Notes under the pieces: model-generated
The model's input: the letters and a program-made list of their open reading frames with translations, nothing else
Told to the model about the DNA's origin: nothing
Database searches by the model: none
Position numbers and translations under genes: made by a program
Assembly (NCBI RefSeq): GCF_000717595.1
Contig: NZ_JNZO01000038.1
Coordinates: forward strand, 1-64,000
DNA from: Streptomyces flavochromogenes
GTDB lineage: Bacteria; Actinomycetota; Actinomycetes; Streptomycetales; Streptomycetaceae
Length of the DNA: 64,000 nucleotides
Direction: 5' to 3'
Shown: piece by piece, positions 1-64,000 of the stretch
Layout: every line of letters begins with the position of its first letter
How positions within the stretch are numbered: the stretch's first letter is position 1

Positions 1-1131
1 CACCCCCTCTGCGCCGCCCACCTCCACACCCCGCCCCTCGCCCTCGCCGCCGCCGCCGACCTCGCGGCCTCCGCACTCAACCCGTCCATGGACTCCTGGG
101 ACCAGGCCCCCGCCGCCTCCGCGATCGAGGGCCGGGTCACGGCCGCCCTCGCCGCCGAGGTCTACCCGGACGCCCCGCACCCCGACGCGCTCGTCACGAC
201 CGGCGGCACCGAGTCCAACCAACTCGCCCTGCTCCTCGCGAGGGAGCGCCTCGGCCCCGCCGTCCGCACCGTCGTCGGCGCCAACGCCCACCACTCCTTC
301 CAGCGGGCCGCCTGGCTCCTCGGCCTCCCGGAGCCGTCCGTGGTGCCCACCCCGCGCGGCACCCTCGACCCGGCCGCCCTGCGCGAGGCGCTGACCACCC
401 TCACCGGCCCGATCCTCGTCGCGGCCACGGCGGGAACCACCGATGAGGGCCTCATCGACCCGCTCCCGGCCCTGGCGGACCTCTGCGAGGAGCGGCACGC
501 CGACCTCCACGTCGACGCCGCCTACGGAGGCCCCCTCCTCTTCAGCCGCCGGCACCGCTCCCTCCTCGACGGCCTGGCCCGCGCCCGCACCGTCACCGTC
601 GACCTGCACAAACTGGGCTGGCAGCCGGCCGCCGCCGGACTCCTCGCCGTACGGGACCCGGCCGACCTCGCCGCGCTCGGGCACACCGCCGCGTACCTCA
701 ACGCCGACGACGACACCGAGGCCGGTCTCCCCGACCTCCTCGGCCGCTCCCTGCGCACCACCCGCCGCCCGGACGTCCTCAAGAGCGCCGTCACCCTCCG
801 GGCCCTCGGCCGCACCGGCCTCGGCGAGCTCGTCGACACCTGCATGGACCGCGCGCAGGAGCTGGCCGACCTCGTGGAGAAGGCGCCGGGCCTCGACCTG
901 CAGGCCCGCCCCACCCTCACCACCGTCCTGTTCCGGCCGAACGGCCCCGGCGTCACCGACAGGACCGTCGCCGCCGTCCGCCGCACCCTCCTGACCGAGG
1001 GCCGCGCCGTCCTCGGCCGCGCCGAGGCGGACGGCCGTCTCTGGCTCAAGGCCACCCTGCTCAACCCCCACGCCACCCCCGGCGACCTGGCTCAGCTCAT
1101 CACCCTCGTGGAAGGCAGCGCGCACCGATGA
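1..1131 (+). CDS. desA-like: PLP-dependent decarboxylase, siderophore-type (5' end outside window)
   Basis: Only the last 376 residues are visible; the frame is open from base 1 (HPLCAAHLH...), so the gene starts upstream and the ATG at 88 is internal. It belongs to the group II PLP decarboxylases (lysine/ornithine/diaminobutyrate decarboxylases such as DesA). Visible hallmarks are TTGGTESN near visible residues 66-73 (phosphate binding), HVDAAYGG around 171-177 (Asp to the pyridine nitrogen), and DLHKLGWQ at 201-208, where K204 would form the Schiff base. Its product would be a diamine such as cadaverine. The stop overlaps the next start (ATGA at 1128-1131), so it is coupled to the N-monooxygenase that would hydroxylate that diamine. 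Substrate (lysine, ornithine or diaminobutyrate) cannot be fixed from sequence. Confidence 0.88.
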   Translation, partial: HPLCAAHLHTPPLALAAAADLAASALNPSMDSWDQAPAASAIEGRVTAALAAEVYPDAPHPDALVTTGGTESNQLALLLARERLGPAVRTVVGANAHHSFQRAAWLLGLPEPSVVPTPRGTLDPAALREALTTLTGPILVAATAGTTDEGLIDPLPALADLCEERHADLHVDAAYGGPLLFSRRHRSLLDGLARARTVTVDLHKLGWQPAAAGLLAVRDPADLAALGHTAAYLNADDDTEAGLPDLLGRSLRTTRRPDVLKSAVTLRALGRTGLGELVDTCMDRAQELADLVEKAPGLDLQARPTLTTVLFRPNGPGVTDRTVAAVRRTLLTEGRAVLGRAEADGRLWLKATLLNPHATPGDLAQLITLVEGSAHR

Positions 1132-2549
1132 CCGGCAGCACCGGCAGCACCCCCCAGGACGACCCCGACCGCCCCCACGACCTCGTGGGCGTCGGCATCG
1201 GCCCCTTCAACCTCTCGCTCGCCGCTCTCGCGCACGGTCTCCCCGGCGGGCTCGCCACCGCCTTCTTCGAGCAGAAGCCCGCCTTCCACTGGCACCCGGG
1301 CCTCCTCATCGAGGGCGCCACGCTCCAGGTCCCGTTCCTCGCCGACCTGGTGACCCTGGCCGACCCGACCAGCCCGTGGACCTTCCTCAACTACCTGAAG
1401 AGCCGAGAACGCCTCTTCCCGTTCTACTTCGCCGAGAAGTTCCACATCCAGCGCGCCGAGTACGACGCCTACTGCCGCTGGGTCAGCGAGCGGCTCCCCG
1501 GTCTGCACTTCGGCCATCAGGTCGACTCGGTCCGCTGGAACCCCGAACGGCGCCTGTTCGAGGTCGACTTCACCCAGATCGAACCGGACGGCCAGGCCGA
1601 GGCCCTGGGCCGCGCGTACACCCGGAACGTCGTCCTCGGCGTCGGCACCGAGCCGTACGTCCCCGAGCCGCTCAAACCGCTCGCCGACGCCCCCGGCGTC
1701 CCCGTCTTCCACTCGGCCGACTACCTCGCGCACCGCGAGACACTCCTCGCCGCCGGCCACGTCACCGTCATCGGATCCGGCCAGTCCGGCGCCGAGATCT
1801 TCCTCGACCTGCTCCGGGCCCGCCCCGCCGGGGCCGAGCGAATCCACTGGCTGGCCCGCACCGAGGCCTTCGCGCCGATGGAGTACTCGAAGCTGGGGCT
1901 CGAACACTTCACCCCCGACTACACCCGCTACTTCCACGCCCTGCCCGAGCACGTCCGCGGCGAACTCGTGCCCCGGCAGTGGCAGCTGCACAAGGGCATC
2001 GACGCCGACACGATCGCCGCCATCCACGACGAGCTGTACCGCAGGACCCTGCACGGCGGCTGGCCGGACGCCGTCCTCACCCCCGGCGTCCGGGTCCGTA
2101 CGGCCGGCCGGGTCGCCACCACCCAGGTCGAGCTGCACCTGGAGCACCTCCAGCAGGGCACCCGTTCCCGGCTCACCACCGACGCCGTCGTCCTCGCGAC
2201 CGGCTACCGCGAGCGTCCGGTGGACCGGATGCTCGCCGGGCTCGACCCCTACCTCCGCCATGACTCCACGGGGCGCGCCCGTGTCGACGAGCGGTACCGG
2301 CTGGTCCTCGACCCGTCGGTGACCGGCGCCGTGCACGTACAGAACGCCGAGCGGCACACCCATGGCGTCGGCGCCCCCGACCTCGGTCTCGCGGCCTGGC
2401 GGAGCGCGACCATCCTCAACTCGGTCACCGGCAAGGAGCCGTACCCGCTGCCGCGCCGCACGGCCTTCACCAGCTTCGGCCTGGAGACACGAGAGGCGCC
2501 GAGCGTTCCGGCCCAGGGCCGGAAGCTGACGCCTCTCGTGCAGCAGTGA
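1128..2549 (+). CDS. desB-like: Lysine/ornithine N6-monooxygenase (hydroxamate siderophore)
   Basis: 473 residues, full length for the IucD/SidA/DesB family of FAD- and NADPH-dependent amine hydroxylases. The FAD site is GVGIGPFN (G21, G23, G25, with the family's Pro in place of the usual last residue), the NADPH Rossmann motif is VIGSGQSGAEI starting near V214, and the C-terminal ATGY motif is at 357-360. The start ATG overlaps the decarboxylase stop by four bases. By family knowledge it would hydroxylate the diamine made by the upstream enzyme, giving the hydroxylamine used in hydroxamate siderophores. No acyltransferase or IucA/IucC synthetase (DesC/DesD) follows; the next gene is on the opposite strand. 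Those steps may lie upstream of the window or elsewhere. Confidence 0.88.
   Translation: MTGSTGSTPQDDPDRPHDLVGVGIGPFNLSLAALAHGLPGGLATAFFEQKPAFHWHPGLLIEGATLQVPFLADLVTLADPTSPWTFLNYLKSRERLFPFYFAEKFHIQRAEYDAYCRWVSERLPGLHFGHQVDSVRWNPERRLFEVDFTQIEPDGQAEALGRAYTRNVVLGVGTEPYVPEPLKPLADAPGVPVFHSADYLAHRETLLAAGHVTVIGSGQSGAEIFLDLLRARPAGAERIHWLARTEAFAPMEYSKLGLEHFTPDYTRYFHALPEHVRGELVPRQWQLHKGIDADTIAAIHDELYRRTLHGGWPDAVLTPGVRVRTAGRVATTQVELHLEHLQQGTRSRLTTDAVVLATGYRERPVDRMLAGLDPYLRHDSTGRARVDERYRLVLDPSVTGAVHVQNAERHTHGVGAPDLGLAAWRSATILNSVTGKEPYPLPRRTAFTSFGLETREAPSVPAQGRKLTPLVQQ
2488..2540. terminator. Nested inverted repeat inside the 3' end of the monooxygenase gene
   Basis: An 11-bp perfect outer repeat (CACGAGAGGCG, 2488-2498, with 2530-2540) encloses a 9-bp perfect inner repeat (TTCCGGCCC, 2506-2514, with 2516-2524). 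It sits in the last 20 codons, ending 9 bases before the monooxygenase stop, and only 14 bp separate that stop from the stop of the convergent nucleotidase gene. A bidirectional factor-independent terminator embedded in coding DNA is the simplest reading; there is no T-tract. Confidence 0.5.
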
Positions 2550-2563
2550 GAACCGGTTGAGTC

Positions 2564-4366
2564 CTAGAAGACGGGGACCCCGTCCCGCGTCAGCTTCCAG
2601 CCCACCGAGGCGAACAGGGACGGGTCGACCGTCCCCTTCGCCTTCACCCACTGGATGATGGTGTTGCGGATCTCGTCCGAGTTGGCCCACAGCTGCTGGG
2701 CTCCGGCGACGTGCGGGAACGCGCCGCCGCCGCTCGCCCGGTAGTTGTTGACCGCGAGGACGAACTTCGCCGCCGGGTCGAGGGGCTTGCCCTCGAAGGA
2801 CAGGTTCACGATCCGGGAACCGGCCGGCTTGGCGATGTCGATGTCGTACGTGAGCCCGGAGACGGCGTCGTAGTTGTAGTCCGGGGTGTTGTCGGCGTTG
2901 GTCAGCTTCGCGGTGTCGACCGGAGCGCCCGCCGGGGTCTGGACGTAGTACCGCGCCGAGAACTCCAGGTAGTCCTTCAGCTGGGCGCCCGTCATCAGAC
3001 GGGCCTCCAGGGTGTTCTCGAAGGGGTACAGACCGGCGGCGTCCTTGATGGAGACCTGGCCGGCCGGGATGCGGGCCGTGCGGGAGAAGCAGGAGGCCTG
3101 CGAGAGGACCGGCAGGGCCGCGTGGGCGCCGCCGGCGAGGGCGGCCTTCACGGTCTCGGCCTGGACGACGTTGATCAGGTCGATGATCGGCTCGTCCTTC
3201 CACGGCGCGTCGGCCGTGGTCATGGCGGCGGTGGAGGTGCCGATGATCTGGTTGACGTACTCCACGACCTTCTTGTGCTCGTCCCCGAGCAGCCCGGTGA
3301 TCTCCGGGTCCTCCGCCACCGTGTTGGAGTTGAGGACCTGGGCGGCGACCTTCTCGACCGTCCAGCAGCCCCTCTCCCACACCAGGTCGAAGTCGAAGAG
3401 GGTGAGGCGCTGGCCCCACTTCAGGGGCTCGGACAGGACGACGTCCTTGCCGGTCTCCTTGTTCTTCACCCGGTACTCGGGGATCTCGGTGTGCGCGTGG
3501 CCGACGAGGATGGCGTCGATGCCCGGCACCTGCTCGGCGACGAGCCCGGCCGCGTTCTCGATGTGGGGGAGCTGGTCACCGTACGAGGAGGTGCCGCTGG
3601 AGCCGGAGTGCGCCGAGACGACGACCACGTCCGCGCCCATGGAGCGCAGCTTCGGCACCCACTTCGCGGCCTGCTCCTCAAGCCCCGGGAAGACCATCTT
3701 GCCGCTGACGTTCGCCTTGTCCCAGATGGCGATGCCGGGGTTGGTCAGGCCGAGTATCGCGACCTTGACGTCCTTGCCGTGCGGGGTGCGCAGCCGGTGC
3801 ATGCTGTACGGGGCGAAGGCCGGGCGGAGCGTCTTGGCGTCGAGCGCGTTGGCGCCGAGCAGCGGGAAGTCGCACTGCTCCTCGAACTTGCGGAGCACCG
3901 GGATGCCGTAGTTGAACTCGTGGTTGCCGAGCGCGGCGGCGTCGTAGCCGATGGCGTTCATCGCCTGGGCCATCGGGTGGACCGGGCCGCGGCGAGCGGT
4001 GATCGGGTCGACCTTGGCGTAGTAGTACGACAGCTGGGTGCCCTGGATGGTGTCGCCGGCGTCGATGAGGAGGGTGTTGCGGCGGCCCTTCTCCTTGCGG
4101 ACCTGGTCGACCAGGGTGGAGATCTTGGCGAGGCCGACGTCGTTGTGGGCCTTGTCGTCGAACTCCTTGTCCGTGAAGTAGTCCCAGTTGAAGACGTTGC
4201 CGTGCAGGTCGGTGGTGCCCATCACGGTGAACGAGTACCGCTTCCGCGGACGCGGGCGGCCGTGGCCGCCGTGGGCCTCGGCGGGAACGGCGACGGCTCC
4301 GGCGACGGCCACTCCGGCCCCGGCGGCGGCCGAGCGCTCCAGGAACGTCCTGCGGTTCAGCGGCAT
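2564..4366 (-). CDS. Secreted 5'-nucleotidase / 2',3'-cyclic-nucleotide phosphodiesterase
   Basis: 600 residues from the ATG at 4366, chosen because AAGGGGAGAA lies just upstream and because it exposes a twin-arginine signal (MPLNRRTFLERS, hydrophobic run to about residue 31 ending AEA). The N-terminal half is a calcineurin-like metallophosphoesterase: GTTDLHGN (50-57), DAGDTIQG near 102, GNHEFNYG near 146 and GHAHTEIP near 289 supply the two-metal ligands. The C-terminal half carries the 5'-nucleotidase substrate domain (conserved NNYRASGGGAFP). It should be exported folded by the Tat system and release phosphate from extracellular nucleotides. It converges on the siderophore pair and diverges from the SIMPL gene, sharing a 159-bp upstream region with it. 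Confidence 0.9.
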   Translation of the reverse strand: MPLNRRTFLERSAAAGAGVAVAGAVAVPAEAHGGHGRPRPRKRYSFTVMGTTDLHGNVFNWDYFTDKEFDDKAHNDVGLAKISTLVDQVRKEKGRRNTLLIDAGDTIQGTQLSYYYAKVDPITARRGPVHPMAQAMNAIGYDAAALGNHEFNYGIPVLRKFEEQCDFPLLGANALDAKTLRPAFAPYSMHRLRTPHGKDVKVAILGLTNPGIAIWDKANVSGKMVFPGLEEQAAKWVPKLRSMGADVVVVSAHSGSSGTSSYGDQLPHIENAAGLVAEQVPGIDAILVGHAHTEIPEYRVKNKETGKDVVLSEPLKWGQRLTLFDFDLVWERGCWTVEKVAAQVLNSNTVAEDPEITGLLGDEHKKVVEYVNQIIGTSTAAMTTADAPWKDEPIIDLINVVQAETVKAALAGGAHAALPVLSQASCFSRTARIPAGQVSIKDAAGLYPFENTLEARLMTGAQLKDYLEFSARYYVQTPAGAPVDTAKLTNADNTPDYNYDAVSGLTYDIDIAKPAGSRIVNLSFEGKPLDPAAKFVLAVNNYRASGGGAFPHVAGAQQLWANSDEIRNTIIQWVKAKGTVDPSLFASVGWKLTRDGVPVF

Positions 4367-4525
4367 GTGTTTCTCCCCTTGTGGTTCTGTGCCGTCGGCG
4401 CCGACCGTGGCGCACAACGCGCGTAGATTCTGACCCGGACAGCCACGTCGGCAACAGAGCTTTCCGGTTACGGAGTGGGAAAGTGTTCGGTGGACGATCG
4501 CTGCCGAACACGGAGGAGTCAGGAC

Positions 4526-5209
4526 GTGACGCAGGAACACGCGACCCCGGAAGCGCCCCAGGTGACGGTTCGTGGGGAAGGGCGTCTCGAGGTCGACCCG
4601 GAGCTCGCCCGGATCTGGGTGGCCGTCTCCGCCCGCGGGCCCGACCGGTCGGCGACGCTGGCGGACCTCACCCGGCGCAACGCCCTGGTGCTCGACCTGG
4701 TCAAGGCGCAGGGCTCCGCCGTGGAGAAGCTGGAGACGGGCAGCTTCTCGATCTCCCCCGAGCTCACCCGCAAGGGGCGGGGGGAGCGGGTGCACGCCTT
4801 CCACGGACGGGTGCGGGTCACGGCGGAGCTGACCGACTTCACCGTGCTCGGGGAGCTGGTGACCCGGCTCGCCGACCTGGAGCTGACGAGCGTCGACGGC
4901 CCGTGGTGGTCCCTGCGCCCGGCCTCCCCGGCATACGCGGAGGCCCGCAGGCTCGCGGTGACGGAGGCGGTGCAGCGGGCGCGGGCCTACGCGGAGGCGC
5001 TCGGCACCTCGCTCTCCTCACTCCTCGAACTGTCGGACGCGGGCGCCGCGGAGCCGCTGATGTCGCGGCGGGCGGCCTTCGGCTCGGCGGCCGTGGCGTA
5101 CTCGGCGGAAGGGGTCGGCGAGGCCCCGCCGCTCGACCTCGAACCGCAGCGTCAGACCGTGACCGCCGAGGTCGTGGCGCGCTTCACGATGCGGCCGCCC
5201 GCACTCTGA
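4526..5209 (+). CDS. SIMPL (DUF541) domain protein
   Basis: 227 residues from the GTG at 4526, preceded by GGAGGAG at 4512-4518. Nearly the whole protein is one SIMPL/DUF541 domain: the opening VTVRGEGRLEVDPELARIWV strand pair, the central DLVKAQGSAVEKLETGSF segment and the closing QTVTAEVVARF strand are typical. The family (E. coli YggE, Brucella BP26) forms periplasmic or membrane-associated oligomers tied to oxidative stress, but this protein shows no signal peptide or membrane segment, so it is probably cytoplasmic. It diverges from the nucleotidase gene. Family assignment is firm; the biochemical role is unknown. Confidence 0.8.
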   Translation: MTQEHATPEAPQVTVRGEGRLEVDPELARIWVAVSARGPDRSATLADLTRRNALVLDLVKAQGSAVEKLETGSFSISPELTRKGRGERVHAFHGRVRVTAELTDFTVLGELVTRLADLELTSVDGPWWSLRPASPAYAEARRLAVTEAVQRARAYAEALGTSLSSLLELSDAGAAEPLMSRRAAFGSAAVAYSAEGVGEAPPLDLEPQRQTVTAEVVARFTMRPPAL

Positions 5210-5271
5210 GACAAGGGGCGCCGAGGCGCGAAAATCGCTCATCGGAGCACCCCGGCGCACAGATTCAAGAC

Positions 5272-5355
5272 TTGTCAACAGCCTTTCACGGAAAGGTTGT
5301 TGAGTAGTCATGTCTTGCCAACTCGCTACTGGTGGGTAAGGCCTAGGCTCGAAGC
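5272..5355 (+). promoter_or_regulatory. pyk promoter with a 27-bp near-perfect inverted repeat
   Basis: CAACAGCCTTTC (5276-5287) and GAAAGGTTGTTG (5291-5302) are inverted copies with one mismatch around a 3-nt centre. Downstream, TAGGCT (5344-5349) matches the TANNNT -10 box and lies 6 nt before the pyk ATG, which has only a weak GAAG as possible ribosome site; the message may be leaderless. The repeat would then lie at about -80 to -54, a position suited to a regulator. No good -35 box is visible. Confidence 0.45.
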
Positions 5356-6783
5356 ATGCGCCGAGCGAAAATCGTTTGTACCCTTGGGCCCGCCACCGAA
5401 ACATACGACCAGATCAAGGCGTTGATCGAGGCCGGAATGGACGTGGCCCGCTTCAACCTCAGCCACGGCTCGTACGCCGAGCACGAGGAGCGCTACCAGC
5501 GCGTACGCAAAGCCTCCGACGAGACCGGCCGCAGCATCGGAGTCCTCGCCGACCTTCAAGGCCCGAAGATTCGCCTCGGCCGCTTCCGCGAAGGCCCCGT
5601 ACTCCTTGAACGCGGCGACGAGTTCGCCATCTCCGTCGAGCCGATGGAGGGCGACCGCCACTGCTGCGGAACGACCTACTCGGGCCTCGCCGCCGACGTC
5701 ACCCCCGGTGAGCGCATCCTCGTCGACGACGGCCGCGTCACCCTCGAGGTCACCTCCGTCGACGGACCCCGGGTCAACACCGTGGTCATCGAGGGCGGCA
5801 TGGTCTCCGACAACAAGGGCCTCAACCTGCCCGGCGTCGCCGTCTCCGTCCCCGCCCTCTCCGAGAAGGACATCGAGGACCTGCGCTGGGCGCTGCGCAT
5901 CGGCGCCGACGTCATCGCGCTCTCCTTCGTCCGCAGCGCCCGGGACATCGACGACGTCCACCGGATCATGGACGAGGAAGGCCGCCGGCTGCCCGTCATC
6001 GCCAAGATCGAGAAGCCGCAGGCCGTCGAGAACATCGAGGAGATCGTCGCCGCCTTCGACGGCATCATGGTCGCCCGCGGCGACCTGGGCGTCGAGATGC
6101 CCCTGGAGCAGGTCCCGATCGTCCAGAAGCGCGCCGTCAAGCTCGCCAAGCGGAACGCCAAGCCGGTCATCGTCGCCACCCAGATGCTCGACTCGATGAT
6201 CGACAACTCCCGCCCCACGCGAGCCGAGGCGAGCGACGTGGCGAACGCGGTCATCGACGGCACCGACGCCGTCATGCTCTCCGGCGAGACCAGCGTCGGG
6301 CGCTACCCGATCGAGACCGTGCGCACCATGAGCCGCATCGTCGAGGCCGCGGAGGAAGACGTCCTCGCCAAGGGCCTGCCGCCGCTGACCGACCGGAACA
6401 AGCCCCGCACCCAGGGCGGCGCGGTGGCCCGCGCGGCCGCCGAGATGGGCGACTTCCTCGGCGCCAGGTTCCTCGTCGCCTTCACGCAGTCCGGCGACAC
6501 GGTCAAGCGGCTCTCCCGCTACCGCTCGCCGATCCCCCTGCTCGCCTTCACGCCGGACCCGGCGACGCGCTCCCAGCTCAACCTCACCTGGGGCGTCGAG
6601 ACCTTCCTCGGCCCGCACGTCGACTCGACGGACGCGATGGTGGCCCAGGTGGACGAGGAGCTCCTCCGGATCGGCCGCTGCAGGCCGGGCGACATCGTGG
6701 TGATCACGGCCGGCTCTCCGCCGGGGGTCGCGGGCTCGACGAACCTGGTACGGGTCCACCACATCGGGGATCCGCTGACGTAG
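5356..6783 (+). CDS. pyk: Pyruvate kinase
   Basis: 475 residues, normal length for bacterial pyruvate kinase, which makes pyruvate and ATP from phosphoenolpyruvate and ADP. The start is fixed by the conserved N-terminus (MRRAKIVCTLGPAT). NLSHG at 33-37, the catalytic-lysine segment IAKIEKPQ near 214-221, MVARGDLGVEMP near 238 (Mg/PEP binding) and the TQMLDSM...RAEASDVANAVIDGTDA block are all intact; the C-terminal allosteric domain is complete. Gene order (ANTAR regulator and liv operon just beyond) matches the pyk2 locus of Streptomyces coelicolor, which has two isozymes; which isozyme this is rests on that remembered order. Confidence 0.96.
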   Translation: MRRAKIVCTLGPATETYDQIKALIEAGMDVARFNLSHGSYAEHEERYQRVRKASDETGRSIGVLADLQGPKIRLGRFREGPVLLERGDEFAISVEPMEGDRHCCGTTYSGLAADVTPGERILVDDGRVTLEVTSVDGPRVNTVVIEGGMVSDNKGLNLPGVAVSVPALSEKDIEDLRWALRIGADVIALSFVRSARDIDDVHRIMDEEGRRLPVIAKIEKPQAVENIEEIVAAFDGIMVARGDLGVEMPLEQVPIVQKRAVKLAKRNAKPVIVATQMLDSMIDNSRPTRAEASDVANAVIDGTDAVMLSGETSVGRYPIETVRTMSRIVEAAEEDVLAKGLPPLTDRNKPRTQGGAVARAAAEMGDFLGARFLVAFTQSGDTVKRLSRYRSPIPLLAFTPDPATRSQLNLTWGVETFLGPHVDSTDAMVAQVDEELLRIGRCRPGDIVVITAGSPPGVAGSTNLVRVHHIGDPLT

Positions 6784-6786
6784 GGG

Positions 6787-7572
6787 TCAGTGCTTGGGGC
6801 CGACGTACTGGTCCATGAGGGCGACGTCGTCACGCCGTGCCACGGAGACATCGTGTGCCCCGGTCGCCCGGCGCCTGCTCCGCCAGGACACACCGACACG
6901 GTCCAGCGTGTCGGTGTACAGCCGCACTATGTCGTCCGAGGTGTTGGTGAAGAAGTAGCGGGGGTACTCGTACCGCTTCATCCGTCCACCGATGGTCTTC
7001 TCCGTCCAGTTGAGGATGCGCGACCCGTCGGAGTGGATCAGCCCTCGGATGAATGGCCACGAGTGGGCGTCGACGATCTCCTGCTGCCACGGTTCGAGGA
7101 CGATGGCCCGCTCGTGCTTCCTGCCGGGTCCGTGCTGCGGAAAGAGGCAGACGAGGTGCTTGGAGTACACCTTGACGTCGCGGCACCCGGTCTTCCGCGC
7201 CCAGGAGGCCGTGTTGTCGGGGAAGACCGTACGCACGGCCGCCATGGCTTCCCGCTGTACTCCGGGCCAGGCGTCGTCGAGCGTGATCCGCAGGCTCGGC
7301 ACCCGGTGCTGCCGGGGATGACTGATGTGCCCGTCGCCGAGGTACAGCCCGAGAAGGTACGCGTACGCGGCCTCGTCGAGCTCGCGTCCGTCGCACCGTG
7401 GGCAGAGCGGGCGGTGGCACCTGCCCGGGCTCTCGCCACGCTTCGCGCGGTCCTCGTGCTTCCAGGAGCTGATCGTGCCGGGTGGGACGTTCAGTGTCCG
7501 GGAGACGGTCGCGTTCTTCGCGCCGCTTCGTAGCAGGCTGAGTGCCCGTTGGCGCGTTCCGATGTCGTACAT
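6787..7572 (-). CDS. Free-standing LAGLIDADG homing-endonuclease-like protein with N-terminal HTH
   Basis: 261 residues from the ATG at 7572; an in-frame ATG at 7632 would add 20 residues, and neither has a clear ribosome site. Residues 7-40 form a Trp-repressor-like helix-turn-helix (ALSLLRSGAKNATVSRTLNV, then PPGTISSWK). A CHRPLCPRC cluster (C52, C57, C60) may bind zinc. Two LAGLIDADG helices follow: AYLLGLYLGDGHI (71-83) and PFIRGLIHSDGSRI (about 173-187), each with the acidic residue in the GDG/SDG position. It is not in an intron or intein. It lies 3 bp past the pyk stop and directly downstream of the tRNA on the same strand. It may be a relic endonuclease or a regulator domesticated from one. 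Confidence 0.75.
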   Translation of the reverse strand: MYDIGTRQRALSLLRSGAKNATVSRTLNVPPGTISSWKHEDRAKRGESPGRCHRPLCPRCDGRELDEAAYAYLLGLYLGDGHISHPRQHRVPSLRITLDDAWPGVQREAMAAVRTVFPDNTASWARKTGCRDVKVYSKHLVCLFPQHGPGRKHERAIVLEPWQQEIVDAHSWPFIRGLIHSDGSRILNWTEKTIGGRMKRYEYPRYFFTNTSDDIVRLYTDTLDRVGVSWRSRRRATGAHDVSVARRDDVALMDQYVGPKH

Positions 7573-7681
7573 GTGGCCGACGGTGCCTGCTGTGGCGGCG
7601 GGGCTGAGTGCGGATCGACAGAGTTCACGCATGTGGGTGACGATCGCTGACTGCTCGTCGGCCTTCGAATCGAAGGAAAAG

Positions 7682-7756
7682 TGCCCCAGGTGGGATTCGA
7701 ACCCACACTGTCCGCTGTTTGAGAGCGGCCTCTCTGACCAGTTGGAGTACTGGGGC
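7682..7756 (-). tRNA. tRNA with CAA anticodon (Leu by anticodon, class I shape)
   Basis: 75 nt. Acceptor GCCCCAG pairs perfectly with CTGGGGC; discriminator is A; no CCA is encoded. D arm is a 3-bp CTC/GAG stem with GG in the loop, the anticodon stem is CCGCT/AGCGG with loop CTCAAAC (anticodon CAA, reading UUG), and the T arm is GTGGG/CCCAC with loop TTCGAAT. The variable region is only ACAGT (5 nt), and A15-T48 can form a Levitt pair. Genuine tRNA-Leu has a long variable arm, so charging identity is uncertain although all stems are intact. The homing-endonuclease-like gene starts downstream of its 3' end. Confidence 0.8.
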
Positions 7757-7854
7757 CTTGGAAAGCCAGGGCATTGCCGCCCCTGTGGGGCACCACATTA
7801 CAGGAGCTAGGTAGGCTCAGGGGAGCAGTACTTGCCCCGCAACGAGGAGCCCCC

Positions 7855-8511
7855 GTGACCGCCCCCGAGTCGCCCCAGCCCGCCGACGACGCCGACGCGT
7901 CGCACGTCCCGCCGCTGACGACCCGCGTCGTCATCGCAGAGGACGAGGCCCTCATCCGCCTCGATCTCAAAGAGATGCTGGAGGAAGAGGGCTACACGGT
8001 CGTCGGCGAGGCAGGTGACGGCGCCACGGCCGTCGAGCTCGCCCGCGAGCACCGCCCCGACCTCGTCATCCTCGACGTGAAGATGCCCGTCCTCGACGGC
8101 ATCTCGGCCGCGGAGAAGATCGCCGGCGAGTCCATCGCCCCGGTCCTCATGCTCACCGCCTTCTCGCAGCGCGAGCTCGTCGAGCGGGCCCGGGACGCCG
8201 GCGCCATGGCGTACCTGGTGAAGCCGTTCAGCAAGAGCGACGTGGTGCCGGCCATCGAGATGGCCGTCTCCCGCTTCTCCGAACTCCGCGCCCTGGAGCA
8301 GGAGGTCGCCGACCTCTCCCAGCGCCTGGAGACCCGCAAGCTGGTCGACCGCGCCAAGTCCATCCTGCAGACCCAGTACGGGCTGACGGAGCCGGCCGCG
8401 TTCCGCTGGATCCAGAAGACGTCCATGGACCGGCGCATGTCCATGCAGCAGGTCGCCGAGGCCGTGATCGAGGACGCCGAGGAGAAGAAGGCGGCCAAGG
8501 GCCAGCAGTAG
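7855..8511 (+). CDS. pdtaR-like: ANTAR-domain response regulator (PdtaR-like)
   Basis: 218 residues from the GTG at 7855, preceded by GAGGAG. An acidic Ala/Pro-rich leader (1-22) precedes a CheY-like receiver with E29/D30/E31, phospho-acceptor D74, T101 and K123. After a coiled stretch (ELRALEQEVADLSQRLETRK) comes an ANTAR RNA-binding domain at about 145-205 with its AKSILQTQYGLTEPAAFRWIQ core. Such regulators act as antiterminators by binding twin-hairpin RNAs when phosphorylated; Mycobacterium PdtaR is the closest well-studied example, and its kinase there is an orphan. No kinase gene lies adjacent. A strong hairpin follows the stop. Confidence 0.9.
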   Translation: MTAPESPQPADDADASHVPPLTTRVVIAEDEALIRLDLKEMLEEEGYTVVGEAGDGATAVELAREHRPDLVILDVKMPVLDGISAAEKIAGESIAPVLMLTAFSQRELVERARDAGAMAYLVKPFSKSDVVPAIEMAVSRFSELRALEQEVADLSQRLETRKLVDRAKSILQTQYGLTEPAAFRWIQKTSMDRRMSMQQVAEAVIEDAEEKKAAKGQQ

Positions 8512-8532
8512 CGGCAGCCGTACCGTACGAAG

Positions 8533-8566
8533 AAGGCCCGCCCCACGTCACTGTGGGGCGGGCCTT
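8533..8566. terminator. Bidirectional terminator between ANTAR regulator and livF
   Basis: AAGGCCCGCCCCAC (8533-8546) pairs perfectly with GTGGGGCGGGCCTT (8553-8566) around a 6-nt loop. It lies between convergent genes and ends in TTCC on one strand and TTCT on the other, so it can serve both. Confidence 0.85.
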
Positions 8567-8593
8567 CCGTTCTTGGTGCGGACCGAGCGGGGC

Positions 8594-9310
8594 TCAGTCC
8601 TCGCCGAGGTACGCCTTGCGGACGGACTCGTCGTGGAGCAGGTTCTGGCCGGTGCCCGAGAGCACGACCTTGCCGATCTCCATGACGTGACCCTGGTCCG
8701 CGAGGGCGAGCGCGGCCTGGGCGTTCTGCTCGACGAGCAGGATCGTGGTTCCCTGGGCCTTCAGCTCGGCGATGGTCGCCATGATCTTCTGCATCATGAT
8801 CGGCGAGAGACCCATCGAGGGCTCGTCGAGCATGAGCAGCTTCGGCTGGGACATCAACGCCCGGCCCATGGCGAGCATCTGCTGCTCACCGCCGGAGAGC
8901 GTGCCGGCCGCCTGCTTGCGACGCTCGCCCAGGATCGGGAAGAGGTCGTAGGCGCGCTGGACGTCCTTGGCGATGCCCGCGGTGTCCTTCCGGAGGAAGG
9001 CGCCGAGGAGGAGGTTCTCCTCGATCGTCATCCGGGGGAAGATGTGCCGGCCTTCGGGGGAGTGGGCCAGACCCAGCGAGACGATCTTGTGTGCGGGGAT
9101 CTTGCGGAGGGACTTGCCCTCGAACTTGATCTGGCCGCCGACCGGCTTGAGGAGCCCGGAGAGGGTTCGCAGGGTGGTGGTCTTCCCGGCGCCGTTGGTG
9201 CCGATGAGGGTGACGACCTCACCGGCGTTGACGGAGAAGGAGATGCCCTTGACGGCCTCGATCTTTCCGTAGGCGACGCGCAGGTCCTCGACTTCGAGCA
9301 GTGCGGTCAT
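8594..9310 (-). CDS. livF: Branched-chain amino acid ABC transporter ATP-binding protein LivF
   Basis: 238 residues, the usual LivF length. Walker A GTNGAGKTT, Q-loop, signature LSGGEQQMLAMGRA, Walker B LLMLDEPSMGL and the switch His (VEQNAQAAL context) are all present. The start overlaps the livG stop (ATGA, 9307-9310). It forms the energising ATPase pair with LivG for the LivHM permease, importing leucine, isoleucine and valine (or related amides) captured by the lipoprotein encoded at the head of the operon. It is the last gene of the operon. Confidence 0.94.
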   Translation of the reverse strand: MTALLEVEDLRVAYGKIEAVKGISFSVNAGEVVTLIGTNGAGKTTTLRTLSGLLKPVGGQIKFEGKSLRKIPAHKIVSLGLAHSPEGRHIFPRMTIEENLLLGAFLRKDTAGIAKDVQRAYDLFPILGERRKQAAGTLSGGEQQMLAMGRALMSQPKLLMLDEPSMGLSPIMMQKIMATIAELKAQGTTILLVEQNAQAALALADQGHVMEIGKVVLSGTGQNLLHDESVRKAYLGED

Positions 9311-10362
9311 GCGTCGTTCTCCTTGCCCGAACCGGGGTCTTGCGGGGTGTCCTCCGAGGAGGTCTCCTCGGCAGCCGACGCCTCGTCGGCGGGGGCCTCG
9401 GGGGTCTCCGGGGTGTCGTCGGAGGCTTCGTCGTCGGACGCCTCGTCGGAGGCCTCGTCCTCGGACGGAGCCTCCTTCGCCGGGGCGTCCTCGGACGGCG
9501 CCTCCTCGGCGGTGGCCTCCTCGGCGGTGGCCTCCTCCGCCGGTGCGGCCTCCGCGACGGGCTCGCCCAGGTACGCGGCGATGACCCGCTCGTCGCTCTG
9601 GACGGTCTGGCTGTCGCCCTCGATCAGCTTCTGGCCCTGGACGAGCACGGCGACCCGGTCGCAGAGGTTGAAGATGAACCGCATGTCGTGCTCGATGACG
9701 AGCACGGCGATGCCCATGTCCCGGATGGCGAAGATGAGTTCCTCCGCCGCCCGCGTCTCCTGCGGGTTCATGCCGGCGGTGGGCTCGTCGAGCAGGATCA
9801 GTCCGGGGTCGCTCGCGAGGGCGCGGGCGATCTCCAGCTTGCGCTGCTCTCCGTACGGGAGGTTCTTGGCGAGGTGCTGTGCCTTGTCCTGGAGGCCGAT
9901 GAACTCCAGGAGCTCCATGGCCCGCTCCGTCGCCTCCGCCTCGGCCTTCTTGAAGCCGGGCAGACGCAGCAGCGCCGACCAGAGGCCCTGCTTCATCCGG
10001 GTGTGGCGTCCGACGAGGACGTTCTCCAGGACCGTCATGTTGTGGAACAGACGGATGTTCTGGAAGGTGCGGGCGATGCCGGCGTCGGTGACCTTGAACG
10101 AGGTGGGCGGCAGGACCTTGCCCTTGTACCGGACCTCACCCTCGGTGGGGACGTAGAGGCCGGTGAGGCAGTTGAAGAAGGTGGTCTTGCCGGCGCCGTT
10201 GGGGCCGATCAGACCGACGATCTCGCCGCTGTTCACGGTGAGGTCGACGTTGCGCACGGCGGTGAGGCCGCCGAAGCGCATCGTGACCCCGCGGGCGTCG
10301 AGCACGGTCTCGCGGGCGACGGGCTCGGTGGAGTCCGCGGCCTTCGTGGTGGTGGTCGTCAT
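9307..10362 (-). CDS. livG: LivG ATP-binding protein with an acidic C-terminal tail
   Basis: 351 residues. Residues about 18-268 are a standard LivG ATPase: GPNGAGKTTFFNCL (Walker A), LPYGEQRKLEIARAL (signature), LILLDEPTAGMNP (Walker B) and the LivG-specific AYLGEP terminus. A low-complexity tail of about 80 residues made almost only of A, E, S, D, P and T then follows, which ordinary LivG (about 255-290 residues) lacks. The underlying DNA is repetitive (9400-9560, repeated GCCTCCTCGGCGGTG). Three bases separate it from livM and it overlaps livF. The tail is likely disordered and cytoplasmic; no function can be assigned. Confidence 0.92.
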   Translation of the reverse strand: MTTTTTKAADSTEPVARETVLDARGVTMRFGGLTAVRNVDLTVNSGEIVGLIGPNGAGKTTFFNCLTGLYVPTEGEVRYKGKVLPPTSFKVTDAGIARTFQNIRLFHNMTVLENVLVGRHTRMKQGLWSALLRLPGFKKAEAEATERAMELLEFIGLQDKAQHLAKNLPYGEQRKLEIARALASDPGLILLDEPTAGMNPQETRAAEELIFAIRDMGIAVLVIEHDMRFIFNLCDRVAVLVQGQKLIEGDSQTVQSDERVIAAYLGEPVAEAAPAEEATAEEATAEEAPSEDAPAKEAPSEDEASDEASDDEASDDTPETPEAPADEASAAEETSSEDTPQDPGSGKENDA

Positions 10363-10365
10363 GGT

Positions 10366-12204
10366 TCAGGCACCTGCCTTGGCGAGCGTGGCGGGCGTCT
10401 CGTCCTTCTCGTGGAACTCCAGCTGGTTGCGCCGGTTGGCGATCATGCCCTCCGGGCGGAAGCGCATGAGCAGGATCAGCGCGACGCCGAAGGCGAGGAG
10501 CTGGTACTCGCCCATGAACTGGAGCTTGTTCGGGATGAGGAAGAGCAGCGAGGCACCGACCAGCGGACCGCTCATCGTGCCCATGCCGCCGAGGACGACG
10601 GCCGCGAGCAGGAAGGCGGAGTTGGGCGGGATCGGTCCGGCGAAGAGGTACTGCTCCGGGGTCACCGTGTAGGTGACGTGGGCCTGCACGGTGCCGGCGA
10701 GGCCGGCGAGCGAGGCGCCGAGCGCGAAGGCGATGAGCTTGACCCGGAAGCCGTTGATGCCCATGGCGAGCGCGGCGGTCTCGTCCTCGCGGATGGCGAC
10801 CCAGGCGCGGCCGATACGGGAGTCGCCGCTGCGCCGGAAGACCAGCACGACGACCGCCATGATCAGCAGCATCAGGAAGAAGTAGTTGGCGAAGCGGCCG
10901 ATCGTGAAGCCGGCGATCGTGTGCTCGGCGCCGAAGTCGAACCCGAACATGCTCAGGTTAGGGATGGACGCGATGCCGTTGGAGCCGTTGGTGATGTCCG
11001 GACCGGAGGTGCCGTCGGTGTTCATGACGGCGATGCGGAAGATCTCACCGAAACCGAGCGTCACGATGGCGAGGTAGTCGCCGCGCAGGCGCAGGGTCGG
11101 GGCGCCGATGAGGACACCGAAGACCAGGGAGGCTCCGGCGCCGACCAGGATGGCGGCCCAGAAGGGGAGGTGCACGCCGAACGGCGAGGTCGGGGCGCCC
11201 GAGACGAGGGCGGCCGCGTAGGCGCCGACGCCGAGGAAGGCGACGTAACCGAGGTCGAGGAGACCGGCGAGGCCGACGACGATGTTCAGGCCCAGGGCGA
11301 CCGTGGCGAAGATCAGGATGTAGACGCCGAGCGTCGCGTACTGGTCGTCGGTCTGGGTGAAGGGGAAGAGCGCCGCGGCCGTGAACGCGCCCGCGATGGA
11401 GAGGTTCTGGTGCTTCTTGGTGAGCTGCGCGGCCTGCTGCATGAGGCCCGACTTGTTGACGGCGGCGAACCCGAGGCCCGCGGTGATCAGGAAGCCGAGG
11501 AACAGCTCGTCGTACTCCGTGCCGATGCCGTAGGTGAAGACACCGAGCGCCACGGCGAGGATGCCCGTGATGATCAGGATCTCGACGGAGGAGTGCATCG
11601 AGGGGAGCCGGCGCACGGGGCCGGTCGCGAAGGCGGCCTTGAACGAGTCCCAGCCGTTGCCGGCGCGGTGCTTGAACTGGTCCCAGCCGGTGTCCTCCGG
11701 GTCCACGGGCAGCACCTTGGGCCGCTCGAAGGGGAGGGCGAGGGCGCCGAGGAGGGCGAGCAGGCTGGCGAGCGCGACGATCGCGCCGCCCGGCTCCAGG
11801 TTGACCGGTCCGCCGAGGGTGACGCTGATCGCGCCGACGGTGAACCAGGCGATGGCGAAGTTGGCGAGGGCGGCGAGCTTGAGCGCCGCGTCGGCGCCGG
11901 CCGGGGTCAGCCAGCGGGTGCCCTTGACGCCGTAGGAGGAGAGGGCGAAGAGGGCGGTGAGCAGGCCGGTGACGAGGACCTGCATCTGGAGGCCGCCGGG
12001 GGAGCCGTAGAACGTGAGGTCGCCCGGGAAGCGGGCGGTCCAGGTCCAGGCGGTGAAGCAGCTGGCGACGGTGAGGAGGCCGCCGCCCAGGGTGAGGGCG
12101 CGGGCGATTCCGACCGGCACGAAGCCGATGAGTCCGGTCGCCACGGCCGGCTCGGGCGCCGCGGGCGCCGTCGAGTTCTCGGAGATGGTGGTCATGGTGC
12201 TCAC
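10366..12204 (-). CDS. livM: LivM permease with N-terminal membrane extension
   Basis: 612 residues from the GTG at 12204 (GTGA overlap with the livH stop); an ATG three codons later is possible. The C-terminal 300 residues are the LivM permease, with the family segments GLNIVVGLAGLLDLGYVAF and RLRGDYLAIVTLGFGEI. The N-terminal half holds several further hydrophobic segments (for example around residues 25-45, 75-95, 110-135, 150-170, 220-260) and a hydrophilic insert at about 175-215, longer than E. coli LivM (425). It pairs with LivH to form the membrane channel. Fourth gene of the operon from the livJ-like lipoprotein (LivJ, H, M, G, F reading order: third). Confidence 0.92.
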   Translation of the reverse strand: MSTMTTISENSTAPAAPEPAVATGLIGFVPVGIARALTLGGGLLTVASCFTAWTWTARFPGDLTFYGSPGGLQMQVLVTGLLTALFALSSYGVKGTRWLTPAGADAALKLAALANFAIAWFTVGAISVTLGGPVNLEPGGAIVALASLLALLGALALPFERPKVLPVDPEDTGWDQFKHRAGNGWDSFKAAFATGPVRRLPSMHSSVEILIITGILAVALGVFTYGIGTEYDELFLGFLITAGLGFAAVNKSGLMQQAAQLTKKHQNLSIAGAFTAAALFPFTQTDDQYATLGVYILIFATVALGLNIVVGLAGLLDLGYVAFLGVGAYAAALVSGAPTSPFGVHLPFWAAILVGAGASLVFGVLIGAPTLRLRGDYLAIVTLGFGEIFRIAVMNTDGTSGPDITNGSNGIASIPNLSMFGFDFGAEHTIAGFTIGRFANYFFLMLLIMAVVVLVFRRSGDSRIGRAWVAIREDETAALAMGINGFRVKLIAFALGASLAGLAGTVQAHVTYTVTPEQYLFAGPIPPNSAFLLAAVVLGGMGTMSGPLVGASLLFLIPNKLQFMGEYQLLAFGVALILLMRFRPEGMIANRRNQLEFHEKDETPATLAKAGA

Positions 12205-13130
12205 GCCCTGTCCGCGACGCGCTCGCCGAGGAGGCCTTGTGGCCGGGCGAGGAGTACGACGATGAGGAGTACGAAGGCCCAGACGTCGGCCCAGGACTGG
12301 CCGCCGAGCTGCTCCATACCGGGGATGTGGCTGACGTACGCCGTCGCCATGGTCTCGGCGACACCGAGGACGACTCCGCCGATCATGGCTCCGTAGATGT
12401 TGCCGATTCCGCCGAGGACGGCGGCCGTGAAGGCCTTGAGTCCGAGGAGGAAGCCCATCTTGTAGTCGACGACGCCGTACTTGAGGCCGTAGGCGACGGC
12501 GCCGACGGCGGCCATCGCGGCGCCGAGGGCGAACGCGATCACGATGATCCGGTCGGTGTTGACGCCCATGAGCTTCGCGGTGTCCGGGTCCTGCGCCGTG
12601 GCCTGCATGCCGCGCCCGGTGCGGGTGCGCATGACGAAGAAGGCGAGGAAGGCCATGCAGACGGGGGCGGCGATCAGGAGGAAGACGTCGCCGGTCTGGA
12701 TGGTGACCGGGCCGAGCTCGATCGGGCCGCCGGGGATCTGCGGGAAGGTCCGGGCGGACTTCGCCTCCGGGTAGAAGGCCCAGACGGCCTGCTGGAGGGC
12801 GAGTGAGAGACCGATGGCGGTGATGAGGGGGGCGAGGCGTGGGCCCCCGCGGAGCGGACGGTACGCGAGGCGTTCCGCTCCGACGGCTATCGTCGTCGCG
12901 ACGAGTACGGCACCGACGATCATGAGGGGCAGAGCGACCCACATGGTGGTGCCGCCGGGAAGGATGAGCCAGACCGTGAGGGCCCCGAAGCCGCCGGTCA
13001 TGAAGATCTCGCCATGGGCGAAGTTGATGAGCTGGACGATGCCGTAGACCATCGTGTAGCCGACGGCGACGAGCCCGTACATGGATCCCAGTAGCAGGCC
13101 GTTGACCAGCTGCTGCGGCAGTTCGTTCAC
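12201..13130 (-). CDS. livH: Branched-chain amino acid ABC transporter permease LivH
   Basis: 309 residues from the GTG at 13130, chosen because GGAGG lies 8 nt upstream and because the conserved LivH N-terminus (QQLVNGLLLGSMYGLVAVGYT) follows at once; an ATG at 13166 in frame would add 12 polar residues but has no ribosome site. About eight hydrophobic segments and the permease loop MQATAQDPDTAKLMGVNTDR (EAA-like) are visible. The stop overlaps the livM start. It forms the transmembrane pore with LivM. Confidence 0.92.
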   Translation of the reverse strand: MNELPQQLVNGLLLGSMYGLVAVGYTMVYGIVQLINFAHGEIFMTGGFGALTVWLILPGGTTMWVALPLMIVGAVLVATTIAVGAERLAYRPLRGGPRLAPLITAIGLSLALQQAVWAFYPEAKSARTFPQIPGGPIELGPVTIQTGDVFLLIAAPVCMAFLAFFVMRTRTGRGMQATAQDPDTAKLMGVNTDRIIVIAFALGAAMAAVGAVAYGLKYGVVDYKMGFLLGLKAFTAAVLGGIGNIYGAMIGGVVLGVAETMATAYVSHIPGMEQLGGQSWADVWAFVLLIVVLLARPQGLLGERVADRA

Positions 13131-13164
13131 CGCATTGTCCTCCGAGACTTTCGACGGATGTGAC

Positions 13165-13200
13165 ACCGCGCGGGGAGCCAGGTGCGGCCCCCCGCGCGGT
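13165..13200 (-). terminator. Hairpin between livJ and livH
   Basis: ACCGCGCGGGG (13165-13175) pairs perfectly with CCCCGCGCGGT (13190-13200) around 14 nt, without a T-tract. It lies after the binding-protein gene and before livH on the same strand. Such hairpins commonly act as partial terminators or RNA-stability elements that keep the binding protein more abundant than the permease; that role is inferred. Confidence 0.6.
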
Positions 13201-13246
13201 GAAAGTGGTGCTGAGTGGTGCTGGTGATGCGGAGTGGAGAGGTTGA

Positions 13247-14479
13247 TCAGCCGCCGAAGGTGCCGGACTTGACGGGCTTGAAGGCGCCGCCCTCGACCTT
13301 GTAGACGGTCAGCTGCTTGTTGGTGGTGTCACCGAACTCGTCGAAGGCGACCGAGCCGGTCACGCCCTCGAAGGAGACGCCCTGCATGGCCTCGACGACC
13401 TTGGCGCGCTCGGGGACCTTGCCGCCGTTGCCCTCGGTGGCCTTCTTGACGGCCTCGATGATCGCCCAGGTCGAGTCGTAGGCGTAGCCGCCGTAGGCCT
13501 CGTAGGCCTCCTTGTAGTTCTCGGCCTTGTAGTTGGCCAGGAAGTCCTTGGCGGAGGGGAGGGTCTCGATCGGGGCGCCGACCGAGGTGGCGATGTCGCC
13601 GTCGGCCGCGGCCGGGCTGGCGAGCTTCACGTACTCGGGGCTGAAGATCGCGTCGCCGCCGACGACGGTGACCTTCGCGCCGGCCGCCTTGATCTGCTTG
13701 GCCAGCGGGCCGCCGGCCGGGTACTCGCCACCGTAGTAGACGACGTCGGCGCCGGAGCTCTTCACCTGAGTGGCGACGGCGCTGAAGTCCTTGGTGTCGG
13801 GGTTGATGTGCTGCGTGCCGACGACCTTGCCGCCGAGCTTCTCGAACTCGCCCTTGAAGGTGCCCGCGAGGCCGGCGCCGTAGGTCTTCTTGTCGTCGAT
13901 GATGAAGGCCTTGGTCTTCTTGGCCTCGTTGAAGACGTACTGGGCGGCGAACGGGCCCTGGATGGCGTCCGTGGTGGCGGTGCGGAAGTACGACTTGTAG
14001 CCGCGCTTCTTCTCGCCACTGCTCCAGTTGATGCCCTGGCTCAGCGACGGGTTGGTGTTGGCCGGGGAGACCTGCACCAGCTTCGCGTCGTCGAAGACCT
14101 TCTGCATGGACTCGGCGACACCGGAGTTCAGCGGGCCGACGACGCCGAGGACGGACTTGTCGGCGACGAACTTCGTCGCGTTCTGCTGGCCCGAGGAGGG
14201 CTGCGCCTGGTCGTCCAGGGACTCCAGCTTGAAGGTCACGCCCTTGACGTAGGCCTTCTTGTTGGCCGTCTTGACCGCGAGGTCGGCGGAGTTCTTGATG
14301 CCGAGGCCGAGGGCGGACAGCTCACCCGTGAGGGGCGCGTCGAGACCGATGGTCACGGTGACGTTGCCGCTGTCGCCGTCCTTCGCGGCGCCCTTGTCGT
14401 CGCGCGAACCACAGGCGGTGAGGGTGAGTGCTCCCGCGGTGACCGCGGTGGTGAGTATGAGCATCGAACGGTTTCGCAC
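13247..14479 (-). CDS. livJ-like: Branched-chain amino acid-binding lipoprotein (LivJ/LivK type)
   Basis: 410 residues from the GTG at 14479 with AAAGGA upstream. A lipoprotein signal peptide ends in the lipobox LTAC (Cys about residue 23), so the protein should be anchored outside the membrane. The rest is a type-1 periplasmic-binding fold: VTIGLDAPLTGELSALGLGI start, VLGVVGPLNSGVAESMQ, VSPANTNPSL, and the YGAGLAGTFKGEFEKLGGKV hinge strand. It captures the amino acid for LivHMGF. First gene of the operon; its promoter must lie in 14480-14900. Confidence 0.93.
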   Translation of the reverse strand: MRNRSMLILTTAVTAGALTLTACGSRDDKGAAKDGDSGNVTVTIGLDAPLTGELSALGLGIKNSADLAVKTANKKAYVKGVTFKLESLDDQAQPSSGQQNATKFVADKSVLGVVGPLNSGVAESMQKVFDDAKLVQVSPANTNPSLSQGINWSSGEKKRGYKSYFRTATTDAIQGPFAAQYVFNEAKKTKAFIIDDKKTYGAGLAGTFKGEFEKLGGKVVGTQHINPDTKDFSAVATQVKSSGADVVYYGGEYPAGGPLAKQIKAAGAKVTVVGGDAIFSPEYVKLASPAAADGDIATSVGAPIETLPSAKDFLANYKAENYKEAYEAYGGYAYDSTWAIIEAVKKATEGNGGKVPERAKVVEAMQGVSFEGVTGSVAFDEFGDTTNKQLTVYKVEGGAFKPVKSGTFGG

Positions 14480-15025
14480 GAAGGGTCCTTTCCCTGGCGC
14501 GGCCCCCTCGGATGAGGCGGTGCCGTGAAGCTGCGGAGCGAGGGGTGCCGTTTTGGAACGCCGGGCCGTACTGGGGTTGGTACAGGGCCGTGCAGTAGAA
14601 CGCGCCCGGCGGCGCGGTGACTGGCGGTGACTCTAAGCGCAGGTGGGGAGGGTCGGGGAGCGCCGAGGACAGGATGTGACTGTCTTGTTATGCCGACGGG
14701 GAAAGAGTGTGCGCGCCGGGTGGGAAAACCGGGGCATAGGGGGCTGTAATGCGGTGTTCACATAGTGAGAACGCGCAGTTCCGCTAAGGGGCTTGAGCGA
14801 TTCTTGGTACTGACGGTCCGCTCAGCGGACTCTCCGGATATCGGACAACGGCAGAAACCTGAGCGGACGAACCGGCCCCTCCGCTTCGGTATGCGCCACA
14901 CCGTGTGCATGTGACACAGCGTGACGAATCCGGGGGTGGAGAGGCGTCCGGGGACGCCGAAGGGGCGGCACCCGCAGGTGCCGCCCCTGGTCGTACATGG
15001 CTGGTCAGGCCCTGTGTGTCACCGC
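14480..15025. other. Intergenic region upstream of the liv operon
   Basis: 546 bp without a convincing gene on either strand. It holds the liv promoter (no unambiguous boxes recognised), a small GACAG/CTGTC inverted repeat near 14670, and at its right end the terminator of the thioesterase gene (14961-14988). Confidence 0.5.
14961..14988 (-). terminator. Terminator of the thioesterase gene
   Basis: AGGGGCGGCACC (14961-14972) and GGTGCCGCCCCT (14977-14988) form a perfect 12-bp stem with a CGCA loop, 37 bp beyond the thioesterase stop. Confidence 0.8.
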
Positions 15026-15520
15026 TCAGGCGTTCGAGGTGTCCGGAATGCTGGACGCGTCCTTCGCGGTGACCTCACGCAGCAGGCACGTCAGTCGCGC
15101 CGTGCACACCCGCTTCTCCTGCTCGTCGGTGATCACGATCTCGTACGTGGCCGTCGACCGCCCGCGGTGCACCGGCGTCGCCACACCGGTCACCAGACCG
15201 CTGCGCACCCCGCGGTGATGGGTGCAGTTCAGGTCGACGCCCACCGCGATCTTCGAGACCCCGCCGTGCAGCATCGAGCCGATGGAGCCCAGCGTCTCCG
15301 CGAGCACCGCCGAGGCGCCGCCGTGCAGCAGGCCGTACGGCTGGGTGTTGCCCTCCACGGGCATGGTGCCGACGACCCGCTCGGCGGAGGCCTCCAGGAT
15401 CTGGACGCCCATCCGGTTGCCGAGGTGCCCGGCCGAGAAGAGCGCCGGGAGGTCGACACCCAGCGCCGCGTACTCGTCGAGGACCTCCTGCGGGAACTTC
15501 ACGTGCTGCTGCTCACCCAT
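15026..15520 (-). CDS. PaaI-type hotdog-fold thioesterase
   Basis: 164 residues from the ATG at 15520, with GGAG eight bases upstream. Residues about 25-145 form a 4HBT hotdog domain: NRMGVQILEASAERVVGTMP, the active-site helix QPYGLLHGGASAVLAETLGS with the conserved HGG and the acidic residue one turn later, and the strand GVDLNCTHHRGVRSG. Family members (PaaI, EntH/YbdB, MenI) hydrolyse aromatic or 2-hydroxy acyl-CoA esters; the precise substrate cannot be read. It follows the oxidoreductase gene by 65 bp, in which a perfect CGTACG-TCTT-CGTACG hairpin (15539-15554) sits. Confidence 0.88.
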   Translation of the reverse strand: MGEQQHVKFPQEVLDEYAALGVDLPALFSAGHLGNRMGVQILEASAERVVGTMPVEGNTQPYGLLHGGASAVLAETLGSIGSMLHGGVSKIAVGVDLNCTHHRGVRSGLVTGVATPVHRGRSTATYEIVITDEQEKRVCTARLTCLLREVTAKDASSIPDTSNA

Positions 15521-15585
15521 GCCCGGCTCCGTTCTTTTCGTACGTCTTCGTACGGCTGGTCTTCCTGAGCTGCCTGAGCAAACGC

Positions 15586-17868
15586 TTAGGCGGAGGCGGA
15601 TTCTTCCAGACGGACGATCACGGACTTGCTCGCGGGGGTGTTGCTGACGTCCGCGGTCGACTCCAGCGGCACGAGCACGTTCGTCTCCGGGTAGTAGGCC
15701 GCCGCGCACCCCCGGGACGTCGGGTAGTGCACCACCCGGAAGCCGGGCGCCCGCCGCTCGCTGCCGTCCGTCCACTCGCTCACCAGATCCGCGTACGCCC
15801 CGTCCGCGAAGCCCAGCGCCGCCGCGTCCTCGGGATGGACCAGGACGACCCGGCGGCCCCCCTTGATGCCCCGGTAGCGGTCGTCGAGGCCGTAGATCGT
15901 GGTGTTGTACTGGTCGTGCGAGCGCAGCGTCTGGAGGAGCAGCCGCCCCTTGGGCACCCTCGGATACTCCACGGGCGCCGCCGTGAAGTTCGCCTTGCCG
16001 GTCTTCGTGGGGAAGCGGCGCTCGTCGCGCGGTCCGTGCGGCAGCCGGAAGCCGCCGGGGTCCGCCGCGAGACGGGCGTTGAAGTCCTCGAAACCGGGCA
16101 CCACGCGCGCGATGCGGTCCCGGATCGTGGCGTAGTCGGCCTCGAACTCCTCCCAGGGGGTGGCCGATCCGTCGCCGAGGACGGCGCGGGCCATCCTCGC
16201 CACGATCGCCGGCTCGGACAGCAGATGCGGGCTCGCGGGCGGCAGATTGCCCCGTGAGGCGTGCACCAGACTCATCGAGTCCTCGACCGTCACGAACTGC
16301 TTGCCACCCGCCTGCACGTCCTTGTCCGTACGGCCCAGGGTGGGCAGGATCAACGCGCGCGTGCCCGTCACCGCGTGCGAGCGGTTCAGCTTCGTCGAGA
16401 CGTGGACGGTCAGCCGGGCCCGGCGCATCGCCGCCTCCGTCACCTCCGTGTCGGGCGTCGCCCCCACGAAGTTGCCGCCCATCGCGAAGAACACCTTCGC
16501 CTCGCCGTCCCGCAGCGCCTGGATCGACCGGACCACGTCGAAGCCGTGACGGCGTGGCGAGACGATCCCGAACTCCTTGTCCAGGGCGTCGAGGAAGGCG
16601 GGTGCGGGCCGCTCGAAAATCCCCATCGTGCGGTCGCCCTGCACGTTCGAATGGCCGCGCACCGGGCACACCCCCGCGCCCGGCCGGCCGATGTTGCCGC
16701 GCAGGAGAAGGAAGTTGACCACCTCGCGGATGGTCGGCACCGAGTGCTTGTGCTGGGTGAGACCCATCGCCCAGCACACGACGGTCCGCTCCGAGGCGAG
16801 CACCATCTCCAGGGCCCGCTCGATCTCGGAACGGTCCAGACCGGTCGCGGCGAGAGTCTCGTCCCAGTCGGCCTCCCCGGCCGCCGCCACGAACTCCTCG
16901 TACCCATGGGTGTGTTCGCGTACGAACTCCTCGTCGACCGCCCCGGCCGTCTCCAGGACCAGCTTGTTCAGGAGCCGGAAGAGAGCCTGGTCGCCACCGA
17001 TCCGGATCTGGAGGAAGAGATCGTTGAGCGCGGCGCCCTTGAGCATGCCCTGCGGGGTCTGCGGGTTCTTGAACCGCTCCAGACCCGCCTCGGGCAGCGG
17101 ATTGACGGAGATGATCTTCGCGCCGCCCGCCTTGGCCTTCTCCAGGGCCGACAGCATGCGCGGATGGTTCGTCCCCGGGTTCTGACCGGCCACGATGATC
17201 AGGTCCGCCCGGTGCAGGTCCTCCAGGGAGACACTGCCCTTGCCGATGCCGATGGTCTCCGTCAGCGCCGACCCCGAGGACTCGTGGCACATGTTGGAAC
17301 AGTCCGGCAGGTTGTTCGTACCGAACTCGCGGGCGAAGAGCTGGAGCAGGAACGCGGCCTCGTTGCTGGTCCGCCCCGAGGTGTAGAAGAGCGCCTCGTC
17401 GGGGGAGCCGAGCGCCCGGAGCTCCTCCGCGACGATCGCGAAGGCCCGCTCCCAGGTCACCGGCTCGTACCGGTCGCCGCCCTCCGGCAGCAGCATCGGC
17501 TGGGTGATCCGGCCCTGCTGGCCCAGCCAGTACCCGCTGCGGTCCGCCAGGTCCGCCAGCGGGTGCGCGGCGAAGAACTCCGGGGTCACCCGGCGCAGCG
17601 TCGCCTCCTCGGCGACCGCCTTCGCGCCGTTCTCGCAGAACTCCGCCACATGCCGCTTGTCCCCTTCGGGCCAGGCGCAGCCGGGACAGTCGAAGCCGTC
17701 CTTCTGGTTGACCTTGAGCAGGGTCCGCGCGGTGCGCCGCAGCCCCATCTGCTCCTGGGCGATCCGCAGGGTGTGCCCGATGGCGGGCAGCCCGGCGGCG
17801 GCGTGCTGCGGCGGCGTGACCTGCGGTGCGTCCTGGACCGGGTCGCCGACCGGCGGCTTGCTGACCAT
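15586..17868 (-). CDS. FdhF/YdeP-family molybdopterin oxidoreductase
   Basis: 760 residues from the ATG at 17868, preceded by AGGGAGAG. It matches the YdeP branch of molybdopterin oxidoreductases: the N-terminal GFDCPGCAWPE (C61, C64) replaces the four-cysteine iron-sulfur motif of ordinary formate dehydrogenases, the putative Mo-ligand region reads DCSNMCHESSGSAL, and molybdopterin-guanine-dinucleotide segments (YTSGRTSNEAAFL, GQNPGTNHPRM, CPVRGHSNVQGDR) and the C-terminal dinucleotide domain (RSHDQYNTTIYGLDDRYRG) are intact. Family members are linked to acid resistance or formate-like oxidation, but the substrate is not established. No electron-transfer subunit is adjacent. It diverges from polA. 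Confidence 0.88.
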   Translation of the reverse strand: MVSKPPVGDPVQDAPQVTPPQHAAAGLPAIGHTLRIAQEQMGLRRTARTLLKVNQKDGFDCPGCAWPEGDKRHVAEFCENGAKAVAEEATLRRVTPEFFAAHPLADLADRSGYWLGQQGRITQPMLLPEGGDRYEPVTWERAFAIVAEELRALGSPDEALFYTSGRTSNEAAFLLQLFAREFGTNNLPDCSNMCHESSGSALTETIGIGKGSVSLEDLHRADLIIVAGQNPGTNHPRMLSALEKAKAGGAKIISVNPLPEAGLERFKNPQTPQGMLKGAALNDLFLQIRIGGDQALFRLLNKLVLETAGAVDEEFVREHTHGYEEFVAAAGEADWDETLAATGLDRSEIERALEMVLASERTVVCWAMGLTQHKHSVPTIREVVNFLLLRGNIGRPGAGVCPVRGHSNVQGDRTMGIFERPAPAFLDALDKEFGIVSPRRHGFDVVRSIQALRDGEAKVFFAMGGNFVGATPDTEVTEAAMRRARLTVHVSTKLNRSHAVTGTRALILPTLGRTDKDVQAGGKQFVTVEDSMSLVHASRGNLPPASPHLLSEPAIVARMARAVLGDGSATPWEEFEADYATIRDRIARVVPGFEDFNARLAADPGGFRLPHGPRDERRFPTKTGKANFTAAPVEYPRVPKGRLLLQTLRSHDQYNTTIYGLDDRYRGIKGGRRVVLVHPEDAAALGFADGAYADLVSEWTDGSERRAPGFRVVHYPTSRGCAAAYYPETNVLVPLESTADVSNTPASKSVIVRLEESASA

Positions 17869-18000
17869 CGCGCTCTCCCTTGAGCGTAATCCTGCGGCGT
17901 ACGTCTCCGATCCTGTCACGCGGCGGTGACAGCCCGGACCCCGCCGGTGCCGGCGGGAACAGTGGGCGGGATTGTCAGTCGTCCGTGGCAGGATCGTCAT

Positions 18001-20712
18001 GTGGCCGAGACAGCATCGAAGAACCCCGCAGACACCCGCCCCCGCCTGCTCCTCATGGACGGGCACTCGCTCGCGTACCGGGCGTTCTTCGCGCTGCCCG
18101 CGGAGAACTTCACCACCGCGACCGGACAGCCGACGAACGCGATCTACGGGTTCGCCTCGATGCTGGCGAACACGCTGCGCGACGAGGCGCCCACGCACTT
18201 CGCGGTCGCCTTCGACGTGTCCCGCAAGACCTGGCGGTCCGAGGAGTTCCCGGAGTACAAGGCGAACCGCTCCAAGACGCCCGACGAGTTCAAGGGGCAG
18301 GTCGAGCTGATCGGCGAGCTCCTCGACGCGATGAACGCGCCGCGGTTCGCCGTCGACGGCTTCGAGGCCGACGACGTCATCGCGACCCTCGCCACCCAGG
18401 CCGAGGCCGCCGGCTTCGAGGTCCTGATCGTCACCGGCGACCGGGACTCCTTCCAGCTGGTCTCCGACCACACCACCGTGCTCTACCCGACCAAGGGCGT
18501 CTCCGAGCTCACCCGCTTCACCCCGGAGAAGGTCCAGGAGAAGTACGGCCTCACGCCCTCGCAGTACCCCGACTTCGCGGCCCTGCGCGGCGACCCGTCG
18601 GACAACCTGCCCGGCATCCCCGGCGTCGGAGAGAAGACCGCCGCCAAGTGGATCAACCAGTTCGGCTCCTTCGACGAGCTCGTCGAGCGCGCCGAGGAGG
18701 TCAAGGGCAAGGCCGGGCAGAACTTCCGCGACCACCTGGAGTCGGTCAAGCTCAACCGCCGCCTGACCGCGATGGTCACGGACGTCGAGCTGCCCAAGGG
18801 CGTCACCGACCTCGCCCGCGAGCCGTACGACCGCGGGGCGGTCGCCCTCGTCCTCGACACCCTGGAGATCCGCAACCCCTCGCTGCGCGAGCGGCTCCTC
18901 GCCGTCGACCCGGGCGCCGCCGAGGACACCGCCCCGGCCCCCGAGGCGGGCGTCGAGATCGACGGCACCGTCCTCGGCGCCGGCGAGCTCGCCCCCTGGC
19001 TCGCCGAGCACGGCACCGAACCCCTCGGCATCGCCACCGTCGACACCTGGGCCCTGGGCACGGGGAACGTCGGCGAGATCGCCCTCGCCGCCGCCGGCGG
19101 CGCCGCCGCGTGGTTCGAGCCGAGCGCGCTCGACGAGGCCGACGAGCAGGCCTGGGCCGCCTGGATCGCCGACCCCGACCGGCCGAAGGCCATGCACAAC
19201 GCCAAGAGCGCCATGCGGGTCTTCCCCGAGCACGGCTGGAGCATCGCGGGCGTCACCATGGACACCGCCCTCGCCGCCTACCTCGTGAAGCCCGGCCGGC
19301 GCTCCTTCGCGCTCGACGCGCTCTCCGTCGAGTACCTCCACCGCGAGCTCGCCCCCGCGGCCGCGGCCGACGGCCAGCTCGCCTTCGGCGCCGACGACAC
19401 CGCCGAGGCCGAGGCCCTCATGACCCAGGCGCGAGCCGTCCTCGACCTCGCCGTTGCCTTCGAGGAGAAGCTCGGCGAGGTCGGCGCCCGCGAGCTCCTC
19501 CACGACGTCGAGCTGCCCACCTCCGCCCTCCTCGCCCGCCTGGAGCGGCACGGCATCGCCGCCGACCGCGACCACCTGGAGGCCATGGAGCAGCAGTTCG
19601 CCGGCGCGGTGCAGCAGGCCGTGAAGGAGGCGCACGCCTCCGTCGGCCACGAGTTCAACCTCGGCTCGCCCAAGCAGCTCCAGGAGGTCTTCTTCGGCGA
19701 GCTGAACCTGCCGAAGACCAAGAAGACCAAGACCGGGTACACCACGGACGCCGACGCGCTCGCCTGGCTGGCCGGCCAGACCGACCACGACCTGCCCGTG
19801 ATCATGCTCCGGCACCGCGAGCAGGCCCGGCTGCGCTCCACCGTCGAGGGCCTGATCAAGACGATCGCCGCCGACGGGCGCATCCACACCACCTTCAGCC
19901 AGACGGTGGCCGCCACCGGGCGCCTCTCCTCCACCGACCCCAACCTGCAGAACGTGCCGGTACGGACGGACGAGGGCCGCGCCATCCGGCACGGCTTCGT
20001 CGTCGGAGAGGGCTTCGAGGCCCTCATGACCGCCGACTACAGCCAGATCGAGCTCCGCGTCATGGCCCACCTCTCCGAGGACGAGGGACTCATCGAGGCC
20101 TTCACCTCCGGCGAGGACCTCCACACCACCGTCGCCTCCCAGGTCTTCTCCGTCGAGCGGTCCGCCGTCGACGCCGAGATGCGCCGCAAGATCAAGGCCA
20201 TGTCGTACGGCCTTGCCTACGGCCTCTCCGCCTTCGGCCTCTCGCAGCAGCTGAACATCGACCCGGGCGAGGCCCGCGGCCTGATGGACACCTACTTCGA
20301 GCGCTTCGGCGGGGTGCGGGACTATCTGCGCCGGGTCGTCGACGAGGCCCGCGCCACCGGCTACACCGAGACCATGCTCGGCCGCCGGCGCTACCTGCCC
20401 GACCTGAACAGCGACAACCGCCAGCGGCGCGAGGCCGCCGAGCGGATGGCGCTCAACGCCCCGATCCAGGGCACGGCGGCCGACATCGTGAAGGTCGCCA
20501 TGCTGGGCGTCGACCGGGCGCTCACCGAGGCGGGTCTCGCCTCCCGGATGCTCCTCCAGGTCCACGACGAAATCGTGCTCGAACTCGCCCCCGGCGAGCG
20601 CGAGCAGGTCGAGGCCCTGGTCCGCGAACAGATGTCGGCCGCAGCCGACCTGCGCGCCCCCCTGGACGTCTCGGTAGGCGTGGGCCACGACTGGGACTCG
20701 GCGGCGCACTGA
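18001..20712 (+). CDS. polA: DNA polymerase I
   Basis: 903 residues from the GTG at 18001 (AGGAT six bases upstream). The N-terminal 5'-nuclease/FLAP domain occupies about 1-305 (LLLMDGHSLAYRAFFA; FEADDVIATLA; GDRDSFQLV; GIPGVGEKTAAKW). The middle domain (about 315-490) keeps the fold but not the 3'-5' exonuclease residues: the DxE motif reads VDTWAL and the motif-II Asp is Ala (HNAKSAMR). The polymerase domain has motif A DYSQIELR (679-686), motif B RRKIKAMSYGLAYG and motif C QVHDE (H855-D856-E857). It fills gaps and removes primers during replication and repair. Loss of proofreading residues is typical of actinobacterial Pol I. Confidence 0.97.
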   Translation: MAETASKNPADTRPRLLLMDGHSLAYRAFFALPAENFTTATGQPTNAIYGFASMLANTLRDEAPTHFAVAFDVSRKTWRSEEFPEYKANRSKTPDEFKGQVELIGELLDAMNAPRFAVDGFEADDVIATLATQAEAAGFEVLIVTGDRDSFQLVSDHTTVLYPTKGVSELTRFTPEKVQEKYGLTPSQYPDFAALRGDPSDNLPGIPGVGEKTAAKWINQFGSFDELVERAEEVKGKAGQNFRDHLESVKLNRRLTAMVTDVELPKGVTDLAREPYDRGAVALVLDTLEIRNPSLRERLLAVDPGAAEDTAPAPEAGVEIDGTVLGAGELAPWLAEHGTEPLGIATVDTWALGTGNVGEIALAAAGGAAAWFEPSALDEADEQAWAAWIADPDRPKAMHNAKSAMRVFPEHGWSIAGVTMDTALAAYLVKPGRRSFALDALSVEYLHRELAPAAAADGQLAFGADDTAEAEALMTQARAVLDLAVAFEEKLGEVGARELLHDVELPTSALLARLERHGIAADRDHLEAMEQQFAGAVQQAVKEAHASVGHEFNLGSPKQLQEVFFGELNLPKTKKTKTGYTTDADALAWLAGQTDHDLPVIMLRHREQARLRSTVEGLIKTIAADGRIHTTFSQTVAATGRLSSTDPNLQNVPVRTDEGRAIRHGFVVGEGFEALMTADYSQIELRVMAHLSEDEGLIEAFTSGEDLHTTVASQVFSVERSAVDAEMRRKIKAMSYGLAYGLSAFGLSQQLNIDPGEARGLMDTYFERFGGVRDYLRRVVDEARATGYTETMLGRRRYLPDLNSDNRQRREAAERMALNAPIQGTAADIVKVAMLGVDRALTEAGLASRMLLQVHDEIVLELAPGEREQVEALVREQMSAAADLRAPLDVSVGVGHDWDSAAH

Positions 20713-20720
20713 CGCACCAC

Positions 20721-20748
20721 GGCAGGGGGCGCCACGGCGCCCCCTGCC
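20721..20748. terminator. Terminator between polA and the DUF4184 gene
   Basis: GGCAGGGGGCGCC (20721-20733) is perfectly complementary to GGCGCCCCCTGCC (20736-20748), lying between convergent stops 46 bp apart, so it can act in both directions. Confidence 0.85.
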
Positions 20749-20758
20749 GGTCCTGGGC

Positions 20759-21652
20759 TCAGGCGCCCGACTCCACATCGCACGTGCGGCGGTCCTCTCC
20801 CCGCGGCGCCGGGGGAGGGGTGGCCGGATCCTTCGGCGCCGCGGTGGGCGACGATCCCAGGAACCGTGCCCCCGCCCCGTACAGCACGAGCCCGACGGCG
20901 AGCCCCGCACCGGCCCCGAAGCAGGCCGTCGGAATGACGTCCAGCGGCGTCTCGATCCGGGCCCAGCCCCAGTACGCGGCCCAGCGCAGCACCCGGTGGG
21001 CCATCCCGGCGAGGACGCAGCCGCCGATGAGTCCGGCCGCGAGCAGCCGCCCGCGTCGGCCCGGGACCCGTACCCCGGCCGGCAGCTCCACGCCCGCGGC
21101 GGAGCGGAGCGCCCGCGCCGTGAACCAGACCAGGATCCCGAGCGCCAGCGCCGAACCCCCGTACTGCGCATAGAGATAGACGGGGAACCCGGCCACGATG
21201 TCACCGAGGAACGGGATCGTCCGGGTCCCCCAGCGGTCGAGATGGGTGAAGGAGTCCCACACGACATGGGTCGTCGAGCCGACGACGGCGGAGAGCCCGA
21301 ACCACCCGGCGAGCAGGGCCGGGTGCCGGTCGCGCCAGACATCGCCCCGGACGAACCCGTACACCCGCCCGCGCCACCCGGCGGGCAGCAGCGCGACGAG
21401 CGGCTCACGAACGGTCAGCCACAGGGTCACCAGCACTCCGGTGATCAGGACGTCGGCCGTGACGATCCCGACGGGGGAGTGGGTGACGTCCCCGAAGACC
21501 ATCGCACCGGGAAAGGCCGTCGCCGCGAAATAGGTCATGTCGGGCGCGAAGGAGCCCGCGACGAGAGCGGACGCGACCAGCGGTCCGCGCGCGGTCCCGG
21601 TCCGCCGCAGTCCGGGCAGCACGGCAGCGGCATGGCTCAGCGTGAACGGCAA
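20759..21652 (-). CDS. DUF4184 family membrane protein
   Basis: 297 residues from a TTG at 21652, chosen because GGGGGAAG lies about 7 nt upstream and the conserved family start (PFTLSHAAAVLP) follows immediately; an ATG at 21697 would add 15 residues. DUF4184 proteins resemble membrane-bound metal-dependent hydrolases (YdjM-like): conserved SHAA, GSFAPDMTYF, HSPVGIV and STTHVVWDSFTH motifs supply His/Asp residues at membrane faces. About seven hydrophobic segments. Function is unknown. The cytoplasmic C-terminus is Pro-rich. Confidence 0.78.
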   Translation of the reverse strand: MPFTLSHAAAVLPGLRRTGTARGPLVASALVAGSFAPDMTYFAATAFPGAMVFGDVTHSPVGIVTADVLITGVLVTLWLTVREPLVALLPAGWRGRVYGFVRGDVWRDRHPALLAGWFGLSAVVGSTTHVVWDSFTHLDRWGTRTIPFLGDIVAGFPVYLYAQYGGSALALGILVWFTARALRSAAGVELPAGVRVPGRRGRLLAAGLIGGCVLAGMAHRVLRWAAYWGWARIETPLDVIPTACFGAGAGLAVGLVLYGAGARFLGSSPTAAPKDPATPPPAPRGEDRRTCDVESGA

Positions 21653-21911
21653 CGGGTCTTCCCCCAGGTTCCGGTGACGACGGCCGCAGTACATCATCGG
21701 CCGCAGTGCAAGAGGTGTTCGACCCTCCGGCCGGTTCCCGCTCCGGTCGCTCTCCGTGTCCGGCGGGGGAGGTCGTCAGGCGGCCGAGAGGTGGCGAAAG
21801 CGTGAAACACGGTCAGGCGCCGGTGCCCGGCGGACCGGAGTTGGCATAGGGTCGCCAGAGGTCTCGCGCGGGGAGCGCGGGACCTCAGTCGAGGGGGAAG
21901 GGACCACGGAC

Positions 21912-23720
21912 ATGTCAGCGCACTTGGGCCGCAGGCTGCGCAAGGGGGCCACCAGCGGTGCGGTGGTGGCTGCGGCGGTCGCCGCGCTCGCCGCCTCACA
22001 GGCGCCGGAGATGACCCCACCGCCCACCGACAACGCCGGCGGGGACCGGGCCATCGGCGCCGGGGACACCGCGTCGCCGTCCGGCGACGGCTCCGCCACC
22101 GGCAACTCGCCGTACTACACGGAACTGCCGTCGCTGAACACGCCGAACAAGCCCGGGGTGCCGCCCGTCCAGCTGCCGGTGATCACCGGGCCCGCCCAGG
22201 CCGGCATACCCGCGTCCGTGCTCGCCGCCTATCAGCGCGCCGAGCAGTCGATCCGTTCGACCGCCCCCGGCTGCAACCTGCCCTGGCAGCTCCTCGCCGG
22301 CATCGGCAAGGTCGAGTCCGGACAGGCGAGCGGCGGTCGGGTCGACGCCAACGGAACGACGCTGAAGCCGATCGTCGGCCCTGCCCTCAACGGCAACGGA
22401 TTCGCCGAAATCACCGACACCGACGACGGCGTCTATGACGGTGACAGGACCCACGACCGCGCCGTCGGCCCGATGCAGTTCATCCCGTCCACCTGGGCCA
22501 CCTGGGGCCAGGACGCGAACAGCGACGGGAAGAAGGACCCCAACAACATCTACGACGCCGCGCAGGCCGCCGGTCTCTATCTCTGCGCCAACGACCGCAA
22601 CCTCGCGCTCAAGGCCGACCTCGACCGCGCGATCCTCAGCTACAACCGCTCGACGGAGTACCTGAACACGGTCATCTCGTGGTTCGAGTACTACCAGCGC
22701 GGCACCCACCAGGTCCCGGACGGCACGGGTGTGCTGCCGGTCGACCGCAGCGACGGCCGGGGTCAGGGCAACCGCCCCCTCCCCACCTCGCCTCTCACGC
22801 CGGCCCCGACGACCCCCGGCCCGAAGCCGTCCGAGACGGGCGGGCCGAAGCCCGGTCCGACGAAGCCGGGCGGGCCTTCGGAGGTCACCACGCCGCCGAC
22901 GAAGCCCACCCCGCCGGTGAAGCCCCCGGTCACGCCGCCGACGAAGCCGCCCGTACCGCCGGTCGTGCCGCCGGCCGTCAAGGTCGCGCGCCTCGCGGTC
23001 GTCTCCTCCGGTCCCCTCACCGCGACCACCGAGAGCGCCTTCGCCAAGGCCCCGACGGTCGCGGCGCTCGACGCCGCGGGCGCGCCGATCACCGGTGTGA
23101 GCATCCGCTTCGAGATCACCGGCACCACCGACACCCGCTTCTCCGGCGGCGCGACGACCGCGACCGTCACCACGGGCTCGGCCGGTATCGCCGCCGCCCC
23201 CACCCTGCGGGCGGGCGAGAAGACCGGGTCGTTCACGGTCAAGGCCACCGTCGTGGGCCGAGGCATGGACGCGACCGTGTTCAACGCGACCGTCACCGAA
23301 CGACAGGCGGACGCCCTCGCCCGGGTCGGCGGCGACCCGCTGTCGGCGACCACCGGCACCACCTTCGGCCAGTCCGTGCAGGTGAAGGCCACCGACAAGG
23401 GCGCGCTCGCCCCGGGCGTGCTCGTCACGGCCGTGATCGCGGACTCCACGGGCACCAAGGAGAGCGTCGACGGCCCGTCCTTCAAGGACGGGGTCCGTAC
23501 GCTCGTCCTGAAGACGGACGGGAACGGCCTGATCTCCCTGCCGGCGATCCTCGCGGGCGACAAGGCCGGCGAGTACGTGCTCCGCCTCACCGCTCCCGGA
23601 GGCGGCGTCACGGAGATCAAGCTGACGGTCGACGCGCCCACCGCGACCCCGAGCCCGACCCCGGAGCCGACCTCCTCCGGCACCGGCTCGCCCGAGGCCT
23701 CCCCCTCGCCCTCGGCCTGA
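21912..23720 (+). CDS. Modular secreted lytic transglycosylase with Ig-like repeats
   Basis: 602 residues from the ATG at 21912 (GGGGGAAGGGA upstream). An N-terminal positively charged segment and one hydrophobic helix (about 12-32, ending ASQA) direct export. Residues about 95-255 form an SLT/MltB-like domain: AYQRAEQ, LLAGIGKVESG with catalytic E135, and AVGPMQFIPSTWATWG, followed by an EF-hand-like DANSDGKKDPNN. A Pro/Lys/Thr repeat linker (about 280-355) leads to two beta-rich modules (356-460, 461-575; each with the same plan LxxVSSGPLTATT.../LARVGGDPLSATT...) like bacterial Ig/invasin domains, and an S/T/P tail. It would cleave peptidoglycan strands outside the cell. The upstream 215 bp hold no recognisable riboswitch. 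Confidence 0.85.
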   Translation: MSAHLGRRLRKGATSGAVVAAAVAALAASQAPEMTPPPTDNAGGDRAIGAGDTASPSGDGSATGNSPYYTELPSLNTPNKPGVPPVQLPVITGPAQAGIPASVLAAYQRAEQSIRSTAPGCNLPWQLLAGIGKVESGQASGGRVDANGTTLKPIVGPALNGNGFAEITDTDDGVYDGDRTHDRAVGPMQFIPSTWATWGQDANSDGKKDPNNIYDAAQAAGLYLCANDRNLALKADLDRAILSYNRSTEYLNTVISWFEYYQRGTHQVPDGTGVLPVDRSDGRGQGNRPLPTSPLTPAPTTPGPKPSETGGPKPGPTKPGGPSEVTTPPTKPTPPVKPPVTPPTKPPVPPVVPPAVKVARLAVVSSGPLTATTESAFAKAPTVAALDAAGAPITGVSIRFEITGTTDTRFSGGATTATVTTGSAGIAAAPTLRAGEKTGSFTVKATVVGRGMDATVFNATVTERQADALARVGGDPLSATTGTTFGQSVQVKATDKGALAPGVLVTAVIADSTGTKESVDGPSFKDGVRTLVLKTDGNGLISLPAILAGDKAGEYVLRLTAPGGGVTEIKLTVDAPTATPSPTPEPTSSGTGSPEASPSPSA

Positions 23721-23748
23721 CCCGCCCGCGCATCCCTCTCCTCCCCAC

Positions 23749-23787
23749 GCGCCGCTCCGCCGCCCCCACCGGGCGGGGGAGCGGCGC
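23749..23787 (+). terminator. Terminator of the lytic transglycosylase gene
   Basis: GCGCCGCTCC (23749-23758) pairs with GGAGCGGCGC (23778-23787), with further GC pairing possible inside, 28 bp past the stop. Confidence 0.75.
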
Positions 23788-23949
23788 TTCGCGTTCCCCG
23801 GGCGGGTGGGCGGTCCTCCGGGCGCCGGAGCGCGCGAGCGGCATCGGGATCCCCGGGCAGGGCGGTGCAACGTGTTCTCATCTCGCGGTCGCGTTGCTAC
23901 GGTGCCCCCGCCCTGACGACCTATCAGATCGCACCCCGGGAGGCCGACC

Positions 23950-24090
23950 ATGCGTGCCCTCGTCGCCGCCGCCATCGGACTCGCCCCAGTCCTCCTCTTC
24001 ATCCTCCTCGTCTCCGTGGTCGATCTGCCGCCCGACGGGCCCACCTCGCCCAAGCCCCTGCTGACCGCCGACCCCGGCCCCAAGAAGTAG
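23950..24090 (+). CDS. Small single-pass membrane protein (SPW_0924-like)
   Basis: 46 residues; ATG at 23950 with GGGAGG seven bases upstream. The sequence opens MRALVAAAIGLAPVLLFILL, a hydrophobic helix, and ends in a short Pro-rich polar tail (TSPKPLLTADPGPKK). It looks like the Streptomyces small-protein family annotated as SPW_0924, recalled from memory. It lies 9 bp before the DUF3068 gene and is probably cotranscribed with it. Function unknown. Confidence 0.7.
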   Translation: MRALVAAAIGLAPVLLFILLVSVVDLPPDGPTSPKPLLTADPGPKK

Positions 24091-24099
24091 GGGGCGACC

Positions 24100-25092
24100 G
24101 TGCGCCGCCGAGCCAGCCTCGTCCTCCTCGCCCTCGCCGTCTTCTGCGTCGCGATGGCCCCGACCCTGCGCTGGTACGCCTTCCCCCGCCTGGCGAAGAT
24201 CCCGCCGAACCAGTACCAGGAGACCGTCCTGGAGGCACAGCCCGCGACCCTGCTCAACTACTCCACGCTCAAGGCGGAGAAGGTCGACAAGATCACGATC
24301 ATCCAGACCCTCAAGGGCAACGTGGAGGAGTCGCGGCGCATCGAACGCGACGCCGGGCGCGACGTCGTCGTCTGGGACGCCCTCGCCTACATCACGGGCC
24401 CCGACGGAAAGATGGTCTCCCAGGTCCCCGAGCGGTACATCTTCGACGCCCACACCCAGGACCCCGTCAACGCCACCGGCGAATCCGTCGACGGCGACCC
24501 GGTCCGGCGCGAGGGCATCGAGTTCAAATGGCCCTTCCTCACCGAGAAGCGGGACTACCAGTACTTCGACGCCCAGACCCGCACCTCGTCCCCCATCCAC
24601 TACAAGGGCACCCGCACCTTCCGGGGCATGGAGGTCTACTACTTCGAGCAGACCATCCCCTGGACCAAGGTCCCCATGCCCAAATCCATGCCGGTCAAGA
24701 TCCCCCCGGAGGTCATCGCCGAATCCGGACTCACCCGCTGGTACACCACCAAGCGGATGTTCTGGATCGAGCCCGTCACCGGCGCCCCCGTCAACGGCGA
24801 GGAGATCCACAAGGAGGAGCTCCGCAACGCCAGGGCGCTGATGGGCGTCGACACCCTCACCGTCTTCGAGGGCCATGTGAAGATGCGCGAGGACTACATC
24901 GAGAGCGTCGGCGAGATGGTCGCCTCCAACCGCCTCACGGTCCTCCTGCTCGTCTCCTACGTCCCCTGGAGCCTGACCTTCCTCGCACTGCTCCTCCTCG
25001 CCCTCGCGCTCTGGCTGGAGGCCCGCTCCCGCCGCCCGGCACCGGAACCCGCCGCCCCGCTCACCCCTCCCGTCTCAGCCGCGCGCTCGTGA
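24100..25092 (+). CDS. DUF3068 domain protein (PorA-like)
   Basis: 330 residues from the GTG at 24100. A hydrophobic helix near the N-terminus (about 5-24) and another near the C-terminus (about 285-315, LTVLLLVSYVPWSLTFLALL) bracket a large extracytoplasmic domain matching DUF3068, with its conserved ITGPDGKMVSQVPERYIFD and WPFLTEKRDYQYFD segments. Corynebacterineae PorA-like proteins belong here, but the role in Streptomyces is unknown. Its 3' end overlaps the convergent helicase gene by 32 bp. Confidence 0.82.
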   Translation: MRRRASLVLLALAVFCVAMAPTLRWYAFPRLAKIPPNQYQETVLEAQPATLLNYSTLKAEKVDKITIIQTLKGNVEESRRIERDAGRDVVVWDALAYITGPDGKMVSQVPERYIFDAHTQDPVNATGESVDGDPVRREGIEFKWPFLTEKRDYQYFDAQTRTSSPIHYKGTRTFRGMEVYYFEQTIPWTKVPMPKSMPVKIPPEVIAESGLTRWYTTKRMFWIEPVTGAPVNGEEIHKEELRNARALMGVDTLTVFEGHVKMREDYIESVGEMVASNRLTVLLLVSYVPWSLTFLALLLLALALWLEARSRRPAPEPAAPLTPPVSAARS

Positions 25093-27742
25093 ACCGGGTC
25101 GCCTCCGCCACCGAGGGGTCCTCGGGCCACGGATGCTTCGGGTACCGCCCTCTCAGCTCCGCCCGCACGGACCGGTAGCCGTCCCGCCAGAACGACGCCA
25201 GGTCGGCGGTGACCGCCGCCGGCCGCCCGGCGGGGGAGAGGAGGTGGACGAGCACCGGGACCCCCGCCACCCGAGGAGTCTCCGCGAGTCCGAACATCTC
25301 CTGGAGCTTCACCGCGAGCACCGGCCGCTCACCGCCGTACTCGACCCGGATCCGCGAGCCGCTCGGCACCTCGATCCGCTCCGGCGCCAGCTCCCCCAGG
25401 CGGCCCGCCTCGCCCGACGCCCAGGGCAACAGCCGCCGCAGGGCCTCGCCGCCGTCGATCCGCCCCAGATCGGCACGCCGCGCGGCCCGGGACAGCTCCG
25501 GCTCCAGCCACTCCCCGGCCCGCTCGACCAGCGCCTCGTCCGCCACGTCCGGCCAGGGTTCCCCCACCTCGCGGCGCAGGAAGGCGAGCCGGGCGCGCAG
25601 CTCCCCGGCCTCCCTGCTCCACCGCAGCAGCCCCGGCCCCTCGCGGCGCAGCCCGTCGAGCAGCGCCTCCCGCACGAGCGCGGGATCCGCCTTCGCGCCC
25701 AACGGCCGGACCGTCAGCTCGACCGCGCCGAGCCGGTCCACCGACCGCGCGACCACGTCCCCGTCCTCCCAGCGGACCTCCTCGCCGGTGGACCGCAGAT
25801 GCCCGGCCGCCCGCCGCGCCATGTCCTCGTCCACCACCGCCGCCAGGCGCACCCGAGCCGTCGCGTCCCGCGCCGTACGGTCCGCCACCGCCACGGCCAG
25901 CCACGGGGTGGCCCGCAGCCCGGAACCCTCACCGAGCCGGGCCCCGCTCCCCGACACCATCAGATAGCCGCCCTGCTCCCGCGCCCTCGCCACCCGCTCG
26001 GGAAAGGCGAGCGCCGTGACCAGACCGGCCACCGCGTCGTCCCCGGTCGCGGGCCCCGCCGAAGTCCCGGCGTCGGCGAGGTGCCCCGAGGCCCCCGAAC
26101 CGGCCGGGGTCCGCGAAGTTCCCGAAGCGAACGAAGTAGCCGGGGACCGCGAAGCGCCTGAAGGCGCCGAGGACCCCGAATCCCTCGAAGCCCCCGAGGT
26201 GCCGCCGCCCACCGCCTCCGCCGCCGACCGCTCCAGCCGGCGTGCCTCCGCCTTCCAGCGGGCGCCGTACCCGTCGGCGCCCCGCCGGGCGGCGCGCCAG
26301 GCCGCCGCCAGGTCGTCCCCGTAGTCGCGCGGCGGCTCCTCGCTGAGCAGCGCCACCACCTCTGCCGCCCGCCGCACCCCGACCTCCGGCGCGCCGTCGA
26401 GGAGCGCACGGCCGAGCCGGGGATGGAGACCGAGCCGGGACATCCGTACGCCCCGGTCGGTGGCCCGCCCGGCTTCGTCCACGGCTCCGATCGAGCCGAG
26501 GACCGACCGGGCCGCCGTCATCGCCCCGGCGGGCGGCGCGTCGAGCAGCGCGAGCCCCTCCGCCGTCGGGTCGCCCCAGCAGGCCGCCCTCAGGGCGAAG
26601 TCCGCCAGGTCGGCGACCTTGATCTCGGGCGACGGGAAGCGCGGCCTGCCCCCGTCACTCGCCTCCGCCCAGCAGCGGTAGACGAACCCGAAGGCCTCAC
26701 GGCCCGCCCGGCCCGTGCGCTGGGTCGCCGTCGCCTCCGAGACCGTCACCGTCGCCAGCGAGCCAAGACCGCGGGCGTGGTCCATGCGCGGCTCACGGGC
26801 CAGTCCCGAGTCCACGACGATGCGCACCCCCGGCACCGTCAGGCTGGACTCCGCCACCGAGGTCGCGAGCACCACCCGGCGCCGCCCGCCCGGCTCCGTC
26901 CCGCGCAGCACCGCGTCCTGCACCGCCGCCGGCGCCCGCCCGTGCAGCTGGAGCACCTCCGCGTCGACATCGGCCAGCATCCCGGCCGTCCGCGCGATCT
27001 CCCCCGTGCCCGGAAGGAAGCAGAGGACGTCTCCCTCGTGCCGCTCCAGCGCGAGCCGGACCGTCGCGGCGACGTGCCGCAGCAGCGCCGGATCCACCCA
27101 GGTGCCGTGGGCCGGCCGGATGCCCGACGGCGGCGCCTCGAAGAAGACCCGGCTGCCGTGCCCCTCGCCCCTGCTCCACACCACCGGCGCGGGCCCGCCG
27201 CCGTCCAGGGCCGTGAGGAGGTCCGCCCAGGCCGCCGCGTCGCTCGTCGCCGACGCGGCGATCAGCTTCAGCTCCGGCCGCAGGGTGGCCCGCACGTCCA
27301 CGAGGAAGGCCATCGCCGTGTCGGCGTCCAGATGCCGCTCGTGACACTCGTCGAGCAGCACCACGTCGACCTCCGCCAGCTCCGGATCGCGCTGGAGCCG
27401 CTGGAGCAGAATGCCCGTGGTCACCACCTCGACCCGCGTCGAGGAGCCGCTCCGCCGCTCGCCACGCACCGAGAAGCCGACCGTGCCGCCGACCTCCTCC
27501 CCGAGCAGCCACGCCATCCGCCGTGCCGCCGCCCGCGCCGCCATCCGCCGCGGCTCGGCCACCAGGACCCGCCGCCGCGGTCCCTCTCCTATGAGACCCG
27601 CGAGCGCGAGCGGCACCAGCGTCGTCTTGCCGGTGCCGGGGGGCGCGGACAACACGGCCGTGCCGCGCAGGTCGAGCGCGGCGAGCAGCTCGGGGACGGC
27701 ATGGCGGACGGGGAGACGGTCGAGTGCGTCGTTTCGGATCAC
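25061..27742 (-). CDS. hrpB: ATP-dependent helicase HrpB
   Basis: 893 residues from the GTG at 27742 (ATG at 27799 is a longer alternative). DEAH-box helicase of the HrpB family: Walker A PPGTGKTT (34-41), EPRRMAARAAARRM (Ia), LLDECHERH near 129-137 with DECH rather than DEAH, SATSD (III), and TQRTGRAGRE (VI), then the HrpB-specific C-terminal domain ending in PVLVHLLSPAGRPAAVTADLASFW. Residues about 513-568 are an insertion of Ser, Gly, Ala, Thr and Pro repeats that interrupts the C-terminal region. HrpB proteins are putative RNA or DNA helicases of unsettled function. Convergent overlap with the DUF3068 gene. Confidence 0.92.
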   Translation of the reverse strand: MIRNDALDRLPVRHAVPELLAALDLRGTAVLSAPPGTGKTTLVPLALAGLIGEGPRRRVLVAEPRRMAARAAARRMAWLLGEEVGGTVGFSVRGERRSGSSTRVEVVTTGILLQRLQRDPELAEVDVVLLDECHERHLDADTAMAFLVDVRATLRPELKLIAASATSDAAAWADLLTALDGGGPAPVVWSRGEGHGSRVFFEAPPSGIRPAHGTWVDPALLRHVAATVRLALERHEGDVLCFLPGTGEIARTAGMLADVDAEVLQLHGRAPAAVQDAVLRGTEPGGRRRVVLATSVAESSLTVPGVRIVVDSGLAREPRMDHARGLGSLATVTVSEATATQRTGRAGREAFGFVYRCWAEASDGGRPRFPSPEIKVADLADFALRAACWGDPTAEGLALLDAPPAGAMTAARSVLGSIGAVDEAGRATDRGVRMSRLGLHPRLGRALLDGAPEVGVRRAAEVVALLSEEPPRDYGDDLAAAWRAARRGADGYGARWKAEARRLERSAAEAVGGGTSGASRDSGSSAPSGASRSPATSFASGTSRTPAGSGASGHLADAGTSAGPATGDDAVAGLVTALAFPERVARAREQGGYLMVSGSGARLGEGSGLRATPWLAVAVADRTARDATARVRLAAVVDEDMARRAAGHLRSTGEEVRWEDGDVVARSVDRLGAVELTVRPLGAKADPALVREALLDGLRREGPGLLRWSREAGELRARLAFLRREVGEPWPDVADEALVERAGEWLEPELSRAARRADLGRIDGGEALRRLLPWASGEAGRLGELAPERIEVPSGSRIRVEYGGERPVLAVKLQEMFGLAETPRVAGVPVLVHLLSPAGRPAAVTADLASFWRDGYRSVRAELRGRYPKHPWPEDPSVAEATRFTSARLRREG

Positions 27743-27823
27743 GCACTCAGTCTCGTACGCGACGCGAAAAAGGCGGGCCCCGTTGTCCACAGGACCCACC
27801 TGTTCATATGACGAACGGCGCCG

Positions 27824-28663
27824 CTACTCCGTGCGCTCGCAGACGAAGATCGCCGTGCCCGGGATCAGGTTCCCCCGCAGCGGGGACCAGCCACCCCACT
27901 CCTGGCTGTTCCACTCCGGCCATTCCGGCTCGACCAGGTCGAGCAGGCGGAAGCCGCCGGCCACCACGTCCCGCACCCGGTCGCCGATCGTCCGGTGGTG
28001 CTCCACGTACACCGCCCGCCCCTGCTCGTCCTGCTCCACATAGGGGGTGCGGTCGAAATAGGAGGCCGCGATCGAGAGGCCCTCGGGACCGGGCTCGTCC
28101 GGGAAGGCCCAGCGGATCGGGTGTGTCACCGAGAAGACCCACCGGCCGCCGGGCCGCAGCACCCGCCGCACCTCCCGGAACACCTTCACCGGGTCGGCGA
28201 CGAAGGGCACCGCGCCGTACGCCGAGCACGCCAGGTCGAAGGAGCCGTCCTTGAAGGGCAGGTCACCGGCGTCGGCCTCCACCAGCGGCACGTCCCCGCC
28301 GATCCGCAGCGCGTGCTGGAGCTGGCGGTGCGAGAGGTCGAGGGCCACCGGCCGGGCCCCCTGCGCCGCCAGCCAGCGGGAGCACTGCGCGGCGCCCGCC
28401 CCGATCTCCAGGACGTCCAGGCCCTTCAGCGAGGCGGGCGGACCGAGGAGCGCGGCCTCGGCCTCGTCGAGGCCCTCCGGACCCCAGACGAACCGGTCGT
28501 CGCCCAGGAACGATCCGTGATCGTTCTGGTACTCGTCGGCGTTCCTGTCCCACCAGCCGCGGCTGGCCCGGCTGCTCTCCGCGTCCCCCGCGTCACGCCG
28601 GGTCGCCTCCGCCTCCTCCTCGGCCGAGTCGGAGGGGACTTCGTGTTCGTACTCTTGGTTCAT
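27824..28663 (-). CDS. Class I SAM-dependent methyltransferase
   Basis: 279 residues; ATG at 28663. After a highly charged N-terminus (1-33, mostly E, D, S, R) comes a Methyltransf_11 domain: motif I LDVLEIGAGAAQCSRWLAAQG (about 82-102, GxGxG variant), acidic D after motif II (PVALDLSHRQLQHA), LVEADAGDLPFKDGSFD (motif III) and REVRRVLRPGGRWVFSVTHP. SAM binding is clear; the acceptor is not. It is divergent from rpsA with 346 bp between, an arrangement I recall as conserved in Streptomyces. Confidence 0.88.
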   Translation of the reverse strand: MNQEYEHEVPSDSAEEEAEATRRDAGDAESSRASRGWWDRNADEYQNDHGSFLGDDRFVWGPEGLDEAEAALLGPPASLKGLDVLEIGAGAAQCSRWLAAQGARPVALDLSHRQLQHALRIGGDVPLVEADAGDLPFKDGSFDLACSAYGAVPFVADPVKVFREVRRVLRPGGRWVFSVTHPIRWAFPDEPGPEGLSIAASYFDRTPYVEQDEQGRAVYVEHHRTIGDRVRDVVAGGFRLLDLVEPEWPEWNSQEWGGWSPLRGNLIPGTAIFVCERTE

Positions 28664-28784
28664 CTCGCCCGCCGATGTAGTTTGCGCTCAGTGCCGCTGT
28701 GCGCGGATCCCGCCGATGAGGCGTGGAAGGACACGAGTTGGTGCCGGAGTTGAGTAGATCTGCCCCGGGTGCGCGCTTCGCGCA

Positions 28785-28813
28785 TTGACCCTGTCCGGCC
28801 GCCCCCGTATGCT
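28785..28813 (+). promoter_or_regulatory. rpsA promoter (sigma-70 type)
   Basis: TTGACC (28785-28790), a 17-bp spacer and TATGCT (28808-28813) make an almost consensus HrdB promoter. Transcription would begin near 28820, giving a leader of about 190 nt. The rest of 28664-28784 shows nothing recognisable apart from the methyltransferase upstream sequence. Confidence 0.75.
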
Positions 28814-28819
28814 AAAGGT

Positions 28820-29009
28820 TGCGCTGCGGGCCTGCGCGCCTCAGACGGAGCAGGCCGCGCTCGTACCTGTTGTATGTCCCCTCGGTTTTCGAGGCTCCTC
28901 CCGTTCGCGGGAAGGGGGCCTCATTGGCTGTCCGGCTTCTTGGTGCGATACGGGCTCTCGGCGTAGCAGTACCTACGACTTTCTGTCCGTAACCGGAGCC
29001 CTTTCCCAC
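28820..29009 (+). promoter_or_regulatory. Long structured 5' leader of rpsA
   Basis: About 190 nt between the inferred start site and the ATG. It contains CCTCG-loop-CGAGG (28880-28894) and TCCCG-TTCG-CGGGA (28899-28912), a UUCG-capped stem extendable by GGCTCC/GGGGGCC, with no open reading frame of note. A leader this long on a ribosomal protein gene suggests autogenous control by S1; that is inference. Confidence 0.45.
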
Positions 29010-30524
29010 ATGACGAGCAGCACCGAGACCACCGCCACCAGCACCACCCCGCAGGTTGCGGTCAACGACATCGGTAACGAGGAAGCCTTCCTCGCCGCGA
29101 TCGACGAGACGATCAAGTACTTCAACGACGGCGACATCGTCGACGGCGTCATCGTGAAGGTCGACCGGGACGAGGTCCTGCTCGACATCGGTTACAAGAC
29201 CGAAGGTGTCATCCCGAGCCGCGAGCTCTCGATCAAGCACGACGTCGACCCGAACGAGGTCGTCAAGGTCGGCGACGAGATCGAGGCCCTGGTTCTCCAG
29301 AAGGAGGACAAGGAAGGCCGCCTGATCCTCTCGAAGAAGCGTGCCCAGTACGAGCGCGCCTGGGGCACCATCGAGAAGATCAAGGAAGAGGACGGCATCG
29401 TCACCGGTACCGTCATCGAGGTCGTCAAGGGTGGTCTCATCCTCGACATCGGCCTCCGTGGCTTCCTGCCGGCCTCCCTCGTCGAGATGCGTCGCGTCCG
29501 CGACCTCCAGCCCTACGTGGGCAAGGAGCTCGAGGCGAAGATCATCGAGCTGGACAAGAACCGCAACAACGTGGTCCTGTCCCGCCGTGCCTGGCTGGAG
29601 CAGACCCAGTCCGAGGTTCGCCAGACCTTCCTCACGACCCTCCAGAAGGGTCAGGTCCGCTCCGGCGTCGTGTCCTCGATCGTCAACTTCGGTGCCTTCG
29701 TGGACCTGGGTGGCGTCGACGGCCTCGTGCACGTCTCCGAGCTTTCCTGGAAGCACATCGACCACCCCTCCGAGGTTGTCGAGGTCGGCCAGGAGGTCAC
29801 CGTCGAGGTTCTCGACGTCGACATGGACCGCGAGCGTGTCTCCCTGTCGCTGAAGGCGACGCAGGAGGACCCGTGGCAGCAGTTCGCCCGGACGCACCAG
29901 ATCGGTCAGGTCGTCCCGGGTAAGGTCACCAAGCTGGTTCCGTTCGGTGCGTTCGTCCGCGTGGACGAGGGCATCGAGGGTCTGGTCCACATCTCCGAGC
30001 TGGCCGAGCGCCACGTGGAGATCCCGGAGCAGGTCGTCCAGGTCAACGACGAGATCTTCGTCAAGGTCATCGACATCGACCTCGAGCGTCGTCGCATCAG
30101 CCTCTCGCTGAAGCAGGCCAACGAGTCCTTCGGTGCCGACCCGGCCTCGGTCGAGTTCGACCCGACCCTGTACGGCATGGCCGCGTCCTACGACGACCAG
30201 GGCAACTACATCTACCCCGAGGGCTTCGACCCCGAGACCAACGACTGGCTCGAGGGCTTCGAGACCCAGCGCGAGGCCTGGGAGACCCAGTACGCCGAGG
30301 CGCAGGCTCGTTTCGAGCAGCACCAGGCTCAGGTCATCAAGTCCCGCGAGGCCGACGAGGCCGCCGCTGCCGAGGGCGCTGCCGCCCCGGCCGCCGGTGG
30401 CAACGCCGGTGCGGGCATCTCGGGTGGTTCGTACTCCTCGGAGTCGGACGACAACTCCGGCGCCCTGGCGTCGGACGAGGCGCTCGCCGCCCTCCGCGAG
30501 AAGCTCGCCGGCGGCCAGAGCTGA
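29010..30524 (+). CDS. rpsA: 30S ribosomal protein S1
   Basis: 504 residues; ATG at 29010 with GGAG 11 bases upstream. Four S1/OB-fold RNA-binding repeats are clear, starting near residues 38 (GDIVDGVIVKVDRDEVLLDI), 123 (DGIVTGTVIEVVKGGLILDI), 211 (GQVRSGVVSSIVNFGAFVDL) and 296 (GQVVPGKVTKLVPFGAFVRV). The last two are most alike. The C-terminal 120 residues are acidic then Ala/Gly/Ser-rich, as in other high-GC Gram-positive S1 proteins, which have four rather than six repeats. It binds mRNA at the small subunit during initiation. Confidence 0.97.
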   Translation: MTSSTETTATSTTPQVAVNDIGNEEAFLAAIDETIKYFNDGDIVDGVIVKVDRDEVLLDIGYKTEGVIPSRELSIKHDVDPNEVVKVGDEIEALVLQKEDKEGRLILSKKRAQYERAWGTIEKIKEEDGIVTGTVIEVVKGGLILDIGLRGFLPASLVEMRRVRDLQPYVGKELEAKIIELDKNRNNVVLSRRAWLEQTQSEVRQTFLTTLQKGQVRSGVVSSIVNFGAFVDLGGVDGLVHVSELSWKHIDHPSEVVEVGQEVTVEVLDVDMDRERVSLSLKATQEDPWQQFARTHQIGQVVPGKVTKLVPFGAFVRVDEGIEGLVHISELAERHVEIPEQVVQVNDEIFVKVIDIDLERRRISLSLKQANESFGADPASVEFDPTLYGMAASYDDQGNYIYPEGFDPETNDWLEGFETQREAWETQYAEAQARFEQHQAQVIKSREADEAAAAEGAAAPAAGGNAGAGISGGSYSSESDDNSGALASDEALAALREKLAGGQS

Positions 30525-30560
30525 ACAGGCTCTCCGCTGAGCGCTAGCCGTTAGCGAATC

Positions 30561-30592
30561 GAGGCCCGCTTCCCTTCGGGGGAGCGGGCCTC
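30561..30592 (+). terminator. rpsA terminator
   Basis: GAGGCCCGCTTCCC (30561-30574) pairs with the segment ending AGCGGGCCTC (30583-30592) around a TTCG turn; 36 bp past the rpsA stop. A smaller CGCTA/TAGCG hairpin precedes it. Confidence 0.85.
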
Positions 30593-30725
30593 GGTCATGT
30601 TCCGGGGCTTTCGGCGCCCCTCCTCCCCGCCCCAAGCGCCACGCCCGTACGGAAGATCGCACCGTCCGGGAATGGCGCTGCCGCACGAGACGTTTCCAGA
30701 GAGAACACGAGGAGGAGCGGTAATC

Positions 30726-31664
30726 GTGCTTGATCCCCAGGATTTGTACGAATGGGACGCCAAGGGCCTGGCCGTCGTCGACCTGGCACTGGCGCAGGAG
30801 TCGGCCGGGCTGGTCATGCTGTACCACTTCGACGGCTACATCGACGCGGGCGAGACCGGTGAGCAGATCATCGACGGCCTGCTCGACACCCTGCCCCACC
30901 AGCTCGTGGCCCGCTTCGACCACGACAGGCTCGTGGACTACCGTGCCCGCCGCCCGCTGCTGACCTTCCGGCGCGACCGCTGGACCGCGTACGAGACGCC
31001 GTCCATCGAGGTCCGCCTCGTGCAGGACGCCACCGGCGCCCCCTTCCTCGTCCTCTCCGGCCCGGAGCCGGACGTCGAGTGGGAGCGCTTCGCCGCCGCC
31101 GTCCGGCAGATCATCGAGCGCCTCGGCGTGCGCCTCTCCGTGAACTTCCACGGCATCCCCATGGGCGTGCCGCACACCCGCCCCGTCGGCCTCACGCCGC
31201 ACGGCAGCCGTACCGACCTCATGCCGGGCCACCGCAGCCCCTTCGACGAGGCGCAGGTCCCCGGCAGCGCCGAGGCCCTCGTCGAGTACCGGCTCACCGA
31301 GTCCGGCCACGACACCCTCGGTGTCGCCGCGCACGTCCCGCACTACGTCGCCCGCTCGCCGTACCCGGACGCGGCGCTGACCGCGCTCGAGGCCGTGACG
31401 GCCGCCACCGGCCTGGTCCTCCCCGCGGTCGCGCACTCCCTGCGGACCGAGGCCCGTCGCACCCAGACCGAGATCGACCGCCAGATCGGCGAGGGCGACG
31501 AGGAGCTGGTCGCGCTCGTGCAGGGCCTTGAGCACCAGTACGACGCGGCAGCCGGCGCGGAGACCCGCGGCAGCCTGGTCGCCGAGCCCGTCGACCTGCC
31601 CTCGGCGGACGAGCTGGGCCGCGAGTTCGAGCGCTTCCTCGCCGAGCGGGAGGGCGACTCCTGA
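30726..31664 (+). CDS. PAC2 family protein
   Basis: 312 residues from the GTG at 30726 with AGGAGGAG upstream. The N-terminal two thirds match the PAC2 (proteasome assembly chaperone 2) fold: [19 protein letters not shown], the [16 protein letters not shown] segment, [15 protein letters not shown] and [15 protein letters not shown]. The C-terminal part is helical and charged ([20 protein letters not shown] context). Actinobacteria have proteasomes, but a direct chaperone role for this family in bacteria has not been shown to my knowledge. It sits between rpsA and coaE. Confidence 0.82.
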
Positions 31665-31695
31665 CCCGCACGGGGCAGGCCCTAAGCTGCCGCTC
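31661..31695 (+). promoter_or_regulatory. Leaderless coaE promoter
   Basis: CTGACC (31661-31666) and TAAGCT (31683-31688) are spaced 16 bp; the ATG follows 7 nt later with no Shine-Dalgarno sequence between, so transcription probably begins at the start codon. The -35 overlaps the PAC2 stop codon. Confidence 0.55.
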
Positions 31696-32298
31696 ATGCT
31701 GAAGGTGGGCCTGACCGGCGGGATCGGCGCCGGCAAGAGCGAAGTGTCACGGCTGCTCGTCTCGTACGGGGCCGTGCTGATCGACGCGGACCGGATCGCC
31801 CGCGAGGTCGTCGAGCCCGGCACACCGGGGCTCGCGGCCGTCGTGGAGGCCTTCGGGGAGGACGTCCTCACCCCGGAGGGGACGCTCGACCGGCCGAAGC
31901 TCGGGTCCCTCGTGTTCGCCGACGCGGACCGTCTCGCCGCCCTCAACGCCATCGTGCACCCCCTGGTCGGGGCGAGGTCGGCGGAGCTGGAGAGCCGGGC
32001 CGGCACGGGGGACGTCGTCGTCCACGACGTGCCCCTGCTCACCGAGAACGGGCTCGCGCCGCTGTACGACCTGGTCGTGGTCGTGGACGCCTCCCCGGAG
32101 ACCCGGCTCGACCGGCTCGTACGGCTCCGGGGCATGGCCGAGTCCGAGGCGCGGGCCAGGATGTCGGCCCAGGCCACGCGCGCGCAGCGGCTGGCTGTCG
32201 CGGATCTCGTGATCGACAACGACGGGCCGCTCGACGCGCTCGAACCGCAGGTGCGCAAGGTCTGGGACGAGCTGGAGCGCCGCGCTTCGGCGGAATGA
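31696..32298 (+). CDS. coaE: Dephospho-CoA kinase
   Basis: 200 residues, standard length. P-loop [13 protein letters not shown] (5-17), the substrate-binding [16 protein letters not shown], the lid region ([10 protein letters not shown]) and [12 protein letters not shown] are all conserved. It phosphorylates the 3'-hydroxyl of dephospho-CoA in the last step of coenzyme A synthesis. The message appears leaderless. Its stop overlaps an ATG (ATGA, 32295-32298) in frame with the following TPR gene. There is no fused C-terminal UPF0157 (GrpB) domain, which many actinobacterial CoaE proteins carry. Confidence 0.95.
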
Positions 32299-32348
32299 GC
32301 GTGACGGGTCCGGTGTTCAACCACCGGATCGAGGGGAAGGATGCCAGG

Positions 32349-32735
32349 GTGGCCGACAGAAACCCGGAAACACACGTCATCGACTTCCGCGCAGCCGAGC
32401 ATCTGCTGGCCGCGCGGGACCCTCGTGGCGCCGTGAAGCTCCTGGACTCGGTGATCGCCGCCCATCCCGAGAACACGGCGGCGCGTCTGCTGCGGGCCCG
32501 TGCCTTCTTCGCGGCCGCACAGCTGCGACCCGCGCAGCTGGAGTTCGAGCTGGTCCTGGAGCGCGAGCCGGACAACGCGTTCGCGCACTTCGCCCTCGCC
32601 CGCACCTTCGAGCGTTCCGGCCTGACCGCCCAGGCCACCCGGCACTTCCGCCTCGCCGCGGCGCTGGACCCGAAGCCGGAGTACCTCCAGGCCGCCGGGT
32701 TCGACTCGGAGAACAGGGAGAGCCCGGAGAACTAG
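32349..32735 (+). CDS. Tetratricopeptide-repeat protein
   Basis: 128 residues from the GTG at 32349, preceded by GGAAGG; an ATG at 32295 overlapping the coaE stop is in frame and would add 18 residues. After VIDFRAAEHLLAARDPRGAV come about two and a half TPR units (AVKLLDSVIAAHPENTAARL, QLEFELVLEREPDNAFAHFA, ATRHFRLAAALDPKPEYLQA). Helical scaffold proteins of this kind mediate protein-protein contacts; partner unknown. Probably cotranscribed with coaE. Confidence 0.82.
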   Translation: MADRNPETHVIDFRAAEHLLAARDPRGAVKLLDSVIAAHPENTAARLLRARAFFAAAQLRPAQLEFELVLEREPDNAFAHFALARTFERSGLTAQATRHFRLAAALDPKPEYLQAAGFDSENRESPEN

Positions 32736-32769
32736 CGGCGGGGGCGCGGGAGCGGAGGAGCGCGAGCGC

Positions 32770-33039
32770 TCAGCGGCCCCTCCCGCCGTGATCCGGCTCG
32801 TACGGCGGGATGTTCCGGCCCGGCTGCCAGTGCGGGCCCTGGTGGATGTGGTGCACCACCATCGCCAGGTCGACGAGGACGACCAGGAGCAGCACGCCGC
32901 AGGCCGCGGCCCATCCCGGGCGGCCGAGCAGCGAGAAGACGGTCGTGCCGAAGGCGGCCCAGAGCAGTCCCCACAGGCCCAGCCAGAAGCGCATGCGCAG
33001 GGGGCTGCGCGCGGTCGCCGGTTCGTTCCCGGAACGCAT
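32770..33039 (-). CDS. DUF6343 small membrane protein
   Basis: 89 residues from the ATG at 33039 with GGGAGAGG upstream; a GTG nine bases earlier sits too close to that site. Two hydrophobic helices (about 18-38 and 43-62) and a His/Pro-rich tail (HHIHQGPHWQPGRNIPPYEP). I recall this pattern from the Streptomyces DUF6343 family; no function is known. It converges on the TPR gene with 34 bp between stops. Confidence 0.72.
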   Translation of the reverse strand: MRSGNEPATARSPLRMRFWLGLWGLLWAAFGTTVFSLLGRPGWAAACGVLLLVVLVDLAMVVHHIHQGPHWQPGRNIPPYEPDHGGRGR

Positions 33040-33116
33040 GACGGTCACCCTCTCCCGTCCCCCAGCCCCGAAGGGCTCTTCCAGGATGGACCCTGTGGCG
33101 GGCCGAAGGGAACCGG

Positions 33117-33452
33117 CTAGTGGATGACGCTGTAGCTGCGCCACGGCAGGGCGCCCGGCGCGACCTGGTTGCTGGTGTTGGTGGCGAGGTAGATGTTGTG
33201 CTGCCCCGTGCAGTTGGGCGTCGGGAACAGCCTGATGTCGACCAGGGTGTTGTTCTCGACCCGGGTCACCCCTCTCGGGGCGAGAAGGCGGTGGCAGCCG
33301 TTCACGGAGGGGCTCGTCACGGTCACCACGACCTCGCGCTCCGTCTCGTACGAGAGGGTGCCGACCATGGTGCGGCCGCTCGAACAGCCGACGACGGCGG
33401 AGGTGAGCAGCACGGCCCCGGTGACGGTCGTGAGACGCCGGCGAACGGACAT
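33117..33452 (-). CDS. Hypothetical small lipoprotein or secreted protein
   Basis: 111 residues; ATG at 33452 with AGAGGAA upstream. A basic start (MSVRRRLTT) and hydrophobic run end in AVVGC (Cys about residue 23), a plausible but imperfect lipobox. The mature part has two further cysteines (NGCHRLL and PNCTGQ) that could form a disulfide, and beta-strand-rich sequence. I do not recognise a family. Monocistronic by position, 77 bp from the DUF6343 gene. Confidence 0.65.
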   Translation of the reverse strand: MSVRRRLTTVTGAVLLTSAVVGCSSGRTMVGTLSYETEREVVVTVTSPSVNGCHRLLAPRGVTRVENNTLVDIRLFPTPNCTGQHNIYLATNTSNQVAPGALPWRSYSVIH

Positions 33453-33661
33453 GGCGGTTCCTCTTCTGTCGGAGTCCGGGTCGGTGTTCCGGCGGCACCT
33501 CGGGTGCACCCGGTTCAGGCCACCCTCGCGCGCCCGGTGGCCCGTGTCATCCGTTGCTGGGCCGCACGGGCGAACCCGCGTGGCGGCCGTTGTCAGACCC
33601 CCGCCGTAAGGTCGGAGGTCCAGTCGACACTCGTCACCCCGGTGGGAAGGAGCGCGGAGCC

Positions 33662-36523
33662 GTGACACACACCTGGACGACCAGCGCCGCCGTCTTCCTG
33701 CCGGCCGCCCTGCCCCGAGAGGGCCGTGTGGCTTTCTGGGCCCCCGACGGCGGTGCGCTGCCGGACCCGGCGGAGAGCGGCGCGGAGCGCGTCGAGCTGA
33801 CCGTCGCCCGGCGCCACGGCAGCGGCGCCCGGAGCCGGTCCGTCCCCGCCCTGGCCCTCCCGGTCGACGCCGCGCTGCCCCTTCTCGTCGCGGCCCGCCA
33901 CCATCCGGCCGCCCACCCCGCGACCGCCGGCTGGGGCGCCGCCGCACTGCACGCCCTGCATCTGGTGGCCCGCGGCCGCATGCTGCCGGGTCTGACCGCC
34001 GACGACCTGGACGCCTGGCGGGCCGGCCCGCTGGACGCCGACGACATCGCCCATCTGCGGGCCGTCGCCGCGGCCCTGCCGTACGAGGCGCACGCCGTGC
34101 CCGTCCCCGGGCGCGGACCGCTGCGGCTGCCCGATCCCGAGGCGCTCGTCCGCGCCTTCCTCGACGCGGTCGCCGACATCCTGCCCAGGACCCCGGCCGC
34201 CGCCCACGCGGTGGGCGCGCCGTTCGCCGCCCGTGCGCCCCAGCATCTGCCCCGCGCGCGTGCCTGGGCCGCCGAGGCGGCGGCCGGGATGGACGCGGGC
34301 GTCCGGGTCTCCCTCCGCCTGGACTTCTCACCCTTCGAACTGTTCGACGTGGCCTCCGGTGCCGACGCCGACGATGCCGACCGCACTCCCCGCGGTGAGC
34401 GCCACGCGGCTGCCGCGCTCCTCCAGGTCCACAGCCTCGCCGACCCCACCCTCGTCATCGACGCCACGGCCCTCTGGGCGGGTGACGGCGAGCACTTCGG
34501 GCCCCGCGCCCGGATCGACGCGGTCCTCGCACTGCGCCGGGCCGCCCGCGTCTGGCCGCCGCTCGCCCGGCTCCTGGAGCGGGACGTGCCCGACGTCCTC
34601 GCGGTCACCGAGGACGAGCTGTACGAGCTCCTCGGCCCGGCCGCCGCCCGGCTCGCCGACGCAGGGGTCGCCGTCCACTGGCCGCGCGAGCTCGCCCGCT
34701 CCCTCAGCGCCTCCGCCGTCGTCAGCGCCACCCACGCCGCGCCGGGCTCGGCGACCGACGGCACCGCGTTCTTCGACAGCGAGGAACTCCTGCGGTTCAA
34801 CTGGCAGCTGGCCCTCGACGGCGACCCGCTCACCGATCGGGAGATGGACCACCTCGCCGAGGCCCACCGGCCGATCGTGCGCCTCCGCGACCAGTGGGTC
34901 GTCGTCGACCCCGACCTCGTCCGCAAGGCACGCAAGCGGGAACTCGGCCTGCTCGAACCGGTCGACGCCCTCGCCGTCGCCCTCACCGGCACCGCGGAGG
35001 TGGACGGCGAGACCGTGCCCGCCGTCCCCGTGGGGGCGCTCGCCGCGCTCCGCGACCGGCTCCTCGCCGGACCCGAGGACGTGCAGGCCCCGCCCGGCCT
35101 CACCGCCACCCTCCGCGACTACCAGCTGCGCGGCCTCGCCTGGCTGGACCTGATGACCTCGCTCGGCCTCGGCGGCTGCCTCGCCGACGACATGGGTCTC
35201 GGCAAGACCGTCACCCTGATCGCCCTCCATCTGCGCCGCGCCCGGAGCGCCCCCACCCTCGTCGTCTGCCCGGCGTCGCTCCTCGGCAACTGGCAGCGGG
35301 AGGTCGGGAAGTTCGCCCCCGACGTGCCCGTCCGGCGTTTCCACGGCGCCGAGCGCGACCTCGACGGCGCCGAGGGCGGATTCGTCCTCACCACCTACGG
35401 CACCCTGCGCACGAGCGCCGCCGAACTGGCCGGGCGGGACTGGGGGATGGTCGTCGCCGACGAGGCCCAGCACGTCAAGAACCCGTTCTCCGCGACCGCC
35501 AAGGCACTGCGCGAGATCCCCGCGCCCGCCCGGGTCGCCCTCACCGGCACCCCCGTGGAGAACAACCTCTCCGAACTCTGGGCGCTCCTCGACTGGACCA
35601 CTCCCGGTCTCCTCGGCCCGCTCAAGGCCTTCCGCTCACGGCACGCCCGCGCCGTCGAGAACCACGAGGAGATCGAGCACGAGGAGGCCGTCGAGCGGCT
35701 CGCCCGGCTCGTCCGGCCCTTCCTGCTGCGCCGCCGCAAGTCCGACCCCGGCATCGTTCCCGAGCTGCCGCCCAAGACCGAATCCGACCACCCCGTCTCC
35801 CTCACCCGGGAACAGGCCTCGCTGTACGAGGCGGTCGTCCGCGAGACCATGGCGCGGATCGAGGAGGCCGAGGGCATCGCCCGCCGGGGCCTCGTCATGA
35901 AACTGCTGACCTCCCTCAAGCAGATCTGCAACCACCCCGCGCAGTATCTGAAGGAGGAGGCGCCACGCGGGAGCGGCACCGCGCGTCTCGCCGGCCGCTC
36001 GGGGAAGCTCGCCCTGCTCGACGAGCTCCTGGACACGATCCTCGCCGAGGACGGCTCGGTGCTCGTCTTCACCCAGTACGTGACGATGGCGCGGCTCCTC
36101 GCCGACCATCTGGCCGCGCGCGGCATCCAGGCCCAACTCCTCCACGGCGGCACCCCGGTGGCCGAGCGGGAGCGGATGGTCGACCGCTTCCAGGCCGGCG
36201 AGGTCCCCGTCTTCCTGCTCTCCCTCAAGGCCGCGGGCACCGGCCTCAACCTGACCCGGGCCGGCCATGTCGTCCACTACGACCGCTGGTGGAACCCGGC
36301 CGTCGAGGAGCAGGCCACCGACCGGGCCTACCGCATCGGGCAGACCCAGCCGGTGCAGGTCCACCGGCTTGTCGCCGAAGGCACCGTCGAGGACCGGATC
36401 GGCGAGATGCTCCGCGCCAAGCGGGCCCTGGCCGACGCCGTCCTCGGCTCCGGCGAGGCGGCCCTCACCGAACTGACCGACCGGGAGCTCGCCGACCTGG
36501 TGTCCCTGAGGAGGCCCTCGTGA
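33662..36523 (+). CDS. SNF2-family DEAD/DEAH-box helicase
   Basis: 953 residues from the GTG at 33662 (GGAAGGAG upstream). The N-terminal 470 residues contain the SNF2-associated bacterial domain (DUF3670-like; FDSEELLRFNWQLALDGDPLT region). The motor follows: motif I DDMGLGKTVT near 507-516, DEAQHVKN (II) near 600, LTGTPVENNLSELWALLDW (III/IIIa), LLHGGTPVAERERMVDRFQ, SLKAAGTGLNLTRAGHV (V) and DRAYRIGQTQPVQVHRL (VI). Snf2 enzymes translocate on duplex DNA and remodel bound proteins; HepA/RapA acts on RNA polymerase. It overlaps the SWIM gene by four bases (GTGA), implying a joint function. Confidence 0.92.
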   Translation: MTHTWTTSAAVFLPAALPREGRVAFWAPDGGALPDPAESGAERVELTVARRHGSGARSRSVPALALPVDAALPLLVAARHHPAAHPATAGWGAAALHALHLVARGRMLPGLTADDLDAWRAGPLDADDIAHLRAVAAALPYEAHAVPVPGRGPLRLPDPEALVRAFLDAVADILPRTPAAAHAVGAPFAARAPQHLPRARAWAAEAAAGMDAGVRVSLRLDFSPFELFDVASGADADDADRTPRGERHAAAALLQVHSLADPTLVIDATALWAGDGEHFGPRARIDAVLALRRAARVWPPLARLLERDVPDVLAVTEDELYELLGPAAARLADAGVAVHWPRELARSLSASAVVSATHAAPGSATDGTAFFDSEELLRFNWQLALDGDPLTDREMDHLAEAHRPIVRLRDQWVVVDPDLVRKARKRELGLLEPVDALAVALTGTAEVDGETVPAVPVGALAALRDRLLAGPEDVQAPPGLTATLRDYQLRGLAWLDLMTSLGLGGCLADDMGLGKTVTLIALHLRRARSAPTLVVCPASLLGNWQREVGKFAPDVPVRRFHGAERDLDGAEGGFVLTTYGTLRTSAAELAGRDWGMVVADEAQHVKNPFSATAKALREIPAPARVALTGTPVENNLSELWALLDWTTPGLLGPLKAFRSRHARAVENHEEIEHEEAVERLARLVRPFLLRRRKSDPGIVPELPPKTESDHPVSLTREQASLYEAVVRETMARIEEAEGIARRGLVMKLLTSLKQICNHPAQYLKEEAPRGSGTARLAGRSGKLALLDELLDTILAEDGSVLVFTQYVTMARLLADHLAARGIQAQLLHGGTPVAERERMVDRFQAGEVPVFLLSLKAAGTGLNLTRAGHVVHYDRWWNPAVEEQATDRAYRIGQTQPVQVHRLVAEGTVEDRIGEMLRAKRALADAVLGSGEAALTELTDRELADLVSLRRPS

Positions 36524-37788
36524 CCACGCCACGGGGCGCGCGCGGAGCAGTGCCCCGCCACGACGACCGCCGCCGCAGCTTCCCGCAGGTCGCGCCGCGC
36601 GAGGCCCCCGACGGGCGGTTCGCCGCCACCTGGTGGGGCAACGCCTGGGTGGAGGCCCTGGAGGACACCGCCCTCGACCCGGCGCGCCTCGCCCGCGGCA
36701 AGGCGTACGCGGGGCGCGGCCATGTCGACGCGATCACCGTCACCCCCGGCCGGGTCGTCGCCTACGTCCACGGCAGCCGGCCCCGCCCGTACCGCACCGA
36801 GATCAGGATGCGGACCCTCGGTGACGACGGCTGGGAGCGGTTCCTCGACGAGGCCACCGCCCGTCCCGACCACATCGCCGCCCTGCTCGACAAGGACGTG
36901 CCGCACGCCCTGGAGGCGGTCACCGGACTGCTGCCCGCACCGGGCGACCTCGTCCCCGACTGCTCCTGCCCGGACGACGGCTACCCCTGCAAGCACGCAG
37001 CCGCCCTCTGCTACCAGGCCGCCCGGCTCCTCGACGAGGACCCCTTCGTCCTCTTCCTGATGCGGGGCCGCGGGGAGCAGGAGCTGCTTGCCGAGCTGAC
37101 CCGGCGCAACGCCGCCCTGTCCGCCGCCGAGACGACCGCCGCCGCACCCCCGATGCCCACCGTTCCCGCCCGCGCGGTGTTCGAGGCGGCGGAGCGGGCC
37201 GGGCTCACGCTGCCCCCTCCGCTGCCGGCCCCGGACCGGCCCGGCCGCCCGGCCGTGTTCCCGCCCGACCCCGACGCCCCCGACCCGCTCGCCCTCGACC
37301 TCCTCGCCTCCGAAGCCGCCGTCCGCGCCCATGCGTTCCTCACCACCGGGCACGATCCGGTCGCCGCGCTCACGCCGTGGCAGGACGCCGTCCGGCTGGC
37401 CGCCGCGCACCCCGGTTCCGGTCTCACCGCCTCGACCCGTGCCCTCTACCGGGATCTGGCGTACGCGCTGGACCGCACCCCCACCGACCTCGCCCGGGCC
37501 GTCGCCGCCTGGCGGCAGGGCGGTGCCGCCGGTCTCGCCGTACTCGAGGAGCCGTGGGATCCGCCGGCGGGTCCGTTCGACCGGGCCAGACCGGCCCTGA
37601 TCGCCGCCGACTTCCCCGCCTTCCGCCCCTGGCGCAACCGGCTCTCCACCGAGTCCCTCCAGCTCCGCCTGGGCCGGGACGGCCTCTGGTACGGCTACGA
37701 GTCGGACGCCGGCCGCGAGGACTGGTGGCCGCGCGGCGCCCCCGACCACGACCCGGTCGGTGCCCTCACCGATCTTCTGGGGCGCTGA
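36520..37788 (+). CDS. SWIM zinc-finger protein
   Basis: 422 residues from the GTG at 36520, coupled to the SNF2 gene stop. N-terminal region FAATWWGNAWVEALEDTALD and RGKAYARGHV-like segment are typical of the bacterial SWIM proteins; the finger itself is CSCPDDGYPCKH starting near residue 148 (CxCx(n)CxH). The remainder is Ala/Pro-rich with a W-rich C-terminus (DFPAFRPWRNRLS). SWIM fingers bind DNA or protein and are found beside SNF2 ATPases in many bacteria, so this is likely the partner subunit. Terminal hairpin-forming sequence (ACGGGT/ACCCGT) lies about 15 bp past the stop. Confidence 0.88.
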   Translation: MTTPRGARGAVPRHDDRRRSFPQVAPREAPDGRFAATWWGNAWVEALEDTALDPARLARGKAYAGRGHVDAITVTPGRVVAYVHGSRPRPYRTEIRMRTLGDDGWERFLDEATARPDHIAALLDKDVPHALEAVTGLLPAPGDLVPDCSCPDDGYPCKHAAALCYQAARLLDEDPFVLFLMRGRGEQELLAELTRRNAALSAAETTAAAPPMPTVPARAVFEAAERAGLTLPPPLPAPDRPGRPAVFPPDPDAPDPLALDLLASEAAVRAHAFLTTGHDPVAALTPWQDAVRLAAAHPGSGLTASTRALYRDLAYALDRTPTDLARAVAAWRQGGAAGLAVLEEPWDPPAGPFDRARPALIAADFPAFRPWRNRLSTESLQLRLGRDGLWYGYESDAGREDWWPRGAPDHDPVGALTDLLGR

Positions 37789-37912
37789 CCCACACTCGAA
37801 CGGGTCCCACTCGATGGAGTGAAACCCGTCAACGGCCGGATCCGGCACGTGCGTTTGTCGCGTTGATTCCGGTACGGGCACTTGCCCGCACACCTCCGGA
37901 AGGCAGGAAGCC

Positions 37913-38716
37913 ATGAGGCAGATTCGCCGAAGTGGTCTGGCCACACTGTTGGTCACGGGTGGGGCGATCGCCCTCTCGGCCGGCGCCGCGCACGCCGACT
38001 CCGGCGCGCAGGGCGCCGCGGTCGGTTCGCCGGGCGTCGGCTCCGGCAATACGGTTCAGCTGCCGGTGCACGTGCCGGTCAACGTCTGCGGCAACACGGT
38101 CAGCGTCGTCGGCCTGCTCAACCCGGCCTTCGGCAACGGCTGCGCCAACCGCTCCGCCGAGAAGGAGCCCGACGGCTACGGCTCGGAGAACGGCGGCGGC
38201 TCCCACAAGGACATGCCCGGCACCCCGCGCGGCGGAGAGCAGGCAGGCGGTTCGCACGGTGGAGGGTCCTCCGACGGCGGTTCCGCCAACGGCGGCGGGT
38301 CCACGGCCGAGACCCACGTCGCGGGCTCTCCCGGCGTGCTCTCCGGGAACGGCCTCCAGCTGCCCGTCGACCTCCCCGTGAACATCAGCGGCAACTCGGT
38401 CAACGTGGTGGGCATTCTCAACCCGGTCTTCGGCAACACGTCGGTCAACGGCCCCTCGGAGCCGACGCCGCCGGTCGAGACGCCGACGCCGCGCCCGCAG
38501 ACCCCCGTTCGGAACGTGCCGGTTCCGCAGCCGGAGACCGAGACCGAGACGGCGAAGCCCGTCCCGCTCCCCGCTCCGCAGGGTGAGACGAGCTCGGTCG
38601 CGCTGGCCTCCACCGGTTCCGACAGCATCGGGTACACCGGCGCCGCGAGCGCCGCGCTGCTGCTCGGTGGAGCCCTGCTGTACCGTCGCGCCCGCCGCGC
38701 CGCGGACCAGGCCTGA
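37913..38716 (+). CDS. Long chaplin with sortase sorting signal
   Basis: 267 residues; ATG at 37913 with AGGAAG upstream. A Sec signal (RR start, hydrophobic to AHA about residue 28) precedes two chaplin domains: residues about 32-78 (VPVNVCGNTVSVVGLLNPAF..C) and about 137-180 (LPVNISGNSVNVVGILNPVF). The first has the two conserved cysteines; the second has Ser in both positions. A Gly/Ser linker joins them and a Pro/Thr/Glu stem leads to LASTG, a membrane helix and RRARRAADQA, a class E sortase signal. Long chaplins are anchored to peptidoglycan and organise the hydrophobic coat of aerial hyphae. Confidence 0.93.
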   Translation: MRQIRRSGLATLLVTGGAIALSAGAAHADSGAQGAAVGSPGVGSGNTVQLPVHVPVNVCGNTVSVVGLLNPAFGNGCANRSAEKEPDGYGSENGGGSHKDMPGTPRGGEQAGGSHGGGSSDGGSANGGGSTAETHVAGSPGVLSGNGLQLPVDLPVNISGNSVNVVGILNPVFGNTSVNGPSEPTPPVETPTPRPQTPVRNVPVPQPETETETAKPVPLPAPQGETSSVALASTGSDSIGYTGAASAALLLGGALLYRRARRAADQA

Positions 38717-38763
38717 CGGTTCCGCTCCCATGGCCGGGCCGACGTGGGCTGACACCCGAGCTG

Positions 38764-39453
38764 TCAGCCGCGCCCCCGGCCGTCGGCGTCCGCGCCGTCG
38801 CGACGCCAGGCCCGGAGCACCGCCTCGATGGCGGGCGCCAATCTCGTCCGGGCCTGGTGCCGAGGAACACCCTGCATCAGCAGGGTGTCGTACGGCGTGT
38901 CGACATGGCGTACGGAGGCGCGCACCGCGGCCGTGACGGCGCCGCGGTCGAGCGAGCGGCCCGCCGCCGTGCGCCCCACCCGTCCACTGCCCTTCGCCGA
39001 GGCGTGGACGGCGATCTCCGTGGCGCGGTCCGCCGGGATGGACGGGAAGAGCCGCAGGATCTCCGCCCTGAGGACCTCGGTGATCTCCACGTCGAGCGCC
39101 GCGCGCCGTGCGGCGTCCCGCGCCCGGCGCCTGGCCCGGGCCTCCGCGTCCGCGAGGCAGGACAGCTCCGCCTCGGCGAGCGCCGCCTCCTCGACGAGCA
39201 GGCCCTGACGCTCGTACCGGGTACGGCGCCGGTTGTGGCGTACGACCACGGCCCAGAGTGTGCTGCCCTCGCGGGCCCGGCGGGTGAGCGCCGTGTCGCC
39301 CCGCCGCAGGAAGACGAGATGCCCGAGGTCGGCACAGTCGAGGCAGACCGGGGCGTTGAACTCGACGATCATCCGATCGAGGGGCCCCTGCAGGCACTCC
39401 GAGCAGCGGCGGCGCCTGAGCGGCTCGACGACCACGGGCGCGACGAGATCCAT
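38764..39453 (-). CDS. DUF2293 domain protein
   Basis: 229 residues; ATG at 39453. The N-terminus has a CxxC (RRRCSECLQGPL) and a second pair (PVCLDCADLGH), a probable treble-clef zinc site, followed by a basic helical region (RAREGSTLWAVVVRHNRRRTRYERQG). The C-terminal DUF2293 core has ILRLFPSIPADRATEIAVHA, the repeated R-x-H boundary VRHVDTPYDTLLM and MQGVPRHQARTRL. Function unknown; the zinc site and basic character suggest nucleic-acid contact. Sits 12 bp from the next gene on the same strand. Confidence 0.8.
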   Translation of the reverse strand: MDLVAPVVVEPLRRRRCSECLQGPLDRMIVEFNAPVCLDCADLGHLVFLRRGDTALTRRAREGSTLWAVVVRHNRRRTRYERQGLLVEEAALAEAELSCLADAEARARRRARDAARRAALDVEITEVLRAEILRLFPSIPADRATEIAVHASAKGSGRVGRTAAGRSLDRGAVTAAVRASVRHVDTPYDTLLMQGVPRHQARTRLAPAIEAVLRAWRRDGADADGRGRG

Positions 39454-39465
39454 GTGCGGGCCCGC

Positions 39466-39924
39466 TCAGCGCACGCCGGGCGCGGCCGCGGCGATGAACT
39501 CGGCGAGCGCTTCCTTCGCCTCCGCCGAGCGACGGGCGCGCTCGGTCTCTCCCCGCGCCTCGTGCATGCAGTGGGTCTGATCGAAGGCGGTCTCGGCCAG
39601 CCGTCGGACCTGCGGGTCGTCGCACACCAACTGCACGCGGAAGAGGGCCTGCCGGGCGGCTGTCCGCTGCCGGTAGGAGGCGTGCCGGGACTCCTCCGCC
39701 TCCTCGGAGCCCGGCTCCTCGGCAGCCCGGAACCAGCGGTCGTTCTGGCTGTGCCGGTAGTCGACGACCGCGCCCGCGTAGGCGCTGTACGTCGCGATCC
39801 GCTCCTGGCGGAGCTGTTCGGTCCGGGCCAGCGAGGCGGTGCGCTCGGTGGCCCGCCCCTGGAACCAGTGTGTGGCGATGACGCCCAACAGGGTCCCCGC
39901 CACCGCTATCAGCGCCACATCCAT
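39466..39924 (-). CDS. Hypothetical membrane-anchored coiled protein
   Basis: 152 residues; ATG at 39924. One N-terminal hydrophobic helix (MDVALIAVAGTLLGVIATHW) is followed by a long charged helical region rich in E, R, A (residues 25-152), likely coiled coil. I do not recognise a named family; similar proteins of this build are common in Streptomyces. It is transcribed just ahead of the DUF2293 gene with 12 bp between, so the two may be cotranscribed. Confidence 0.7.
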   Translation of the reverse strand: MDVALIAVAGTLLGVIATHWFQGRATERTASLARTEQLRQERIATYSAYAGAVVDYRHSQNDRWFRAAEEPGSEEAEESRHASYRQRTAARQALFRVQLVCDDPQVRRLAETAFDQTHCMHEARGETERARRSAEAKEALAEFIAAAAPGVR

Positions 39925-40013
39925 GACCGGGCGCCCCCTCCCGTCCTGCCGTCCTGTCCGTCGGCCCGAAGATCTTCAGGCCCTCAGATCATGACAGTCG
40001 AGGGGGTGTCACG

Positions 40014-41225
40014 TCACTGCCGGTAGCCGCTCAGAAAGCGGCCGATGCGGCTGATCGCGGCGTCCAGGTCGTCGGCGTACGGCAGGGTCAGGATGCGGAA
40101 GTGGTCCGGGCGGGGCCAGTTGAAGCCGGTTCCCTGGACGACCTGGATCTTCTCGCGCAGGAGCAGGTCGAGGACGAACTTCTCGTCGTCGTGGATCTTG
40201 TGCACGGCGGGGTCGAGGCGCGGGAAGGCGTACAGCGCTCCCTTCGGCTTCACGCAGGAGACGCCGGGGATCTCGTTGAGCTTCTCCCAGGCCCGGTCGC
40301 GTTGTTCGCGCAGCCTGCCGCCGGGCGCGGTCAGCTCGTGGATCGACTGCCGGCCGCCGAGCGCGGCCTGGATGGCGTACTGCGCGGGGGCGTTGGGACA
40401 GAGCCGCATGGAGGCCAGCATGGTGAGGCCCTCCAGGTAGTTCCTGGCGTGCTCCTTCGGGCCGGTGACGACCAGCCAGCCGGAGCGGAAGCCCGCCACC
40501 CGGTACGTCTTGGAGAGCCCGCCGAAGGTGAGGACGACCAGGTCGGGGGCGAGGGTGGCGGCCGGGTGGTGGACGGCCTCGTCGTAGACGATCTGGTCGT
40601 AGATCTCGTCGGCGAGGACCATCAGGCCGTGGCGCCGGGCGAGCGCGAAGATGCCCTCCAGGATCTCCTTCGGATAGACGGCGCCCGTGGGGTTGTTGGG
40701 GTTGATGACCACGATGGCCTTGGTGCGGTCGGTGATCTTCGACGCCATGTCGTCGAGGTCCGGGTACCAGTCGGCGGACTCGTCGCACAGGTAGTGCACG
40801 GGCTTGCCGCCCGCGAGCGTGACCACCGCCGTCCACAGCGGGTAGTCCGGGGCCGGTACGAGGACTTCGTCGCCGTCCTCGAGCAGGGCCTGGACGGCCA
40901 TCGAGATCAGCTCGGACACGCCGTTGCCGAGGAAGATGTCGTCGACGTCCACGTCCGGCAGGCCCATGGACTGGTAGCGCTGGGCGACGGCTCGGCGGGC
41001 GGAGAGGATGCCGCGCGAGTCGGTGTACCCGTGGGCCTTGGGGAGCATCCGGATCATGTCCTGGACGATCTCCTCGGGCGCCTCGAAGCCGAAGAGCGCC
41101 GGGTTGCCGGTGTTGAGGCGCAGGACGCTGTGGCCCGCCTCCTCCAGCGCGTTGGCGTGCTCGATGACCGGGCCCCGGATCTCGTAACAGACCTCGCTCA
41201 GCTTGCTCGACTGCCGGAACTCCAT
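40014..41225 (-). CDS. alaA-like: Alanine-type PLP aminotransferase (AlaA-like)
   Basis: 403 residues from the ATG at 41225 (GGGGAGG upstream), close to E. coli AlaA (405). Class I aminotransferase fold: RLNTGNPALFGFEAPEEI, HGYTDSRGILSARRAVA, GNGVSELISMAVQALL, PDYPLWTAVVTLAGG, INPNNPTGAVYPKEI, the Schiff-base region LSKTYRVAGFRSGW (Lys in SKTYR) and the carboxylate-binding FRILTLPY. It would interconvert pyruvate and glutamate with alanine and 2-oxoglutarate. Divergent from the HxlR regulator across a 91-bp operator-rich spacer, so it is a candidate target of that regulator. Confidence 0.92.
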   Translation of the reverse strand: MEFRQSSKLSEVCYEIRGPVIEHANALEEAGHSVLRLNTGNPALFGFEAPEEIVQDMIRMLPKAHGYTDSRGILSARRAVAQRYQSMGLPDVDVDDIFLGNGVSELISMAVQALLEDGDEVLVPAPDYPLWTAVVTLAGGKPVHYLCDESADWYPDLDDMASKITDRTKAIVVINPNNPTGAVYPKEILEGIFALARRHGLMVLADEIYDQIVYDEAVHHPAATLAPDLVVLTFGGLSKTYRVAGFRSGWLVVTGPKEHARNYLEGLTMLASMRLCPNAPAQYAIQAALGGRQSIHELTAPGGRLREQRDRAWEKLNEIPGVSCVKPKGALYAFPRLDPAVHKIHDDEKFVLDLLLREKIQVVQGTGFNWPRPDHFRILTLPYADDLDAAISRIGRFLSGYRQ

Positions 41226-41259
41226 GTCCGACCTCCCCAAGTCCCCGGAATCAGTGTTG

Positions 41260-41316
41260 CTTGGTTTTACCAAGTTCGAGCTTGGAAAGTCCAACAACAT
41301 GTCTAGACTGCGTCGC
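41260..41316 (+). promoter_or_regulatory. Tandem operators and leaderless promoter of the HxlR gene
   Basis: Two inverted repeats sit side by side: CTTGGTTTTACCAAG (41260-41274) and TTGGAAAGTCCAA (41282-41294), i.e. two copies of a GCTTGG...CCAA unit 21 bp apart, two helical turns. The -35 (TTGGAA, 41282-41287) lies within the second repeat and TAGACT (41304-41309) is the -10, 16 bp away and 7 nt before the ATG at 41317. HxlR dimers bind such sites; self-repression plus control of the divergent aminotransferase is inferred. Confidence 0.65.
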
Positions 41317-41958
41317 ATGCCACGTCAGCCACGCCGCCGCAGCTACGACCAGCACTGCGCCGCAGCGCGCGCCCTCGACCTCGTCGGCGACCGCTGGACC
41401 CTGCTCGTCGTCCGCGAACTCCTCGCCGGGCCGCGCCGCTACACCGACCTCCACGCCGATCTCCCGGGCGTCAGCACCGACATGCTCGCCGGCCGTCTCA
41501 AGGACATGGAGGGGGCCGAGCTGGTCACCCGCCGCCGACTGCCGCCGCCCGCCTCCGCGTTCGTGTACGAGCTCACCCCGCGCGGCCGCGACCTGCTGCC
41601 CGTGCTGCGCACCCTCGCCGCCTGGGGGGCGCCCGACCTGGGCGAACCGCGGCCCACCGACGCCGTCCGCGCCCACTGGTACGCGATCCCGCTCCTCGGG
41701 GCGCTCGCCGAGCTGGGCGCCGGGGTCATCCAGGTGACCCTGGACGAGGGCGAGTTCTTCGTACGGGTCGGGGACGACGGGACCGTGTCGTACGGGGACG
41801 GGGTGTACGGCGCCGGTACGACCGAGGTGCCCGACGCCCGGCTGCGGACCGACGTGGCGACCTGCCGGGCCCTCGCGGGCGGGGAGTCGACGCTCGCCGA
41901 GGCGATCGAGACGGGGCGCGCGGCGCTGGAACGGCCCGTACGGGCCGCCCGGTCGTAG
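41317..41958 (+). CDS. HxlR-family transcriptional regulator
   Basis: 213 residues from the ATG at 41317, favoured because TAGACT lies 7 nt upstream (leaderless); an ATG at 41299 is in frame. The N-terminal winged helix is HxlR-type: CAAARALDLVGDRWTLLVVREL, GPRRYTDLHADLPGVSTDML, VTRRRLPPPASAFVYELTPRG. The C-terminal 110 residues form an SCP2-like ligand domain (VTLDEGEFFVRVGDDG). Inducer unknown. The gene diverges from the aminotransferase and is preceded by two operator-like palindromes. Confidence 0.88.
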   Translation: MPRQPRRRSYDQHCAAARALDLVGDRWTLLVVRELLAGPRRYTDLHADLPGVSTDMLAGRLKDMEGAELVTRRRLPPPASAFVYELTPRGRDLLPVLRTLAAWGAPDLGEPRPTDAVRAHWYAIPLLGALAELGAGVIQVTLDEGEFFVRVGDDGTVSYGDGVYGAGTTEVPDARLRTDVATCRALAGGESTLAEAIETGRAALERPVRAARS

Positions 41959-41976
41959 CCGGACCCCCGGGGATCG

Positions 41977-42013
41977 GCACGGCCGGCCGCTCGTGGGCGA
42001 TCTCCAGGCCGCG
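41977..42013. repeat. 37-bp repeat shared with the 3' part of the MerR gene
   Basis: 41977-42013 matches 42185-42221 in direct orientation with two mismatches. The right-hand copy encodes part of the MerR C-terminal helix (RGLEIARERLAV); the left copy, read the same way, gives RGLEIAHERPAV and then loses similarity. It is a fragment of a former second copy, or the product of a local duplication, in the spacer between the HxlR and MerR genes. Confidence 0.75.
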
Positions 42014-42104
42014 TCCCAGGGCCTGGGATCGGCCCGCCCTGGGCGTTCGCCGCTTCCGGTCGTCGGCCCGCCCCCGGGCGCACGTCCACCCCGCCGGGGG
42101 CGTA

Positions 42105-42461
42105 TCAGCCCCGGTCCGACACCACGCCCAGGCTTCGTGCCAGCCTGTTCCGGGCTTCGGTCTGTGCCGCGATCCGCGCGTCGAGCACGGCCAGCCGCTC
42201 GCGGGCGATCTCCAGGCCGCGGGCGGACGGCGGCGCCGAGGGCATGTCACCGTCCAGGCAGGAACGGAACACGGACACGTCGTCCAGGGTGAGGCCGGCG
42301 TCCAGGAGGTACCGGATGTTCGCCACGCGCGTCACGACGCCCTCGCCGTACACCCGGTATCCGTTGGCCGCGCGGGTCGACGCGATCAGGCCCGCCGCCT
42401 CGTAGTGGCGCAGGGCGCGCGGCGACACCCCGCTCCGCCGGGCCAGTTCACCGATGCGCAA
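42105..42461 (-). CDS. MerR-family transcriptional regulator
   Basis: 118 residues from a TTG at 42461 (GGAGG eight bases upstream); GTG codons four and eight codons earlier are in frame but sit on or next to the ribosome site. The N-terminal winged HTH is classic MerR: MRIGELARRSGVSPRALRHY, then EAAGLIASTRAANGYRVYGE, followed by a dimerisation helix (RLAVLDARIAAQTEARNRL). No cysteine effector site, so it is likely an organic-ligand sensor. It follows the SDR gene by 26 bp and probably regulates it. Confidence 0.85.
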   Translation of the reverse strand: MRIGELARRSGVSPRALRHYEAAGLIASTRAANGYRVYGEGVVTRVANIRYLLDAGLTLDDVSVFRSCLDGDMPSAPPSARGLEIARERLAVLDARIAAQTEARNRLARSLGVVSDRG

Positions 42462-42487
42462 GGACGCCACCTCCTCGCCCACTCCTA

Positions 42488-43240
42488 TCACGCGACCAGC
42501 GCACCCCCGTCGACGGGCAGGACGGTGCCGGTCAGGAAGGAGGCGTCCGGCGCCGCGAGCGACGTGATCGCCCAGGCGACCTCCTCGGGACGGCCGATCC
42601 GGCCCAGCGGAACGTGCGCGAGCTGCCAGGCCCGCAAGGCCTGCAGCCGCTCGGGGGAGAGACCCGTGTGATCCGCGATCGGGGTCTCGATCGGACCGGG
42701 GGCGACCGCCACCACCCGGACGCCGTCGGGCGCGAGCTCCACCGCCCAGCAGCGGGTGAGTGTCTCCAGGGCGCTCTTGGTCGCCGGGTAGACGGAGTTG
42801 GCCGGCCAGCCGCGCTGACCGATCGTCGTCGTCACGTTCACCACGACGCCCCGCGACTCCTTCAGCGAGGGGAGGGCGGCCTGCGTCAGCAGGACGGGGG
42901 CGACGAGGTTGGTCTCCAGGAGCGGGGTGATCACGGAGCGGTCGAGGGTGCCGAGCGGGCCGCCTCGGGAGATCCCGGCGTTGTTGACGAGCACGTCGAG
43001 GCGGCCGTGGCCGGCCACGGCGGTGCGGACGATCTCCTCGGCCGCCCCCTCCGCCGTGATGTCGGCGACGTGCGGGTGGATGCCGGGATGCCCCTCGGCG
43101 GTCTCCCGCAGCGGCTCGGCCCTGCGGCCGACGGCGAGGACCGTCGCCCCCTGCCGGGCGAACGCGCGGGCGGCGGCCCGGCCGATGCCGGTGCCCGCAC
43201 CGGTGACGACGACGACCCTGGCGGGTGTGGTGGTGTTCAT
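42488..43240 (-). CDS. Short-chain dehydrogenase/reductase
   Basis: 250 residues. Cofactor motif TGAGTGIG (14-21), NNAG, and YPATK supply NAD(P) binding and the Tyr-Lys pair. The residue thirteen positions before the catalytic Tyr is Thr (TTTIGQRG) where the family has Ser. The C-terminus ends with FLTGTVLPVDGG, typical of classical SDRs. Substrate unknown. Upstream, on its strand, TTGACC is followed by GTCACTGGCGTCACTG direct repeats (43258-43280), a plausible site for the neighbouring MerR regulator. Confidence 0.88.
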   Translation of the reverse strand: MNTTTPARVVVVTGAGTGIGRAAARAFARQGATVLAVGRRAEPLRETAEGHPGIHPHVADITAEGAAEEIVRTAVAGHGRLDVLVNNAGISRGGPLGTLDRSVITPLLETNLVAPVLLTQAALPSLKESRGVVVNVTTTIGQRGWPANSVYPATKSALETLTRCWAVELAPDGVRVVAVAPGPIETPIADHTGLSPERLQALRAWQLAHVPLGRIGRPEEVAWAITSLAAPDASFLTGTVLPVDGGALVA

Positions 43241-43296
43241 GGCGCTGATGGTCGAACAGTGACGCCAGTGACAAGGTCAAGCCGTCGTGCGCGGCG

Positions 43297-43713
43297 TCAG
43301 TGCGCGGGGGAGAGGAACTCGAGCCGGTTCCCGTGGCAGTCGGCGGTGTAGAAGCGCCGATGTCCCGGGAAGTTGTCGTCCCACGTCACCTCGACGCCCC
43401 GGGCGGTCAGCCGCTCGGCCACGCCGTCGATGTCGGCGACCAGGATGCCCGGGTGTCCCTTGCGGGACGGCCGGAAGTCCTCCTCCACCCCCAGATGGAT
43501 CTCCAGCGCGTCCGAGCGCACCCACAGGCCACCGCGGGCCGCGAGCACCGGAGGCTTCCGGATCTCGGTCATGCCCAGCACGTCCACGTAGAATCGACGG
43601 CACACCTCCTCGTCGCCCGGCGGCAGGGCGAGCTGTACATGGTGCAACCCGAGGCCGAAGGGCGATGCCGCCTCCGTGGTCTCGTAGGGCAGTGGCTGCT
43701 GACGCCTACTCAT
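43297..43713 (-). CDS. VOC-family (glyoxalase/extradiol dioxygenase fold) protein
   Basis: 138 residues; ATG at 43713. Two beta-alpha-beta-beta-beta units: LGLHHVQLALPPGDEEVCRR (metal His likely H25) and GILVADIDGVAERLTARGVE ending FYTADCHGNRLEFLSP, with the second-unit Glu. The metal-ligand pattern is compatible with a metalloenzyme, but the family also includes binding proteins for antibiotics. It lies 56 bp upstream of the SDR gene on the same strand; they may be cotranscribed. Substrate unknown. Confidence 0.82.
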   Translation of the reverse strand: MSRRQQPLPYETTEAASPFGLGLHHVQLALPPGDEEVCRRFYVDVLGMTEIRKPPVLAARGGLWVRSDALEIHLGVEEDFRPSRKGHPGILVADIDGVAERLTARGVEVTWDDNFPGHRRFYTADCHGNRLEFLSPAH

Positions 43714-43819
43714 GGGGTACGGATCCTCTTCTCTGCGGGGCCGTGCGGTCGTCGCCCGGCCCGGTCACCGTAATGCCGGGGGTGTCGGCCGTTACACGTC
43801 AGGGGGAGCTGCGGGCAGG

Positions 43820-44464
43820 ATGAGCGGGATGCGATACGAGGCGATCACCTGGGAACGGCTGGCGGAGGCGCTCGCCCGTCGGCTCGACGGGGCCGTGCCG
43901 GCCGACGGGAGCAGCCGGCTCAAGGTCGCCGTCGACGGGCCGCCCGCCGCGCCAGGGGGCGAGTTCGCCGAACAGCTCGCCGGGGCCCTGCGGACGCGCG
44001 GGCGTTCCGTCCTCGTCGCGGGGACTGGCGGCTTCCTGCGGCCCGCTTCGCTGCGGTACGAGTACGGGAAGCAGGATCCGGACGCGTACTACGACGGGTG
44101 GACCGACACCGGGGCGCTGTGGCGGGAGGTCTTCGGGCCGCTGGAGCCCGGCGGCACCGGGCGGGTGCTGCCCGACCTCTGGGATCCGGTGAAGGACCGC
44201 GCGACCCGCAGCCCGTACGTGACGCTGCCGCCCGGCGGGGTGCTCGTGCTGCACGGGCCGTTCCTGCTCGGCCACTGGTTCCCCTTCGACCTCACCGTGC
44301 ACCTGCGGCTCTCGGCCGCCGCGCTCGCCCGGCGCACCGAGGACGCCTGGACCCTGCCGGCCTTCGCCCGGTACGAGACGGAGGTCGACCCCGGCGACGC
44401 GGCGGATGTGGTCGTCCGCGCGGACGACCCGCGCCACCCGGCCTGGACGGGGTTCGGGAGCTAG
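43820..44464 (+). CDS. Uridine-kinase-like protein with a degenerate P-loop
   Basis: 214 residues from the ATG at 43820 (alternative ATG at 43829). It has the overall layout of actinobacterial uridine kinase homologues: KVAVDGPPAAPGGEFAEQLA where the P-loop belongs, FLRPASLRYEYGKQDPDAYY, the GRVLPDLWDPVKDRATRSPY region, and VLVLHGPFLLGHWFPFDLTV. The GKS/T of the Walker A motif is missing (APGGEF), so ATP-dependent kinase activity is doubtful. Function unknown; it may bind nucleosides without phosphorylating them. Confidence 0.72.
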   Translation: MSGMRYEAITWERLAEALARRLDGAVPADGSSRLKVAVDGPPAAPGGEFAEQLAGALRTRGRSVLVAGTGGFLRPASLRYEYGKQDPDAYYDGWTDTGALWREVFGPLEPGGTGRVLPDLWDPVKDRATRSPYVTLPPGGVLVLHGPFLLGHWFPFDLTVHLRLSAAALARRTEDAWTLPAFARYETEVDPGDAADVVVRADDPRHPAWTGFGS

Positions 44465-44481
44465 GGCCTGTCTGACCATTC

Positions 44482-44531
44482 CCTGTCCTGTCCTGTCCTG
44501 TCCTGCCGTGCCCTGCCCTGCCTTGCCCCGC
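44482..44531. repeat. Pentanucleotide tandem repeat (CCTGT/CCTGC)n
   Basis: Four exact CCTGT units (44482-44501) run into six decaying 5-mers (CCTGC, CGTGC, CCTGC, CCTGC, CTTGC, CCCGC) to about 44531, then a C-rich tail. It lies 17 bp after a stop codon between convergent genes. Confidence 0.8.
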
Positions 44532-44543
44532 CCCTGCCCCGCC

Positions 44544-44579
44544 GTGCCGCGCCCGGCACGCACGCCCGCCGCGCGGGCG
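44544..44579. terminator. Tandem hairpins between convergent genes
   Basis: GTGCCG/CGGCAC (44544-44549 with 44554-44559) and CGCCCGC/GCGGGCG (44563-44569 with 44573-44579) form two adjacent hairpins between the uridine-kinase-like gene and the PfkB gene; a likely bidirectional terminator. Confidence 0.5.
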
Positions 44580-44630
44580 GGACGCCCGAGTGGCAAACCG
44601 TCCGCACGTGTGCTCGCGAGCCTCCCCGTG

Positions 44631-45545
44631 TCAGTCGCCCGGTGGCCCGGTCTGCGGTCTGCCGCCGACCGTCGTGACCGCCTCCGCGCCCGCGCGGCAG
44701 CCCGCCTCCGCGGCCTTCGCGGGGTCCGCGCCCGCGAGCCGCGCCGCCAGGAAGGCGCCGGTGAACGCGTCGCCCGCGCCCGTCGAGTCCACCGGCCGGA
44801 CCGCGGGAGCCGTCACCCGCGCGGTCACCGAGCCGTCCTCGGCGACCAGGGCGCCCGCCGCCCCGAGGGTGACCACGACCAGCGGGAACCGGCGGCTCAA
44901 CTCGGCCGCCGCCGACTCCGGTTCGGCGCGCCCGGTGAGCGACCTGGCCTCGTCGGCGTTGGGCAGCAGGACCTCCGCGCCCTCCGCCGCCGTGAGGAAC
45001 CGGTCCGCCCCCAGCTCCGCCAGGAAACCCGCCGACGCCGGGTCCACACTCACCGGCACTCCCGCCTCCCGTGCGTCCCGCAGCGCCAGCCGTGCGGTCT
45101 CGCGGCTCGGCGCGGCGAAGAACAGGTAGCCGGAGAGATGCAGCCGGGCCACGCCGTCGAGCAGTCCTGCCGACCAGTCGTCGGGGGAGAGGCGCAGGGC
45201 GGCGCCGCTGTCGGTGAGGAAGGTGCGCTCCGCCGAGGAGTCCACGAGAGCGATCACGGTGGCCGTCGCCGCCTCCGCGTCCGGGACGAGCAGGGGACGC
45301 ACGCCCGCGCGCCGCAGCGCCCGCTCGTGCCAGTCGGCCGCGTCCGTCCCGACCCGGCCGAGGACCCGCACGTCGGGGCATCCGGAACGCGCCGCCCAGC
45401 AGGCCGCGTTGGCTCCGGCGCCGCCCGGGAGGGTCCGTATCTCCGCCGCCGTGTCCGTCGCGGGCGCCAGCGGGGTCCGGTGCCGGGCGACGACGTCCGT
45501 CACCACGTCCCCGACGACGAGCAGCGCACCCGCCGCCGGGCTCAC
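44631..45545 (-). CDS. psuK-like: PfkB-family carbohydrate kinase, probable pseudouridine kinase
   Basis: 304 residues from the GTG at 45545 (GTGA overlap with the preceding gene). PfkB family: LLVVGDVVTDVVARH start, GGAGANAACWAARSG (sugar-binding glycines), and the C-terminal signature DSTGAGDAFTGAFLA with the catalytic Asp in GAGD. Because it is coupled to a pseudouridine-5'-phosphate glycosidase gene, the natural substrate is probably pseudouridine, phosphorylated before cleavage. Substrate assignment is by neighbourhood only; ribokinase-like activity is the alternative. Confidence 0.85.
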   Translation of the reverse strand: MSPAAGALLVVGDVVTDVVARHRTPLAPATDTAAEIRTLPGGAGANAACWAARSGCPDVRVLGRVGTDAADWHERALRRAGVRPLLVPDAEAATATVIALVDSSAERTFLTDSGAALRLSPDDWSAGLLDGVARLHLSGYLFFAAPSRETARLALRDAREAGVPVSVDPASAGFLAELGADRFLTAAEGAEVLLPNADEARSLTGRAEPESAAAELSRRFPLVVVTLGAAGALVAEDGSVTARVTAPAVRPVDSTGAGDAFTGAFLAARLAGADPAKAAEAGCRAGAEAVTTVGGRPQTGPPGD

Positions 45546-46546
45546 CGGCCGCCCGCGCCGGACGAGGATCCGGATCCGTGCGAGGGCCCGGCGCCGGGCG
45601 CGGTCGCGGAGCCCCGCCCGGCCTCGGTGCCGGCCGCCGCGCCCGGGCCGTACGCCCGCGCGATCCTCGCCGCGAGCCGCACATTGCCCCGTACCGCGGC
45701 CAGGTTGGCCTCCAGGGATGCCCCTTCCGTGTGCACCGTCAGGTATTCGAGCAGGAACGGGGTCACCGCCTGCCCGGAGATCCCCTTCTCCTTCGCCGCC
45801 GCCAGTCCGCCCGCGAGCACCCGGTCGTGCAGTGCAGGGTCCAACTGCTCCGCCACCGGCACCGGATTGGCCACGATCAGCGCCGCCCGAGGCCCGCCGA
45901 GTCGGTCCTGGGCCCGTATCACCCCGGCCACCGCCTCCGGGGTCCGCAGGGTCCAGTCGACCGGCTCGCCCGAGGAGGCGAGATAGAAGCCGGGGAAGTG
46001 GTCGGTGCCGTACCCGACGACCGTCACGCCGAGCGTCTCCAGGCGCTGGAGCGTCGCGGGCACGTCGAGGATCGACTTGACGCCGGCGCAGACCACGGTG
46101 GTGCCGACACGGGCGAGCAGCCGCAGGTCGGCGGACTCGTCCTGGGTGTCGGTCCACTCGCGGTGGACACCGCCGAGGCCTCCGGTCGCGAACACCCGTA
46201 TGCCGGCCGCGTCCGCGAGCCAGGCCGTGGCCGACACCGTCGTCGCCCCGGTCACGCCGGTCGCCAGGGCCGGGGCGAGGTCGCGGTGCCCCAGCTTCCG
46301 TACCTCCGGGTCCTCGGCGATCCGGGTCAGGGCCGTCCGGTCCAGGCCGACCCTGGCCGTGCCGTCGACCACGGCGATCGTGGCGGGGACGGCGCCCCCG
46401 GCCCGCACCAGCTCCTCCAGTTCCAGGGCCACCGCCAGGTTCCGCGGGCGCGGCAGGCCGTGGGCGATGATCGTCGATTCCAGCGCGACGACGGGACGCC
46501 CCTCGTGGAGCGCCTCGCGTACCTCTTCGGACACCTGTGTGGACAT
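45542..46546 (-). CDS. psuG: Pseudouridine-5'-phosphate glycosidase
   Basis: 334 residues from the ATG at 46546 (CAGGAA upstream). Strong PsuG (indigoidine synthase A-like) match: VVALESTIIAHGLPRPRNL, IAVVDGTARVGL, ATGVTGATTVSATAWLADAA, FATGGLGGVHRE, VVCAGVKSILDVPATLQRLE and TPFLLEYLTVHTEGASLEAN. It splits pseudouridine 5'-phosphate reversibly into uracil and ribose 5-phosphate. The last 30 residues are a Gly/Ser/Ala-rich tail outside the fold. Coupled to the kinase gene downstream. Confidence 0.93.
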   Translation of the reverse strand: MSTQVSEEVREALHEGRPVVALESTIIAHGLPRPRNLAVALELEELVRAGGAVPATIAVVDGTARVGLDRTALTRIAEDPEVRKLGHRDLAPALATGVTGATTVSATAWLADAAGIRVFATGGLGGVHREWTDTQDESADLRLLARVGTTVVCAGVKSILDVPATLQRLETLGVTVVGYGTDHFPGFYLASSGEPVDWTLRTPEAVAGVIRAQDRLGGPRAALIVANPVPVAEQLDPALHDRVLAGGLAAAKEKGISGQAVTPFLLEYLTVHTEGASLEANLAAVRGNVRLAARIARAYGPGAAAGTEAGRGSATAPGAGPSHGSGSSSGAGGR

Positions 46547-46819
46547 GTCCCATTCCTGGCGCGACCACGGGACCCGCAAACCTCGGTGGCGAGCTCCGGC
46601 CACACCGTGGGGGCGCCTTCGGATTCCGTCACGGGGTGCCCCGCGGGGTCGTCCGGGGCGGCCGCGCCACCCGTCCGGCGCTGCGCCGAAGGGGTCGTGC
46701 GGATTTCGTCGTGGCGTCGGGTTCCGGGCATCACACCTGGTGGGAGGCGAAACGGAGGGCTTCCGTCCAGCCGGTCCCGGCCTCGGAACGGCCCTGGACC
46801 CCCGCTACAGTCACCGCCC

Positions 46820-47176
46820 ATGACGACACATGACCAGCCCTCCTTCGCCGTGCACATCCCCGACGCGGAGCTCGAGGCGGAGCCGCTCGACCCCGCCCAG
46901 ATCGTCTCCGGTTCGCCCGAGGTGACGGGCAAGGTGCTGTGGGAGTCCGCCGACGGCAAGCAACTGCGCGGCATCTGGCAGATCACGCCCGGCGTCGTCA
47001 CCGACACCGAGGCCGACGAGCTCTTCGTGGTGGTCTCCGGCCGGGCGACCGTCGCCGTCGAGGGCGGGGCCACCCTGGAGATCGGGCCCGGCGACGCCTG
47101 TGTGCTGCGGGAGGGCGACAGGACGACCTGGACCGTGCACGAAACCCTGCGCAAGGCGTACCACATCAGCCTCTGA
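46820..47176 (+). CDS. Cupin-domain protein
   Basis: 118 residues; ATG at 46820, possibly leaderless since TACAGT (46806-46811) ends 8 nt upstream and no ribosome site is present. One small beta-barrel cupin: GIWQITPGVVTDTEADELFVVVSGRATV and GPGDACVLREGDRTTWTVHE. The usual first-motif His pair is replaced (TDTEADEL), so metal binding may be weak or absent. Resembles the EutQ-like/DUF861 cupins. Role unknown. The 273 bp between it and psuG show no other feature. Confidence 0.78.
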   Translation: MTTHDQPSFAVHIPDAELEAEPLDPAQIVSGSPEVTGKVLWESADGKQLRGIWQITPGVVTDTEADELFVVVSGRATVAVEGGATLEIGPGDACVLREGDRTTWTVHETLRKAYHISL

Positions 47177-47209
47177 AGTCACGCTGGGCAGCCGCGCACC
47201 GAGGTCTGG

Positions 47210-47235
47210 TAGGAAACCTTCCTATCGGCTAGCAT
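47210..47235 (+). promoter_or_regulatory. Palindrome and -10 box upstream of the metallophosphatase operon
   Basis: TAGGAAACCTTCCTA (47210-47224) is a perfect 6-bp inverted repeat around ACC. TAGCAT (47230-47235) fits a -10, placing the palindrome over the -35 region where a repressor would act. The following 235-nt leader to 47471 is GC-rich with a GCGCCCC/GGGGCGT hairpin near 47260. Similar AGGAAA/TTTCCT palindromes precede other secreted Streptomyces hydrolase genes as far as I recall. Confidence 0.45.
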
Positions 47236-47470
47236 CCCCGGCAGCGGCTTGGCGCGGCGCCCCACCCCAAGGGGCGTGACGCGCTCAGTGAGAGCTCTGA
47301 CCCGGCCGCCGAGCACCACCCCGCCGCGTGGCGCCCCGAATCGCCACCCGGCCGGCCGCCCGTGCCCGTACCCCACGGCACGGGCGCCCCGGCCACTGCC
47401 GCGCGGCAGGTCCGTGGTGCGCCGCACCGGTGTCCAGCTCTCGCCGACCCCCAGGCCAGGGAGCCCAGGT

Positions 47471-48811
47471 ATGCGCCTGAACGCCTCCGCCCCACCACGC
47501 CGCACCACCACCCCTCTCCCCTTCGTCCTCGCCGCCGTGCTGCTGCTCGTCGGCGGGCTCCTGCTCGCCCTCCCGGACCGGGCCGGAGCCGCCGCCGACG
47601 TCCTGATCTCCCAGGGCCGACCGGCCACCTCCTCCTCCGTCGAGGACAGCACCTTCGGCCCGGAGAAGGCCTTCGACGGCGTCTCCACCACCCGCTGGGC
47701 CAGCGCCGAAGGCGTCGACCCCCAGTGGATCCGCGTCGACCTCGGCCCCTCGGCCACCGTCTCCCGCGTCAAGCTCGTCTGGGAGGCCGCGTACGCCAAG
47801 GCCTACCGCATCGAGATCTCCGCCGACGGCACCACCTGGACCCGCCTCGCCAACGAGACCGCGGGCAACGGCGCCACGGACGACTGGACCGGACTCACCG
47901 GCCAGGGCCGCTACCTCCGCGTGTACGGGACCGCCCGCGGCACCTCGTACGGCTACTCGCTCTACTCGGTGGAGGTCTACGGCACCACCGGCACCACGGA
48001 GCCGCCCACCGGCGCCTTCACCGTCGTCGCGGCCGGCGACATCGCCGCCCAGTGCACGGCCTCCAGCAGCTCCTGCGCCCACCCCAAGACCGCGGCCCTG
48101 GCCCAGCGGATCGCCCCGTCCTTCTATCTGACGATGGGCGACAACCAGTACGACGACGCCCTCCTCTCCGACTTCCGCAACTACTACGACAAGTCCTGGG
48201 GCGCCTTCAAGGCGAAGACCCGCCCCGTGCCCGGCAACCACGAGACCTACGACCCGGCGGGCCCGCTCGCCGGCTACAAGTCCTACTTCGGGTCGATCGC
48301 CTACCCGCAGGGCAAGTCGTACTACAGCTACGACCAGGGCAACTGGCACTTCGTCGCCCTCGACTCCAACTCCTTCGACGACGCCACCCAGATCCAGTGG
48401 CTCAAGGACGACCTCGCACGGAACACCAAGGGCTGTGTCGCCGCCTACTTCCACCACCCGCTGTACTCCTCCGGCGGCCACGGCAACGACCCCGTCTCCA
48501 AGCCCGTCTGGCAGATCCTCTACAACGCCAAGGCCGACCTGGTGCTCAACGGACACGACCACCACTACGAGCGCTTCGCCCCGCAGGACCCCAACGGGCG
48601 GGCCACGGCCGACGGCATCGTCGAGATCGTCGGCGGCATGGGCGGCGCCGAGCCCTACGACATCGAGACGGTCCAGCCCAACAGCCAGAAGCGGATCAGC
48701 GGTCCGTACGGCGTCCTGAAGCTGGACCTCACCGACACCACCTACACCTGGCAGTACGTCGGCACCGACAACCAGGTGAAGGACTCCGGCCCGACCTACA
48801 CCTGCCACTGA
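47471..48811 (+). CDS. Secreted metallophosphoesterase with F5/8-type C (discoidin) domain
   Basis: 446 residues; ATG at 47471 with GGGAG upstream. A Sec signal ends near residue 40 (DRAGAAA). Residues about 42-175 form an F5/8 type C carbohydrate-binding module (GRPATSSSVEDSTFGPEKAF; DGVSTTRWASAEGVDPQWIR; LRVYGTARGTSYGYSLYSVE). After a Thr/Pro hinge the phosphatase domain has AAGDIA, MGDNQYDD, PVPGNHE, YFHHPLYSS and LNGHDHHYERF, the complete metal-ligand set. It should act outside the cell on phosphoesters, perhaps bound to surface polysaccharide. Heads a three-gene operon with a transporter and a TolB-like protein (TGATG overlap). Confidence 0.9.
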   Translation: MRLNASAPPRRTTTPLPFVLAAVLLLVGGLLLALPDRAGAAADVLISQGRPATSSSVEDSTFGPEKAFDGVSTTRWASAEGVDPQWIRVDLGPSATVSRVKLVWEAAYAKAYRIEISADGTTWTRLANETAGNGATDDWTGLTGQGRYLRVYGTARGTSYGYSLYSVEVYGTTGTTEPPTGAFTVVAAGDIAAQCTASSSSCAHPKTAALAQRIAPSFYLTMGDNQYDDALLSDFRNYYDKSWGAFKAKTRPVPGNHETYDPAGPLAGYKSYFGSIAYPQGKSYYSYDQGNWHFVALDSNSFDDATQIQWLKDDLARNTKGCVAAYFHHPLYSSGGHGNDPVSKPVWQILYNAKADLVLNGHDHHYERFAPQDPNGRATADGIVEIVGGMGGAEPYDIETVQPNSQKRISGPYGVLKLDLTDTTYTWQYVGTDNQVKDSGPTYTCH

Positions 48812-50118
48812 TGTACCTCGCGACCACCGGTCGCCCGGACGCGCCGCCCGCCCCCTCGGGGGTCCGGCGGCGCGTCCCCGGCACCGTCCTCGCCCTCGGC
48901 GCGGTCAGCCTGGTCACCGACATCTCCTCGGAGATGGTGACCGCCGTCCTGCCGCTCTACCTGGTCCTCGGACTCGGCCTCTCCCCCCTCCAGTTCGGGC
49001 TGCTCGACGGCCTCTCGACCGGCGCCACCGCGCTCGTACGGCTCCTCGGCGGCGCCACCGCCGACCGGGGCGGCCGCCACAAGCAGGTCGGCGGGCTCGG
49101 CTACGCCCTGTCCGCCTGCTCCCGGATCGGCCTCCTCCTCGCCGGCGGCGCGACCGGCTGGATCGCGACCGCGATCACCGCCGACCGGCTCGGCAAGGGA
49201 GTCCGCACCGCCCCGCGCGACGCCCTCATCACCCTGCACAGCCCGCCCGAGGACCTGGGCCGTGCCTTCGGCACGCACAGGGCCATGGACACCACCGGCG
49301 CCCTGCTCGGCCCCCTGGCCGCCTTCGCGCTGCTGTGGGCGACGGCCGACGCGTACGACGCCGTCTTCGCCGTCAGCTTCAGTGTCGGGGCGTTCGGCGT
49401 CCTGCTGTGGGTGCTGCTCGTCCCCGGTCGGACACGGGGCGACGGGGAGGCACCCGTCGTTCCGGCGGTGCCTCGCGCGCGGGGGGAGTGCGCGGAGCCA
49501 CGGGCGCGAGGGAGGTTCCTCGGCGGGCTGCTCGGCGGGCTGCGCTCACCCGAGTACCGGCGGATCGTGATCTGCGCCGGCATCCTCGGCGCCGCCACCA
49601 TCGGCGACGCCTTCCTCTATCTGCTGCTCCAGCGACGGCTCGCGTTCGACGCGACCTGGTTCCCGTTCCTGCCGCTCGGCGCGGCCGCCGTCTATCTGCT
49701 GCTCGCCGTCCCCACCGGACGCCTCGCCGACCGGATCGGACGGCGAGCACCGCTCCTGTACGGGCACGGGGCCCTGCTCCTGGCCTACGGACTGCTCCTC
49801 GCCCCTCTGCCCGACCCCGTGGTGCTCCTGGGTGTCCTCCTCCTGCTCGGGGTCTTCTACGCCGCCACCGACGGCGTCCTCATGGCCCTGGCAGGCCCCT
49901 TCCTGACCGAGGGCCGGCAGGCGAGCGGCCTCGCCGTCGTCCAGACCGCGCAGGCGCTGGCCCGGGTCGGTGCCGCCGTCGTGTTCGGCGCCGTCTGGAC
50001 CGCGAGCGGTCCGGAGACCGCGCTCGTCGCGGCCGTGCTCGCCCTCACGGCGGCCCTGTGCTGCGCCGCGCGGCTGCTGCCCACGACTCCTTCCGAGCCC
50101 TCCGAGAGGAGCGACTGA
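48811..50118 (+). CDS. MFS transporter
   Basis: 435 residues; ATG at 48811 shares its A with the phosphatase stop (TGATG). About 12 hydrophobic segments. The first loop (LVRLLGGATADRGGRHKQVGG) and the central loop (DRIGRRAPLLYG) carry MFS motif A variants; TDISSEMVTAVLPLYLVLGL at the first helix is typical of the YfmO/tetracycline-type subgroup with the TDxSSEM signature. Substrate unknown; its coupling to a secreted phosphatase hints at uptake or export of a related metabolite. Followed 3 bp later by the TolB-like gene. Confidence 0.88.
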   Translation: MYLATTGRPDAPPAPSGVRRRVPGTVLALGAVSLVTDISSEMVTAVLPLYLVLGLGLSPLQFGLLDGLSTGATALVRLLGGATADRGGRHKQVGGLGYALSACSRIGLLLAGGATGWIATAITADRLGKGVRTAPRDALITLHSPPEDLGRAFGTHRAMDTTGALLGPLAAFALLWATADAYDAVFAVSFSVGAFGVLLWVLLVPGRTRGDGEAPVVPAVPRARGECAEPRARGRFLGGLLGGLRSPEYRRIVICAGILGAATIGDAFLYLLLQRRLAFDATWFPFLPLGAAAVYLLLAVPTGRLADRIGRRAPLLYGHGALLLAYGLLLAPLPDPVVLLGVLLLLGVFYAATDGVLMALAGPFLTEGRQASGLAVVQTAQALARVGAAVVFGAVWTASGPETALVAAVLALTAALCCAARLLPTTPSEPSERSD

Positions 50119-50121
50119 CCC

Positions 50122-51117
50122 ATGTCCGACCTGACCGGCGCCCGCCCGTCCACCCGTACGCGCGTGTGGATCCTCGTACTGGCCCTTCTGCTGCTCGGCG
50201 GCGGCGCCACCGCCTACACGCTGCGCGCTGCCTCGGGCCGCGAGGCCGCGGTCGCCGGGACCGCCGACCCCGGCTTCACGCTCGACCGCGCCCCCGACGC
50301 GCTCTACACGCGGGACACCGCGAGCGGCCGCATCGCGCGCGTGGACGCGTCCGCGCCCGGCGGCCGGGTGGTGGGCGGCCCCTCCTGCGACCGCTTCCAC
50401 GCGGCCGGGCCCACCGCCCTCTGTCTCCAGCGCAGGCCGGGCGTCCCGGCGCGCTCGTACGCCCTCGTGCTCGACCGGCGGCTGCGCGAGGTGCGCCGGA
50501 TCGGTCTGCCGGGCACCCCCAGCCGGGCCCGGGTCTCGGCCTCCGGCAACATGCTCGCCTGGACGATGTTCGCGACCGGCGACTCCTACGCGCGGTCGTC
50601 CTTCTCCACCCGGACCTCGATCCTCGATCTCCGCACCGGTTACCTGGTGAAGAACATCGAGCAGATCCCGCTCACCCTCGGCGGCCGCCGCTACCACGCC
50701 CCCGACGTCAACTACTGGGGCGTCAGCTTCGCCGACGACGACAACCGCTTCTACGCGACGGTCTCCACGGGCGGCCGCACGCATCTCGTCGAGGGCGACA
50801 TGCGGAACTGGTCCGCCAAGGCCCTGCGGGAGAACGTCGAATGCCCGTCGCTCTCCCCGGACGGCACCCGCCTCGCCTTCAAGAAGCGCGTCTCCGACGG
50901 CCCGAGCGAGCCTTGGCGGCTCTACGTGTACGAGCTGGCCACCGGGCGCGAACACGCGGTCGCCGAGCGGCGCGGCATCGACGACCAGGCGCTGTGGACG
51001 GACCGGAGCACCCTCGCGTACGGCTACGGGGGAGCGGTCTGGTCGGTCCCGGCCGACGGCACGGGCACCCCGCGCCGGCTGGCGAGCGGGGCGTCCTCAC
51101 CGGCGGTGCCGCACTGA
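50122..51117 (+). CDS. TolB/WD40-like beta-propeller protein, membrane-anchored
   Basis: 331 residues; ATG at 50122 with GAGAGGAG upstream, 3 bp after the MFS stop. One N-terminal hydrophobic helix (about 14-36) anchors a soluble extracytoplasmic domain of repeated beta-strand units with SPDGTRLAFKKRV, ASGNMLAWTMF and TDRSTLAYGYGG, the TolB/PD40-like propeller pattern. No catalytic residues recognised. Third gene of the phosphatase operon. Function unknown. Confidence 0.75.
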   Translation: MSDLTGARPSTRTRVWILVLALLLLGGGATAYTLRAASGREAAVAGTADPGFTLDRAPDALYTRDTASGRIARVDASAPGGRVVGGPSCDRFHAAGPTALCLQRRPGVPARSYALVLDRRLREVRRIGLPGTPSRARVSASGNMLAWTMFATGDSYARSSFSTRTSILDLRTGYLVKNIEQIPLTLGGRRYHAPDVNYWGVSFADDDNRFYATVSTGGRTHLVEGDMRNWSAKALRENVECPSLSPDGTRLAFKKRVSDGPSEPWRLYVYELATGREHAVAERRGIDDQALWTDRSTLAYGYGGAVWSVPADGTGTPRRLASGASSPAVPH

Positions 51118-51226
51118 CCGACAGCGGTGCGCCACGAACCGTCGGCGGTGTCCGCTCGGACCGCCGGAGATGCCGCACGGACCGACGACCCCGCGGGGGT
51201 GCCGCACCGACCGACCGTGCGGAGAC

Positions 51227-52525
51227 TCACGCCTTCCGCAGCGAGCCGCGGATCGCGAGCGCCGCCATCGGCAGCAGCAGGCAGGCGGCGATCGCGTTCA
51301 GCGGCCCGTAGCCGGCCTGCGCCACGATCAGGCCCGCCGCGAGGCCGCCGACGCCGGCGGCGGTGTTCATGATGAAGTCGGAGAGCCCCTGGACCGCCGC
51401 CCGCGCGGCCTGCGGCACCGAGTCCGTGAGCAGCGCCGAGCCGGACACCAGACCCGCCGACCAGCCCAGGCCGAGGATGAACAGGCCGAGGGCGGTCCGC
51501 CCGTGGCTGGGCCCCGCCGTGCCCGCGACGAGCGCCGCCACGCCGATGAGACCGACCGCGAGCCCGATCACCGAGAGCCTCCCCAGCCGGTCGGACAGCC
51601 AGCCCATCAGGGGCGAGAAGGCGTACATGCCGGCGATGTGGCCGCTGATGACGAGCCCGATCAGCTGGATGTCCGCCCCGTGATGGGTGAGGGCCACCGG
51701 GGTCATCGACATGATCGACACCATCGCGGTGTGCGAGCCGGTGACGGTGACCACCGCGAGGCGGGCCCTCGGGGACTCCCGTACGGCCCGCATCCCGGCC
51801 CGCAGGGAGCGTTCCTCCGCGGCCTCGCCCGCGCCCGTCCCGTCGAGCGCGCGGGCGGTGAGGAGAGGGTCGGGGCGCAGCAGCACGGCCACCACGACCG
51901 CGGCGATCACGAAGACTCCGGCTGCCCAGACGAAGGGGCCCGCGGTCGCGGGTATCCCCAGACCCGCCACGCTCTTCCCGGCCGGCGCGGCGATGTTCGG
52001 GCCGAGGACCGCCCCGATCGTCGTCGCCCATACGACGGTGGAGATGGCCCGCGCCCTGCGGTCCGGTTCGGCGAGGTCGGCGGCGGCGAAGCGGGCCGCC
52101 AGATTGGCCGAGGACCCGGCGCCGAAGCCGACGAGGCCGAGGAGCAGCAGGGGGAAGCTCTCGGCGACCGCCCCGAGCACGGCGACCCCGGCGCCGACCG
52201 CGCCGATGAGGTACGCGAGGACGAGACCGGCCCGGCGGCCCCGCGAGGCCATCAGGGCGGCCAGCGGCATGGCGAGCAGCGCGGGCCCCGCCACGGTCGC
52301 CGTCGACGCGAGACCGGACAGTGCCTCGGAACCGCTGACGTCCCTGGCGAGCACGGCGGCGAGCGCGACACCGGTGGCGATGCCGAGGCCCCCGAGGATC
52401 TGGGTGGCGAGCAGCACGGCCTGGACCCGCCGGCGCAGCGCGGGGAGCTCGGCGTCGGTGACGGGGGCGGGGCCGGATAGGGGGCCGGGCAGGGTGGCGT
52501 CAGGGGCGCCGGGGGTGCGGGTCAC
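51227..52525 (-). CDS. MFS transporter (EmrB/AraJ-like)
   Basis: 432 residues from the GTG at 52525. Twelve hydrophobic segments; motif A variants are MASRGRRAGLVLAY and MGWLSDRLGRLSVIGL, and GPNIAAPAGKSVAGLG marks a helix-5-like region. The N-terminus is a Pro-rich tail of about 30 residues. Substrate unknown. It converges on the TolB-like gene across 109 bp of short GACCGAC and CCGCAC repeats, and follows the methyltransferase gene on the same strand after 85 bp. Confidence 0.87.
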   Translation of the reverse strand: MTRTPGAPDATLPGPLSGPAPVTDAELPALRRRVQAVLLATQILGGLGIATGVALAAVLARDVSGSEALSGLASTATVAGPALLAMPLAALMASRGRRAGLVLAYLIGAVGAGVAVLGAVAESFPLLLLGLVGFGAGSSANLAARFAAADLAEPDRRARAISTVVWATTIGAVLGPNIAAPAGKSVAGLGIPATAGPFVWAAGVFVIAAVVVAVLLRPDPLLTARALDGTGAGEAAEERSLRAGMRAVRESPRARLAVVTVTGSHTAMVSIMSMTPVALTHHGADIQLIGLVISGHIAGMYAFSPLMGWLSDRLGRLSVIGLAVGLIGVAALVAGTAGPSHGRTALGLFILGLGWSAGLVSGSALLTDSVPQAARAAVQGLSDFIMNTAAGVGGLAAGLIVAQAGYGPLNAIAACLLLPMAALAIRGSLRKA

Positions 52526-52610
52526 TTACGTGAGTGTGCCAGCCGTCCCCCCTGATGGGAACGGCTGCCGGCGATGCCGCAGGCCGCCGGCCCGTCGTCC
52601 GGGAGGCCCC

Positions 52611-53177
52611 TCAGAACAGCGGCGTCGGCAGCACGCCTTCGAGCGCGAGCAGCTGCCGCTTGGTCTCCAGACCGCCTCCGAAGCCGCCGAGGCCGCCGTC
52701 GCTCTCCACCACACGGTGGCAGGGCACCACGACCGGCAGGGGATTGGATCCCATCGCCGCGCCGACCGCCTGCGCCGCCCCCGGCTGCCCCACGCGTCTG
52801 GCCAGGTCCCCGTATCCGACGACCGTGCCGTACGGCACACCGCTCGCCAGCTCGCGCAGCACCTGCCGGTTGAACCCGGCCGTCAGGCTCCAGTCCAGGG
52901 GCAGGACGACATCGCCCGGCTCGCCCGCGAAGTACCGGTCGAGCCGGCCTGTCGCGCCCGCGAGCAGCCCCGAGGCGCGCTCCACCGGCTCCGCGCCGAG
53001 CTGCGCCGCCAGCCGGTCGAGCATCCCGTCCCGCCGCGCCGCGTCGGCGTGGAACTCGACCCGCACGAGCCCCCGCTCGGTCGCGGCGAGGAAGAGCGGC
53101 CCGATGGGGCACTCCATGACCGTCCACTCCACCGGGACGGCACGCCCGCGGCCCTCCGGCCCCGCTTCGATGTCCAT
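52611..53177 (-). CDS. ogt: Methylated-DNA-protein cysteine methyltransferase
   Basis: 188 residues from the ATG at 53177; TACCGT ends 6 nt upstream on this strand and there is no ribosome site, so it is probably leaderless. The active-site motif PCHRVV holds the alkyl-accepting Cys, with [20 protein letters not shown] (DNA-binding helices) and [12 protein letters not shown] upstream. It repairs O6-alkylguanine in a single suicide transfer. No AdaA domain is fused. Near uvrB, so the neighbourhood is partly DNA repair. Confidence 0.93.
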
Positions 53178-53366
53178 GCGCCCACGGTACGACCCGGCAC
53201 CGACAGCGGGGCCCGGTAGCACCGGGCGGCCCGGGACAGGTGCGGGCCGGCCCGGAGCCGGTCAGGAGCAGGCGCAAGATCACGAACCGGTCTCGCTCAG
53301 GTCTCACGAGCGGAAATTCCCCGGTCACATGGTCGCGTGGCCCCCGGCGCGCCATAATCTCGCCCC

Positions 53367-53378
53367 GGTAGTACTACC
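53367..53378. promoter_or_regulatory. Perfect 12-bp palindrome upstream of the MHYT gene
   Basis: GGTAGTACTACC lies 57 bp before the MHYT ATG, just downstream of CATAAT (53353-53358), which could be a -10. Position at or after the start site would suit a repressor. Confidence 0.4.
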
Positions 53379-53434
53379 CAGCGGTACCGACTGTTTTCGG
53401 ACGACGTGGCACCAGGGGTGGAGGACACACGCTC

Positions 53435-54334
53435 ATGCAGGGCACGGTCGACGGATTCAGCTACGGGCTCGTCACTCCGGTGGCGGCCTTTCTCATGGCG
53501 TGCCTGGGCGGCGCCCTCGGCCTGCGCTGCACCACGAGATCGCTCCGCCACCGCGACAGCTTCAAGGCGGGCTGGCTCGCCCTCGGCGCCACGTCGATCG
53601 GCACCGGCATCTGGACCATGCACTTCATCGCCATGATGGGCTTCTCGGTCCGGCAGGCGCCCATCCACTACGACCTGCCCATCACCTTCGCCAGCCTGGG
53701 CGTCGCCGTCCTGATGGTCGGCATCGGGATCTTCATCGTCGGGTACCGGGGGGCGACCGCGCTCACCCTGGTCACCGGCGGCACCATCACCGGCCTCGGC
53801 GTGGCCACCATGCACTACCTGGGCATGGCCGGGATGCGTCTGCAGGGGCGTGTCGAGTACGACACGCTCACCGTCGCGACGTCCGTGGTCATCGCCGTCG
53901 TGGCGGCCACGACGGCCCTCTGGGCGGCCGTCTCCGTACATGGATTTCTGGCCAGCCTCGGTGCGAGCCTGGTGATGGGCGTCGCCGTCAGTGGTATGCA
54001 CTACACCGCCATGTCGGCGGTCAGCGTCCACCTGCACGGCACGGAGCCCGTCAAGGGCACCGGCGACACCGCCACCTCGCTGCTGCTGCCGATGCTGATC
54101 GGCCCGGCGGTCTTCCTCATCCTCGCCGCCGTCGTCGTCATGTTCGACCCACTGCTCGTGATGGGCGACCCGGACTGGCAGGGCCCCGCCGCCCGCACCC
54201 CGCACCGCCCCGGCGTGCCCGCCCCGCGCCACGTGCCGTCCTACGGCGAGCCCGCCAACTGGACGGCCCGGCCCGCCGGGCGCGGGGCCCGCAGGAGCGT
54301 CCCGCGGGGCGGCCACCGCTCCCAGGACTGGTGA
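53435..54334 (+). CDS. MHYT-domain integral membrane sensor
   Basis: 299 residues; ATG at 53435 with GGAGG about 10 bases upstream. Seven hydrophobic helices carry the three MHYT repeats: [11 protein letters not shown] (about 60), [10 protein letters not shown] (about 127) and [10 protein letters not shown] (about 188), each with the Met/His pairs proposed to bind copper and sense a diatomic gas. The C-terminal 60 residues are a Pro/Arg-rich cytoplasmic tail without GGDEF, EAL or kinase domain, so signal output must be through another protein. Just upstream of uvrB, an order I recall from Streptomyces. Confidence 0.92.
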
Positions 54335-54384
54335 CGGAGGGCCGCTGCCGAGCCGATCACCACCCGAGTGTCAGTGCCGGGTCG

Positions 54385-54396
54385 TACGGTGGTTGC
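54385..54396 (+). promoter_or_regulatory. Leaderless uvrB -10 box
   Basis: TACGGT (54385-54390) ends 6 nt before the uvrB ATG and no Shine-Dalgarno sequence is present. No convincing -35 or LexA box was seen. Confidence 0.5.
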
Positions 54397-56526
54397 ATGC
54401 GGCCCGTTTCCAAGATCGAACGTTCGGTGGCGCCCTTCGAGGTCGTCAGTGAGTACCAGCCCAACGGCGACCAGCCCGCGGCCATCGCCGACCTGGAGCG
54501 GCGTATCCGCGCGGGCGAGAAGGACGTCGTGCTCCTCGGTGCCACCGGCACCGGAAAGTCCGCCACCACCGCGTGGATGATCGAGAAGCTCCAGCGCCCC
54601 ACCCTGGTGATGGCGCCGAACAAGACCCTGGCCGCCCAGCTGGCGAACGAGTTCCGCGAGCTCCTGCCGAACAACGCGGTCGAGTACTTCGTCTCGTACT
54701 ACGACTACTACCAGCCCGAGGCGTACGTGCCGCAGTCGGACACGTACATCGAGAAGGACTCCTCCATCAACGAGGAGGTGGAGCGGCTCCGCCACTCCGC
54801 GACGAACTCCCTGCTCACCCGCAGGGACGTCATCGTGGTCGCCTCGGTCTCCTGCATCTACGGCCTCGGCACGCCCCAGGAGTACGTGGACCGGATGGTC
54901 CCGCTCAAGGTCGGCGAGGAGCTCGACCGCGACCAGCTGCTCCGCCGCTTCGTCGACATCCAGTACACGCGGAACGACCTGGCGTTCACCCGCGGCACCT
55001 TCCGCGTCCGCGGCGACACCATCGAGATCTTCCCGGTCTACGAGGAGCTCGCCGTCCGCATCGAGATGTTCGGCGACGAGATCGAGGCCCTCTCCACCCT
55101 CCACCCGCTCACCGGCGAGGTCATCAGCGAGGACCGCGAGCTGTACGTTTTCCCCGCCAGCCACTACGTCGCCGGCCCCGAGCGGATGGAGCGCGCGGTC
55201 AACGACATCGAGCGCGAGCTGGAGGGCCGCCTCGCCGAGCTCGACAAGCAGGGCAAGCACCTGGAGTCCCAGCGCCTGCGCATGCGGACCACGTACGACC
55301 TGGAGATGATGCGCCAGATCGGCTCCTGCTCCGGCATCGAGAACTACTCGATGCACTTCGACGGCCGCGACCCCGGCTCCGCGCCCAACACCCTCATCGA
55401 CTACTTCCCCGAGGACTTCCTGCTCGTCATCGACGAGTCGCACGTCACCGTGCCGCAGATCGGCGCCATGTACGAGGGCGACGCCTCCCGCAAGCGGACC
55501 CTGGTCGACCACGGCTTCCGGCTTCCGTCCGCCCTCGACAACCGCCCGCTGAAGTGGGAGGAGTTCCAGGAGCGCATCGGCCAGACCGTCTACCTCTCCG
55601 CGACCCCCGGCACGTACGAGCTCTCGCGCGGCGACGGCTTCGTCGAGCAGATCATCCGCCCCACCGGGCTCGTCGACCCCGAGGTCGTCGTCAAGCCCAC
55701 CGAGGGGCAGATCGACGACCTGGTCCACGAGATCAGACTGCGCACCGAGCGCGACGAGCGCGTCCTCGTCACCACCCTCACCAAGAAGATGGCCGAGGAC
55801 CTCACCGACTACTTCCTGGAGCTCGGCATCCAGGTGCGCTATCTGCACAGCGACGTCGACACCCTGCGCCGGATCGAGCTGCTGCGCGAACTGCGCGCCG
55901 GCGAGTACGACGTGCTGGTCGGCATCAACCTCCTCCGTGAGGGCCTCGACCTCCCCGAGGTGTCCCTCGTCGCCATCCTCGACGCCGACAAGCAGGGCTT
56001 CCTGCGCTCCGGGACCTCCCTGATCCAGACGATCGGCCGCGCCGCGCGAAACGTCTCGGGCCAGGTCCACATGTACGCGGACCGGATCACCCCGGCGATG
56101 GAGCAGGCCATCGACGAGACCAACCGGCGCCGCGAGAAGCAGATCGCGTACAACACCGAGAACGGCATCGACCCGCAGCCGCTCCGGAAGAAGATCAACG
56201 ACATCGTCGCGACCATCGCGCGCGAGGAGATCGACACCGAGGAACTCCTCGGCAGCGGCTACCGCCAGGGCAAGGAGGGCAAGGGCGCCAAGGCCCCCGT
56301 CCCCTCGCTCGCCGCGCACGGCGTCAAGGGCAAGGGCAAGGCGGGCTCGACGGTCGAACTCGGCGACCGGCCCGCCACCGAACTGGCCGCGATCATCGAG
56401 GAGATGACCGACCGGATGCGCGCCGCAGCCGCCGAGCTGCAGTTCGAGGTGGCCGCCCGGCTCCGTGATGAAGTGGGAGAGCTGAAGAAGGAGTTGCGCC
56501 AGATGAAGGAGGCGGGACTCGCCTGA
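54397..56526 (+). CDS. uvrB: Excinuclease ABC subunit UvrB
   Basis: 709 residues. Walker [14 protein letters not shown] (about 49-61), the beta-hairpin [12 protein letters not shown] near 105-116 that clamps damaged DNA, DESH box ([13 protein letters not shown] near 345), motif [15 protein letters not shown] and motif [11 protein letters not shown], and the C-terminal UVR domain ([20 protein letters not shown]) that binds UvrC. It verifies lesions in nucleotide-excision repair with UvrA and UvrC. A Lys/Gly/Ala-rich insert (about 625-660) precedes the UVR domain. Confidence 0.97.
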
Positions 56527-56703
56527 CCGGACACGGTCCGGTCGGGGACCGGGTGCGGGGTCCGGCGCGCGGTCCGGTGTGTTGCAAGACCGACACAAAA
56601 CCGGACCGCACCTCCGCGCTGTCAGCGGTGCTGCGTAATGTGCTCGACAACCGCACGCACCGGAACAGCGGGCGCGGGGAACGCTAACGAGAGGGGCAAA
56701 CGC

Positions 56704-57282
56704 GTGTCGGTCAACATGACCAAGGGTCAGGCCATCAGCCTGGAGAAGCAGGGTGGGGGCAGCCTCAGCCAGGTGCGGATGGGCCTCGGCTGGCAGGCCG
56801 CGCCGCGCCGCGGTCTCTTCGGCAAGCGCACCCAGGAGATCGACCTGGACGCCTCGGCCGTTCTCTTCGCGGACAAGCAGCCGGTCGACGTGGTCTTCTT
56901 CCGTCACCTGGTCAGCGACGACGGCTCGGTGAAGCACACCGGCGACAACCTGGTCGGCGGCGCGGGCCAGGGCGGCGACGACGAGGCGATCCTCGTCGAC
57001 CTCCAGCGGGTCCCGGTCCACATCGACCAGATCGTCTTCACGGTGAACTCCTTCACCGGCCAGACGTTCCAGGAGGTGCAGAACGCGTTCTGCCGCATCG
57101 TCGACGAGACGAACGGCCAGGAGCTCGCGCGCTACACCCTCGACGGCGGCGGCAACTACACCGCGCAGATCATGGCGAAGGTGCACCGGGTCGGCTCCGG
57201 CTGGCAGATGACCGCCCTGGGCAACCCGGCCAACGGCCGCACCTTCCAGGACCTGATGCCCGCGATCCTGCCGCACCTGTAG
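56704..57282 (+). CDS. terD-like: TerD-family protein
   Basis: 192 residues from the GTG at 56704 (GAGGGG seven bases upstream); an ATG four codons later is possible. A complete TerD domain: GLGWQAAPRRGLFGKRTQEI then DLDASAVLF, HTGDNLVGGAGQGGDDEAILVDL with the Asp cluster for two calcium ions, and FTGQTFQEVQNAFCRIVDET. TerD proteins bind calcium and act in tellurite/stress resistance and development in Streptomyces. A hairpin separates it from the TerD-fusion gene. Confidence 0.94.
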   Translation: MSVNMTKGQAISLEKQGGGSLSQVRMGLGWQAAPRRGLFGKRTQEIDLDASAVLFADKQPVDVVFFRHLVSDDGSVKHTGDNLVGGAGQGGDDEAILVDLQRVPVHIDQIVFTVNSFTGQTFQEVQNAFCRIVDETNGQELARYTLDGGGNYTAQIMAKVHRVGSGWQMTALGNPANGRTFQDLMPAILPHL

Positions 57283-57304
57283 ACAGGACCGCACCGCACC
57301 ACCC

Positions 57305-57339
57305 ACAGCTCCCGGAGGCAGCAGGCCGCCGGGAGCTGT
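57305..57339 (+). terminator. Terminator after the TerD gene
   Basis: ACAGCTCCCGG (57305-57315) pairs perfectly with CCGGGAGCTGT (57329-57339) around 13 nt, between the TerD gene and the next gene. Confidence 0.75.
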
Positions 57340-57409
57340 CCCGCATGAACCGCACCTGTGGTAACGCCGAGAACGGCGAGAACACCGAAAAGCCGAGGGG
57401 ACAGAGTCG

Positions 57410-59344
57410 ATGACGGCCGAGCTGGTCCGGGGGCAGAACCACCCCCTGCCCGACACCCGACTGGAGATCCGGGTGTCGGCCGGTCACCCTGTCCTCGCCG
57501 GCGCCACCCTCGGCGACGAGCAGGGCAGAGTCCCCGGCGTGGAGTGGATCGCCCACCCCGGAGCGCCCTCCCTGCCCGGGGTCGACGTCCCCGGACAGGC
57601 AGCCGCCGACCATCGCCTCGCCGTGGACCTGGAGGCCGTCCCCGGCGCCGTCCACCGGGTCTCGGTGCTCCTCGCGCTGCCCGGGCCGCGGGCCGGCGGA
57701 GCCGCCCGCTTCGGAACGGTCGCCGCCCCGTTCGTCGCCGTCGCCGGCCCCGACGGCGCGGAGATCGCCACCTTCACGATCACCGGACTCGACAGCGAGT
57801 CCGCCGTCGTGGCCCTGGAGCTCTACCGCCGCCAGGGCACCTGGAAGGTCCGCGCCATGGGCCAGGGGTACGAGGGCGGGCTCGCCGCCCTCCTCGGCGA
57901 CCAGGGCCTGGAGCGCCCCGCCGACCTGGCCGCGGCGATCCTGGAGACCGTCGCCCCGGGGCCGGCTCCGGTCGCCGCTCCGGCGCAGCACGTCCCCGAT
58001 GCGGAGCGCGTACGGCACACGGCCCCGGTGACGGCCACGGACCCGGCCCCGACCGTCCCGGTGACCCCGCCCCCGACCCCGCCGCCGGGCGCCGGCACGG
58101 ACACGCCCACCCCGGCGACGAGCGGCGGTCCGGTGAACTACGCCCACCCCCGCCGCCGGACCGCCGCGGCACCCGGTCCCGCACCCGAGTCCGAGCCGAG
58201 GCAGGGGCCGCCCACGCCGGTCGCCGGCGACGCGTCGGGCTGGTCCATGGACGAGCGCCTGTACAACCAGGTGTGGGGCATGTTCGAGGACCTGGCCCGG
58301 ACCGCCGCCGCCTACCGCAGCGCCTGCGAGTTCGCCGAGAACCGGCTCGACCGGGAGCTCGACCAGACGCTCTCCGACTACCGTGCCCGCGCCGACGGTG
58401 CCAACGACGCGGCGCGGGCCGCCGCCCGCGCCCGGCGCGACGAACTGGTGGCGCGGGCCCAGGAGGTCCTGGACCGGGACCTCGCCCAGCTCGTGGCCGA
58501 GTCCGAGGTCGTCGAGCCCGCCCTGCCCGTCGCCTTCGCCCGCTGGGAGAACCCCGTCTGGCAGGCGTACCGCACCCCGGCCGAGGAGCCGATGGCCGTC
58601 CGCCTCGGTGACCTCCACCTCCCCGAGCGGACCGATCTGAGGATCCCCATGCTCGTCCGGCTGCCGCTGGAGCGGGGGCTCTGGGTGGACAGCGGCCGGG
58701 GGCACTCCGAGGCCGCCGGCCTCCTCGACGAGGTCGAACTGCGGAGGCTCGCCCTGGACTGCGCGGTCGCCCACGCGGCCCGGCTGCTGGCGGCGCACCC
58801 GGCGGGCGCGTTCACCGTCCATGTCGTCGATCCGGCCGGTGCGGGCACCGCCGCGCTCGCGCCGCTCGTGGAGACGGGCGTCCTCGCGGCCCCGCCGGCC
58901 CGGGGCGCGGCAGGGGTCTCGGCGGTCCTGGAGCAGCTGACCGAGCGGGTCGACCTGCTCCAGATGGCGGTGCGGGCGGGAGCCTCCGACGCCCTGCCGC
59001 CCGGTCTGGACGCGGCCCGGCAGCTGCTGCTCGTGCACGACTTCCCGCACGGTTTCGACGACCGGGCGGTCACCCGCCTCCGGTACCTCGCCGACGAGGG
59101 CCCGTCGGTGGGCGTCCACCTGCTGATGGTGGCGGACCGGGAGGACGCGTCCGCGTACGGGCCGCTGCTCGACCCGTTGTGGCGCTCGCTGCTCCGGCTC
59201 ACGCCCGTACCGGACGACCACCTCGCCGATCCGTGGGTCGGCCACGCCTGGTCGTACGAGCCCCCGATGCTGCCGCCGGGCAGCGCGGTGCTCCGGCAGG
59301 TCCTCGGGCAGGTGGCGGCGGCTCGACACGGAGAGCGGTCCTGA
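57410..59344 (+). CDS. TerD-like domain fused to an FtsK/HerA-like module
   Basis: 644 residues; ATG at 57410 with GAGGGGACAG upstream. Residues about 1-180 resemble TerD/TerA (GHPVLAGATLGDEQGRVPGV... VVALELYRRQGTWKVRAMGQ, then GYEGGLAALLGDQG). A Pro/Thr linker (about 195-285) leads to a coiled region (MDERLYNQVWGMFEDLARTA, NRLDRELDQTLSDYRARADG). The C-terminal 250 residues look like an inactivated FtsK/HerA ATPase: RIPMLVRLPLERGLWVDSGR where a Walker A would be (no GKS/T), FTVHVVDPAG and LLLVHDFPHGFDDRAV as the Walker-B-like strand. Families fusing TerD to P-loop domains were predicted in comparative studies of Ter systems. Mechanism unknown. Confidence 0.72.
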   Translation: MTAELVRGQNHPLPDTRLEIRVSAGHPVLAGATLGDEQGRVPGVEWIAHPGAPSLPGVDVPGQAAADHRLAVDLEAVPGAVHRVSVLLALPGPRAGGAARFGTVAAPFVAVAGPDGAEIATFTITGLDSESAVVALELYRRQGTWKVRAMGQGYEGGLAALLGDQGLERPADLAAAILETVAPGPAPVAAPAQHVPDAERVRHTAPVTATDPAPTVPVTPPPTPPPGAGTDTPTPATSGGPVNYAHPRRRTAAAPGPAPESEPRQGPPTPVAGDASGWSMDERLYNQVWGMFEDLARTAAAYRSACEFAENRLDRELDQTLSDYRARADGANDAARAAARARRDELVARAQEVLDRDLAQLVAESEVVEPALPVAFARWENPVWQAYRTPAEEPMAVRLGDLHLPERTDLRIPMLVRLPLERGLWVDSGRGHSEAAGLLDEVELRRLALDCAVAHAARLLAAHPAGAFTVHVVDPAGAGTAALAPLVETGVLAAPPARGAAGVSAVLEQLTERVDLLQMAVRAGASDALPPGLDAARQLLLVHDFPHGFDDRAVTRLRYLADEGPSVGVHLLMVADREDASAYGPLLDPLWRSLLRLTPVPDDHLADPWVGHAWSYEPPMLPPGSAVLRQVLGQVAAARHGERS

Positions 59345-59410
59345 CCAGCCTGACATCCCTGACGCACTGACAGCTCTGACCTGCTCTCTTGGGGGACCTT
59401 TACCCTCCCC

Positions 59411-59440
59411 TTTACCTTCTCTTGGTGTTTCGGGTAGTGT
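59411..59440 (+). promoter_or_regulatory. terC promoter
   Basis: TTTACC (59411-59416), 18-bp spacer, TAGTGT (59435-59440). The expected start near 59447 coincides with the 5' end of the riboswitch. Confidence 0.6.
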
Positions 59441-59444
59441 TTCC

Positions 59445-59570
59445 GGTGCGGAGGGGAGTACTCCCCATGCGCGGCGTACCCGTCAATACGGACGGATCAT
59501 CCATGATCCGATCCCGGGGCGTCGGCCCGGCGGCGACGTCCGTCGCCGGGTGGAAGAGACCTCCGGCAGC
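59445..59570 (+). ncRNA. yybP-ykoY (manganese) riboswitch upstream of terC
   Basis: The element starts CGGAGGGGAGTAC (59449-59461) and ends GAGACCTCCG (59556-59565), so CGGAGG and CCTCCG form the P1 stem as in the yybP-ykoY class (conserved GGGGAGUA ... GAGAC). CCCGTCA (59480-59486) supplies the conserved CGUCA loop and a GCCCGGCGGCGAC/GTCGCCGGG stem (59525-59550) fits the variable arm. It ends 40 nt before the terC start. The class binds Mn2+ and often controls TerC/MntP-type exporters. Recognised by eye, not by covariance model. Confidence 0.75.
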
Positions 59571-59609
59571 GACGACGCTGATCAGTAGCCGTACGACGCC
59601 GGAGGCGCA

Positions 59610-60617
59610 GTGGACGTTTCAATGACCCTGTGGGTAGTGACCATTCTTGGTCTCGCTGCCCTGATCGGTGCCGACTTCTTCATCGGGCGCAAGCCCCATG
59701 ACGTGTCGGTCAAGGAAGCCGGAATCTGGACGATCGTCTGGATCGTGCTGGCCGGACTCTTCGGACTCGGCCTGCTGTTCTTCGGCGACAGCCAGGCGTC
59801 CGGCGAGTTCTTCGCCGGCTACATCACCGAGAAGTCGCTCAGTGTCGACAACCTCTTCGTCTTCGTCCTGATCATGGCGAAGTTCGCGGTCCCCTCCCAC
59901 CTCCAGCAGCGGGTGCTGCTCGTGGGTGTGGTGATCGCCCTGGTGCTCCGCACGATCTTCATCGCCGCGGGCGCCGCGATCATCGCGAGCTTCTCGTGGG
60001 TCTTCTACATCTTCGGCGCGTTCCTGATCTACACCGCCTGGAAGCTCATCCAGGAGGCGCGGGCCGACGAGGACGAGGACGACTGGGAGGAGAACCGTCT
60101 CCTCAAGATGGCCGAGAAGCGCTTCGGCGTCGCCGACCGGTACCACGGCACCAAGCTGTTCATCCGGAGCAACGGCAAGCGCATCATGACCCCGCTGATG
60201 GTCGTCATGCTCGCCATCGGCACCACCGACATCCTCTTCGCCCTCGACTCCATCCCGGCGATCTTCGGCCTCACCCAGGACCCGTACATCGTCTTCACGG
60301 CCAACGCCTTCGCCCTCATGGGTCTGCGGCAGCTGTACTTCCTGATCGGCGGCCTGCTCAAGAAGCTGGTCCACCTCAGCTACGGCCTGTCGGTGATCCT
60401 CGGCTTCATCGGCGTCAAGCTCGTGCTGCACGCTCTGCACGAGTCCGGGGTACACGTCCCGGAGATCAGCATCCCGTTCTCGCTCGCCTTCATCGGCGGT
60501 GTCCTGGTCATCACCACGATCACCAGCCTCATCGCCTCCAAGCGGCAGTCGGAGCGGGAGGCCGCCGAAAGCGTGGCCGACGCCGACGGCACCGAGAAGG
60601 ACAGCATCGGCGCCTGA
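59610..60617 (+). CDS. terC: TerC-family membrane protein, putative manganese exporter
   Basis: 335 residues from the GTG at 59610 (GGAGG four bases upstream), giving the common MDVSMTLWV start. TerC/Alx family: ADFFIGRKPHDVSVKEA, SLSVDNLFVFVLIMAKFAVP, and the second repeat IGTTDILFALDSIPAIFGLT, the paired DNxF/DSIPA motifs holding the conserved Asp residues. About seven helices, a cytoplasmic acidic loop (ADEDEDDWEENR) and a polar tail. Alx in E. coli exports manganese under the same riboswitch class, so the same role is inferred here. Confidence 0.93.
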   Translation: MDVSMTLWVVTILGLAALIGADFFIGRKPHDVSVKEAGIWTIVWIVLAGLFGLGLLFFGDSQASGEFFAGYITEKSLSVDNLFVFVLIMAKFAVPSHLQQRVLLVGVVIALVLRTIFIAAGAAIIASFSWVFYIFGAFLIYTAWKLIQEARADEDEDDWEENRLLKMAEKRFGVADRYHGTKLFIRSNGKRIMTPLMVVMLAIGTTDILFALDSIPAIFGLTQDPYIVFTANAFALMGLRQLYFLIGGLLKKLVHLSYGLSVILGFIGVKLVLHALHESGVHVPEISIPFSLAFIGGVLVITTITSLIASKRQSEREAAESVADADGTEKDSIGA

Positions 60618-60629
60618 CGCGGCACACAC

Positions 60630-60674
60630 GGCGACGGCCGGCCCCGGGACACCGTCCCGCGGCCGGCCGTCGCC
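60630..60674. terminator. Long hairpin between terC and the MFS gene
   Basis: GGCGACGGCCGGCC (60630-60643) pairs with GGCCGGCCGTCGCC (60661-60674), enclosing a GGGAC/GTCCC inner stem. Between convergent genes; bidirectional terminator. Confidence 0.85.
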
Positions 60675-60682
60675 GTCTGCCG

Positions 60683-62050
60683 TCAGACCGGCGCCGCCTC
60701 CTCCGGCTCCTCCGTCCGCGCCCGCTCCGGCAGGGTCTCCGGCAGCAGGGCGAAGCAGCCCAGGCTCACCAGAGCCACCACCGTCAGATAGGCCGCGACG
60801 CCCCAGGGCGGACCGGAGCCCCCGTCGGAGAGCGTGGTGGCGACGATGGGGGTGAGCGCGCCGCCCAGGACACCGGCGAGGTTGTAGCCGACGGCGGCAC
60901 CGGTGCAGCGCACGCGGGGCTCGTACAGCTCCGGGAGGTACGCGGCCACCACCGCGAACATCGTGATGAAGGCGAGCAGCGCGCCCAGGAAGCCCAGGAA
61001 CATCAGGAACGGGCGCGCGGTGTGCAGCAGGGCCACCATCGGGAACATCCACAGCGCGGAGGCCGCGCACCCCGCCAGACACAGCGGCCGCCGGCCCCAG
61101 CGGTCGCCGAGGATCGCGAGGAACGGTGTGGCCGCACCTTTGATCGCGACCGCCGCCATGACGCAGGTCAGCATCACCGTGCTGCTCACCCCGAGCCGCT
61201 CGGTGCCGTAGGACAGCGCCCAGGTGGAGACCGTGTAGAAGGTGGCGTAGCCGACCGCGAGAGCCCCGGCGGTCAGCAGCACGAGCCGCCAGTGGTCACG
61301 GGCGACCTCGGCCAGCGGGGCGCCCGCGGTCCGCCCGGCGGCGGACAGCTTCTCGAACTGCGGGGTCTCCGCGAGCGAGGAGCGCAGCAGCAGTCCGACC
61401 CCCGCGAGCACCCCCGCGGCCCAGAACGGCACCCGCCAGCCCCAGGAGCGGAACTCCGCGTCGCTCAGACCGGCCGAGAGCGCCAGCATCACCCCGTTCG
61501 CGAGCAGGAAGCCGATCGACGGGCCGATCTGCGGGAAGCTCGACCAGAGCGCGCGCCGGTTCTCGGGGGCGTGCTCGGCGGTGAGGAGGACGGCCCCGCC
61601 CCACTCGCCGCCGAGGCCCAGACCCTGGAGGAAGCGGAGCACGAGCAGCAGGACGGGTGCCGTGATGCCGATCGTCCCGTACGTGGGCACGCAGCCGACC
61701 GCGACCGTGGCGCAGCCGGTCAGGAGCAGCGAGGCGAAGAGGACCGGGCGTCGTCCGTACCGGTCGCCGACGTGGCCGAAGAGGACCGATCCGAGCGGCC
61801 GGGACACGAAGCCGACGGCGAAGGTGCCGAAGGCGGCCAGGGTCCCGGCGAGCGGGGAGAAGGTCGGGAAGAAGAGCGGCCCCAGGACGAGGGCGGCGGC
61901 GGTCCCGTAGACGAAGAAGTCGAAGAACTCGATGGCGGTGCCGACGAGCGAGGCGGCGGCGAGCCGCCCCATCGAGGGCGCGGAGGGCGCTGCGGGCGGG
62001 ACGGGCGAAACCGGGGACGAGGGTGGCGACGGAGCGTTACGGAGGCTCAT
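60683..62050 (-). CDS. MFS transporter, metabolite:proton symporter (MHS) type
   Basis: 455 residues; ATG at 62050 (an internal ATG at 61972 starts the conserved region). MHS-subfamily signature: LVGTAIEFFDFFVYGTAAAL, GRPLGS-like SRPLGSVLFGHVGDRYGRRP (motif A), RFLQGLGLGGEWGGAVLLTA and the second-half GDRWGRRPLCLAG. Relatives import citrate, shikimate, proline or betaine. Twelve helices. N-terminal 26 residues are Pro/Ser-rich. Substrate unknown. Converges on terC. Confidence 0.9.
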   Translation of the reverse strand: MSLRNAPSPPSSPVSPVPPAAPSAPSMGRLAAASLVGTAIEFFDFFVYGTAAALVLGPLFFPTFSPLAGTLAAFGTFAVGFVSRPLGSVLFGHVGDRYGRRPVLFASLLLTGCATVAVGCVPTYGTIGITAPVLLLVLRFLQGLGLGGEWGGAVLLTAEHAPENRRALWSSFPQIGPSIGFLLANGVMLALSAGLSDAEFRSWGWRVPFWAAGVLAGVGLLLRSSLAETPQFEKLSAAGRTAGAPLAEVARDHWRLVLLTAGALAVGYATFYTVSTWALSYGTERLGVSSTVMLTCVMAAVAIKGAATPFLAILGDRWGRRPLCLAGCAASALWMFPMVALLHTARPFLMFLGFLGALLAFITMFAVVAAYLPELYEPRVRCTGAAVGYNLAGVLGGALTPIVATTLSDGGSGPPWGVAAYLTVVALVSLGCFALLPETLPERARTEEPEEAAPV

Positions 62051-62097
62051 GTCGCGGCAACTACCCCGCCGCCATCCGGGTTACGGGGGCGTGCGGA

Positions 62098-62123
62098 AGC
62101 GCGTGGCTGCTCAGCCACGCGCT
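62098..62123 (-). terminator. Terminator of the former MBL-fold gene
   Basis: AGCGCGTGGCTG (62098-62109) and CAGCCACGCGCT (62112-62123) form a perfect 12-bp stem, 29 bp past the stop of the MBL-fold remnant; retained although the gene is truncated. Confidence 0.8.
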
Positions 62124-62151
62124 CTCCGTATCCGGAGGCTTCCCCGAGGGG

Positions 62152-62358
62152 TTACCAGCCGCGCTCGCGCCACACGGCGAGCGAGGGCCGCTCGTCACCC
62201 AGCGTGGTGTCCTTGCCGTGGCCCGGGTAGATCCAGGACTCGTCCGGGAGCACCGCGAAGAGCTTGGTCTCGACGTCGTGGATCAGGCTCGCGAAGGCCT
62301 CGGGGTCCTTCCAGGTGTTGCCCACCCCGCCGGGGAACACCACAGCACGCGCCAACAC
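62152..62358 (-). pseudogene. 3' remnant of an MBL-fold metallo-hydrolase gene
   Basis: Only the last ~64 codons remain: VFPGGVGNTWKDPEAFASLI, then a helix and YPGHGKDTTLGDERP ending in WRERGW, the C-terminal third of an MBL-fold hydrolase (glyoxalase II-like), including the late metal His in PGHG. The N-terminal HxHxDH part is absent; upstream of about 62345 the sequence is unrelated. The ATG at 62358 that opens the frame has no ribosome site. In other Streptomyces an intact MBL gene occupies this region near uvrA, as I recall, so this is a rearrangement breakpoint. Confidence 0.8.
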
Positions 62359-62445
62359 ACGAGGTCACGGCGGCGCGTAAACCTACGGGCCGTGCCTCCG
62401 CAGCGTCGAAGTGGGCCGACCGCATCAGATGCGGCCGTGCCCTTC

Positions 62446-63069
62446 TCAGCGGTGGCGCGGGCGAGGCAGCAAGGCGAACGCGCTCTCCGCGATCGAGGTC
62501 AGGCGGGCGGGACTGTGGCCGTACGCGCCGACGACATCGGTCCCGCGGATGATGGTCAGCAGAAGGTACGCGAGGTCGTCGGGATCCGCGTCGGGGTCGA
62601 TGTCGCCGTTGCGCTGCGCCGCTCGCACACACTCGGCCACCGCCGTCGCGAGCACGGAGAAGCAGTCGTTGGCCAGGCGTTTCACCTCGGAGTCGGAGGC
62701 GCCGATCTCCAGGGCCATCTTGGCGGCGAAGCAGGCCGCCGCCGCCCGGTCAGGGGCGGGGGGTACGTCGGCGGCGAGTGGCACCCCGTGGACGGCGCGG
62801 AGCAAGTACGCGTGCAGTCGTTCCAGGGCGCCCTCGTCCGGTCCTGCGAGCGCCTTCGGCGCAAACTGCCCCAGCCGGGCGAAGTAGCCGGCCATCGCCT
62901 GCAGCAGCACGCCGTGCTTGCCGTCGAACGCGGCATAGAGGCTGCCGCGGCCCAGGCCGGTGGCGGCGCTGATGTCGTCGACGCTCGTGCCGTTGTAGCC
63001 CGAGGCGCGGAACTGCCGCTCGGCGGCATGCAGGACGTGGTCGCGGTCGAAGCTTCGTGGTCTCGCCAT
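62446..63069 (-). CDS. TetR-family transcriptional regulator
   Basis: 207 residues from the ATG at 63069; TACCTT ends 6 nt upstream and TTGTCA lies 18 bp further up, suggesting a leaderless message. HTH: FDRDHVLHAAERQFRASGYN, GTSVDDISAATGLGRGSLYA, AFDGKHGVLL. The C-terminal ligand domain resembles TetR_C_11 members that repress efflux genes (RGTDVVGAYGHSPARL). Divergent from the MFS remnant: a regulator whose target transporter has been destroyed. Confidence 0.9.
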   Translation of the reverse strand: MARPRSFDRDHVLHAAERQFRASGYNGTSVDDISAATGLGRGSLYAAFDGKHGVLLQAMAGYFARLGQFAPKALAGPDEGALERLHAYLLRAVHGVPLAADVPPAPDRAAAACFAAKMALEIGASDSEVKRLANDCFSVLATAVAECVRAAQRNGDIDPDADPDDLAYLLLTIIRGTDVVGAYGHSPARLTSIAESAFALLPRPRHR

Positions 63070-63150
63070 ACACCGAAGGTAAAGCCGACCCGCCGTTATT
63101 GACAACCCAGTACAGAACCATCTAGGTTTCTGACTGTTCAGTACACAACC
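63070..63150. promoter_or_regulatory. Divergent promoters and operator of the TetR regulator
   Basis: On the plus strand TTGACA (63099-63104), 18 bp, TAGGTT (63123-63128) forms a near-consensus promoter reading towards the MFS remnant. On the minus strand TTGTCA/TACCTT serve the TetR gene. CAGTACAGAACCATC (63109-63123) is repeated as CAGTACACAACCATC (63140-63154), and ACTGTTCAGT lies between, consistent with operator sites. Confidence 0.6.
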
Positions 63151-63171
63151 ATCCTGAGCTCACCGGACAGG

Positions 63172-63345
63172 GTGTGTGTACGCCTGGCGCGATGGAGAGC
63201 AACCCATGCCTTTGCGCTTCTCCGCGCCGCCCGACGTTGCGACGCCTTCCAGGCCGGCAAGCCCGGTCTGATCCTCGCGATCCTGGCGACGGCGAGTTCC
63301 ATCGCCGGACTGGATCTGTACATCACGAACGTGGGGCTGTCCTCG
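63172..63345 (+). pseudogene. N-terminal remnant of an MFS transporter gene
   Basis: From about 63247 the translation GKPGLILAILATASSIAGLD, continuing LYITNVGLSS, is the first transmembrane helix of EmrB/QacA-type drug:H+ antiporters. Similarity stops at 63345, after about 33 residues, where hydrolase sequence begins. A proper start with ribosome site is not obvious (ATG candidates at 63172 and 63207). It lies in the position of the TetR regulator's usual target. Confidence 0.65.
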
Positions 63346-63451
63346 GCGCGGGGCACTTTCTGCACCTCGAACAGCCCAAGACGGCGCCGACCACATCCTC
63401 GGCTTTCTGAACGGCTGCCCCCCTCCAACCACCCAGAACTCGAAGGGTTGA
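63342..63451 (+). pseudogene. C-terminal remnant of an alpha/beta-hydrolase gene, frameshifted
   Basis: LGAGHFLHLEQPKT (63342-63383) is the catalytic-His terminus of alpha/beta-hydrolases. The frame then breaks; shifted by one base, ADHILGFLNG (63386-63415) completes the usual terminus and runs to a TGA at 63449. One missing base near 63384 restores the whole reading. It abuts the MFS remnant with no gap. Confidence 0.65.
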
Positions 63452-63458
63452 CCGAACC

Positions 63459-64000
63459 ATGACTGAGAAGGAAAGGCAGGAGGCCATGGCTGTGGCGACT
63501 CCTCCGTACGCGAGCGACGCACTGGCCGAGGGGACCGTCGACGCGGTGGTGATCGGCGGGGGCGCCGCGGGGTTGAACGGTGCACTGATTCTCGCCCGCT
63601 CCCGCCGCTCGGTCGTCGTGATCGACAGCGGCTCCCCGCGCAACGCGCCCGCGGAGGCCGTGCACGGTTTCATCGTCTTGGACGGCACCCCGCCGTCCGA
63701 TGTCCTTCGGCGGGGCCGGGAGCAGGTGCGCCAGTACGGCGGACGCGTCGTGTTCGGCGAGGTGGTCTCGGCCGAGTCCGCCGCCCCGTCGGCGGACGGG
63801 GACCTGCGGTTCACCGTCACCCTGGCCGACGGCCGCAGCATCACCGCTCGCCGCATCCTGGTGGCCACCGGCCTCACGGATGTGCTGCCACAGGTGCCCG
63901 GGCTCGCCGAGCACTGGGGACACAGTGTGGTGCACTGCCCGTACTGCCACGGCTGGGAGGTGCGCGATGAGCCCATCGGCATTCTCGCCACCGGACCGGT
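63459..64000 (+). CDS. Thioredoxin-reductase-like NAD(P)/FAD flavoprotein (3' end outside window)
   Basis: Open to the window end; 180 residues visible from the ATG at 63459 (ATG at 63486, with AGGAGG upstream, is the alternative). FAD motif VVIGGGAAGLNGALILARS, GSPRNAPAEAVHGF, ILVATGLTDVLPQVPGLAE and the redox-active HCPYCHGWEVRD (CxxC) place it in the thioredoxin-reductase-like class II flavoproteins. Many members lacking a dedicated thioredoxin are dithiol oxidases or work in accessory metabolism (for example near TetR-regulated drug genes). It follows gene debris and may be a recent neighbour. Confidence 0.85.
   Translation, partial: MTEKERQEAMAVATPPYASDALAEGTVDAVVIGGGAAGLNGALILARSRRSVVVIDSGSPRNAPAEAVHGFIVLDGTPPSDVLRRGREQVRQYGGRVVFGEVVSAESAAPSADGDLRFTVTLADGRSITARRILVATGLTDVLPQVPGLAEHWGHSVVHCPYCHGWEVRDEPIGILATGP

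Follow-up and report, generated by a model that had tools for sequence, protein, structure and literature searches.

A predicted leucine tRNA gene without a long variable arm, and its probable exchange with an adjoining putative homing endonuclease gene in Streptomyces

Bacterial leucine tRNAs are usually described as having a long variable arm. Leucyl-tRNA synthetase (LeuRS) of E. coli is described in PMC9976931 as relying on A73, A15-U48, G18G19, A20a and D/T contacts and as having no need of the long arm, and minimal tRNAs that lack this arm are charged by the enzyme. A single CAA gene is given for each of six genomes in a paper on Streptomyces tRNA genes (PMC4932002), where the passage concerned makes no remark about the arm. 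In the open-access literature searched we found a bacterial tRNA-Leu with a short loop mentioned once before, as an additional UAG gene belonging to a mycobacterial tRNA cluster (PMC6582537). A human CAA gene without the arm is called Met-like in the tRNAscan-SE 2.0 paper (PMC8450103) and, going by that passage, is a different case from the Streptomyces short-arm tRNA discussed here. segB of phage T4 is a freestanding homing endonuclease gene that lies among tRNA genes, and its product acts on the tRNA region (PMC2988022, PMC13096335 and PMC6409571).

The window (the whole 64 kb stretch analysed here) contains one tRNA gene, which ARAGORN calls as tRNA-Leu(caa) on the minus strand at 7681-7756; Rfam is concordant, with a match to RF00005 at 7682-7756 whose score of 55.5 bits (E 3.1e-9) is well above the gathering score, 29. 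The features of the locus are collected in Table 1. The original prediction of an intact cloverleaf with a CAA anticodon, a 5-nt variable region and an A15-T48 pair, which gave no strand, was borne out by ARAGORN, Rfam and the sequence itself. The gene is 75 nt long and has no class II long variable arm and no encoded CCA; the transcript would have an acceptor stem of 7 bp, a D stem of 3 bp in which C13 lies opposite A22, the anticodon loop CUCAAAC and the variable region ACAGU, the last base of which forms the A15-U48 pair. This pair had been singled out as an oddity; A15-U48 is, however, itself among the E. coli LeuRS determinants set out in PMC9976931. U8-A14 and the discriminator base A73, both present, are also features of LeuRS substrates; among distinct alleles, 153 of 154 have A14 and 85 of 86 have A73. 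A promoter and terminator scan found neither a consensus promoter for the tRNA nor a terminator. The gene cannot be a chance match, because the same 75 nt recur across Streptomyces genomes: BLAST found the identical sequence in 17 of 392 (the present one included), and at least 93% identity over at least 73 nt in 40 of 392.

Table 1. Positions, strands and supporting evidence of the features discussed in the text.
Feature	Position	Strand	Evidence
Pyruvate kinase gene (pyk), conserved flank	5356..6783	+	Pfam PK 399.6 bits; tree of 75 rows
LAGLIDADG-fold ORF, 281 aa, putative freestanding homing endonuclease	6787..7632	-	Pfam PF14528, model, PDB matches, 38-sequence alignment
CAA-anticodon tRNA gene with short variable region, CCA not encoded	7682..7756	-	ARAGORN; Rfam RF00005 55.5 bits
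5-nt variable region ACAGU, last base U48 of A15-U48	7707..7711	-	Rfam alignment; 15-48 standard in 84/84 alleles
Anticodon CAA (positions 34-36)	7719..7721	-	ARAGORN position 36 of transcript and sequence
Leader and presumed promoter region, tRNA-to-regulator gap, allele-variable	7757..7854	-	Leader identity among near pairs
Response regulator with ANTAR domain, conserved other flank	7855..8511	+	Pfam Response_reg and ANTAR
Ser(GCU)-called tRNA and methionyl-tRNA-synthetase-like ORF	L529:1747-1819 and L529:1851-3560

The genome that holds the window is an 8.88 Mb draft in 169 contigs, with a completeness of 99.98% by the tool's figure. An Rfam family search gave 71 tRNA-family matches, and the leucine tRNAs among them, as read by ARAGORN, have the anticodons GAG (three genes), CAG, UAA and UAG, all with long arms, plus the short-arm CAA. 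A normal tRNA-Leu(CAA) elsewhere in the genome had been thought conceivable, but these matches include no second CAA tRNA, in a draft whose assembly gaps could strictly still hide a copy, and a long-arm CAA pattern gave 0 matches. One protein of this genome scores above the LeuRS family cut-off. Several other unusual tRNA genes were noted in passing: a low-scoring short-arm tRNA called Ser(GCU) at C28:9746-9818, 31 nt upstream of a methionyl-tRNA-synthetase-like ORF; a second tRNA-Trp(CCA) at C10:156531-156604 (L043) and a second tRNA-Cys(GCA) at C35:74215-74286 (L045), each unlike the other own copy; and low-scoring tRNA-like genes at C18:105589-105659 (L066) and C59:5943-6024 (L065), one called Ala(AGC) and the other without a clear anticodon.

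Through its ANTAR regulator the locus was fetched from relatives, and 80 named Streptomyces loci were kept of 525. All 80 have a single tRNA-Leu(CAA) upstream of the regulator on the opposite strand, and this tRNA is short-arm in 54 and long-arm in 26, so that one chromosomal site is occupied by either a long-arm gene or any of several short-arm ones. On a wider scale, and with some chance matches in each of these counts, a CAA pattern that accepts either arm matched 389 of 392 Streptomyces genomes and 149 of 150 genomes from 17 genera of the family (both forms being among the matches listed), while the short-arm CAA pattern matched 248 of 392 Streptomyces genomes, a few of them by chance, and 36 of 346 Actinomycetota genomes, where 23 matches look real by sequence and 7 of these are within the genus. 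The remaining 16 real-looking genes were all confirmed by ARAGORN and come from four other families, and ARAGORN read 20 CAA loci fetched from Actinomycetota as 19 short-arm and 1 long-arm. A plasmid origin was considered and rejected: the one match, over 29 nt, is to a sequence listed as a plasmid that is in truth a Nonomuraea chromosome, and ARAGORN reads that gene as another short-arm CAA tRNA.

Short-arm leucine tRNAs with other anticodons are also chromosomal. ARAGORN read 20 loci from Actinomycetota matches to our D-arm patterns as 15 UAA, 2 UAG and 1 CAA, with none called at 2. In six of those genomes a UAA pattern found one gene, short-arm, in four and nothing in two, and both pattern-negative genomes do carry a short-arm UAA gene by ARAGORN. 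Short-arm tRNA-Leu(UAA) and tRNA-Leu(UAG) thus lie on chromosomes of several Actinomycetota families (L496-L507, L510-L515), and in some the short-arm gene is apparently the sole UAA gene. One Streptomyces genome (G352:C8) has both a short-arm tRNA-Leu(UAA) at L131:1259-1333 and a long-arm tRNA-Leu(UAA) of the bldA kind at L131:1835-1918.

The alternation of the two CAA forms was followed on trees of the surrounding genes. The nearest named flanks to the window are those of S. gardneri and Streptomyces sp. Root1304. On the regulator-side tree, which has three very long rows (L181, L201 and L215), 23 changes of tRNA form are counted, at least 20 of them forced, where shuffling gives a mean of 22.3; the pyk tree has no such rows and agrees, with 20 changes (at least 17 forced; shuffled mean 20.6). 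Neither flank tree carries a signal of tRNA form. Pairs of close neighbors were chosen by eye on the regulator-side tree. In the eight whose members differ in form, the flanks are 85-96% identical (pyk in five pairs, the regulator in all eight), and in the same pairs the tRNAs are only 52-64% and the leaders 51-64% identical; in two pairs with the same tRNA the leaders are 82% and 95% identical. Since the flanks are alike and the tRNA and leader unlike, there has been exchange in the interval from the stop of pyk to the start of the regulator gene. The LAGLIDADG protein tree behaves differently, with 7 form changes (at least 4 forced; shuffled mean 15.6; 0 of 500 shuffles as low) compared to 15 when the regulator-side tree is limited to these 51 rows, and it has a supported clade of 26 proteins found beside short-arm tRNAs only. 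When the protein is split, the N half gives 6 changes and the C half 7, figures that do not tell apart which half is linked to the tRNA. The tRNA and its leader have therefore been exchanged together, and the LAGLIDADG gene, where it is present, has gone with them more often than expected by chance.

The window itself is an exception to this linkage. Its short-arm tRNA accompanies a protein whose relatives lie mostly beside long-arm tRNAs (in 16 of 20 rows of one supported set that contains it and 19 of 25 of the other), and its nearest flank relatives carry another short-arm allele, 75% identical, and no LAGLIDADG gene. Thirty loci, the present one included, have a tRNA with 99% or more identity to that of the window. 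A search within 1.5 kb of the tRNA showed a nearly complete LAGLIDADG gene in one frame at 19 of them, a partial or split gene at 6 and no match at 5. The proteins beside these near-identical tRNAs range from 45 to 100% identity to that of the window, where the latter is the best reference. This range, together with the window exception, indicates that nuclease and tRNA are linked, not locked. Of the 80 named loci, 50 have an ORF of 220 aa or more, 7 a partial one and 23 no match. The gene thus turns over at the locus, and its intact, decaying and empty sites would fit a homing cycle.

We propose that a freestanding homing endonuclease, whose cleavage activity is putative, swaps itself, the tRNA and the leader between two fixed genes. 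The nuclease would act on chromosomes with another allele, cutting them in the tRNA gene or close to it, and the subsequent repair would copy in the whole unit, that is, the nuclease and the linked tRNA that it does not cut; the cleavage, its target and the direction of transfer are what we infer. Because nearly every genome keeps a CAA tRNA, such a unit would have to bring its own, and an equivalent tRNA of very different architecture should make a good uncuttable replacement. For the combined reading, a working leucyl tRNA for UUG at a locus whose alleles are exchanged with homing as the likely driver, we estimate a probability of roughly 0.7. A stronger form of it is tentative and, in our judgement, rather less probable than not: that the locus is a natural "cleave and rescue" element, whose nuclease destroys the resident, indispensable leucine tRNA gene and spreads with an uncuttable equivalent, and which drove the repeated switching between long and short arms in Streptomyces.

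The alternative that survives best, although we consider it unlikely, is that the tRNA is leucyl but ordinary homologous recombination in the conserved flanks reassorts its alleles, with their diversity selected by tRNA-cutting nucleases (for example, cutters of long variable loops) and the LAGLIDADG gene a mere passenger. Such shuffling would agree with the abundance of short-arm leucine tRNAs in phages and with the presence of both forms at loci that have no LAGLIDADG gene. Against it, tRNA form clusters on the tree of the LAGLIDADG protein and on neither flank tree, and the gene occurs at this locus and, where searched, nowhere else. The genome under study has one copy, with no further one at E 0.001, and 9 of 12 other genomes searched at E 1e-10 have matches, some in pieces, all of which adjoin the CAA tRNA only.

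Homing by the LAGLIDADG protein is in keeping with what can be predicted of its structure. The ORF begins 49 nt past the 3' end of the tRNA, and its product scores 23.1 bits with Pfam PF14528 (LAGLIDADG_3), just above the cut-off of 22.5; NCBIfam gave no family for it, and a PDB search by sequence gave only E values of 0.72 and 0.80. The 281-residue protein has the LAGLIDADG fold with two motifs in a model of pLDDT 89.9, whose first PDB structure matches are LAGLIDADG homing endonucleases, with WhiA, a transcription factor of LAGLIDADG fold, close behind. Its gene has a dN/dS of 0.12-0.49 in eight pairs. In a protein database 7648 of 7993 scored candidates match it, and most of the named ones among the 120 matches listed are called helix-turn-helix protein; a protein (P0004) of Streptomyces venezuelae ATCC 10712, a laboratory strain, is 85% identical. 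The likeness to WhiA raises the idea that the protein is a DNA-binding regulator of the tRNA and no nuclease, but this is very improbable: WhiA is not known to have catalytic acids, and the acidic residues that end the two motifs, D100 and D202, are invariant in all 38 homologues aligned; moreover, 30 of the 80 loci have only part of the gene or lack it, which would be odd for a needed regulator.

We turn now to the amino acid that the short-arm tRNA carries. The D-arm patterns by which we searched for relatives are silent on the anticodon, and scans of IMG/VR with them gave two non-overlapping sets of tRNAs, each drawn from at least 120 stretches. The first has at least 129 phage tRNAs, all 129 with leucine anticodons (UAA 58, UAG 27, CAA 25, CAG 8, GAG 8, AAG 3) and 126 of them 75-78 nt long, the other three being 79, 80 and 85 nt; in the second, of at least 116, 115 have leucine anticodons and one is unresolved. 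Of the 59 matches found in 296 Actinomycetota genomes, 58 have the anticodon CAA, UAA or UAG, although the window's own D arm differs from the census patterns and is absent from these matches, its link to them being through alleles at the same locus. The odd one (in G696) has a non-leucine anticodon by spacing, and ARAGORN calls no tRNA there (L508), nor does it at a match in G758 that reads CAA by spacing (L509). A body that bears leucine anticodons and practically no others is best explained by leucine charging. Codon usage agrees. In well-conserved columns of four genes, leaving out those with fewer than 20 other rows or a majority below 50%, UUG falls at leucine columns in 78 of 81 cases in short-arm genomes and 20 of 23 in long-arm genomes, compared to 1768 of 1877 and 768 of 819, respectively, for CUG. 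Two points may weigh against this interpretation: the UAA tRNA may help at UUG, and 26 of 84 alleles do not have A15-U48. By analogy with the E. coli enzyme, LeuRS would most likely charge the short-arm tRNA independently of any arm, through A73, U8-A14, A15-U48 and contacts of the D loop and T loop. Of the two options that the original prediction had offered, the divergent leucyl isoacceptor is thus favored by the UUG columns, the phage anticodons and the single LeuRS, and charging by another synthetase is disfavored; the window tRNA is most likely a leucyl tRNA without the long arm.

That other option, a tRNA that carries a non-leucine amino acid and mistranslates UUG constantly or under stress, deserves mention because its body resembles no own long-arm leucine tRNA (62.5% identity at best with the anticodon loop removed; the best own match is a tRNA-Thr, at 71.8%), and because mistranslating Pro-type tRNAs with a private synthetase are known in Streptomyces. 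We nonetheless give it very little credence. UUG stands at leucine columns and the related bodies have leucine-only anticodons; the neighbors of the window tRNA are pyruvate kinase, the LAGLIDADG-like ORF and the ANTAR regulator, with no synthetase gene adjoining; and no other CAA tRNA was found that could keep UUG as leucine.

Conservation of the short-arm body was followed in 84 alleles, which comprise 68 of Streptomycetaceae, 15 of other families and a single phage allele; two more phage tRNAs, which would make 86, were set aside. The acceptor, D, T and 15-48 pairs are standard in all 84, as are four of the five anticodon stem pairs, the fifth, 31-39, being standard in 68. Many stem pairs covary; 28-42, for example, is UA in 35 alleles, GC in 24, CG in 17 and AU in 8, and 15-48 is AU in 58 and GC in 26. 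A pseudo-tRNA or regulatory RNA outside translation, with UUG read by the UAA tRNA, was also considered and might account for a body unusual for its anticodon and for the consensus promoter not found, but it can practically be dismissed given that the stems and the 15-48 pair are conserved, with covariation, in the 84 alleles and that each of the 80 named loci has a CAA tRNA here.

A tRNA for a leucine codon that has a short arm is here the sole CAA tRNA found in a free-living soil bacterium, and tools that expect the long arm may label such genes as mistranslators or pseudogenes. The alternation of long-arm and short-arm forms is probably due to the adjoining selfish gene, a putative DNA-cutting nuclease. 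The locus offers natural replacement pairs from which the requirements of LeuRS could be learned. It may also represent homing in a bacterial chromosome with a tRNA gene as the item exchanged, which would bear on how phage-type tRNAs enter core translation.

Comparison with known systems places this locus as follows. With bacterial class II tRNA-Leu(CAA), which occupies the same site in 26 of the 80 named Streptomyces, the window tRNA has in common its anticodon, A73, A14, A15-U48 and an A22 facing position 13; it differs in its 5-nt variable region and in having U8-A9 instead of U8-G9, and, when the anticodon loop is disregarded, its identity to the long-arm CAA alleles is 68.8% at best. Animal mitochondrial tRNA-Leu also lacks the long variable arm, as mentioned in PMC9976931, but it belongs to an organelle with its own LeuRS, and the likeness is by description, not by sequence. 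Closer are the short-arm leucine tRNAs of phages, which have various anticodons and share with the window tRNA the D-arm and T-arm layout and the short variable region; these lie on phage contigs, whereas the window tRNA is a chromosomal CAA tRNA. The nearest of them (L252, UAG) is 82.9% identical with the anticodon loop removed, and all 86 alleles were nearer to a phage tRNA than to an own one, a comparison biased by the 245 phage and 54 own tRNAs in it. The LAGLIDADG homing endonucleases I-DmoI and I-Tsp061I are intron-encoded, unlike the window protein, a putative nuclease that is freestanding and has an N-terminal helix-turn-helix. Phage T4 SegB is of the GIY-YIG type, and the window protein is not of its family, having the LAGLIDADG fold in place of that catalytic type and being encoded on a bacterial chromosome beside one tRNA gene; by its way of working only, SegB would be the nearest working analogue.
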